Below, in pieces: positions 1 through 32,665 of a stretch of DNA of 32,665 bases. Position 1 is the first letter of the stretch; each line of letters begins with the position of its first letter. Source of the stretch: Actinomycetota bacterium (GTDB lineage Bacteria > Actinomycetota > Thermoleophilia > Solirubrobacterales > Thermoleophilaceae). Location of the stretch: the NCBI GenBank assembly GCA_005885165.1, contig VAXR01000070.1, positions 1 to 32,665 of the forward strand. The letters are read 5' to 3'. The notes under the pieces are model-generated. The model did not search any database. It saw only the letters and a list, made by a program, of their open reading frames with translations, and was not told where the DNA came from. A program made the position numbers and the translations under genes.

Positions 1-552
1 ATCACCTGGGGCTGCATCACGAGCTTCGTGAGCACGTCGGGCACCGGCTCCTTCCACGGGGCCGTGCCGGCGAACGGCATGTCCGCGCAGCGGCAGAGCA
101 ACGACTCGGTCCAGATCGCAAACCCGACGCCGAAGGCGACGAACGTCTCGGGCACGAGCCCGACCATCTGCCCCGGAGGGGGAGGAGGAGGCGGATCGGC
201 GTTCGCGGGGGTGAAGATCCCGAAGCAGACGGCGAAGGTGAAGAAGGGCAAGGCTCCGGTCTCGGTCTCCTGTCCGGCCAAGGCGAAGACGAGCTGCGTA
301 GGCAAGCTCGTCCTGAGGACCGCCAAGGCCGTCACGACCTCGAGCGGGAAGAAGAAGTTGGTGACGCTCGGCAAGGCGAGCTTCTCCATCGCCGCGGGCA
401 AGACGAAGGTCTTGAAGTTGAAGCTCTCGAAGGGCGGCAAGAACCTGCTGTCGGCCCACAAGACCGTCAAGTCCATCGCCACCGCGACCGCTCACGACGC
501 GACCGGCAAGATCAAGACGACCTCCGGAAAGGTGAAGGTCAAGCGCGGCTAG
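1..552 (+). CDS. Secreted Lys-rich surface protein, C-terminal part (5' end outside window)
   Basis: The reading frame is open from the first base, so the gene begins upstream; an ATG-like start inside is unlikely because the GTG at 28 has no promoter or ribosome site. About 183 residues are visible. An N-terminal segment with scattered Ser/Thr/Asn leads to a run of seven Gly (a linker), then a roughly 110-residue Lys/Val/Ala-rich domain starting near VKIPKQTAKVKKGKAPVSV with two Cys (SCPAKAKTSC). This beta-strand-like, Lys-rich C-terminal domain is of a kind I associate with exported proteins of Thermoleophilia; I cannot name a family. The very basic tail ends KVKVKRG. Probably extracellular; function unknown. 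The stop is followed after 9 bp by the convergent gene at 562. Confidence 0.7.
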   Translation: MTWGCITSFVSTSGTGSFHGAVPANGMSAQRQSNDSVQIANPTPKATNVSGTSPTICPGGGGGGGSAFAGVKIPKQTAKVKKGKAPVSVSCPAKAKTSCVGKLVLRTAKAVTTSSGKKKLVTLGKASFSIAAGKTKVLKLKLSKGGKNLLSAHKTVKSIATATAHDATGKIKTTSGKVKVKRG

Positions 553-561
553 CCGCGCGCG

Positions 562-804
562 CTACTTGTGGACGGTGCCGGGCGCGTTGATGCCCGGCTG
601 CTCGGACTTCTCGGTCTTCGACGTGACAATCGCCGAGCCGATCGCGCCGGCGACCAGCGCGATCGAGATCGCGAGCACCACCCGCTGGCCCCCGTGACCG
701 CCCGGGAAGCGCGCGCTGCTCAGCCCAAGCGCCGCCAGGATGACCGCCCAGACCGCGAGCAGGCCGCCCAGCACGTAGAAGATCCGCAAGGCAAGGACCG
801 TCAC
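562..804 (-). CDS. Small two-span membrane protein, unknown function
   Basis: 80 residues with a GTG start (MTVLALRIFYVLGG). Two hydrophobic helices are evident, roughly residues 5-29 (through VWAVILAALGL) and 42-60 (VVLAISIALVAGAIGSAIV), joined by a Gly/His-rich loop (FPGGHGGQR). The short polar tail ends in TVHK. No family is recognised. The start is supported by a -10-like TAGCTT on the minus strand at 817-812, seven bases before the GTG, as for other leaderless starts here. It runs convergent to the surface-protein gene on its left and lies 27 bp downstream of the 832-1086 gene on the same strand. The opposite-strand ORF over the same bases lacks any hydrophobic or start support. Confidence 0.7.
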   Translation of the reverse strand: MTVLALRIFYVLGGLLAVWAVILAALGLSSARFPGGHGGQRVVLAISIALVAGAIGSAIVTSKTEKSEQPGINAPGTVHK

Positions 805-811
805 CGCGCGA

Positions 812-817
812 AAGCTA
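812..817 (-). promoter_or_regulatory. Leaderless-type -10 for 562-804
   Basis: Minus-strand TAGCTT, seven bases before GTG 804; no Shine-Dalgarno. Confidence 0.4.
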
Positions 818-831
818 CCGCAGGGTGAGGG

Positions 832-1086
832 TCAGCTGTGCGCGGGCTCGAGGCGCCGGCCGCGAGCTCGGACGCGGCTAGGCGAGCGCGGCGGCGGCTC
901 CGCGTGCGGGCCTCGGCGCGGCGGCCGCGGACGGCGGGGGCGGGGATGGTCGTGCGGTCGCCCCCCTCCCCGGTCGACCCACTCCTCCTCGGTCTGGTCG
1001 CTGTTCTTGATCGCCCACCAGACCAGGATGAGCAGCATGGCGATCGGGATCTTGAGGACGAACATCATCCAGATGAACATCGCCAC
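832..1086 (-). CDS. Small membrane protein with single span and Pro/Arg-rich tail
   Basis: About 84 residues. The N-terminal half is one strongly hydrophobic helix (MFIWMMFVLKIPIAMLLILV) ending in WWAIKNSDQTEEEW. The C-terminal half is low-complexity Pro/Arg/His. I choose the GTG at 1086 because a -10 hexamer TAGCAT (minus strand, 1099-1094) ends seven bases before it, the spacing seen at other leaderless genes here; an in-frame ATG at 1095 overlaps that hexamer and gives 87 residues. Acidic TEEEWV just after the helix resembles short PLDc_N-like or phospholipase-tail membrane peptides of actinobacteria, but I do not assign it. Divergent from the DUF2236 gene. Confidence 0.6.
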   Translation of the reverse strand: MAMFIWMMFVLKIPIAMLLILVWWAIKNSDQTEEEWVDRGGGRPHDHPRPRRPRPPRRGPHAEPPPRSPSRVRARGRRLEPAHS

Positions 1087-1093
1087 GCCGCGC

Positions 1094-1139
1094 ATGCTAG
1101 GTCATCCCGGCCGCTAATGCCAGGCATGGGGTCTACGAT
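1094..1139. promoter_or_regulatory. Divergent leaderless-type promoters for 1086(-) and 1147(+)
   Basis: On the minus strand TAGCAT (1099-1094) ends seven bases before GTG 1086. On the plus strand TACGAT (1134-1139) ends seven bases before ATG 1147. Neither start has a Shine-Dalgarno. No convincing -35 is visible. Confidence 0.45.
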
Positions 1140-1146
1140 CCCGGCT

Positions 1147-1980
1147 ATGGCCGATGCCGGCCTATTCGGTCCCGAAACGATGACCTGGCGCGTGAACCGC
1201 GAGGGCGTGCTGCTCTTGGGCGGAGGGCGGGCGCTGATCCTCCAGGTCGCCCATCCGCTCGTCGCTGCCGGCGTGGCCGAGCACTCGAACTACCGGGAGG
1301 ATCCCTGGGGCCGGCTCTACCGGACGCTCGACCTCACGACGAAGATCGTGTTCGGCAGCACGCACACGGCGAGGGAGGCGTCGGAGCGCATCTGGCGCGT
1401 CCACGGGCGGGTGCACGGCGAGACGGCGGAGCCGGGTGGCCGCTACCCGGCGGGCACGCCGTACGACGCCCGCTCGCCGGAGCTCCTGATGTGGGTCCAC
1501 GCCACGCTCGTCGACACCTCGCTGCTCATATACACGCGCTATGTCGGATCGCTGACGATCGCCGAGCGGAACCGCTACTACGACGAGCAGAAGCTGCTCG
1601 GTGAGCAGTTCGGGGTCCCGCGCGACGAGCAGCCGAGGACGTTCGCGGACTTCAACGCCTACGTCCAGGAGATGCTCGAGAGCGACCGCATCGCCGTGAC
1701 CGACGCCCTGCGCGACGTTGTCGACGCCACGCTCCGGCCCGAGCTGCCGATCGTCGCGCGCCCGCTCGTCAGCGCGATGAACCTCGTCACCGTTGGGCTG
1801 CTCCCAGACCGGCTTCGCCGGGATCTCGGCGTGCCGTGGGGCACCGGCCGCAGCCGCCTTTTCGAGGCCTCCCGCCTGATGATGAGCGGGATCCTCCCGG
1901 TCCTTCCGCGCGTGATGCGCGATTTCCCGCCTGCCCGCAGCGCCGACCGGCGGGTGCGGCGGCTCGCCGCGGCGGCCTAG
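1147..1980 (+). CDS. DUF2236 / MpaB-family oxygenase-like protein
   Basis: 277 residues. The start MADAGLFGPETMTWRVNREG matches the usual beginning of the ER-bound oxygenase MpaB / rubber-oxygenase catalytic-domain family (DUF2236); upstream ATGs at 1117 and 1126 would add unrelated residues. Family hallmarks seen are ILQVAHP (about 31-37), GVAEHS (42-47), RIWRVHGRVHGE (81-92) and LLMWVHATLVDT (113-124). Histidines in the QVAHP and WVHAT motifs are the expected haem-region residues, known from the rubber oxygenase Lcp. Members are all-alpha, putatively haem-binding redox enzymes; the substrate is unknown. Length fits the short bacterial members. The preceding TACGAT ends seven bases before ATG, so the mRNA may be leaderless. 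It lies directly upstream of the mce block, where YrbE permease genes would normally be expected. Confidence 0.85.
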   Translation: MADAGLFGPETMTWRVNREGVLLLGGGRALILQVAHPLVAAGVAEHSNYREDPWGRLYRTLDLTTKIVFGSTHTAREASERIWRVHGRVHGETAEPGGRYPAGTPYDARSPELLMWVHATLVDTSLLIYTRYVGSLTIAERNRYYDEQKLLGEQFGVPRDEQPRTFADFNAYVQEMLESDRIAVTDALRDVVDATLRPELPIVARPLVSAMNLVTVGLLPDRLRRDLGVPWGTGRSRLFEASRLMMSGILPVLPRVMRDFPPARSADRRVRRLAAAA

Positions 1981-2021
1981 TCCCGCCGCTCCCACCTGGC
2001 GCGCGGCGCGACGCGCTCCTA

Positions 2022-2058
2022 TAGCTTCGGGCGGGCACTGAGCGGTTCACGGGAGGAG
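2022..2058 (+). promoter_or_regulatory. Promoter and strong Shine-Dalgarno of the mce operon
   Basis: A TAGCTT hexamer (2022-2027, within CCTATAGCTTCGG) lies about 35 bases before the first mce start. A strong GGGAGGAG (2051-2058) sits four bases before TTG 2063 and decides that unusual TTG start. Unlike most genes here, this one has a short leader. Confidence 0.5.
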
Positions 2059-2062
2059 TCGC

Positions 2063-3367
2063 TTGCCGGTCGGTAGGGCGCCCCAGATCGCGCGGCGCCT
2101 GCTCACCGCTGGGGCGATCGCCCTGGCGATCTTGGTCGTCGCGCTGCTCATCTTCGGATCGGGCCCGTCCTACAGCGTCCACGCGACGCTCGACAACGCG
2201 AGCCAGCTGATCGCGGGGGACCAGGTGAAGGTGGGCGGCGTGCCGGTCGGATCGGTCGACGACATCACGCTCGATTCCCACGGACGCGCGCGGCTCACCC
2301 TCTCGATCGACGACTCGTCGCTCGTGCCGCTTCACCGCCCGAGCCAGGTCGAGGTGCGCTCCGTGGGGCTCGCGAGCATCGCGGGCCGCTACGTAACGCT
2401 CACGCCGGGGCCGAGGAACGGCCCGAAGATCAGGAACGGCGGGGAGATCGGCGCCGACAACGCCCAATCCGAGGTCGACCTCGACGAGGTGCTGAACTCG
2501 CTCGACCCGGGGACGCTCGGCGACCTGCGGGCCGCGATCCGGGGCCTCAGCAGGACCAGCGGCGGCCAGGCCCCGCAGGAGTTCAACGCGGCGCTGCACG
2601 ACCTCAACCCCGCGCTCTCGCAGACTGCGGCGACGGCTGCCGAGATCGTCCGGGACCAGCCGCGATTCGAGCGCTTCCAGCGGCTCGTCCCCGCGACCGG
2701 CCAGACGCTGTCCGCGATCGCCTCGCAGACCGCGGCGCTCGACGACTCGCTGCGCAGGTTCCCCTCCACCTTGCGCGAGGCCAACACGACGCTCGTGAAC
2801 CTCCGGAGCACGATCGCCGACGTCCGCCCGGCCGTTCGCGAGGCGCGTCCGGTCGCCCCGCTCCTGAACGAGTTCCTCACGCGCCTGCAGCCGGTTGCCG
2901 AGCAGGGGGTCGAGGTGGTGCCGGCCCTGCGGGCCCTGATCGACAGCCCGGGCCCGCTCGACCTGCTCGGCGTGCTGCGCACGCTGCCGTCGCTCGAGAG
3001 CGTGGCCGTGCCGGCGTTCGCGTCGGGCGTGAAGACGACAAAGCTCGGACTGCCGATCCTCGACGAGCTGCGCCCCTACACGCCCGACTTCTTCGGTGGC
3101 CAGATCAACGGCTTCGGCGGCACGACGAGCACGTACTACGACGCCAACGGCCGCTACGCCCGGATCTCGTTCGAGGGAAGCGGCTACACGCTCAACAACC
3201 AAGGCACGCTCGTGCCCCTGCCACCCTCGCAGCCGGGCCTCACCGGCTACCGCAAGGGGCTCCTGCGCCGCTGCCCGGGTGCTGCGACGCAGACCGCGCC
3301 CGACAAGTCGAACCCCTGGCTGCCGCGGCCGAACTTCCCGTGCCGGCTGGCGGACTCGCCGCGATGA
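2063..3367 (+). CDS. MCE (MlaD-domain) family protein 1
   Basis: 434 residues from a TTG start fixed by a GGGAGGAG ribosome site. One N-terminal membrane anchor (about residues 14-32) is followed by the MCE/MlaD beta-barrel domain (about 37-116, with VKVGGVPVGSV and the closing VEVRSVGLASIAGRYVTL). A long helical region then carries repeated Leu/Ala-rich segments (about 140-300), and a C-terminal domain ends with Cys and Pro (NPWLPRPNFPC). MCE proteins form periplasmic hexameric rings or tubes that carry lipids for an ATP-driven importer (Mce1/Mce4 in mycobacteria, Mla in proteobacteria). Being first of six, it sits in the mceA position, but I cannot assign letters by sequence. Its stop overlaps the next ATG by four bases. 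Confidence 0.9.
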   Translation: MPVGRAPQIARRLLTAGAIALAILVVALLIFGSGPSYSVHATLDNASQLIAGDQVKVGGVPVGSVDDITLDSHGRARLTLSIDDSSLVPLHRPSQVEVRSVGLASIAGRYVTLTPGPRNGPKIRNGGEIGADNAQSEVDLDEVLNSLDPGTLGDLRAAIRGLSRTSGGQAPQEFNAALHDLNPALSQTAATAAEIVRDQPRFERFQRLVPATGQTLSAIASQTAALDDSLRRFPSTLREANTTLVNLRSTIADVRPAVREARPVAPLLNEFLTRLQPVAEQGVEVVPALRALIDSPGPLDLLGVLRTLPSLESVAVPAFASGVKTTKLGLPILDELRPYTPDFFGGQINGFGGTTSTYYDANGRYARISFEGSGYTLNNQGTLVPLPPSQPGLTGYRKGLLRRCPGAATQTAPDKSNPWLPRPNFPCRLADSPR

Positions 3368-4794
3368 AGCGCCTCCTCGCGATCGCGGTTGCCGGGCTCG
3401 CCGCCTTGGTGGCCGTTTTGCTGACTATCGGGGCCGGCGGCGGCTCGGGCGACTACCGCGTCGACGCGATCTTCGACAGCGCGGACTTCCTGATCTCGGG
3501 CCAGGACGTGAAGGTGGCCGGAGCGCGCGTCGGCCAGGTGACCAAGGTCGCGCTCACGAACGATCGCAAGGCGCGCATCGAGATGCAGATCGTGCCCGGC
3601 TTCGCCCCCTTCCGGGCCAACGCCAGCTGCTCGATCCGCCCGGCGAGCCTGATCGGCGAGAAGTTCGTGCAGTGCGATCCGGGGACGCCCGATGCGGCCC
3701 CGCTCACGGCGCCGCACGGGCGCGCGCCGACCGTCCCGATCTCGCACAACCACTCCCCGGTGGACCTGGACCTCGTGTTCACGGCGCTGAGGCAGCCGAT
3801 TCGCGAGCGGCTCTCGATCATCATCAGCGAGCTGGGTGCCGGTCTGGCGGGTCACCCGGCCGAGCTGAGCGCCGCGATCCGCCGGGCGAACCCCGCGCTC
3901 GAGCAGGCGAACCGCACGCTGGCGATCCTCGACTCGGAGCGATCCACGCTCGGGCGGCTGATCGACTCGTCCGACACCGTCCTCCGCGAGCTCGCGGCCA
4001 GGAGCGGCGACGTGGGCGGGTTCATCGCGCATGCGAGCCACGTGAGCGACACCGTGGCCTCGCGCACGGGCGACCTCGCGCTGGCGATCCACCGCCTCCC
4101 GCCTCTCCTCGCGCAGCTCGAGCCGGCCTCGGAGGAGCTCGGGGGCTTCGCCACCGACGCTCGGCCGGTCGTGCGCGCGCTGGGCGCCGCGGCGCCGCAG
4201 CTTCGCGACGTCCTGGGCGACCTTCCCCCGCTCGAGGCAGCGGCGCGTCCCACCCTCGTCAAGCTCTCGGCGCTTTCCGCGGCCGGACTGCACGCGGTGC
4301 GCGAGACCCAGCCACTGGCCGACCTGCTCGATCCCGTCTCGCGCAAGCTGCCGCCCGCCGTCGCGCTCGTAAAGGGCCTGGTCGACTCGCTGATCGCACG
4401 CGGGGTCCCGGAGGGGATCGGGCGCTTCGTGTGGCTCTCGGTGGCGGCGACGGGGCGCTTCGACCAGATCTCGCACGTGCTCCCGTCATACCAGCTAGGG
4501 GGTACGTGCAACACGTACGCGACGACCCCGACGGCGGGCTGCTCGGCCCACTTCAGCGGCGTGGGGAAGGGCGCGCCGAACAACGGCGGAAGCACGGCGG
4601 CGGGGGCGCCGGCCGGCGGGGGAACCGCCGGTTCCGCGAGTGGCGCCCGCGACAACCGCACCCCGGCCGAGCGCCGGAGGGATCGCCGGCTCGCGCAGCA
4701 GGCCGCCCAATCTGCTGCGCACAGCATCCCGGGAACGCACGCGCCGCCGGTGCCCAACCCGGGCAACCTCCTCAACTGGCTGCTGCCGCCATGA
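3364..4794 (+). CDS. MCE (MlaD-domain) family protein 2
   Basis: 476 residues starting at the ATG that overlaps the previous stop (ATGA). An anchor helix (about 4-22) is followed by the MlaD domain (about 31-107; VKVAGARVGQVTKVAL, SLIGEKFVQC). The helical body contains LIDSSDTVLRELAARSGDV, a pattern shared with proteins 5 and 6 of the cluster. After about residue 400 the C-terminus turns into a Gly/Ala/Ser-rich, then basic, low-complexity stretch (APAGGGTAGSASGARDNRT), ending with a Pro-rich NLLNWLLPP. Cysteines cluster at GGTCNTYATTPTAGC, which is common before the tails of actinobacterial Mce proteins. Expected role is one subunit of a hetero-hexameric lipid-transfer ring outside the membrane. 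Confidence 0.9.
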   Translation: MKRLLAIAVAGLAALVAVLLTIGAGGGSGDYRVDAIFDSADFLISGQDVKVAGARVGQVTKVALTNDRKARIEMQIVPGFAPFRANASCSIRPASLIGEKFVQCDPGTPDAAPLTAPHGRAPTVPISHNHSPVDLDLVFTALRQPIRERLSIIISELGAGLAGHPAELSAAIRRANPALEQANRTLAILDSERSTLGRLIDSSDTVLRELAARSGDVGGFIAHASHVSDTVASRTGDLALAIHRLPPLLAQLEPASEELGGFATDARPVVRALGAAAPQLRDVLGDLPPLEAAARPTLVKLSALSAAGLHAVRETQPLADLLDPVSRKLPPAVALVKGLVDSLIARGVPEGIGRFVWLSVAATGRFDQISHVLPSYQLGGTCNTYATTPTAGCSAHFSGVGKGAPNNGGSTAAGAPAGGGTAGSASGARDNRTPAERRRDRRLAQQAAQSAAHSIPGTHAPPVPNPGNLLNWLLPP

Positions 4795-6173
4795 GCCGAC
4801 GTTCGCAGCCAAGCATCGCGGGTTCGCCGATCCTGATCGGCGCCGTGACCGTGCTGGTCACGGTCGTCGCGGTGCTCCTCTCCTACAACGCGAACTCGGG
4901 CCTGCCGTTCGTCCCGACCTACCACATCAAGGCCGAGGTGCCGGACGCCGCGGGCCTCATCGAGGGCAACGAGGTTCGCATCGGCGGCAAGCGCGTAGGG
5001 ACGATCGACGGCATCACCGGCAAGGTCGGCCCGCACGCGCCGTACGCCGTGCTCGCGCTGAAGCTCGACAAGACCGTCCAGCCGTTGCGCGACGACTCCC
5101 AGCTCACGGTCCGCCCGCGATCGCCGCTCGGGCTCAAGTACCTCGAGCTCGTTCCCGGCCGGCACGGCCGCCCGCTGAACGAGGGCGGGAAGCTCTCTCT
5201 CGTCCACGCGCGGCGGAGCGTGGAGCTCGACGAGGTGATCAACACCTTCGACGCCCAGACCCGCGCCGCGATTCAGCGCACGACGTTCGAGTTCGGAACC
5301 GGCCTGGCCGGTAGGGGGATCGACTTCAACCGCTCGCTCGCGTCGGCGCCCGTGCTGCTCCTCCATCTCGAGCACGTCGCCGCGACGCTCGCGGACCCGC
5401 GCACCGGCTTGCGGCAGACGCTCCGTGCGGTGGCTGCCGTGGCCGGTCAGCTCGCACAGGTGAGCCCGCAGCTCGGCTCGCTCTTCACGGCGGCGGACCG
5501 CACGTTCGCGGCGCTCGACTCGGTGCGGCCGGCCATCGCCGCTACGCTGGACGAGCTTCCGGGCACCGAGCTCACCGCGATCACCGCGCTGGCTGCCGCG
5601 CGACCGGTGCTCCACGATGCGCGCGGCCTGGTGCACGACCTGCGCCCTGGGATCGGCGTCCTGCCGCTCGCCGCGGGCCGCCTGCACCTGGCGCTCCAGC
5701 GCGGGATCCCGGTGCTCGGCCACGCAGGTCCGCTGTACGACCGGGTGCGCTCGGCGCTCGACGCCCTCGAGGCGCTCGCGGCGGATCCGCTGGTCAGGAG
5801 CGCGGTGAGGCGGCTCAACGTGGCGCTCGAGTCGGCGATACCGACGGTGCGCTTCGTCGCTCCGGCGCAGATCCGCTGCAACTACCTCGGGGTGTACCTG
5901 CGCAACGAGGCGTCCACGATCGCCGAAGGCGACGACGCCGGAACCTGGCTCCGGACGCTGACGATCTCCCAGACCAACCAGTTCCACGCGCGGTCGTCGC
6001 CGTCGCCCGACCTGCATACGAACCCCTACCCGTACACCGCGGCGCCCGGCCAGCACGGACTGTGCGAGGCCGGCAACGAGCCGTACCTGCCGGGGCAGCG
6101 GTTCGGCCACGTCCCCGGAGTGACCGCCCACTACACAGAGGACACGTCGCCTCCGCCGGGGGTGGGCCGGTGA
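4791..6173 (+). CDS. MCE (MlaD-domain) family protein 3
   Basis: 460 residues; ATG overlaps the previous stop by four bases. The anchor is at about 12-32. The MlaD domain is at about 44-123, with VRIGGKRVGTIDGI and SPLGLKYLELVPG. A His/Arg-rich turn then leads to SVELDEVINTFD, the conserved junction also present in cluster members 1 and 6 (xELDEVxxxLD). The C-terminal domain carries IRCNYLGVYLRNEAS and a Tyr/Pro/Asn-rich end (TNPYPYTAAPGQHGLCEAG). Translationally coupled within the operon. A much longer ORF in this frame starts at 3096 inside genes 1 and 2; it is an artefact of GC bias. Confidence 0.9.
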   Translation: MSRRSQPSIAGSPILIGAVTVLVTVVAVLLSYNANSGLPFVPTYHIKAEVPDAAGLIEGNEVRIGGKRVGTIDGITGKVGPHAPYAVLALKLDKTVQPLRDDSQLTVRPRSPLGLKYLELVPGRHGRPLNEGGKLSLVHARRSVELDEVINTFDAQTRAAIQRTTFEFGTGLAGRGIDFNRSLASAPVLLLHLEHVAATLADPRTGLRQTLRAVAAVAGQLAQVSPQLGSLFTAADRTFAALDSVRPAIAATLDELPGTELTAITALAAARPVLHDARGLVHDLRPGIGVLPLAAGRLHLALQRGIPVLGHAGPLYDRVRSALDALEALAADPLVRSAVRRLNVALESAIPTVRFVAPAQIRCNYLGVYLRNEASTIAEGDDAGTWLRTLTISQTNQFHARSSPSPDLHTNPYPYTAAPGQHGLCEAGNEPYLPGQRFGHVPGVTAHYTEDTSPPPGVGR

Positions 6174-7573
6174 GCTGGTGGGATCGCATCCGAGGCCGGC
6201 GGACGCCGATCACCGCGTTCCGGGCGGGGCTCATCACCATCGCCCTCACGACGATCGCGGTCTACTTCGCGTTCGGCGGCGCGCTGCCGTGGCAGAGCAG
6301 CTTCCAGCTCCGCGCGGTGGTGACCTCGGCCAACCAGCTGCACTCCCGCACGCCCGTGCGGATCGCCGGGATCGACGTCGGCCACGTGGAGTCGATCAAG
6401 CGCGGGCCCGGCCGCTTCGCCACCGTGACGATGGCGCTGCAGGACCGCGCGCTCCCGATCCACGCCGACGCCACGCTGAAGGTCCGCCCGCGCATCTTCC
6501 TGGAGGGCAACTTCTTCATCGACCTCCAGCAGGGGACGCCCGCGGCGCGGACGGTCGGCTCGGGCTACGAGATCCCGCTCTCGCAGACGGCGGTCCCGGT
6601 CCAGCTCGACCAGGTCCTCGACGTGCTGCGCCGCGGCACCCGCGACAACCTGGTCTCGCTCGTCCACGAGGTCGCCGCCGCCCTCGACCACGGCGGGGGC
6701 GACGCGATCCGCGAGTCACTCCAGTACTGGGAGCCGACCTTCCGCAACGGCGCGATCGCGGCTGAGGCGTTTCGCGGTGAGCACGCGCACGATCTCTCGG
6801 GGTCGATTGCCGGCCTCGAGCGGATCGCGGGCGCGCTGGCACGCCACCGCACGCAGCTGGCCTCGCTGATCTCCGGGCTGGACGCGACGGTGGAGGCGCT
6901 GGCGTCACAGCGGTCGGCGCTCGCTCAGTCCGTCCCCGAGTTCGACACGTTGCTGCGCGAGGCCGAACCCACCTTCGTCACGCTGAACGACCTCTTCCCG
7001 ACCGCCCGGGCGTTCGTCCGCGAGGCGCGGCCGGGCATACGCGCCGCGCCCGCGACGCTCGAGGTCGCGAACCCGCTGCTTGCGCAGCTCGAGGGCCTCC
7101 TCTCGCCGTCCGAGCTCCCGCAGCTCGTGGACGTCGGCACCCCCGCGATCCGCACGCTCGCCCGCGCCCAGCCGCATCTGCGGACGATCCTGAAGCTGCT
7201 GACGCCGGTCACGGAGTGCCTGCGCCGCGACGTCGTCCCCACGCTGAAGACGCCCGTCCAGGATCCGCCGCACACCACCGGCGATCCGCCCTACCGCGAG
7301 CTGCTGCACGCCTGGATCGGCCTGGCGAGCCTGTCGCAGAACTTCACGGGCGACGGGCCCTCCGTCCGCTACCACGCCGGGTTCGGCGACCAGACCATCC
7401 TCACCGGCAACATCCCGAGCGAGGGGCAGCCGCTCGTCGGGCTCACGCAGACCAAGCTCCTCGGCTCGCGGCCGCGCTACACGGGCGTGCAGCCGCCGCT
7501 CAAGCCGAAGGCCCCCTGCTCGAAGCAGAAGCGGCCCAACCTCCACGCCGAGACCGGGCCAGCGGAGCAGTAG
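6170..7573 (+). CDS. MCE (MlaD-domain) family protein 4
   Basis: 467 residues from a GTG that overlaps the previous stop (GTGA). The N-terminus is MSWWDRIRGRRTPITAFRAG, with the anchor helix about 19-36. The MlaD domain is about 45-122 (VRIAGIDVGHVESIKRG and the FLEGNFFIDL strand). A helical body follows, then a C-terminal region with SPSELPQLVDVGTPAIRTL and a basic, Pro-rich tail. The SELPxLVxxxxP segment recurs among actinobacterial Mce proteins. Same inferred role as its neighbours. Confidence 0.9.
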   Translation: MSWWDRIRGRRTPITAFRAGLITIALTTIAVYFAFGGALPWQSSFQLRAVVTSANQLHSRTPVRIAGIDVGHVESIKRGPGRFATVTMALQDRALPIHADATLKVRPRIFLEGNFFIDLQQGTPAARTVGSGYEIPLSQTAVPVQLDQVLDVLRRGTRDNLVSLVHEVAAALDHGGGDAIRESLQYWEPTFRNGAIAAEAFRGEHAHDLSGSIAGLERIAGALARHRTQLASLISGLDATVEALASQRSALAQSVPEFDTLLREAEPTFVTLNDLFPTARAFVREARPGIRAAPATLEVANPLLAQLEGLLSPSELPQLVDVGTPAIRTLARAQPHLRTILKLLTPVTECLRRDVVPTLKTPVQDPPHTTGDPPYRELLHAWIGLASLSQNFTGDGPSVRYHAGFGDQTILTGNIPSEGQPLVGLTQTKLLGSRPRYTGVQPPLKPKAPCSKQKRPNLHAETGPAEQ

Positions 7574-7575
7574 AC

Positions 7576-8994
7576 GTGCTGAGCCTCCGCAGAATCGCGC
7601 GGCAGTACCTCCAGCACCTCATGGCGCTCGCCGCGATGGTGGGGTTGGCCCTGGCGGTGACGGTCTACGTGACCGTCCACGAGCGCCTCCGCTTCCCGTG
7701 GCAGCACGAAACGCGCATCTACGCCGAGTTCCAGAACGCCCAGTCGGTGACGCCCGGGCAGGGGCAGACCGTGGACGTGGCGGGCGTGCAGGTCGGCGAG
7801 ATCGGCGGCGTCACGCTGAAGGACGGGCGCGCGGTCGTGGAGCTCGACATCGAGTCGCACGTGCCGGGCGGCATGTTCCGCAACGCGCACCTGCAGCTGC
7901 GCCCGAAGACCGGCCTCAACGACATGGCGATCGAGATGGACCCGGGCCGGCCCGACCCGTCGCTGCCGGACAAGGGCCGCCTGCACGACGGGGATCACCT
8001 GCCGATCGAGAACACGCGGCCGAACGTGAACTCCGACGAGGTGCTGGCCGCGCTGGACGCCGACACACGGCAGTACCTGGCGGCGTTCGTGGACGCCGGC
8101 GGCCAGGGGCTGCGCGGGCGGGGGGCCGACCTCCGCCGCGTGCTGCAGGCCAGCCAGCCGACGTTCGCGCGGTCCGCACGGATCGGGCGGGCGGTGGCCG
8201 ACCGGCGCGCGAAGGTGCGGCGGCTCGTGACCAACCTAAAGCGCCTGGCGTTCGCCGCGGCGGTCAAGGACAAGGAGCTCGGCCGTCTGGTCGACTCCTC
8301 GTCGGCGATCTTCGGGACGATCGCGAGCCGCGACGCGGACCTCCGGGCGGCGGTCAGCCGCCTTCCGGGCGCGCTGCACGCGACCAGCAGCGCGCTGGCC
8401 GCCACGCGCGGGCTTGCGCTCGACGCACGGCCCGCTCTCAGCGCGTTGATCCCCGTGGCAGACGAGCTGACGCCGGCGCTCGTTCGCTCGCGGCCGCTGC
8501 TGCGCGACGCGACGCCGGTCATCGCCAACGGGGTGCGCCCACTGGTCCGCGCCGCGATCCCGCTGCTCCGCAAGCTCGGCCCCGAGCTCGCGCGGGTCGA
8601 CACCACGACGCCGGGGCTCGTGGACGCGGGACACGCACTGAACCACGTGGTGAACGAGCTCGCCTACAACCCGCCGGGCAAGGAGGAGGGCTACCTCTTC
8701 TGGCTTCCCTGGTTCGTGCACAACTCGAACTCGGTCGTCTCGATCGAGGACGCACACGGGGCCGCGTTCCGCGGACTCGTGCTCTTCGGCTGCTCGAGCG
8801 TTCCCTCAGTCCTCGCCGCCAACCCTGCGCTCCTCCCGTTCTTCCAGCTCCCGCTGTGCCCGAAGCACCCGAGCCCGCCGCGCGCGCAGCCCGGCACGCC
8901 CGACCAGATCCGGCGCACGATCGAGCGCTGGGCGCGCGGGCTGACGGCGCACCGCAAGGGCGCTCAGGCGCGGGCGAAGGGGGTGCATCGCTAG
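7576..8994 (+). CDS. MCE (MlaD-domain) family protein 5
   Basis: 472 residues; GTG start two bases after the previous stop. The anchor helix is about 16-34. The MlaD domain is about 47-124 (VDVAGVQVGEIGGVTL; LRPKTGLNDMAIEMDPG). Next comes RPNVNSDEVLAALDADTRQY, then a helical body with ELGRLVDSSSAIFGTIASRD, closely matching the equivalent part of protein 6 and so pointing to tandem duplication. The C-terminal domain has EEGYLFWLPWFVHNSNSVVS and a Cys pair (FGCSS..LPLCPKHP). Basic tail. In the periplasm, part of the presumed hexamer. Confidence 0.9.
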   Translation: MLSLRRIARQYLQHLMALAAMVGLALAVTVYVTVHERLRFPWQHETRIYAEFQNAQSVTPGQGQTVDVAGVQVGEIGGVTLKDGRAVVELDIESHVPGGMFRNAHLQLRPKTGLNDMAIEMDPGRPDPSLPDKGRLHDGDHLPIENTRPNVNSDEVLAALDADTRQYLAAFVDAGGQGLRGRGADLRRVLQASQPTFARSARIGRAVADRRAKVRRLVTNLKRLAFAAAVKDKELGRLVDSSSAIFGTIASRDADLRAAVSRLPGALHATSSALAATRGLALDARPALSALIPVADELTPALVRSRPLLRDATPVIANGVRPLVRAAIPLLRKLGPELARVDTTTPGLVDAGHALNHVVNELAYNPPGKEEGYLFWLPWFVHNSNSVVSIEDAHGAAFRGLVLFGCSSVPSVLAANPALLPFFQLPLCPKHPSPPRAQPGTPDQIRRTIERWARGLTAHRKGAQARAKGVHR

Positions 8995-10392
8995 ATGACG
9001 AAGCGCCCGCCCTCCCTCGTCCAGATCGCGGTGATGGTCGCCTTCGCGCTGTCGTGCCTCGGAATCCTCCTGTACGTCTGGCAGTCGTTCGGCGGCCAGA
9101 TCCCGCTCGCGCCGAAGGGGTACCGCGTGGTGGCCGGCTTCAACGAGGCGACGACGCTCTCGGACACCGCCGAGGTGCGGATCTCGGGCGTCCGGGTCGG
9201 CCGCGTCGTTTTGCTGTCCGAGCACGGTGGCCGGACCCAGGCGACGATGCAGATCGACCCGCGCTACGCGCCGATCGCGCGCGACACACGGGCGATCCTG
9301 CGGCTGAAGACGCTGCTCGGCGAGACCTACATCGAGCTGACGCCGGGCGACCGCCGTTCCGGCCTCCTGCCGGACGGCGGCAGGATCCCGAACACGCAAA
9401 TAGGGAGCACGACCGAGCTCGACGAGGTGACCCGCGCGCTCGACGCGCGCACGCGCCGCGATCTCCAGCACTTCCTGCACGGCCTCGCGGTCGGGCTCGC
9501 CGGCAGGGGTCAGGACCTGAACGACGCGCTGGGGAACCTCCCACCGTTCACCGACAGCACCACCGCGCTGCTCCGGGCGCTCGACTCCCAGGACCGCGCG
9601 GTGCGGAAGCTCGTCTCCGACAGCGGCGTGGTCTTCGGCGCGCTCGGTCGCCGCCAGGGCGAGCTAGCCGGGCTGATCCAGGCCGGCGACCGCGTCCTGT
9701 CGACGACGGCGGCCCGCGATCGCGACCTCGCCGAGACCGCGCGGATCCTCCCCGTCACGCTCGCGGAGCTGAGGCCCACGCTCGAGCAGGTGCGCCTCCT
9801 GTCGGGCGAGGCCGCGCCGGTCGTTCACGACCTGCGCCCAGGCGCCCGCGCGCTGGCCCCGGCGCTTCAGGACATCGCCGTGCTGTCGCCCCAGCTATAC
9901 GGCCTCTTCGGCGACGTCGACAAGGTGATCGCGGCATCGAAGCGGGGCGCGCCCGCCCTGACCGCGGTCGTTCGCGCCGCGCATCCGGCGCTGCGGCTCC
10001 TGGTCCCGCTCCTGCGCGAGGCGCAGCCGGTCGTGGACTACCTCGGCCTCTACAAGGAGGAGCTCGTCTCCCAGATCGCCGGCGTGGCAGCGGCGACTCA
10101 GGCGTCGGCGCCGGTGGGCACGGGCCAGTCGCTTCATTACGCGCGAGTGATCGTGCCGTTCACGGCGGAGGGCGCGGCCGCCCAGTACAAGCGCCTCACG
10201 ACCAACCGGCACAACCCGTACTTCCTCCCGCTGGCGCTGAACCGGCTGAAGCAGGCGCTCCTTTCCTTCGACTGCTCGAACGTGAAGAACGGCAACCCCG
10301 GCTTCGAGCAGGCGCCCCCGTGCCTCGTTCAGCCGCCATTGCACTTCCGCGGACGCGCCACCGCCTACCCGCACGTGCACAAGGACAAGTAG
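8995..10392 (+). CDS. MCE (MlaD-domain) family protein 6
   Basis: 465 residues; ATG immediately abuts the stop of protein 5. The anchor is about 9-29. The MlaD domain is about 43-118 (VRISGVRVGRVVLLSEHG; LKTLLGETYIELTPG). TTELDEVTRALDARTRRDL follows, then a helical body with VRKLVSDSGVVFGALGRRQ, and a C-terminal domain containing NRHNPYFLPLALNRLKQ and two Cys. This is the last gene of the block; nine bases separate its stop from the convergent kinase. No YrbE permease, MceG-like ATPase or Mas protein follows, so the transporter's other parts must be encoded elsewhere. Confidence 0.9.
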   Translation: MTKRPPSLVQIAVMVAFALSCLGILLYVWQSFGGQIPLAPKGYRVVAGFNEATTLSDTAEVRISGVRVGRVVLLSEHGGRTQATMQIDPRYAPIARDTRAILRLKTLLGETYIELTPGDRRSGLLPDGGRIPNTQIGSTTELDEVTRALDARTRRDLQHFLHGLAVGLAGRGQDLNDALGNLPPFTDSTTALLRALDSQDRAVRKLVSDSGVVFGALGRRQGELAGLIQAGDRVLSTTAARDRDLAETARILPVTLAELRPTLEQVRLLSGEAAPVVHDLRPGARALAPALQDIAVLSPQLYGLFGDVDKVIAASKRGAPALTAVVRAAHPALRLLVPLLREAQPVVDYLGLYKEELVSQIAGVAAATQASAPVGTGQSLHYARVIVPFTAEGAAAQYKRLTTNRHNPYFLPLALNRLKQALLSFDCSNVKNGNPGFEQAPPCLVQPPLHFRGRATAYPHVHKDK

Positions 10393-10401
10393 CGGCCGTG
10401 G

Positions 10402-11331
10402 CTAGGCGCTCGGCACCTCCGCCAGTGCCGTGATCGACCGGAACTCCTCGTAGCGCCTCGCTATGTCCTCCCGTTCGAGGCGCTCCATGCGCTCGGTGCC
10501 GAAGCCCTCGACGTTGAACGACGCGAGCACGGAGCCGTAGGTCATCGCGCGCCTCAGCTCGTCCTCGTCGTCCGGCGCGCCCTCCGGGCGGGACGCCATG
10601 TAGCCCATGAAGCCGCCGGCGAACGAGTCGCCCGCGCCGGTGGGATCCACCACGGTCTCGAGCGGGTACGCCGGCAGCGAGAAGAACCGGTCGCCCGTGA
10701 ACAGCGCGGCGCCGTACTCGCCCTGCTTCGCCACCACGGCGCGCGGCCCCACGCCGAGCAGCTGCCGCGCCGCGCGGACGAGGTTGGGCTGCTCGGTGAC
10801 CATGCGCACCTCGGCGTCGTTCATGAATACGAGGTCGACCTCGGCGATCGCCTGAAGGAGGGAATCGCGCGCGGTCTCGATCCAGAGGTTCATCGAGTCG
10901 AGGCCCACGAGCCGCGCGCGGTCGCACTGAGCGCGCACCGCGCGCTGGAGCTCCGGCTGGATGTTCGCCAGGAAGAGCATGCCTGCCGCCCGCGACTCGT
11001 CGGAGAGCTTCGGCTCGAAGCCCCCGAACACGCCCAGTTGGGTGTCCTCCGTGTGCGCGGTGTTCAGGTCGTACTCGTAGCGGCCGCGCCAGTGGAAGGT
11101 CTGCCCGCCCGGCACGTGCTCCACGTCGCTCGTGTCGATCGCGCGGGCGTGCAGGACGGCGTACTCGGCCTCGCCGAAGTCGTCGCCGACCGGCCCGACG
11201 ACCCGCACGTCGCTGAAGAAGCTCGCGGCGAGCGCGAAGTGCACCGCCGACCCTCCGAGCATCCGCTCGCGCTCCCCGAACGGCGTGCGCACGGAGTCGA
11301 ACGCGATTGAACCGACCACCACGAGGCTCAC
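10402..11331 (-). CDS. PfkB-family carbohydrate kinase
   Basis: 309 residues with GTG start (MSLVVVGSIAFDSV). Ribokinase/PfkB fold: N-terminal VVGSIAFD, substrate-side GGSAVHFALAAS (26-37) and the C-terminal signature VDPTGAGDSFAGGF (228-241), whose Asp235 is the catalytic base and GAGD forms the anion hole. It phosphorylates a sugar or nucleoside with ATP in the cytoplasm. The substrate is not clear; the GGSAVHFA motif and length fit the unassigned sugar-kinase group annotated in actinobacteria rather than classical RbsK. Minus-strand TAGCCT (11346-11341) lies nine bases before the GTG, with no Shine-Dalgarno. Divergent from the quinone oxidoreductase. Confidence 0.88.
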   Translation of the reverse strand: MSLVVVGSIAFDSVRTPFGERERMLGGSAVHFALAASFFSDVRVVGPVGDDFGEAEYAVLHARAIDTSDVEHVPGGQTFHWRGRYEYDLNTAHTEDTQLGVFGGFEPKLSDESRAAGMLFLANIQPELQRAVRAQCDRARLVGLDSMNLWIETARDSLLQAIAEVDLVFMNDAEVRMVTEQPNLVRAARQLLGVGPRAVVAKQGEYGAALFTGDRFFSLPAYPLETVVDPTGAGDSFAGGFMGYMASRPEGAPDDEDELRRAMTYGSVLASFNVEGFGTERMERLEREDIARRYEEFRSITALAEVPSA

Positions 11332-11340
11332 GGCCGGTGC

Positions 11341-11375
11341 AGGCTAGTGGAGCGCACCCCGACCCGGGATAACCT
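11341..11375. promoter_or_regulatory. Divergent leaderless-type promoters for kinase(-) and oxidoreductase(+)
   Basis: Minus-strand TAGCCT (11346-11341) is nine bases from GTG 11331; plus-strand TAACCT (11370-11375) is ten bases from ATG 11386. The whole divergent gap is 54 bp, so the two promoters must share or overlap upstream elements. Confidence 0.45.
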
Positions 11376-11385
11376 GACCCGCCCG

Positions 11386-12360
11386 ATGCGCGCCGTCCAG
11401 CTAACGGAGTTCGGTGGGCCCGAGGTCCTGAAGCTGGTGGAGCTCGACGTGCCTGAGCCGGCCGAGGGCGAGGTCCTCATCAGGGTCTCGCGCGCGGGGA
11501 TCAACTTCGCCGACACCCACCAGCGCGAGAACGCCTACATCGCGAGGCGCGAGCTTCCGTTCGTGCCCGGCGGCGAGGTGGCCGGCACGGTCGAGCGGGG
11601 GGCAGGCGAGCTGCGGGAGGGCACGCGCGTCGTGGCGCTGACCGCGGGCACGGGCGGCTACGCGGAGTACGCGACGGCGTCCGCCGAGACGACGTTCCCG
11701 CTGCATGACGAGCTCGACGACGGCACCGCGCTGGCCCTGCTGATCCAGGGCCTCACCGCCTGGCACCTGTTCCGGACGTCGGCGCAGCTCAGGGAGGGCG
11801 AGAGCGTGGTTGTTCACTCGGCGGCGGGCGGGGTGGGGAGCATCGCGGTCCAGCTCGCGAAGCCGTTCGGCGCCGGGAGGACGATCGCCACGGCCGGCTC
11901 GGAGGAGAAGCGGGCGCTCGCGCTCGAGCTCGGCGCCGACGCGGCCCTCGACTACGGCGTGGAGGACCTCACCGGCGCTCTCATCGAGGCGAACGGCGGG
12001 CGGCAGGTCGACGTCGTGCTGGAGATGGCCGGCGGCCGCGTCTTCGAGCAGAGCCTCGCCGCGCTGGCGCCGTTCGGCCGTCTGGTTGTCTACGGGATCT
12101 CGACTCGGGAGCAGGTGCAGGTCTCGACCGGCTCGCTTCTGCGCAGCAGCCGGGCGGTGGTCGGTTTCTGGCTGATGCACTGCCTCGAGCGGCCCAAGAT
12201 GCTTCGCGAACCGCTTCGGGACCTGTTCGAGCGGGCGGCCCGGGGCGAGCTCCGCGCGGTCGTCGGCGGCACCTACGGGCTCTCAGAAGTGCGGCGCGCG
12301 CACGAGGATCTGGCCGGGCGCCGGACGTCGGGAAAGCTGTTGCTCGACCCGTCGAGCTGA
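11386..12360 (+). CDS. Zinc-free NAD(P)H:quinone oxidoreductase (MDR superfamily)
   Basis: 324 residues. MRAVQLTEFGGPEVLKLVE is the classical start of the Qor-type medium-chain dehydrogenase/reductase group. A GroES-like N-domain (to about residue 115) includes AGINFADTHQREN, characteristic of Qor and lacking the zinc ligands of alcohol dehydrogenases. The Rossmann domain has VVVHSAAGGVGSIAVQLAK (141-159), with AAGGVG binding NADPH, and ELGADAALDY (181-190). It should reduce quinones or enones using NADPH in the cytosol; the physiological acceptor is unknown. ATG 11386 is chosen over an in-frame GTG at 11347 because the family begins at MRAVQ and TAACCT lies ten bases upstream. Followed after 23 bp by the helicase gene. 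Confidence 0.9.
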   Translation: MRAVQLTEFGGPEVLKLVELDVPEPAEGEVLIRVSRAGINFADTHQRENAYIARRELPFVPGGEVAGTVERGAGELREGTRVVALTAGTGGYAEYATASAETTFPLHDELDDGTALALLIQGLTAWHLFRTSAQLREGESVVVHSAAGGVGSIAVQLAKPFGAGRTIATAGSEEKRALALELGADAALDYGVEDLTGALIEANGGRQVDVVLEMAGGRVFEQSLAALAPFGRLVVYGISTREQVQVSTGSLLRSSRAVVGFWLMHCLERPKMLREPLRDLFERAARGELRAVVGGTYGLSEVRRAHEDLAGRRTSGKLLLDPSS

Positions 12361-12371
12361 GCCGGCGCCGA

Positions 12372-12377
12372 TAACCT
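12372..12377 (+). promoter_or_regulatory. Leaderless-type -10 of the DEAD-box helicase
   Basis: TAACCT ends six bases before GTG 12384 in the 23-bp gap after the oxidoreductase; no Shine-Dalgarno is present. Confidence 0.4.
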
Positions 12378-12383
12378 CGCTTC

Positions 12384-13859
12384 GTGCCCACGTTCGCGGA
12401 TCTCGGCCTGTCGAAGCCGTTGCTCGATGCGCTGGCGCACCTCGGCTACGAACGGCCGACGCCGATCCAGGAGCAGGCGATACCCGAGCTGCTTGCCGGA
12501 CGCGATGTGATCGGGCAGGCGCAGACCGGCACGGGCAAGACGGCCGCGTTCGGGCTTCCCCTGCTCGAGTTCGTGGACCCCGAGGACCAGGAGGTGCAGG
12601 CGCTCGTCCTCACCCCGACGCGCGAGCTCTGCATCCAGGTCACGCAGGCGCTGCGGGCATACGGCGAGCGACGCGGGGTCGAGATCGTGGCGATCTTCGG
12701 CGGCGCGCCGATTCGCGACCAGGCCGCGTACTTGCGCCAGGGCGCGCAGGTGGTGGTCGGCACCGTCGGCCGCGTGATGGACATGATGAGCCGCCACTTC
12801 CTGGTGCTCAGCGACGCGCGCTACGTGGTGCTCGACGAGGCCGACGAGATGCTCGACCTCGGCTTCCTCGAGGACGTCGAGACCATCCTCTCGCGCTGTC
12901 CGTCAGGGCGCCAGACCGCCCTCTTCTCCGCGACGATCCCGCTGGAGATCAGTCGCCTCGCCGAGCAGCGGATGTTCGACCCGGTGACCATCAAGGTGCG
13001 CGCCGAGACGCTCACGATCGACACGGTGGACCAGTTCTACGTCGAGGTGGGGGTCAGGGAGAAGGCGGAGGCGCTGGCGCGGGTGCTGAAGTCGGAGCGC
13101 CCCGATCAGGCGATCATCTTCGTCCGGACGAAGATCGGGGCGGATCGCCTGGCGCGCGCACTCGGCGACCGCGGTGTGCGCGTGAAGGCGCTCCACGGCG
13201 ACATGACCCAGGGCTCCCGCGACGGTGTGATGCTCGCCTTCAAGGGCGGCCGCGAGCGGCTGCTCGTTGCGACGGACATCGCGGCGCGCGGGCTCGACAT
13301 CTCGGGCGTGAGCCACGTCGTGAACTACGACCTTCCGAACTCGCCGGATCTCTACGTGCACCGGATCGGGAGGACGGGGCGAGTGGGGCGCTCGGGCAGG
13401 GCGATCACGCTGGTCACGCCGAAGCAGCGCCGGGACCTCGCAGCGATCGAGCGGCACGCGAACACGGAGATCGTGGAGTGGTCCGCGAACGGAGGCCCGC
13501 CGCCGTCCGAGGCCGAGGCCCGGCGCGACGGCGAGCCGGAGCGCGCGCCCCGTGACGAGAAGCGCGAGCGCCGCCAGCCGCGCCGTCCCCGCCACACGAA
13601 GCCGCACGCGCGCGAAGACGGGGACCGGGCGAAGCTGATGATCGGCGCGGGCCGCGCAGACGGCCTGGAGCCGGCGGACGTGATCGGCGCGATCGTCGAC
13701 CACTCGCACCTGGAAGGCGAGGACGTGACCGGAGTGCGGGTGCTGGAGCGGTTCAGCTTCGCGGAGGTGCCGTTCCGGCGGGCCGAGGAGGTCGTGAAGA
13801 AGGTCCGCGGAAAGCGCGTGAGAGGTACCGAACTCGAGCTGGAGGTGACGGGAAGATGA
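12384..13859 (+). CDS. deaD: DEAD-box ATP-dependent RNA helicase with DbpA-type C-terminal domain
   Basis: 491 residues. All core motifs are visible: Q motif TPIQEQAIP, motif I AQTGTGKT (46-53), Ia PTREL (78-82), II DEAD (151-154), III SAT (182-184), [11 protein letters not shown] and [10 protein letters not shown]. Motif Ib reads TVGR (127-130) rather than the usual TPGR. A charged linker (about 380-420, Arg/Glu/Pro rich) leads to a DbpA-like RNA-binding domain ([19 protein letters not shown] to the end), as in CsdA/DeaD. Such enzymes unwind short RNA duplexes in ribosome assembly and RNA decay, often in the cold. GTG start with TAACCT six bases upstream. The stop overlaps the cyclophilin ATG (ATGA), so the two are translationally coupled. 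Confidence 0.93.
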
Positions 13860-14320
13860 GCGAGGCGACAATGCACACGAACCACGGGCCGATCCGCCTG
13901 GAGCTGTTCGACGACGACGCGCCGAAGACGGTCGGCAACTTCCGCAAGCTCGCCGGCGACGGCTTCTACGACGGGCTGATCTTCCACCGCGTGATCCGCG
14001 ACTTCATGATCCAGGGCGGCTGCCCCCAGGGCACGGGGACCGGCGGGCCCGGCTACACGTTCGAGGACGAGATCAACGACCAGAAGGTGGTGCGCGGCGC
14101 GCTCGCGATGGCGAACGCGGGGCCGAACACCAACGGCAGCCAGTTCTTCATCGTCACGACCGACGCCGCGCCGTGGCTCGACGGCAAGCACACCGTGTTC
14201 GGCCGCGTGGCGGACGGCATGGACGCGGTCGACGCGATCGAGTCGCAGCCGACGGGCGCGGGCGACCGTCCGGTCGAGGACGTCGTGATCGAGCGCGTGG
14301 AGCTCGCCGAAGCCGCTTAG
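13856..14320 (+). CDS. Cyclophilin-type peptidyl-prolyl cis-trans isomerase
   Basis: 154 residues, cytoplasmic (no signal peptide). Cyclophilin core: [19 protein letters not shown], then [19 protein letters not shown] with the catalytic Arg and the FMIQGG strand, [24 protein letters not shown] and the C-terminal [11 protein letters not shown]. The usual active-site residues (Arg, Phe, Gln, Asn-rich loop, His) are present. It speeds prolyl isomerisation during folding. Short single-domain form like PpiB. Starts inside the helicase stop codon, so expression follows that gene. Confidence 0.93.
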
Positions 14321-14789
14321 CTTTCCCGCCCATAGACCCGTTGCGGATGCGTAGGCGCGATTGTGCCTGCTCGCGCGCCCGGCTCGTGCACTTGCGCAGC
14401 CCGCTCCTGCGCTCGCGCATTGCTTCTGCCTCCCGTAGAGCGACGAAGAAGAGGGGGGAAGTTACGTTTCCATCACCCTTGTCGCGCTGCTGTCACGCGG
14501 CATTCGTCCCGACGGAGGATGAGGGTCCTTCCGGCGTAGTTCCCCGAGCAGCTGCGCGGAATGGACGCCATCGAGGCAAACCCGCCCCGTGTAACGCTGC
14601 CGTAACGGACTGAGCGAGCAGCCATCCGGGCTCCCCCTTCGTCGCCCAATCGGACCGGGCTGCGCCCGGGTTCGGGACGTCAGCGGGCGCGACAGCTACG
14701 TCAAACGGCCCGTCCCCCGGCGCACACCCCTTTAGACTCCTTGGCCAGCCGGCCAAAGGGCGCGCAACCACACGAGGAGGACCGGGGAG
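14321..14789. other. 469-bp gene-free interval with short hairpins and the ALDH promoter
   Basis: No convincing gene on either strand; the long frames crossing it are continuations of shadow frames. It holds an imperfect inverted repeat at 14513-14533 (CGGAGGA..TCCTTCCG, one bulge) and a tight stem at 14655-14669 (CCGGGC-TGC-GCCCGG). A GGCAAACCC stretch near 14575 superficially recalls a c-di-GMP riboswitch but lacks the rest of it. A TAGACT -10-like hexamer occurs at 14733-14738. Composition is slightly less GC-biased than the genes. A structured leader is possible but unproven. Confidence 0.4.
14733..14780 (+). promoter_or_regulatory. Aldehyde dehydrogenase promoter and Shine-Dalgarno
   Basis: TAGACT (14733-14738) about 50 bases before the start, and a strong GAGGAGG (14774-14780) nine bases before ATG 14790. 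This gene therefore has a real leader. Confidence 0.45.
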
Positions 14790-16349
14790 ATGGCGACCGT
14801 CGAGCAGAAGTCCGTCGAGGCGACGCAAAACGGAGGTGCCGACGGGCGGACGTTTGCCGTTGACAACCCGGCCACGGGGGAGCACATCATCCGTCTGCCG
14901 GACATGGACGCCGGGCGGGTGCGCGAGCTCGTCGCGCGCGCGCGCGAGGCCCAGAAGGCGTGGGCGGAGCAGAGCTTCGACGACCGCGCGGCGGTGATGT
15001 ACCGCGCCCGGCAGTGGATGGTCGACAACCGCGAGCGAATCGCGAAGACCGTCATGGAGGAGAACGGCAAGACGCGCGAGGACGCGATGCTGGCCGACGT
15101 CTTCACGACCGCGGACGCGCTCGGCTTCTGGGCGAAGAAGGCGTCCGTGTACCTGGCCGATGAGCGCGTGCGTTCGCACTCGCCGTTCGTGATCGGCCGC
15201 AAGCTCATCGTTCGCTACCGGCCCCGCGGCGTTGTCGGGGTGATCGGGCCGTGGAACTACCCGATCGCCAACTGCTTCGGCGATGCGATCCCCGCGCTCA
15301 TGGCGGGCAACTCGGTGGTGCTCAAGCCGAGCGAGGTGACGCCGATCTCCTCGCTGCTGATGGAGGAGGGGATGCGCGCCGCCGGCCTGCCCGAGGACGT
15401 GATGCTCGTCGCGACGGGCACCGGCGAGACGGGCGCCGCGCTGATCGACGAGGTCGACATGGTCATGTTCACCGGATCGACCCGCACCGGCAAGAAGATC
15501 ATGGGTCGCGCGTCCGAGACGTTGACTCCCGTCTCGCTCGAGCTCGGTGGCAAGGATCCGATGATCGTGCTGCGCGACGCCGACCTCGAGCGCGCCGCCA
15601 ACACGGCCGTGTACTGGGGAATGGCCAACGGAGGCCAGATCTGCATGTCCGTCGAGCGCGTATACGTCGAGGAGCCGGTCTACGACGAATTCGTGGCCAA
15701 GGTGATCGAGAAGACCCGGGCGCTCCGGCAGGGCAAGCCCGAGGGACCGGGGTCGGTGGAGGTCGGGGCCGTGACGTTCGCTCCCCAGGTCGAGATCATC
15801 GAGCGCCATATCCGCGACGCGGTCGACAAGGGCGCACAGGTGCAACTGGGCGGGAAGGTCGCCGACGGCCCAGGTCGCTACTTCCAGCCGACGGTCCTCA
15901 CGGACGTCGACCACTCGATGCAGATCATGACCGAGGAGACGTTTGGCCCAACGCTGCCGATCATGAAGGTTCGCGACGAGCACGAGGCGCTGCGCTATGC
16001 GAACGACTCGCGCTACGGCCTGAACTCGAGCGTGTTCACGCGCGATCTCGAGAAGGGCGAGCGGATCGCACGCCAGCTCACGGCGGGCAGCGCCTGCGTC
16101 AACGACGCGGTGATGAATTACGCGGCCACGGAGCTGCCTTTCGGCGGCACCGGGGAGTCCGGGATCGGCTACCGGCACGGAGCCGCGGGCATCCAGAAGT
16201 ACTGCGAAGTGCAGGCGCTGATGGTCACCCGATTCGCGCCGAAGAAGGACACGTTCATGTTCCCCTACGCTCCGGCGCGCAGCAGGCTGGTGGAACGGCT
16301 GTCGGTGCTCCTGTACGGACGGGTGCCGCGGAAGTACCGCGACCGCTAG
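14790..16349 (+). CDS. NAD(P)-dependent aldehyde dehydrogenase
   Basis: 519 residues, ALDH superfamily. Seen: GPWNYPI (Asn156 oxyanion residue), VVLKPSE (Lys179), FTGSTRTGKKI cofactor loop (227-237), LELGGKDP with general base Glu251, and GGQICMS with catalytic Cys285. The C-terminal TEETFGPTLPI and ELPFGGTGESGIGYRHG match succinate-semialdehyde / medium-chain aldehyde dehydrogenases. The last 30 residues are basic (FAPKKDTFMFPYAPARSR). It oxidises an aldehyde to the acid with NAD(P)+ in the cytosol; the true substrate is not determinable. It stands alone, with its own promoter, a GAGGAGG ribosome site and a probable terminator directly after the stop. Confidence 0.92.
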   Translation: MATVEQKSVEATQNGGADGRTFAVDNPATGEHIIRLPDMDAGRVRELVARAREAQKAWAEQSFDDRAAVMYRARQWMVDNRERIAKTVMEENGKTREDAMLADVFTTADALGFWAKKASVYLADERVRSHSPFVIGRKLIVRYRPRGVVGVIGPWNYPIANCFGDAIPALMAGNSVVLKPSEVTPISSLLMEEGMRAAGLPEDVMLVATGTGETGAALIDEVDMVMFTGSTRTGKKIMGRASETLTPVSLELGGKDPMIVLRDADLERAANTAVYWGMANGGQICMSVERVYVEEPVYDEFVAKVIEKTRALRQGKPEGPGSVEVGAVTFAPQVEIIERHIRDAVDKGAQVQLGGKVADGPGRYFQPTVLTDVDHSMQIMTEETFGPTLPIMKVRDEHEALRYANDSRYGLNSSVFTRDLEKGERIARQLTAGSACVNDAVMNYAATELPFGGTGESGIGYRHGAAGIQKYCEVQALMVTRFAPKKDTFMFPYAPARSRLVERLSVLLYGRVPRKYRDR

Positions 16350-16371
16350 GCGGCGCGCGCCGCCGCCTTTC
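16349..16371 (+). terminator. Probable intrinsic terminator after the aldehyde dehydrogenase
   Basis: A perfect 16-bp palindrome (16349-16364) begins at the last base of the stop codon. It folds as GGCGGC, loop GCGC, GCCGCC, followed by GCCTTTCC. The U-tract is short, as usual in very GC-rich genomes. Confidence 0.5.
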
Positions 16372-16542
16372 CGGCTGCAGTCAGCGTCGGCAACCCCCGT
16401 CCCGAGCGTCATATCCCGGACGCTCACGCACCTGAGGCCACCGAATCGATCGAAGCTAGGCGCACTGCCACCCGGGTAAGGATGGCGAGCGGGGCGCTGG
16501 GTGATCTACGTCACGTTTCGGAGGCGTCTGAGTCGGCGACAC

Positions 16543-16583
16543 TTACTGAACGGTTAGTCAGTTAGAGTGATGCGAGAGAGGAG
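16543..16583 (+). promoter_or_regulatory. TetR-like operator, -10 and Shine-Dalgarno of the membrane/cupredoxin gene run
   Basis: ACTGA (16545-16549) and TCAGT (16558-16562) form a perfect inverted repeat with an 8-bp centre (ACGGTTAG), a layout typical of TetR/AcrR operators. It directly abuts a -10-like TAGAGT (16563-16568), so a bound repressor would block the promoter. GAGAGGAG follows, ending about ten bases before ATG 16593. No regulator gene is in the window. Confidence 0.5.
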
Positions 16584-16592
16584 CGAGTGCAG

Positions 16593-18515
16593 ATGAAGCG
16601 ATCAGTTCGCCGTGCCGTTCAGACCCTTCTCATGTCGGGCTTCGTGCTCGCCACCGCTCTGGCGCTGGCCCCGAATGCGCTCGCGGCCGGATCGCCGCCC
16701 GCCGGCGGCGCCGCGATCGGCCAGGTGATCGCCGCAACGCTCGGCGCGACCGTCGCGACCTTCGCTCTCCTGTGGGTGATCTCCGCCCACCGCAGCGGGC
16801 GGATCGCGTGGTTGGGGCGGCTGGCCGGCCTGGGAGAGCGCCTCACCGGGCTTCCGGGCTGGGCCTCGATCCCCGCGTCGGTCCTCGGGGGGAGCCTGCT
16901 GATCGCGGTGTTCGGGATGTACTGGGACATCTCGCTTCACCTCGACAATGGCCGCGACCCCGGACCGCTGGCCAATCCCGCCCACTACTTCATCCTCGTC
17001 GGCCTCTTCGGCGTATTCGCGTGCGGCGCTCTGACCCTGGCGCTTGCCGACTCGAAGCCGAGCAACGTCGCGAAACGACTCACCACCGAGTGGTGGGCGC
17101 CGCTCGGCGGCATCCTGATCCTGGTCTGCTCGGCGGTCTCGCTGCTGGCGTTCCCGCTCGACGACATCTGGCATCGCCTGTTCGGCCAGGACGTGACCCT
17201 CTGGGGTCCGACCCACCTGCTGCTCTTCGGCGGCGCGAGCTTCTCGATCATCGGGCTCTGGGTGCTGCAGGTCGAGGGGGCGAAGGAGCACGGGCACTCA
17301 CCGCTCGCCACCACGCGGCTCCAGCGTTTCCGCGACCTCAGCCTCGCGGGCAGCCTGCTCGTCGGCATGTCCACCTTCCAGGGGGAGTTCGACTTCGGCG
17401 TTCCCCAGTTCCGTCTCGTGTGGCAGCCGGTCCTGATCGCGCTTGCTGCGGGTATCGCGCTGGTCACCGCCCGCGTGCGCCTGGGCCGCGGTGGTGCGTT
17501 CGCCGGCGTCGCGTTCTTCCTCGCCCTGCGCGGGTTCCTGGCCCTGATGGTCGGCCCGATCCTCGGGCAGACGACCCCGCACTTCCCGCTCTACATCGCC
17601 GAGGCGGCGTGCGTCGAGCTCGTCGGCCTCCGCATTGGCCGGCGCCGGCCGATCGCGCTCGGAGCCGTCTCCGGCCTCCTGATCGGGACGGTCGGATTCG
17701 CGGCCGAGTACGGCTGGTCGCACGTCTGGAGCTACAACCCCTGGCCGCCGTCGCTGCTTTCAGAGGCGATCCCGGTTGCGATCGTCGCCGGGCTCGCGGG
17801 CGGTGTCCTCGGAGGCTTCGTCGGCAGGTCGCTGACGCCGGCGGCCGCGGGGGAGCGCGCGCCGCGCTGGGCGGTCCCCGCCGCCGCCGCGGCCGTTGTC
17901 GGCCTCGTGGCGTGGTGCCTGCCTATGCCCGTCCCCGCGCATCCGCCGAGCGCGACGATCGCCTTGCACAACGTGCCCGGTGCGGGCCCGACGCGCAAGG
18001 TCGCGGCCACGATCCGCCTGCATCCGCCGGACGCGGCGAAGAACGCGCGCTGGCTCACCGTCACCGCGTGGCAGGGCCACGGCGCCGTCGTCGACCGGCT
18101 GAAGAAGATCGGGCCGGGCGTCTACCGCACCGCGCACGAGATCCCGGTGTCGGGACCGAAGTGGAAGTCGACGCTCCGGCTGCAGAGAGGGCGCGAAGTG
18201 CTCGGGCTTCCGATCTACATGCCCGCCGATTCCGCGATCCCGGTGAAGGGGATCCCCGCGCTCGCGCACTTCACCCGCCCGTTCGAGCGGGACCAGAAGC
18301 TCCTCCAGCGGGAGCAGAAGCCGGGTGTCTCCCCGATCCTGACCACCGCTGCGTATCTCGTGGTGCTGGCGGTGGGGCTCGCCGTGATCGCGCTGCTGGC
18401 CTGGGGCCTGCGGCGGATCTCCGCCGAGATCGGCACGCTGCCACCGCGGCCGCGGCGACGGGAGGCAGCTCGCGTCGCACCGGCCGCGGGTGGACCGCGC
18501 GTGGGCGCCGCGTAA
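16593..18515 (+). CDS. Large polytopic membrane protein with repeated Asp/His/Pro motifs and periplasmic domain
   Basis: 640 residues. A signal-like first helix ends ALAAG (about 32), followed by about twelve hydrophobic helices and a final one near residues 585-605. Two loops carry the same pattern, D-x3-H-x3-G-x-D-x(5-6)-P-x-H: residues 112-131 (DISLHLDNGRD..NPAH) and 190-208 (DDIWHRLFGQD..GPTH). Weaker echoes lie at 265-280 (EFDFGVPQF..WQP) and 372-386 (EYGWSHVWS..PWPP). Between the last helices is an extracytoplasmic beta domain (about 450-580) with GPGVYRTAHEIPVSGPKWK, resembling FixH/YtkA-type Ig-like domains. The His/Asp pattern suggests metal binding; the reaction is unknown. ATG 16593 is preferred over GTG 16587 because the ribosome site is correctly spaced. 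First gene of a five-gene run. Confidence 0.8.
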   Translation: MKRSVRRAVQTLLMSGFVLATALALAPNALAAGSPPAGGAAIGQVIAATLGATVATFALLWVISAHRSGRIAWLGRLAGLGERLTGLPGWASIPASVLGGSLLIAVFGMYWDISLHLDNGRDPGPLANPAHYFILVGLFGVFACGALTLALADSKPSNVAKRLTTEWWAPLGGILILVCSAVSLLAFPLDDIWHRLFGQDVTLWGPTHLLLFGGASFSIIGLWVLQVEGAKEHGHSPLATTRLQRFRDLSLAGSLLVGMSTFQGEFDFGVPQFRLVWQPVLIALAAGIALVTARVRLGRGGAFAGVAFFLALRGFLALMVGPILGQTTPHFPLYIAEAACVELVGLRIGRRRPIALGAVSGLLIGTVGFAAEYGWSHVWSYNPWPPSLLSEAIPVAIVAGLAGGVLGGFVGRSLTPAAAGERAPRWAVPAAAAAVVGLVAWCLPMPVPAHPPSATIALHNVPGAGPTRKVAATIRLHPPDAAKNARWLTVTAWQGHGAVVDRLKKIGPGVYRTAHEIPVSGPKWKSTLRLQRGREVLGLPIYMPADSAIPVKGIPALAHFTRPFERDQKLLQREQKPGVSPILTTAAYLVVLAVGLAVIALLAWGLRRISAEIGTLPPRPRRREAARVAPAAGGPRVGAA

Positions 18516-18518
18516 TAC
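18513..18518 (+). promoter_or_regulatory. Internal leaderless-type -10
   Basis: TAATAC overlaps the stop of the preceding gene (TAA 18513-18515) and ends ten bases before GTG 18529. It may give the second gene its own transcript. Confidence 0.35.
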
Positions 18519-18528
18519 CCTCGTGGGC

Positions 18529-19116
18529 GTGGCCCGGCACTGGAAGCTGCGAGCCGGCACCCTCCTTGCGGCGGGCGCGTACGGGCTGCACCAGCTGCGC
18601 TACCTGCTCGCGTACGGGAGCGACTCCCACCATGAGCTCGCGTCCCAGGGCCACGCCTACCTGACTTTCGTCGCCCCGCTCCTCGCGGTGCTGGTCGTGC
18701 TGTCCGTGCTGGAGCTGGTCCTTCGGATCGCGGGCGCCCGAACGGAGGTCGGCCACCCGCGTGCGCCACGCCTCCGCGTGCTGTGGAGTGCAGCCGCCGC
18801 CGCGCTGCTGGGCTCTTACTCGGCTCAGGAGCTCGTCGAGGGCGCCGTGAGCCGCGGCCACGCCGCCGGGCTTGCGGGCGTCTTCGCCCACGGTGGATGG
18901 GTGGCGATCCCGCTCGCGATCGTCCTGGGTCTCTTCGTCGCGCTGCTGCTCCGCGGCGCCGCGCGCGTGCTCGAGCTTGCCTCCGAGGCCCAGCTCAGAA
19001 TCGCACCGCCGCAGCCGTTCCTCCCGATCCGCCGGTCGCGACGCGCATGCGCCGAGGCCGGCTCCGTCCTCGCCCGCCACATCGGCGGCCGCGGCCCTCC
19101 GCTCCCCTCCGTCTAG
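18529..19116 (+). CDS. Four-span membrane protein with His-rich loop
   Basis: 195 residues from GTG 18529 (alternative GTG 18523, two residues longer; the upstream TAATAC favours 18529). Helices are near residues 8-24, 43-66, 84-101 and 117-140. The first extracytoplasmic stretch has GLHQLRYLLAYGSDSHHEL and QGHAYL, with several His that could bind metal or haem; a later loop has AQELVEGAVSRGHAAG. The last 50 residues are basic, Pro-rich and probably cytoplasmic. No named family is recognised. Position between the Asp/His polytopic protein and the cupredoxin lipoprotein suggests it belongs to the same complex. Confidence 0.75.
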   Translation: MARHWKLRAGTLLAAGAYGLHQLRYLLAYGSDSHHELASQGHAYLTFVAPLLAVLVVLSVLELVLRIAGARTEVGHPRAPRLRVLWSAAAAALLGSYSAQELVEGAVSRGHAAGLAGVFAHGGWVAIPLAIVLGLFVALLLRGAARVLELASEAQLRIAPPQPFLPIRRSRRACAEAGSVLARHIGGRGPPLPSV

Positions 19117-19134
19117 CGATTTTCCTGCGCCCCA

Positions 19135-19147
19135 CCGCACGGTGCGG
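19135..19147 (+). promoter_or_regulatory. Perfect palindrome upstream of the cupredoxin gene
   Basis: CCGCAC-G-GTGCGG, a perfect 13-bp dyad in the 58-bp gap between the preceding stop and ATG 19175. It could be an operator or a small attenuator hairpin. GGAGG (19164-19168) six bases before the ATG is the ribosome site. Confidence 0.3.
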
Positions 19148-19174
19148 CGCCACTTCGACTTACGGAGGTTCGGG

Positions 19175-19537
19175 ATGAGTCAGCAGGGTCGCAAGATCGC
19201 TGCAGGGCTCGCGGTGCTGGTGGCCCTCTCGGGGCTGCTGGTCGCGGGTTGCGGCACTGGAGCCAAGCTCACCAAGGGGCCGGTCCACATCGTCGTGAAG
19301 AACGCCAAGCCGGTCGGCGGCGTGAAGGACATCACTGTGAAGAAGGGCAAGCCGGTGGGCTTCTCCGTCACGTCGGACGTGGCCGACGAGATCCACGTCC
19401 ACGGCTACAACTACCACAAGGATGTGAAGAAGGGCGGGACGATCAGCTTCGACTTCCCCGCGAAGATCGACGGCAACTTCGTCATCGAGCTGGAGAGCCG
19501 CAGCGAGCAGATCGCATCGCTGACGGTTGAGCCGTGA
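19175..19537 (+). CDS. Cupredoxin-fold lipoprotein
   Basis: 120 residues. Lipoprotein signal: MSQQGRKIAAGLAVLVALSG then LLVAGC with lipid-modified Cys27. The mature part is a single beta-sandwich with the order typical of the EfeO-type cupredoxin-like domain: VHIVVKNAKPVGGVKDITVK, KGKPVGFSVTSDVADEIHVH, then a strand SFDFPAKIDGNFVIELE and the ending ASLTVEP. The EIHVHGYNYH loop supplies up to three His. The Cys and Met of a type-1 copper site are absent from the C-terminal loop, so electron transfer by a blue-copper centre is unlikely; metal delivery or sensing fits better. Clear GGAGG Shine-Dalgarno; stop overlaps the next GTG (GTGA). Anchored outside the membrane next to two polytopic partners. 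Confidence 0.85.
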   Translation: MSQQGRKIAAGLAVLVALSGLLVAGCGTGAKLTKGPVHIVVKNAKPVGGVKDITVKKGKPVGFSVTSDVADEIHVHGYNYHKDVKKGGTISFDFPAKIDGNFVIELESRSEQIASLTVEP

Positions 19538-20919
19538 AACGCCGGCGGGCGGCCGCGGCCGTCGCGCTCGTGACCGTCGCCGCGGCGGGCATCTGGCCCG
19601 CCGCGGCACTCGCCCACGGGCTCGTCGGACGGGCCGACCTGCCGATCCCGCCCTACCTGTTCGGCTGGGCGGCGTCGATCGTGCTCGTCGTGTCGTTCAT
19701 TGCCCTGGCCGCTCTGTGGAAGCAGCCCCGGCTCGAGGACGCGCGTGAGCGGCGGATCTTCGACATGCCGCGAATGGTCGACCCGCTCTGCGGGCTCATC
19801 GGCGTCGCGCTCTTCGGCATCGCGATCTACGCCGGGCTCGACGGGACGAAGGAGTCGAACCAGAACCTGCTCCCGAACCTCGTGTACGTGCACTTCTGGG
19901 TCGGGTTTGTGCTGGCGAGCGTGATCCTCGGCGACGTGTTCCGGGTGTTCAACCCGTGGCGTGCGATCGCGCGGGCCGTCGGCTGGGTGTCAGGCAGGCT
20001 CGGGATCCGGTCGCCCCTGAGGCGCGAATACCCGGAGAAGCTCGCGTGGCTCGAGCTCGTTTACACGCAGAAGGCCAACCCCCGGATCCTGGTCTGGATC
20101 TCGATCGGGTATGCGGTCGTCCAGCTGGCGGCGATGGCCGTCTACGGAGTGGAGCGGTGGACGCAGGACGGCGACGCGTTCTCCGTCTACTTCAACCTCT
20201 TCAGCCGGATCTCGGTGTTCGTGAAGCGCGGCCGCACGGTCTACCTGAGGCCGCTCCTATCGGGCGTCACCGACATGCCGCTGAAGCCGGGCTCGGTCGC
20301 ACTGCTGTGCGCGGCCATTGGATCGACCACGTTCGACGGGGCCTCGAACGGGCCCCTGTGGGCTTCGCTGAACCCGGACCTCCAGAGCTTCTTCAAGACT
20401 CTCGGGGCGTCTGCGAACGTGAAGATCGAGCTCGCCGGGACGGTGGGCCTGGCGGCCTGCGTGGCCGCGGTCGGGCTCTTCTACCACCTCGGCGTGCGCG
20501 GGATGCGGACGGTGGGCCGAGGGCACACCACGAGGGAGCTGGCCCGGCGCTTCGCGCACACGCTCGTGCCGATCATGTTCGCGTACGCGCTGGCGCACTA
20601 CTTCTCGCTGCTGATCTATCAGGGCCAGGCGGCCGGGTACCTGGCCTCCAACCCACTCGGCAACGGGAGCAACCTGTTCGGGACGGCGCACTGGGGTATC
20701 AACTACGGGGTGATCTCGGGCGCCGGCATCTGGTACGTGCAGGTTGGGGCGCTGATCGCCGGGCACGTGAGCGGGCTGACGCTCGCCCACGACCGCGCGC
20801 TCACCGTCTACCAGCGCCTTCGCGACGCGACCCGCTCGCAATACTGGATGCTGGTGGTGATGGTCGGTTTCACGAGCCTCGGGCTCTGGCTCCTGTCGGC
20901 GGTGCGCGGCGCCGGATGA
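19534..20919 (+). CDS. Polytopic membrane protein, possible mature N-terminal His
   Basis: 461 residues from a GTG overlapping the cupredoxin stop. The first helix looks like a cleavable signal peptide ending AAALA, before H28 (HGLVGRADLPIPPYLF). If cleaved there, the mature chain would begin with His, as in copper histidine-brace proteins. About ten helices follow, with conserved-looking loops (FRVFNPWRAI; SSTYFDG-like GSTTFDGASNGPLW; YALAHYFSLLIYQGQ; LFGTAHWGINYG). I recall close relatives being labelled 'fenitrothion hydrolase' in actinobacterial genomes, a transferred name I would not trust as function. Coupled translation ties it to the cupredoxin lipoprotein and to the 49-residue protein that follows. 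Confidence 0.8.
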   Translation: MKRRRAAAAVALVTVAAAGIWPAAALAHGLVGRADLPIPPYLFGWAASIVLVVSFIALAALWKQPRLEDARERRIFDMPRMVDPLCGLIGVALFGIAIYAGLDGTKESNQNLLPNLVYVHFWVGFVLASVILGDVFRVFNPWRAIARAVGWVSGRLGIRSPLRREYPEKLAWLELVYTQKANPRILVWISIGYAVVQLAAMAVYGVERWTQDGDAFSVYFNLFSRISVFVKRGRTVYLRPLLSGVTDMPLKPGSVALLCAAIGSTTFDGASNGPLWASLNPDLQSFFKTLGASANVKIELAGTVGLAACVAAVGLFYHLGVRGMRTVGRGHTTRELARRFAHTLVPIMFAYALAHYFSLLIYQGQAAGYLASNPLGNGSNLFGTAHWGINYGVISGAGIWYVQVGALIAGHVSGLTLAHDRALTVYQRLRDATRSQYWMLVVMVGFTSLGLWLLSAVRGAG

Positions 20920-21065
20920 TGACGCCTCCGATCGCGCACTTCGGGCACTGGTACATCTCGCTGCCGGTGTTCATGGGCCCGGTCGTCGCGCTGTTCGGCT
21001 ACATCTACCTGCAGGAATGGCGCAACAAGCGCCGCGAGCGAAAGAAGTCGAAGAAGGGGGCCTGA
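20916..21065 (+). CDS. 49-residue single-span membrane protein
   Basis: Starts at an ATG overlapping the previous stop (ATGATGA), giving MMTPPIAHFGHWYISLPVFM. One helix (about 13-31, through VVALFGYIYLQ) ends in a highly basic tail (EWRNKRRERKKSKKGA) that would stay in the cytoplasm. Two His and a Trp precede the helix (HFGHW). Too short for a catalytic domain; likely an accessory subunit of the preceding membrane protein. The four-base overlap and the membrane-protein composition argue it is real. Confidence 0.65.
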   Translation: MMTPPIAHFGHWYISLPVFMGPVVALFGYIYLQEWRNKRRERKKSKKGA

Positions 21066-21072
21066 CTAGGCC
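21059..21072. terminator. Possible bidirectional hairpin at abutting convergent stops
   Basis: GGCCT-GACT-AGGCC forms a 5-bp stem whose loop holds the two abutting stop codons (TGA 21063-21065 plus strand; TAG 21068-21066 minus strand). No U-tract, so weak. Confidence 0.25.
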
Positions 21073-21707
21073 GGCTGCTCCTCCTCCTCGAGCTCGTCCT
21101 CCTCGCGCCCCATGCGGCGGTAGCTGACCACCGCGAGGCCGATCGCGAGCAGCACCAGCGGGCCCGCGAAGATGAGGGCAGACGATCCGCCCGAGCCGCC
21201 CCCGCTGCCCTTGAAGCTGCCGATCTTGTGGCCGGCGGCGGCAGCTAGGCGCTGGACGGCTTTGACCGCGGTGTTCGCCATCCCGTCCGCACCCTGCTCG
21301 ACGGTGATCCCCTTCGCCGCCGCGGTCGCCTTCGGACCTACCTGGTAGGTGCCCAGCCCGTTCGGCATCACGACGATCAGCGGCTGCGGCTTGCTGAAGC
21401 TGAGCTCCGCCCCTAGGTAGCGCGCGTAGGGCTGGGGCTTGTTGAAGAAGTCGGGGACGCCGCCGAGGTCATCGGGGGTCGCGATGATCGCGATCTTGAT
21501 CGGGAAGCCGGCCTTTGCCGCCGCGGCGGTCACCCCGCGCAGCTCCTCCTGCTTCGACGTCGATATCCGCGGCTGGTAGGGCACGAACACGTTCTGCACG
21601 GGCAGGACGTCGCTGGCCGGGTCGGCATCGCCCAACGCGACGGCCGCGCCGCCGATCGCCACGGCGGCGAAAACCGCGGCGGCGAGCAAAGTGGTCCGCT
21701 TCAGCAC
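21066..21707 (-). CDS. TPM-domain-like membrane-anchored extracytoplasmic protein
   Basis: 213 residues with GTG start. Signal peptide about 1-26 (LLAAAVFAAVAIGGAAVALG). A soluble alpha/beta domain (about 40-155) contains EELRGVTAAAAKAGFPIKIA, AIIATPDDLGGVP and PLIVVMPNGLGTYQVG. This order (helix, KIAII strand, GxGxYxVG-like loop) recalls the TPM/YgcG repair-phosphatase fold. A Gly/Ser linker then leads to a C-terminal helix (about 178-197) and an acidic tail (EEDELEEEEQPA). Minus-strand TACGCT (21719-21714) is six bases before the GTG, suggesting leaderless start. Convergent with the cupredoxin gene run, and commonly such genes act at the envelope; exact role unknown. Confidence 0.7.
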   Translation of the reverse strand: MLKRTTLLAAAVFAAVAIGGAAVALGDADPASDVLPVQNVFVPYQPRISTSKQEELRGVTAAAAKAGFPIKIAIIATPDDLGGVPDFFNKPQPYARYLGAELSFSKPQPLIVVMPNGLGTYQVGPKATAAAKGITVEQGADGMANTAVKAVQRLAAAAGHKIGSFKGSGGGSGGSSALIFAGPLVLLAIGLAVVSYRRMGREEDELEEEEQPA

Positions 21708-21713
21708 GGGGCC

Positions 21714-21719
21714 AGCGTA
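21714..21719 (-). promoter_or_regulatory. Leaderless-type -10 for the TPM-like gene
   Basis: Minus-strand TACGCT, six bases before GTG 21707, in the 31-bp gap after the lipoprotein gene. Confidence 0.4.
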
Positions 21720-21738
21720 ACGCGGGCGGATGTGCCAG

Positions 21739-22374
21739 TTACGGGCGCGGGTTCGGTGGGAAGGCGTAGCGGCGGCGGGGCGCTACCACCCGCCCGACCT
21801 CGAGAGTGAGGGCGGTGTGCTCGCGAAGCGGAATCGTGCGCGGGTCGCCCTGCCATCGCCTTGTCCCTGCGAAGGCGACGATCGCGGTGCCGCGAGGGGC
21901 AGTGAAGCCGAGCAGCCCGCGTCGCGAGAGCGGCTGCGCCCAGATCCGGAACAGGTCCCCGAGCGTGACCGGCTGGTTGCCCGCGACCTCGACGAGCCCG
22001 GTCGGTTCGTGAGTGCGCACCGGATACTCGCAGCGCCCGTGCACCACGTACGCGCCGCGGCGGGTCTGCGGCGGCGCTATGCCGATCCCCGACGGCATCA
22101 GCACGACGCGGCCGTTCGCGATCACCTCGACGTGCGCAAGGAAGCGCGTTCGGGCGGGCGGGTTCGCGCAGGCGAGCGACCCGATCTGCCTCGCCGCCGC
22201 GACCGCGCGACCGTACGCGGGCGGGTGGTAGCGCGGGCCGTGACCGAAGAACAGCGGCTCGGGCAGGTGCGTGCGCGAATGGCCACAACCGCTGCCCATC
22301 GCTAGACACCCGAGCGCCGCGAGCGCGACCGCCGCTCGCACCAAACGGCGCGCAGGCCGCACGACACGCTTCAT
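21739..22374 (-). CDS. Secreted lipoprotein with HVxVxxNG...SGIGI domain
   Basis: 211 residues. A basic N-terminus and hydrophobic stretch end in LAMGSGC, a plausible lipobox (Cys about 30). The domain runs AHVEVIANGRVVLMPSGIGI, then GRCEYPVRTHEPTGLVEVAG, then TLGDLFRIWAQPLSRRGLLG. I recognise this as a form of a widespread actinobacterial secreted domain whose usual text is HxHxDxFVNG...PAGIGI, P-x-H-T-H-D-x-SG and TLGxFFxIWG; here the first His pair is reduced (AHVEV) but RTHEPTG remains. Function of the family is unknown to me. It directly follows the HAD gene on the same strand, with its ATG touching that gene's stop codon, so the two are co-transcribed. Confidence 0.75.
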   Translation of the reverse strand: MKRVVRPARRLVRAAVALAALGCLAMGSGCGHSRTHLPEPLFFGHGPRYHPPAYGRAVAAARQIGSLACANPPARTRFLAHVEVIANGRVVLMPSGIGIAPPQTRRGAYVVHGRCEYPVRTHEPTGLVEVAGNQPVTLGDLFRIWAQPLSRRGLLGFTAPRGTAIVAFAGTRRWQGDPRTIPLREHTALTLEVGRVVAPRRRYAFPPNPRP

Positions 22375-23022
22375 TTAGCGGAGGCCGACGGCCAGCAGGC
22401 GCTCCAGCTCGGGCACCGTGCCCTCCGCGCCGCGGTGCAGGATCGCGGTCATCCCCACCGCCTCGGCGCCCTCGCAGTTCTCGCGCAGGTCGTCAACGAA
22501 CACGCACCGCTCCGGCGCCACGCCGATGCGCTCGGCGCCGAGCCGGAAGATCTCGGGCTCCGGCTTGTGCAGGCCGACCTCGCCCGAGATCACCACTCCG
22601 TCGAAGAGCTCCTCGATCAGCGAGTGGTCGTAGGTCGTGCCTCCCCAAGAGTTCGAGATGAGGCCGGTGGGCACGCCCTTGCGGTGGGCGCTGCGGACGG
22701 CCTCGATCATCGGCTCGTCGGGGATCACGCCGGCGAAGAGCCGATCGACAAGCCCGTCGACCTCGCGGACGCCGAGGAGCGGCGCGAACCGCTCCGAGAA
22801 CTCGTCCACCTCGAGCTCGCCCTTCTCGAGCTGGCGAAGGAGCGCCAGCCCCTCCCCACGCTCGCGAAAGAGCGACTTGACGGCGTCGGGCTCGAGCCCC
22901 TCGGCCTCGCAGAAGGCCCGGAACGATTCGAACACGTTGGTGGTGAGCACACCGCCGAAGTCGACGAGCAGTCCGCGGCGGTGCCCGTCGCCGCGATCCG
23001 GATCCGGGCGCCCAGCGCTCAC
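22375..23022 (-). CDS. HAD-superfamily hydrolase, subfamily IA
   Basis: 215 residues from GTG 23022, which overlaps the kinase stop (GTGA). Motif I is LLVDFGGVLTTN (nucleophile Asp; the usual second Asp of DxD is Gly, as in the ACAD10 HAD domain). A helical cap follows (about 35-95), then motif II LISNSWGG, a motif III Lys in GLHKPEPEIFRLGAERIG, and motif IV VFVDDLRENCEGAEAVGM. The fold is that of phosphatases such as the soluble epoxide hydrolase N-domain, but loss of the acid/base Asp makes ordinary phosphatase activity uncertain. Partner kinase lies directly upstream; lipoprotein directly downstream. A longer in-frame ORF extends into the kinase gene and is not real. Confidence 0.85.
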   Translation of the reverse strand: MSAGRPDPDRGDGHRRGLLVDFGGVLTTNVFESFRAFCEAEGLEPDAVKSLFRERGEGLALLRQLEKGELEVDEFSERFAPLLGVREVDGLVDRLFAGVIPDEPMIEAVRSAHRKGVPTGLISNSWGGTTYDHSLIEELFDGVVISGEVGLHKPEPEIFRLGAERIGVAPERCVFVDDLRENCEGAEAVGMTAILHRGAEGTVPELERLLAVGLR

Positions 23023-24113
23023 GCCTGCGGGGCGGGCAGCTTCGTGATCTCGTGCGCCGCCTCGGCCAGCTGGGGCACGCCCTGGTCGAAGAGCTTCAGG
23101 TACGGGTCGTCGGTCGTGCCGGCCAGCGAGCGCTTGTAGTTCCCCTCCATGAACACCGCGGCCTTCCAGAGCGCGAGCGCCTGGTACCAGCGGAGATCCG
23201 ACATCGACCTGCCGGTGCGCTCCTCGTAGCGCGCGATCAGCCCGTCGCGCGTTAGGAACCCCTCCTGGTGCGTCACGGTCAGGCGGTCGAACATCGTCTC
23301 CTTGCGGTCCTCGCCCCGCGGTGGCTCCGACCAGGTGGCCGTGAGGTAGCCGAGGTCCGCGAGCGGATCGCCGATCGTCGCCATCTCCCAGTCGAAGATC
23401 GCGATCAGGCGCGCTGGGGCCTCGCTCGCGAACATCGTGTTGCCGAGCCGGTAGTCGCCGTGCACGATCGTCGCCGGCGGAGACTCGGGCTTGTTGGCGG
23501 CCAGCCAGTCGCCCACCGCCTGAACGAGCGGAAGCTCCCGCGTCTTGTTGATCTCCCACAGCCCGACGAAACGGCGGAGCTGGCGGTCGAGGTAGCCGGT
23601 CGGCTTGCCGAATCCCTCGAGGCCGCACTCGAGCCAGTCGATCGCGTGCATCTCGGCCAGCGAGTCGACGAGCTCCTCGGATATCCGCCGCCGCTCATCG
23701 GGCGTGTCGAGCGGCTCAGGCGCGGCCGCGGTGATCACCGTCCCCTCGAGGTACTCCATCAAGTAGAAGGGCACGCCTAGCACCGACTCGTCGTCGCACG
23801 CGTCGAGGACGCGCGGCGTCCGCACGTCCGCTTCCTGCACCGCCGCGAGGAGCCGCGCCTCGCGCAGCACGTCGTGAGCCGTCGGGGGAAGCGGCGGCCG
23901 CGGCGGCCGGCGCAGCACGAAGCGCTCGCCGCCGCGGGTGATCAGGTAGGTGACGTTCGAGTGCCCTTCGCCGATCCGCTCGGCCTCGACCGGCCCGGAG
24001 CCGAGCCCGCGGGCGTCGAGGTACGCCGCGAGCGGCTCGCGCACGATGAGCGGCGCGAGCTCCTGCCGGGCGGCCTCGTCGGCCGTGTCGACGATCTCGA
24101 GGGCGGTCGTCAA
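23019..24113 (-). CDS. APH-fold phosphotransferase (ACAD10/11-type)
   Basis: 364 residues from TTG 24113 (MTTALEIVDTADEAARQEL), preceded by TAAGGA at 24129-24124; the longer frame upstream is non-homologous and crosses the divergent promoter. Kinase elements: RIGEGHSNVTYLI (47-59, nucleotide loop), RFVLRRPP (Lys replaced by Arg, frequent in this group), MEYLEG hinge (119-124), catalytic IVHGDYRLGNTMF (216-228) and metal-binding FDWEMATIGDPLADLGYL (240-257). This is the 'phosphotransferase family' usually found beside acyl-CoA dehydrogenases and fused to them in eukaryotic ACAD10/ACAD11, where it has been linked to phosphorylating 4-hydroxyacyl-CoAs. An antibiotic-resistance role is unlikely. 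Confidence 0.85.
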   Translation of the reverse strand: MTTALEIVDTADEAARQELAPLIVREPLAAYLDARGLGSGPVEAERIGEGHSNVTYLITRGGERFVLRRPPRPPLPPTAHDVLREARLLAAVQEADVRTPRVLDACDDESVLGVPFYLMEYLEGTVITAAAPEPLDTPDERRRISEELVDSLAEMHAIDWLECGLEGFGKPTGYLDRQLRRFVGLWEINKTRELPLVQAVGDWLAANKPESPPATIVHGDYRLGNTMFASEAPARLIAIFDWEMATIGDPLADLGYLTATWSEPPRGEDRKETMFDRLTVTHQEGFLTRDGLIARYEERTGRSMSDLRWYQALALWKAAVFMEGNYKRSLAGTTDDPYLKLFDQGVPQLAEAAHEITKLPAPQA

Positions 24114-24123
24114 GGCAGCGAAA

Positions 24124-24144
24124 TCCTTACAGGTTGGGTATACA
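24124..24144. promoter_or_regulatory. Divergent promoters for kinase(-) and secreted protein(+)
   Basis: Plus-strand TATACA (24139-24144) ends six bases before ATG 24151. Minus-strand TAAGGA (24129-24124) ends ten bases before TTG 24113. The 37-bp divergent gap means both polymerases compete; GTATAC at its centre is palindromic. Confidence 0.4.
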
Positions 24145-24150
24145 CCGCAT

Positions 24151-24549
24151 ATGAGGCGCTTTGCTGCTGCAGCGGCGCTCTCGGTAGGGGTGATTGCAGG
24201 GGTGGGGGTGACCGCGCTCGGGGCTCCGACCGCGCCCAAGATCACTGGGATGAAGGTCAACCCGTCGAAGGTCTGCCGGACGCGGTCCGACACGTGCTCG
24301 CATCCAGGCTCGAACGTCACGTTCAAGCTGTCGCAGAAGTCGAAGGTGACGGCCGACTGCCGGCCGGTCTCGACAAACCTCGGTCCGGTGATCCTGTTCA
24401 AGCGCACGTTCAAAGCGGGCAAGCACACCCGTCACTTCTCGGTGGAGGGGCTTGCGAAGGGGAAGTACATCCTCCGGCTGACGGCGACGGACGCGCACCA
24501 CCACGACCTCTCGCACCCGGCCGAGCGGCACTTCAAAATCGTCGGCTAG
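24151..24549 (+). CDS. Secreted Ig-like Lys/Cys protein
   Basis: 132 residues. Signal peptide MRRFAAAAALSVGVIAGVGV, cleavage near residue 25-28. The mature part starts APKITGMKVNPSKVC and contains three Cys (42, 49, 70) and alternating beta-strand patterns (NVTFKLSQKSKVTADC; KAGKHTRHFSVEGLAKGKYI; LRLTATDAHHHDLSHPA). This looks like one of the small bacterial Ig-like domains repeated in Thermoleophilia surface proteins, here as a stand-alone copy. A DAHHHDLSH stretch supplies four His. Probably extracellular; function unknown. Leaderless promoter at 24139. Confidence 0.7.
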   Translation: MRRFAAAAALSVGVIAGVGVTALGAPTAPKITGMKVNPSKVCRTRSDTCSHPGSNVTFKLSQKSKVTADCRPVSTNLGPVILFKRTFKAGKHTRHFSVEGLAKGKYILRLTATDAHHHDLSHPAERHFKIVG

Positions 24550-24560
24550 CGGCCGGCCGC
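24549..24560. terminator. Palindrome between convergent genes
   Basis: GCGGCCGGCCGC is a perfect 12-bp palindrome just after the secreted-protein stop, in the 19-bp gap before the convergent isomerase stop. Could act in both directions; no U-tract. Confidence 0.25.
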
Positions 24561-24568
24561 AGCGCCGG

Positions 24569-25003
24569 TCAGATCTCGTCGAGATGCCGCACGTTCGCGG
24601 CGTCGGTCTCGTCGCGGCTCGGCTCTGCGTCGAGCCAGGCATCGAGGATCTCGCCGAGCACGGCGCCGCTCGTGCCGCGGAGCGACAGTGCGAGGACGTT
24701 CGCATCGTTCCACTTGCGGGCGCCCCGCGCGGTCTCCGCGTCGCCGCACAGCGCCGCCCGGATGCCCTCGACCTTGTTCGCGGCGATCGACGCCCCGGTC
24801 CCCGTCCAGCAGCAGACGATCCCCTGATCGGCGCGGCCCTCGGCCACGTCGCGCGCCGCCGCCTCGCTCGCCCACGCCCAGTCGTCGCGCTCGCCCTCCG
24901 CCAGCGCCCCGTGCAGCAGCGGCTCGTGCCCGCGGCGGCGGAGCTCCTCGACCACCGCATCGGCCACGCCGGTGCGCTCGTCGCTGGCCACGGCGATCCT
25001 CAT
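24569..25003 (-). CDS. rpiB: RpiB/LacA/LacB-family sugar-phosphate isomerase
   Basis: 144 residues, the standard length. Family core: [20 protein letters not shown] at the start, then [20 protein letters not shown] (61-80) and [27 protein letters not shown]. In RpiB the loop reads CGTGIG and the later motif HNxANVL; here they are CWTGTG and WNDANVL, and ASDH becomes ASDE, so two of the usual active-site His are replaced. It may isomerise a sugar phosphate other than ribose-5-phosphate. Minus-strand TACGCT (25016-25011) ends seven bases before the ATG, with no Shine-Dalgarno. Divergent from the DNA glycosylase. Confidence 0.85.
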
Positions 25004-25010
25004 GGAGATC

Positions 25011-25040
25011 AGCGTAGACCCAGAGGCCAGCTCCTAACCT
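25011..25040. promoter_or_regulatory. Divergent leaderless-type promoters for isomerase(-) and glycosylase(+)
   Basis: Minus TACGCT (25016-25011), spacer seven to ATG 25003; plus TAACCT (25035-25040), spacer seven to GTG 25048. The gap is 44 bp and both genes show the same geometry. Confidence 0.5.
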
Positions 25041-25047
25041 AGAAGCG

Positions 25048-25896
25048 GTGCCGGAGCTGCCCGAGGTCGAGATCGCCGCGCGGCGCCTCGACCGCGCGAT
25101 CAGCGGTGTCGAGGTGGAGTCGGCGCTGGCTCCCGGCATGGTCACGATGCGGACGATCGATCCGCCGCTCGACGTTCTCGCCGGCCGCGAGATCACGGGC
25201 GTACGCCGCGTCGGGAAGATGCCGGTGGTCGAGTTCGGAGACCTCGTCCTCCTCGTCCATCTGATGTCGGCCGGACGCCTGCAGCTCTTCCCAGACCGGG
25301 CGTCGCTCCGCGACCGGCGGTCGCGGCTCCTGATCCGCCTCCGCGACGGACGTGAGCTGCGCCTGCGCGAGTTCGGCACCCAGCAGCGCGCGTGGGCGAA
25401 GCTGCTGCCGGCCGACCAGCTCGAGGCCGACGAGGCCGTGACCGGGCTCGGCCCGGAGGCCTGGCCGCCCCCGCCGCTCGAGGAGCTGGAGGAGATCGTC
25501 GACCAGCCGCGCCATCTCCATCCGTTGCTTCGCGACCAGCACGCGATCGCCGGGATCGGCCGCTCGTGGGTCGACGAGATCCTGTGGCGGGCCGAGCTGT
25601 CGCCGTTCCGCAGGGGAGACGATCTCGACTCCGAGGAGGTGAGCCGCCTCCACGGGGCGATCGACGAGGTGCTCGGCGGAGCGCTCGCCCACTACGAGGA
25701 GGTGGTGGGCGAGCAGCTCCCGGATAAGGCGCCGATGCCGCTCAAGGTGCACCGCCGGGCGGGCGAGCCCTGCCCGCGCTGCGGAACGACCATCGAGGCG
25801 GTTCACTTCAAGGACTACGTGATGTGCTACTGCCCCGCCGAGCAGACGGGCGGCCGCGTCCTCAAGGACCGGCGGCTGTCGCGCCTCCTGAAATGA
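25048..25896 (+). CDS. Fpg/Nei-family DNA glycosylase with altered zinc finger
   Basis: 282 residues. Mature N-terminus PELPEVE gives the catalytic Pro2 and Glu3 of formamidopyrimidine-DNA glycosylases; Lys57 is in RRVGKMPVVEF. The helix-two-turn-helix is at about 161-182 (QHAIAGIGRSWVDEILWRA), with Arg at the usually conserved Asn. The C-terminal finger has CPRC (242-245), but the second pair reads CYCPAEQ (260-266): the expected CPxCQ has lost its last Cys to Glu and gained a Cys two residues earlier. The QTGGRVLKDRRLSRLLK end matches the actinobacterial Fpg-like subgroup. It removes damaged bases with a lyase step. GTG start, leaderless-type TAACCT seven bases upstream; ATGA overlap with the next gene. 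Confidence 0.88.
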   Translation: MPELPEVEIAARRLDRAISGVEVESALAPGMVTMRTIDPPLDVLAGREITGVRRVGKMPVVEFGDLVLLVHLMSAGRLQLFPDRASLRDRRSRLLIRLRDGRELRLREFGTQQRAWAKLLPADQLEADEAVTGLGPEAWPPPPLEELEEIVDQPRHLHPLLRDQHAIAGIGRSWVDEILWRAELSPFRRGDDLDSEEVSRLHGAIDEVLGGALAHYEEVVGEQLPDKAPMPLKVHRRAGEPCPRCGTTIEAVHFKDYVMCYCPAEQTGGRVLKDRRLSRLLK

Positions 25897-26741
25897 GCCG
25901 CACGCTTCTCACCGGGGCCGCGCTGCTCGTGATCGCCTTTGGCGCGGCGGGAGCGGCCCGCGCCGGGGATCCCGTGGCCGACCTCCACCTGAGCGAGAGC
26001 GCGAGCCCGTCGAACGTGGCTCTCGACCGGCGGGTCACGCTGACCTACTCGGTGTCCAACGGGGGGCCGAACACGGCGAGCGACGTGGGGCTTAAGGTGC
26101 CGCTTGGAGAGGGCTGGCGCCCGGTGTCCGTCTCCCCGAGCACGGGCAGCTGCAACGGCGTCCGCTCGATCTTCTGCTTCCTCGGCGATCTGCCTGTCTT
26201 CGGCCATGCGACCGTGCGGGTGGTCGCCCGGCCGGTCTTCAAGGGGACGCTGCATCCGCGTGGTGGGCTGACGAGCCCGGCGACGGATCCCAACCCGGAC
26301 GACAACTTCACCGCGGCTGAGGTGACGGTCGCGGACCCGTTCACGGGGCTCGCGCCGGAGAACGCCGCGGTCCACGTGCGCGACGGCATCCTCTTCCTCA
26401 GGTACGCGTGCCCGACCTCGGTCTACCTGTTCTGCCGGGGCCGAGTTACGCTGATCCGGCCGGCGCCTCCGTCCGCGCAGCCCCCGCCGGCCGGTCCGCC
26501 GCCGACGGTGCCACCGGTGCTCGGTGAGTCGCTGCTCTCGCTCCCCTCGGGCGTCGACGGCAAGCTGCGCGTGCGGCTCAACTCGACCGCGATCTCGTTC
26601 GTTAACAAGGCCCGCACCCTTCCGGTGCTCGTGATCACGAACCTACGCGATGGCGTCCGGACGAAGGCGACGCGCTACTCGAAGGTCAACCTGATCGCGC
26701 CGCCGCCCAAGAAGAAAAAGAAGAAGAAGCACCACCACTGA
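25893..26741 (+). CDS. Secreted DUF11-type protein with Lys/His tail
   Basis: 282 residues; ATG overlaps the glycosylase stop. Signal peptide about 1-24 (LLTGAALLVIAFGAAGAARA). The DUF11-like beta domain (about 28-145) has the hallmark YSVSNGGPNTASDVGLKVPL and ATDPNPDDNFTAAEVTV. A second, Thermoleophilia-style domain (about 155-265) has Cys in RYACPTSVYLFCRG and a Pro-rich insertion. The tail is PPPKKKKKKKHHH; such K/H tails are frequent on exported proteins in this group. Probably cell-surface. The co-translation with a DNA repair gene may be accidental. The 3' end carries a 17-bp tandem duplication that creates a new stop. Confidence 0.75.
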   Translation: MSRTLLTGAALLVIAFGAAGAARAGDPVADLHLSESASPSNVALDRRVTLTYSVSNGGPNTASDVGLKVPLGEGWRPVSVSPSTGSCNGVRSIFCFLGDLPVFGHATVRVVARPVFKGTLHPRGGLTSPATDPNPDDNFTAAEVTVADPFTGLAPENAAVHVRDGILFLRYACPTSVYLFCRGRVTLIRPAPPSAQPPPAGPPPTVPPVLGESLLSLPSGVDGKLRVRLNSTAISFVNKARTLPVLVITNLRDGVRTKATRYSKVNLIAPPPKKKKKKKHHH

Positions 26742-26756
26742 AGAAGCACCACCACT
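26723..26756 (+). repeat. Perfect 17-bp tandem duplication across a stop codon
   Basis: The unit GAAGAAGCACCACCACT occurs at 26723-26739 and again at 26740-26756. The junction makes TGA, ending the protein at HHH. Without the duplication the same frame would end at the TAG now at 26756-26758, so the protein is unchanged. Confidence 0.9.
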
Positions 26757-26784
26757 AGGCGGTTGCTCCGGATCGGGCGGACGC

Positions 26785-27066
26785 CTACGTACCGAAGCCC
26801 TCGCGCGCCTCGCGCACGAGCGTGACCGCCTCCGGGAAGAGCAGCCTGATCGCGTCGCGAACCTCGCCCGCCTGCTGCTCCGCGTTCCCCTGGAGGTTCA
26901 GGCGGTTGATGGCGGCGACCGTCATGTCCACGGCGAGCTTGATCGCGTTGTCCGCCCAGGCCACGCGCTGCGCGCCCTGCATCTGCTCGGCGAGCTCGGC
27001 CATCCTGCGCCGCAGCTCCTCGGGATCGCCGAACAGGCCGCCGAAAGGATCTTCCTCGGAGGACAT
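26785..27066 (-). CDS. Small conserved helical protein, unknown function
   Basis: 93 residues, MSSEEDPFGGLFGDPEELRR. Soluble and helical, with a heptad-like middle (MAELAEQMQGAQRVAWADNA), then DMTVAAINRLNLQGNAEQQA and an acidic amphipathic end. FGGLFG followed by a helix is reminiscent of nucleoid- or membrane-associated small proteins but I assign no family. Minus-strand TACCAT (27078-27073) ends six bases before ATG. Convergent with the surface protein, divergent from the SDR. Confidence 0.6.
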   Translation of the reverse strand: MSSEEDPFGGLFGDPEELRRRMAELAEQMQGAQRVAWADNAIKLAVDMTVAAINRLNLQGNAEQQAGEVRDAIRLLFPEAVTLVREAREGFGT

Positions 27067-27072
27067 ACGTCA

Positions 27073-27108
27073 ATGGTAGGGGTCGACTGGCCGGGGCTCG
27101 GGTAATCT
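27073..27108. promoter_or_regulatory. Divergent leaderless-type promoters for 27066(-) and 27121(+)
   Basis: Minus TACCAT (27078-27073), spacer six; plus TAATCT (27103-27108), spacer twelve to ATG 27121. Confidence 0.4.
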
Positions 27109-27120
27109 CGCCCGCCGCCG

Positions 27121-27874
27121 ATGACCCTGCCCCCACCCACCCAATCCTCGACCTGCCTGATCACCGGCGCCTCGTCAGGGATCGGGGCGGAGGTGGCGCG
27201 CGTGCTCGCCCAGCGCGGCTACGGCGTGACGCTAACCGCGCGGCGCAAGGAGCGACACCGTGGCGTGCGATCTCTCGTCCATCGCCGCCCGGCACCGGAT
27301 GATCCAGACGCTCGAGAAGCGCGGTCGCGCCGTCGAGGTGCTCGTCAACAACGCGGGGTTCGGCAGTGCGGGACGCTTCCAGGATCTCGACGCCGACGAC
27401 GAGCTTCGCATGGTCCGCACGAACGTCGAGGCGGTGATGGACCTGTGCGCCCACTACGTGCCCCAGATGATCCAGCGCCGCCGCGGCGGCATCCTCAACG
27501 TCGCCTCGACAGCCGCCTTCCAGCCGATCCCGCGTCAGGCGACGTACGCCGCGACGAAGGCGTTCGTCCTGAACTTCACCGAGGCGCTGCACACCGACCT
27601 GCGCGGCACGGGGGTGACCGCCACGGCCCTCTGTCCCGGTCCGACGAAGACCGAGTTCAATCGCGTGGCCGGCATCGACGAGGGGCTCGTGGAGCTGCCC
27701 GGGGTCTGGTACTCGGCCGAGGAGATGGCGCGCGCAGGCGTGACGGCGCTCGAGCGCGGCCGCCGCACGACCGTCCCCGGTCCCGCGAACCTCATCGGCG
27801 CGATCGCGGGCCGGCTGTCGCCCCGCGCCTTCGTGCTCGAGCTGCTCGACCGCTTCTACCCGGTCGGAAAGTAG
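27121..27874 (+). pseudogene. Short-chain dehydrogenase/reductase, frame-broken
   Basis: The first frame (from 27121) encodes TCLITGASSGIGAEVARVLA and GYGVTLTARRKER, i.e. the NAD(P)-binding start of a classical SDR. At about 27253 the homology jumps to the +1 frame: TVACDLSS, VEVLVNNAGFGSAGRF, ILNVASTAAFQ, YAATKAFVLNF (Tyr-x3-Lys catalytic pair) and LCPGPTKTEFN, running to stop 27874. About 17 residues normally between the second and third strands are missing, so a short deletion with frame change explains it. As written, no intact protein is made; alternatively it is a sequencing or assembly error. The first frame stays open to 28050 only as a GC-bias shadow. Related to the mitochondrial-type 'SDR family oxidoreductases' of unknown substrate. 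Confidence 0.8.
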
Positions 27875-27883
27875 GCGCTGCGG

Positions 27884-28390
27884 TCAGCCGTAGCTCTTGC
27901 GCCGGAAGACGTCGGTCGCCAGCGAGTCCACGCGATCGAGGAAGAGGATCCCGTCGAGGTGGTCGATCTCGTGGAGCAGGCAGCGGGCCTCGAACCCCTC
28001 GGTCTCGACCCGGCGGGGATCGCCGTCCGGCGCGCTCGCCTCGATCGTGACGTGGGTGGCGCGGCGCACGTTCGCGGTCAGGTCGGGGATCGACAGGCAC
28101 CCCTCCCGGGCCACGGCCGCGCCCGACGACTCGACCACCCGCGGGTTCACGAGCACGAGCTCGCCGTGACAGGCGGTCGCCTTCGGGTGGTCTGTCACGT
28201 CGACCACGATCATGCGCACCAGCTCGCCCAGCTGCGGGGCGGCGATCCCCACGCACCGCGGAAACGAGCGCATGGTGTCGAGTAGGTCGCGGCCGACCCG
28301 CTCCGCCAGCTCCCGCTCACCCTCGTCGAGCGCCCTGGCCTCGGTCTTGAGAACTGGATTCGGGTACCGCAGGACCTCGCGGACGGCCAT
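27884..28390 (-). CDS. def: Peptide deformylase
   Basis: 168 residues. The three family motifs are present: GIAAPQ (48-53; the first Gly-x-Gly-x position is Val-Gly), EGCLSIP (96-102, Cys98 binds the metal) and HEIDHLDGILF (140-150, two His ligands and catalytic Glu141). It strips the formyl group from nascent proteins using Fe2+/Zn2+. EGCLSIP and HEIDH fit type I/III bacterial enzymes. The length is typical. No Shine-Dalgarno is obvious; the gene lies 47 bp downstream of the ACT-domain gene on the same strand and may be co-transcribed. Another copy may exist elsewhere, as actinobacteria often have two. Confidence 0.93.
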   Translation of the reverse strand: MAVREVLRYPNPVLKTEARALDEGERELAERVGRDLLDTMRSFPRCVGIAAPQLGELVRMIVVDVTDHPKATACHGELVLVNPRVVESSGAAVAREGCLSIPDLTANVRRATHVTIEASAPDGDPRRVETEGFEARCLLHEIDHLDGILFLDRVDSLATDVFRRKSYG

Positions 28391-28437
28391 CCGTCAGGCG
28401 GCGCCGGCCGGGAGCGACGTGCCCGCGCCCTCCATCA

Positions 28438-28977
28438 CTAGAGAACGTCCTCCTCGAGCGGACGGATCGTGAGGTCGACGCCCTGGTCGTGCGCCACCGC
28501 CCGAAGCGCGGACTCGAGCTCGTCCGGGTCGGCGCCGCCGGGAGGCGCGATCTCCATCATCAGCGCATACAGCGGCGGATCGGCGCCCTCGACAAGCTTG
28601 GTCGTTAGGTCGGTGATGTCGACGCCGCGCTGCGCGAGCGCCGACGCGGCGGCGTGGACGATGCCGGGGTGGTCCGCGCCGTAGAGCGTGACGATGTGCG
28701 TGGGCGAGGGCTCGGCGGCCGGATCCGCCTCCACCAGCGGGCTCAGCCCCAGCACCTCGAGCTCGAGGCGTTCGCGTACGGCGTCGAGGTCGGACCGCAG
28801 GCGGTCCAGATCCGCTCCCTCGGGCGGCGCGACGACCAGCACCATCGTGAAGTGGCCGCGCAGGATCGTCATCTGCGAGTCCTCGATGTTCACCGAGTGC
28901 GCGAGCAGCGCCTCGGAGACGGCCGCGACGATTCCGGGCCGGTCGCGCCCGACGGCGGTCAGGGCGTAGTGCGCCAT
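28438..28977 (-). CDS. Double-ACT-domain regulatory protein (GcvR-like)
   Basis: 179 residues, two ACT domains: MAHYALTAVGRDRPGIVAAV to about 78, and THIVTLYGADHPGIVHAA (about 93) to the end. Each has the G-x-D-R/H-PGIV ligand-loop signature. The arrangement matches the glycine-cleavage repressor-type (GcvR) and related ACT-ACT proteins, which sense amino acids; no DNA-binding domain is present. Minus-strand TAACGT (28992-28987) is nine bases before ATG. Upstream of deformylase on the same strand. Confidence 0.85.
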   Translation of the reverse strand: MAHYALTAVGRDRPGIVAAVSEALLAHSVNIEDSQMTILRGHFTMVLVVAPPEGADLDRLRSDLDAVRERLELEVLGLSPLVEADPAAEPSPTHIVTLYGADHPGIVHAAASALAQRGVDITDLTTKLVEGADPPLYALMMEIAPPGGADPDELESALRAVAHDQGVDLTIRPLEEDVL

Positions 28978-28986
28978 GCGGCGCGG

Positions 28987-29060
28987 ACGTTAACCCGTCG
29001 AGCGGCGCGGGCGTCCGGCCGGATGCGAGCGCGCCAGGATCCGCGCGCCGCGCGTACACT
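28987..29060. promoter_or_regulatory. Divergent leaderless-type promoters for ACT(-) and CBS(+) genes
   Basis: Minus TAACGT (28992-28987), spacer nine to ATG 28977; plus TACACT (29055-29060), spacer seven to GTG 29068. Confidence 0.45.
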
Positions 29061-29067
29061 CGCCGCC

Positions 29068-29517
29068 GTGCAGATAGGCGAGGTCATGACCCACGGCGCG
29101 GTGTCCGCGCCGCCCGAGGCGACGCTCGGCGAGGTGGCGGAGCTGATGCGCGACAGGAGCGTCGGTTCCGTCGTGATCGTCGACCACGACCGGCCCGTTG
29201 CGCTGATCACCGACCGCGACGTCGCGCTGGTCATCGGCGCCGACGGCGTCGATCGCGGCGAGCCCGTCGGGCAGTACGCCACCCGTCCACTGGTGACCGG
29301 CGAGCCTGGGATGAGCCTCGAGGAGGCAGCCGCGCTGATGGTCCAGCACCGGATCCGGCGCCTGCCCGTCACGAACGGCGACGAGCTCGCCGGGATCGTG
29401 ACGCTCGACGATCTCGCGGTGAAGACGGGCGACGCCACCCTCGCGCAGCAGATGACCTCGGAGGTGACCCGTGCGGTTGTCCCTGGTTTCTTCTTCCACC
29501 ACAGAGGGGAGGGCTGA
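29068..29517 (+). CDS. CBS-domain pair protein
   Basis: 149 residues from GTG 29068 (VQIGEVMTHGAVSAPPEATL), fixed by TACACT seven bases upstream. Two CBS motifs: EVAELMRDRSVGSVVIVDHD with LITDRDVAL, then EEAAALMVQHRIRRLPVTNG with GIVTLDDLA. Such Bateman modules bind adenine nucleotides and regulate partners; here it stands alone in the cytosol. The tail is Phe/His-rich (VVPGFFFHHRGEG). Possible partner: the 68-residue protein immediately downstream. Confidence 0.87.
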   Translation: MQIGEVMTHGAVSAPPEATLGEVAELMRDRSVGSVVIVDHDRPVALITDRDVALVIGADGVDRGEPVGQYATRPLVTGEPGMSLEEAAALMVQHRIRRLPVTNGDELAGIVTLDDLAVKTGDATLAQQMTSEVTRAVVPGFFFHHRGEG

Positions 29518-29524
29518 GCTGACG

Positions 29525-29731
29525 ATGCCGCTCACCCCCGAGCAGCGCCGGACCCGCGACCGCGTCGAGAGGCTGATCAGGCTGATGGCGCCGGGCCTCA
29601 GCCTCGTGCTGGCGGCCGGCGAGCGCCTGTCGCAGATGGTCGCCCCGGAGGACGACGATTTCTACCCGGTGCGGCCGAGCACGCTGCCACCGGAGCCACC
29701 CCCCGTCGAGCCCCCGCCCGCCCGCGACTGA
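29525..29731 (+). CDS. Small hypothetical protein with acidic/Pro-rich tail
   Basis: 68 residues from ATG 29525, seven bases after the CBS stop, with GGAGGG (29508-29513) upstream. MPLTPEQRRTRDRVERLIRL is a basic amphipathic helix; MAPGLSLVLAAGERLSQMVA could lie on a membrane; then EDDDFYPV and a Pro/Glu tail (PPEPPPVEPPPARD). No family recognised. A longer ORF from 29471 overlaps the CBS gene and is less likely. Confidence 0.55.
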   Translation: MPLTPEQRRTRDRVERLIRLMAPGLSLVLAAGERLSQMVAPEDDDFYPVRPSTLPPEPPPVEPPPARD

Positions 29732-29755
29732 AGGGCCTTCTGTCAGCATAGGTAC

Positions 29756-29950
29756 CGCCGTGGCGCCCGAGGCACAGCTCGCGTGGGAGGCCCGGGCCGG
29801 TCGGCCCGCGGGTGCGGCCGCAATCCTGTCGGCCGTCGCGGGCATGGCCGGGCTCGTCTACGGCAACGCGACTCTCGCGAGCGCCGCCGGGGACGACACG
29901 GACACCGCGTTCCTGGTCCACCACCACGTCGGCGCGCTGACCGTGACCGC
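29756..29950 (+). repeat. Donor copy of an exact 195-bp inverted duplication
   Basis: These 195 bases, from four before GTG 29760 to codon 64 of the membrane-protein gene, recur exactly in reverse complement at 32232-32426. After 29950 two bases differ, then TGCTCGAGGCC again matches. Since the gene is continuous here, this is the source copy. Confidence 0.95.
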
Positions 29951-30731
29951 CGTGCTCGAGGCCCTGTCTGTCTTTCTCCTCGCCGGCTCCCTCGTCTACC
30001 TATATCGCGCCACGAAATACCGGCGGCCGGAGCTCCAGAACTTCACCCTGCCGGCGCTGTTCGTCGGGTCTGTCGGCTACGCGGCCGTCCTCATCGCGCA
30101 GCAGGTCGCCTTCACGAACGCGGAGAACCGGGTGGTGTCGAAGCTGCGGGCGAACCCGCTGTCCCCGCACGCGGCAAACCAGCTCGTCAAGCACGAGCTG
30201 ACCCACGGAGCCGTCGCCACGACCACCTGGCTCCAGCTCGCCATGGGCCTGGTGCTCGCCATCGGCGTCGTGCTGATCTCCCAGGCGGCGCGGCGTGCGG
30301 GCCTCCTCTCGAACTTCCTGGGGATCCTCGGGATCATCGTGGGCGTGCTGCTGTTCGTGCCGCTCTTCGGGCGGCCGCCGGTGATCGCCTACTTCTGGAC
30401 GATCGCCCTCGGCTTCCTGTTCATCGACCGCTGGCCCCAGGGACGCGGGCCGGCCTGGGAGTCCGGCGAGGCGATCCCGTGGCCAACCGCGGCGCAGCTG
30501 CGCGAGCAGCAGCAGGCGGAGAAGGGCGGCGGCGACGGCCGGCGCAGCGACCGCGGGGCGATGCGGCGCGTCGAGGAGAAGGCGCGCGAGCGCGCGGCCC
30601 GTGCCCAGGCGGAGTCCGCCGCCCGCGCGGAGCGCGACGGGGACGAGGAGCTGGAGGAGGCGGAGGCGGCGACCGGCGGCGGCACCCCGCACCCGCGCTC
30701 GAAGAAGCGCAAGCGCAAGCGGCGGCGCTAA
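29760..30731 (+). CDS. Six-span membrane protein with basic coiled tail
   Basis: 323 residues from GTG 29760 (MAPEAQLAWEARAGRPAGAA). Six helices are seen: about 17-37, 57-80, 92-114, 148-174, 182-203 and 208-224. Loops contain DDTDTAFLVHHHVGALT and VKHELTHGAVATTTW, with several His. From about residue 240 the tail is charged and helical (QLREQQQAEKGGGDGRRSDR, then VEEKARERAARAQAESA), ending in a very basic RSKKRKRKRRR. No function assigned; similar polytopic proteins with basic tails occur in Solirubrobacterales. TAGGTA five bases before GTG may be a -10. The first 64 codons are duplicated inverted at 32232-32426. Confidence 0.75.
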   Translation: MAPEAQLAWEARAGRPAGAAAILSAVAGMAGLVYGNATLASAAGDDTDTAFLVHHHVGALTVTAVLEALSVFLLAGSLVYLYRATKYRRPELQNFTLPALFVGSVGYAAVLIAQQVAFTNAENRVVSKLRANPLSPHAANQLVKHELTHGAVATTTWLQLAMGLVLAIGVVLISQAARRAGLLSNFLGILGIIVGVLLFVPLFGRPPVIAYFWTIALGFLFIDRWPQGRGPAWESGEAIPWPTAAQLREQQQAEKGGGDGRRSDRGAMRRVEEKARERAARAQAESAARAERDGDEELEEAEAATGGGTPHPRSKKRKRKRRR

Positions 30732-30738
30732 GCGGCGC

Positions 30739-31602
30739 TCAGGCGCTCAGTAGCGCTTCGGCGACGAGCGCCGGCGCCTCAAGGGGCGGCCAGTGCCCAA
30801 CGTCGTCGAGCGCCACGAACGGCGCCCGCGGCAGCCGCTCCCGGATCCGTTCGGCCATGTGCGCGCCCGAGACCGGGTCGAGCATCCCCCAGACAAAGGC
30901 GAGCCTGACGTCGGTGGCCTCGAGAGCCCCGATCCAGCGCGTCTCGTGCTCGCGGCGGTCCTTCATGTACCGGATGAGCAGGTGGAGGATCCGGTGGCCC
31001 CCGTCCCGGCTCAGTGCCCGCCAGATGGCCGCGCTGTCCGCAGCGGCGTCATAGCCCTCGGCGAACGTCGGACGGAGCGCCGCCAACAGCGCCTCCTCGG
31101 TGAGCGCGGCGCTGAGCTGCGGGCCCTGCTCCGGGTCGAGGAGCGCTTCCTGGACCGGCTGCGGCCGGTGGACGTCCGGGTAGAGGCCGCCGTTCAGCAG
31201 ATGGATCGCGACCAGGTCGACGGCGAGCGTCCCCTCGGCGCGCCGCGCGAGCAGCTCCTGCGTGACCGAGACCGCGTAGTCGTGGGCCACGATCGCCGTG
31301 GCGGTCACTCCCTCCATCTCCCAGACAGCCTCGACCAGGTCCGCCTGCTCGTGCAGCGAGTAGTCGTGATTCGTCGGCTTCTCGGACGCCCCGAATCCGA
31401 GGAAGTCGGGCATCAGCAGCGCGTGCCGCCCGGCGAGCGCGGGCGCGACCTTCGCCCAGTCGTGCGAGGAGCTCGGGAAGCCGTGGAGGAGGGTCACCGT
31501 CGGGCCGGACCCGGTCCGGCGGAGGAACACCGCGCGCCGCGCACCGTCGAGCTCGACGTCGACGCGTTGGCCCGACGCCCACCAGTCCTCGACTGACGTC
31601 AC
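30739..31602 (-). CDS. Alpha/beta hydrolase of the MEST/epoxide-hydrolase-like group
   Basis: 287 residues from GTG 31602. Oxyanion HGFP (40-43), nucleophile elbow AIVAHDYAVSV with Asp108 rather than Ser, third acid WGMLDPVSG (Asp242) and base DDVGHWPP (His270). An Asp nucleophile is typical of epoxide hydrolases and haloalkane dehalogenases. LLNGGLYPDVHRPQ (135-148), LIRYMKDRREHETRWIGALE (209-228) and the cap arrangement closely follow the vertebrate MEST (PEG1) protein. Substrate unknown. It starts one base after the GH3 stop on the same strand, so it was probably the second gene of an operon now led by a broken gene. Convergent with the membrane protein. Confidence 0.85.
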   Translation of the reverse strand: MTSVEDWWASGQRVDVELDGARRAVFLRRTGSGPTVTLLHGFPSSSHDWAKVAPALAGRHALLMPDFLGFGASEKPTNHDYSLHEQADLVEAVWEMEGVTATAIVAHDYAVSVTQELLARRAEGTLAVDLVAIHLLNGGLYPDVHRPQPVQEALLDPEQGPQLSAALTEEALLAALRPTFAEGYDAAADSAAIWRALSRDGGHRILHLLIRYMKDRREHETRWIGALEATDVRLAFVWGMLDPVSGAHMAERIRERLPRAPFVALDDVGHWPPLEAPALVAEALLSA

Positions 31603-31603
31603 G

Positions 31604-32665
31604 CTACCGGCGGCGATGCGCGCAACGTCCCCCGCCGCGTGCTACCGAGGCGTGCAGGGGAAGGTCGCGCGACGAGCGGCCCACGGCGATCGTGAAGCAG
31701 CCGGGCGCTACCGCCCAGCGGTTGTGCGAGACGTCCCAGTACGCGAACGCGCGCGAATCCAGCACAAGCCGCACGCGCTTCGAGTGGCCTCGCCGGAGTC
31801 TGAGCGCCTTGAACGCCTTGAGCTGGTGCGGAGGCTCGATCACGCCGAAGTGCGGGCTCGGGATCGTCACGTACAGCTCGGCCACCGTACGCCCGGTGCG
31901 GCGCCCGACGTTGCGCACCGTGAAGCTCACCGCGTTCCCCTTGACCCGCAGGCGCGAGTAGCGGAAGCGCGTGTAGGAGAGGCCGAAGCCGAACGGATAG
32001 GCGGGCGCGATGTGCTTCGCGTCGTACCAGCGGTAGCCGACGAGCACTCCCTCCTTGTAGTACGCGTTCTCGCCGACGCCCGGGTACTTCTCCTGGTCGC
32101 CGGCCGTGGGGATGTCCCCCTCCGCGCGGGGGAACGTCGACGACAGCCGCCCGCCGGGGTCGACCTTGCCGAACAGGACGCGCGCGATTGCGGCGCCGCC
32201 CTGCTCGCCGGGATACCAGGCCTCGAGCAGCGCGGTCACGGTCAGCGCGCCGACGTGGTGGTGGACCAGGAACGCGGTGTCCGTGTCGTCCCCGGCGGCG
32301 CTCGCGAGAGTCGCGTTGCCGTAGACGAGCCCGGCCATGCCCGCGACGGCCGACAGGATTGCGGCCGCACCCGCGGGCCGACCGGCCCGGGCCTCCCACG
32401 CGAGCTGTGCCTCGGGCGCCACGGCGTGAGCACCGGCGCGCCCGTCTCGAGCACCACGATCGTGCGCTTGTTGGCCGAGGCGACGGACTGGATCAGCGAG
32501 TCCTGGTCGCCGTAGGCGTTTGGACACTCGAGCGTGAGGCAGTCGCGGTCCGCGCCCTCTGTCTCGTAGTCGGCGGCGAACACGATCGCGACCGTCGCCC
32601 GCTTCGCGTGCGCCGCCGCCGCGCTCGCGTCGCTGCCGTCGTCGAAGGTCACCTTCACGCGGCGC
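31604..32665 (-). pseudogene. GH3 beta-glucosidase-type gene, interrupted; 5' part outside window
   Basis: From the right edge, one frame gives AADYETEGADRDCLTLECPN (the E-G-x-D-R-x2-L acid/base segment of GH3) and KRTIVVLETGAPVLTPW. Downstream, a different frame resumes with LLEAWYPGEQGGAAIARVLF, GKVDPGGRLSSTFPR, GYRWYDAKHIAPAYPFGFGL and a fibronectin-III-like C-terminal domain (about 110 residues), to TAG 31604. Between the two halves 195 foreign bases replace roughly 20 expected ones and shift the frame by two, stopping translation at 32242. The catalytic nucleophile domain lies beyond the window. Intact family members are secreted or cytosolic glucosidases/xylosidases. Either a fresh pseudogene or an assembly chimera. 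Confidence 0.85.
32232..32426 (-). repeat. Inverted 195-bp copy of 29756-29950 inside the GH3 gene
   Basis: Exact reverse complement of 29756-29950 with no mismatch. The left junction shares CGCCGTGG (Thr-Pro-Trp codons of GH3 match the bases around the GTG of the donor gene). The right junction shares TGCTCGAGGCC with the donor. The copies are 2,281 bp apart. Confidence 0.95.

What the first reader, a model, noticed from the sequence alone, without database searches (positions are those of the whole stretch)
2063..10392. Six-gene mce operon without YrbE permease genes
Actinobacterial mce operons normally begin with yrbEA-yrbEB followed by mceA-F. Here six MlaD-domain genes are present and intact but the upstream neighbour is a DUF2236 gene with its own promoter, and the downstream one is a convergent kinase. 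Either the permease is encoded elsewhere or these rings work with a different partner. The first gene has its own promoter-like site and strong Shine-Dalgarno, so the block is a complete operon as it stands.
Basis: partly seen in the sequence, partly recalled or inferred. Interest (0 to 1): 0.5.

Follow-up and report, generated by a model that had tools for sequence, protein, structure and literature searches.

The report
Mce gene cassette sharing distant permease
A set of six genes for a lipid-transport "needle" has no membrane pump of its own and most likely docks, together with other such sets, on one shared pump encoded elsewhere in the genome, an arrangement that turns out to be widespread in a large group of soil bacteria and that makes the interchangeability of these needles testable.

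Summary
Window 2063-10392 holds six intact, overlapping mceA-F genes with no yrbE next to them, and the two same-genus genomes have the same layout. The permease is encoded elsewhere. This genome has one yrbEA-yrbEB-mceG "hub" on contig C113, with its own mceA-F, and a further, fragmentary mce set without yrbE.

Across Solirubrobacterales this is a general pattern. MlaE and MlaD occur in the same 111 of 230 genomes, yet many mceA-F cassettes lie far from the only permease, including in a one-contig genome. The hub locus is yrbEA-yrbEB-mceG-[mceA-F]-MMPL. In eleven loci, from eleven genomes, the bracketed cassette is missing: ten have 74-495 bp between hub and MMPL, one 4.1 kb, against 8.7-9.8 kb otherwise.

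The membrane-proximal part of MceC separates the classes. Orphan and hub-linked sets share an A-N-x-G-L-P-F-V-like motif; eight sets with their own YrbE lack it. There, window-type orphans resemble hub-linked MceC (73%) far more than their sister sets with own YrbE do (42%), although the distal needle is equally diverged.

Best reading: interchangeable Mce needles on one shared permease. Docking is inferred. I found no earlier description of this architecture.

The parts
1147..1980 (+). MPAB/Lcp-type (DUF2236) putative haem oxygenase gene directly upstream, same strand; neighbour conserved only within the genus; co-transcription with mceA-F unknown
   Evidence: PF09995 E 2e-62; conserved upstream of mceA in G001 and G002, not seen upstream of the L040, L060 or L047 relatives
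2047..2062 (+). ribosome-binding site of mceA (GGGAGGAG)
   Evidence: identical block in the three genomes of the genus
2063..3367 (+). mceA (TTG start), 434 aa, N-terminal membrane helix plus MCE domain
   Evidence: PF02470 E 1e-14; best match C113 mceA 36%
3364..4794 (+). mceB, 476 aa, overlaps mceA stop by ATGA
   Evidence: PF02470 E 1e-11; best match C113 mceB 40%
4791..6173 (+). mceC, 460 aa, overlaps mceB stop by ATGA
   Evidence: PF02470 E 2e-11; best match C113 mceC 45%
4890..4913 (+). MceC residues 34-41, ANSGLPFV: membrane-proximal motif shared by hub-linked and orphan sets, absent from sets with their own YrbE
6170..7573 (+). mceD, 467 aa
   Evidence: PF02470 E 1e-9; best match C113 mceD 40%
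7576..8994 (+). mceE, 472 aa
   Evidence: PF02470 E 3e-8; best match C113 mceE 41%
8995..10392 (+). mceF, 465 aa
   Evidence: PF02470 E 7e-16; best match C113 mceF 44%
10402..11331 (-). PfkB-family kinase, convergent; with the ADH and DEAD-box genes beyond it marks the conserved chromosomal site of the orphan cassette (not part of the system)
   Evidence: PF00294; PfkB-ADH-DEAD next to mceF in G001, G002, G014:C10 and G219:C4

Best explanation
The window holds a complete 'orphan' mceA-F cassette. Its six proteins most likely assemble into a heterohexameric MCE ring and needle anchored by N-terminal helices, as in the mycobacterial Mce1 complex, and dock in trans on the single YrbEA/YrbEB permease and MceG ATPase encoded on contig C113, in competition with the mceA-F set encoded beside that permease and with a further orphan set. 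Needles with diverged outer parts would feed, or be fed by, one shared ATP-driven lipid pump. Shown here: gene content, order, intactness, purifying selection, a single hub in this and many related genomes, conserved unlinked layout, exact absence of the cassette from some hub loci, and retention of the hub-type membrane anchor in MceC and MceF. Inferred: ring assembly, docking, competition and lipid transport. Substrate and direction are unknown; a hydrophobic substrate handled by the neighbouring MPAB/Lcp-type oxygenase is only a suggestion.
For: (1) Own genome: the only MlaE pair is on C113, directly followed by mceG and a full mceA-F; PqiA is absent. (2) Relative G005 (one contig): its only YrbE pair with mceG and mceA-F at 1.76-1.77 Mb, a second mceA-F at 0.32-0.33 Mb. 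(3) G003, G018, G029, G035 and G141: yrbEA-yrbEB-mceG alone, their only mceA-F on another contig. (4) G219 (6 contigs): one solo hub, two orphan sets, one of window type beside PfkB-ADH-DEAD. (5) MlaE and MlaD occur in the same 111 of 230 genomes. (6) Hub locus with and without the cassette: hub-to-MMPL gap 8.7-9.8 kb in 35 loci, 74-495 bp in ten solo hubs and 4.1 kb in one; the MMPL gene is at none of the 51 orphan six-gene loci. (7) MceC anchor identity to hub-linked sets 0.73 for window-type orphans against 0.42 for sister sets with own YrbE; MceF 0.61 against 0.44; needle 0.34 vs 0.32 and 0.38 vs 0.33. (8) ANxGLPFV-like motif in 29/29 orphan and 12/12 readable hub-linked sets (one AT), 0/8 with own YrbE. 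(9) NG86 dN/dS about 0.17-0.30, as for the linked set of the same two genomes. (10) Exactly one MceG of at least 73% identity in each of 8 genomes, next ATPase at most 38%. (11) Precedent: orphan oMce1A competes with Mce1A for the same YrbE1AB.
Against: No physical or functional evidence. The window's genome is an incomplete draft (85%, 240 contigs), so a further hidden yrbE pair in it is not excluded. Some relatives (G028, G213) have many YrbE pairs, so one-hub sharing is not universal. The motif counts come from related sequences and are not independent; the extra loci L085-L164 were fetched with a pattern that contains part of the motif, so one search was limited to loci found without it, while the contrast still includes a few of them. 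The anchor comparison is by sequence only, with no complex model. Anchor conservation is clear in MceC and MceF but weak in A, B, D and E. MceB linker identity is lower in orphans.
Confidence: 0.8

Rival explanations
1. The orphan rings work without a YrbE permease, as PqiB and YebT do with PqiA/YebS-type membrane proteins, using another membrane partner or none.
For: No yrbE at the locus. Mce-type rings without MlaE are known in E. coli (own knowledge).
Against: No PqiA in nine genomes. Mce genes never occur in a class genome of at least 90% completeness without MlaE. The MceC/MceF anchor stays hub-like in orphans although sister sets with own YrbE have lost it. No recurring membrane gene was noticed beside orphan sets, although flanks were not annotated exhaustively.
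Confidence: 0.07
2. Subunits of the orphan set mix with those of other sets into hybrid rings on the hub, as oMce1A replaces Mce1A, so the cassette is a pool of alternative subunits rather than a separate needle.
For: Mycobacterial oMce1A precedent. Subunits are one-to-one orthologous by position.
Against: All six genes are kept together, in order, in every near relative with the whole stretch in hand. In genomes with a solo hub and one orphan set there is nothing to mix with (G003, G029).
Confidence: 0.08
3. A dedicated yrbE pair exists for this set but was lost from view through assembly gaps or a recent rearrangement.
For: The assembly is fragmented and 85% complete. Sister sets L037, L041 and L076 have a yrbE pair upstream.
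Against: The MPAB-mceA-F-PfkB layout without yrbE is conserved in two further genomes of the genus, and the PfkB-ADH-DEAD flank in another genus and another family. Genome G002 (93% complete) has only one YrbE pair for about three mce sets.
Confidence: 0.05

Closest known systems
Actinobacterial mce operons (yrbEA-yrbEB-mceA-F; Mce1-Mce4 of Mycobacterium; Casali and Riley 2007, PMC1810536)
   Same: Six MCE proteins A-F in the same order, one-to-one orthologous; a heterodimeric YrbE permease and one MceG per genome
   Different: That survey found mce genes almost always downstream of a yrbE pair and defined the operon as eight genes; here the six-gene cassette stands alone and the permease with its ATPase forms a separate, sometimes cassette-free locus
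oMce1A (MSMEG_6540) of M. smegmatis (PMC10517005, PMC9882608)
   Same: An MCE protein without its own permease uses the YrbE1AB-MceG complex of another locus and competes with the resident subunit
   Different: One subunit there, all six here
MceG sharing in mycobacteria (PMC9947336, PMC10517005)
   Same: One ATPase serves several Mce systems in trans
   Different: There each system keeps its own YrbE pair; here YrbE too appears shared
PqiB / YebT (LetB) systems of E. coli
   Same: MCE proteins without MlaE-type permease in the same operon
   Different: They come with PqiA/YebS-type partners, absent here
MlaDE homologues in monoderm Solirubrobacterales (PMC10665443)
   Same: The presence of several copies in this order was reported
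   Different: That paper gives no function; the passages read do not mention the split of permease and cassettes

Membership tests
MCE/MlaD domain proteins (PF02470) | MlaD domain above the gathering score in each protein | tested here: met
   six of six, 34-59 bits against 25.1
Mycobacterial-type Mce paralogue family TIGR00996 | score above the curated cut-off of 140.5 bits | tested here: not met
   85-128 bits with E 5e-24 to 3e-37: related but below cut-off
Actinobacterial mce operon (eight-gene definition) | two yrbE genes immediately upstream of mceA | tested here: not met
   MPAB gene 82 bp upstream; MlaE only on contig C113
Actinobacterial mce operon (eight-gene definition) | six mce genes A-F in order, each with N-terminal membrane anchor | tested here: met
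Mce-type ABC transporter (YrbEAB-MceG-MceA-F) | physical complex of the six Mce proteins with YrbEAB and MceG | not testable with these tools
   indirect only: anchor and motif comparison
Mce-type ABC transporter (YrbEAB-MceG-MceA-F) | YrbE pair and MceG in the same genome | tested here: met
   C113
Pqi/Yeb-type MCE system | PqiA-family partner in the genome | tested here: not met
   0 of 9 genomes; E. coli control positive

The most novel reading that the evidence does not exclude
Lipid transport in Solirubrobacterales is organised as one hub and many cassettes: a single YrbEAB-MceG pump, encoded at a conserved locus with an MMPL protein, accepts several complete, interchangeable Mce needles, and a membrane-proximal MceC motif (A-N-x-G-L-P-F-V) acts as docking code that separates hub clients from sets with their own permease.
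Probability: 0.6. Interest if true: 0.7.

Novelty: new variant of a known kind. Interest (0 to 1): 0.55.

Why it matters
In well-studied Mce systems each six-protein needle is paired with its own YrbE permease; how needles and permeases recognise each other, and what the needle alone contributes to specificity, is open. Genomes in which one permease must serve several needles, and genomes in which the permease locus has lost its own needle genes and only a distant set remains, let both questions be asked by simple gene removals. They also give a natural contrast (hub clients against sets with own YrbE) that points to a short stretch of MceC, and less sharply MceF, as the docking surface. The pattern occurs across a large group of soil actinobacteria with cultured members.

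Tried and rejected
Looked for a PqiA-type partner: none. Looked for a second MceG: none at the hub level in 8 genomes. Considered assembly artefact: rejected by conserved synteny in G001, G002, G014 and G219. Considered decay: rejected, all frames open and dN/dS like the linked set (NG86, synonymous sites fairly diverged). Promoter and terminator scan gave nothing useful (no promoter-like sites, three weak terminator-like sites against 2.1 expected). A first region-by-region anchor comparison misplaced the MceD helix because of an extended start and was redone. A tblastx synteny script ran into its time limit after the informative pairs; the result was then re-derived with the MMPL protein as marker. 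Paper searches for split or shared-permease mce systems found no description; the library lacks most subscription papers. No structure was predicted: only single chains can be folded here, which would not test docking.

Full report
OBSERVATION. The six genes at 2063-10392 are real and intact. All six products carry the MlaD/MCE domain above Pfam's gathering score and match mceA to mceF of the genome's other complete mce operon (contig C113) position by position at 36-45% identity, always better than any other subunit of that operon. The genes overlap or abut, so they are very likely one transcript. No MlaE homologue lies in the window; the upstream neighbour is an MPAB/Lcp (DUF2236) gene ending 82 bp before mceA, the downstream one a convergent PfkB kinase. 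The ribosome-binding site and start of mceA are conserved in the genus: TTG in the window and G002, GTG in G001. The claimed promoter was not found by a sigma-70 scan, which is weak evidence either way. The products score 85-128 bits against TIGR00996, below its 140.5 cut-off, so they are relatives rather than strict members of the mycobacterial model.

WHERE THE PERMEASE IS. The genome (2.66 Mb, 240 contigs, 85% complete) has exactly two MlaE genes in its assembly, side by side on C113, followed by an MlaF/MceG-type ATPase and a full mceA-F. A further mce set is split over short contigs: C154 carries the start of mceA, C118 the end of an mceA with mceB and C, C4 mceE and F. The gene before the mceA start on C154 is a divergent BrkB-type membrane protein, not a yrbE. 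That these three contigs form one set is inferred. This genome therefore has one permease pair, one MceG of this type and about three mce sets.

RELATIVES. An orthologous set without yrbE occurs in G007; in G014, of the same family, and in G219, of another family of the order, a window-type set sits beside the same PfkB-ADH-DEAD genes. In G005, assembled as one contig, the only YrbE pair with mceG and mceA-F lies at 1.76-1.77 Mb and a second mceA-F at 0.32-0.33 Mb; G019 has the same arrangement. G003, G018, G029, G035 and G141 have yrbEA-yrbEB-mceG alone and their only mceA-F on another contig. In the class (230 genomes, all of at least 90% completeness except the window's own) MlaE and MlaD occur in the same 111 genomes. 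Of 53 single-set genomes whose positions could be read from the tables, 27 have permease and mce genes within 13 kb and 26 have them on different contigs (in fragmented assemblies some of the latter could be contig breaks). Record titles place the relatives in Thermoleophilia, mostly Solirubrobacterales, including Solirubrobacter, Conexibacter, Paraconexibacter and Patulibacter.

A HUB LOCUS WITH AND WITHOUT ITS CASSETTE. A long MMPL-family gene (PF03176) follows mceF at linked loci. In 35 loci with hub, cassette and MMPL the distance from hub to MMPL is 8.7-9.8 kb, the length of mceA-F. In eleven loci with yrbEA-yrbEB-mceG but no mce genes the MMPL gene is still there: 74-495 bp after the hub in ten, 4.1 kb in one (L038). 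None of the 51 complete six-gene orphan loci has it. Flanking genes are collinear on both sides in several of the pairs examined. So the hub locus is the same place with the cassette missing, in several families. Loss rather than gain is the likelier direction because linked loci are spread over more lineages, but this was not formally tested. In these genomes permease and ATPase persist while the mce genes are elsewhere, as expected if the hub serves them.

TREE. A concatenated MceA-F tree of the sets held at that point shows orphan sets in at least four or five separate places. The window type (window, L027, L029, L040, L060, with L047 and L068 nearby) groups with three sets that have a yrbE pair of their own but no mceG (L037, L041, L076); support inside this group is partly low (0.54-0.56), the group itself 0.97.

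TEST OF THE DOCKING IDEA. In the Mce1 structure the helices of Mce1A, B, C and F surround the YrbE pair (PMC9882608). If orphans dock on the hub, their membrane-proximal parts should stay hub-like. The sister sets with own YrbE are the control. For MceC, identity to hub-linked sets over the helix and linker is 0.73 for window-type orphans and 0.42 for own-YrbE sets; for MceF 0.61 and 0.44. In the distal needle the two groups are nearly equally diverged (0.34 and 0.32; 0.38 and 0.33). An A-N-x-G-L-P-F-V/I motif follows the MceC helix in all 29 orphan sets with a readable MceC and in all 12 readable hub-linked sets (AT in one), and in none of the eight sets with own YrbE (only loci found without use of this motif). 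The sequences are related, so these counts are not independent, but orphan sets are polyphyletic and the window type's closest relatives are in the other class. Identity between orphan and linked sets also falls from base to tip relative to linked-linked identity in most subunits, as expected of needles with a common base and different tips; the MceB and MceE linkers are exceptions.

OTHER SUPPORT. Hub YrbE is unusually conserved (mean identity 0.76-0.81 across linked and solo loci, against 0.58-0.60 among dedicated YrbE), while the linked Mce proteins average 0.44-0.52, compatible with a permease held constant by several clients. The orphan set evolves under purifying selection at about the same rate as the linked set between the same two genomes.

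WHAT IS KNOWN. Mycobacteria share one MceG among systems and, in M. smegmatis, a single orphan subunit (oMce1A) competes with Mce1A for one YrbE1AB. Casali and Riley described mce genes as almost always downstream of a yrbE pair. A 2023 study noted several MlaDE copies in monoderm Solirubrobacterales, function unknown. Whole-cassette sharing of one permease was not found described in the library searched, which lacks most subscription papers.

LIMITS. Docking, competition and transport are inferred. Substrate is unknown. The genome is an incomplete draft. In genomes with many YrbE pairs (G028, G213) sharing is not forced.

Noticed in passing
L145, L146, L147, L151, L156, L158, L160, L164, L170 (for example L145 4839-15800): A rearranged mce locus: mceB first, then about 2.5-3 kb, then mceA, C, D, E, F and an mceG-like ATPase at 50-62% identity, with no yrbE nearby; nine loci in Solirubrobacterales, one of them in a genome (G207) that also has a solo hub.
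   Followed up: partly
L026 601-3267 (-), L033 11329-14154 (+), L045 10696-13353 (+): An MMPL-family (RND-type) protein is a regular neighbour of the yrbEA-yrbEB-mceG hub, with or without the cassette, and is absent from orphan mce loci; possibly part of the transport route.
   Followed up: partly
window 1147-1980: MPAB/Lcp-type oxygenase gene directly upstream of mceA, same strand, kept in three genomes of the genus; members of this family cleave isoprenoid chains, so it may process what the transporter carries.
   Followed up: partly
L022, L023, L024 (contigs C4, C118, C154 of the same genome): Fragments of a further mce set, also without yrbE: the mceA start on C154 is preceded by a divergent BrkB-type membrane protein gene.
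   Followed up: partly
L037, L041, L076, L139: mceA-F sets with a diverged yrbE pair of their own but no mceG beside them, an intermediate state that presumably borrows the hub ATPase.
   Followed up: partly
L080 6579-8150 and L166 864-2400: yrbEA-yrbEB pairs standing alone without mceG or mce genes in the stretch held; function unclear.
   Followed up: no
genome G028 (one contig); L130 and L132 of Paraconexibacter antarcticus NZ_CP098502.1: Extreme expansion: 91 MlaD and 20 MlaE matches in G028; in P. antarcticus several sets, among them neighbouring ones without yrbE.
   Followed up: no
window 16772-18664 and 19956-21065 (+): Long open frames without any Pfam match; not established as genes.
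   Followed up: no
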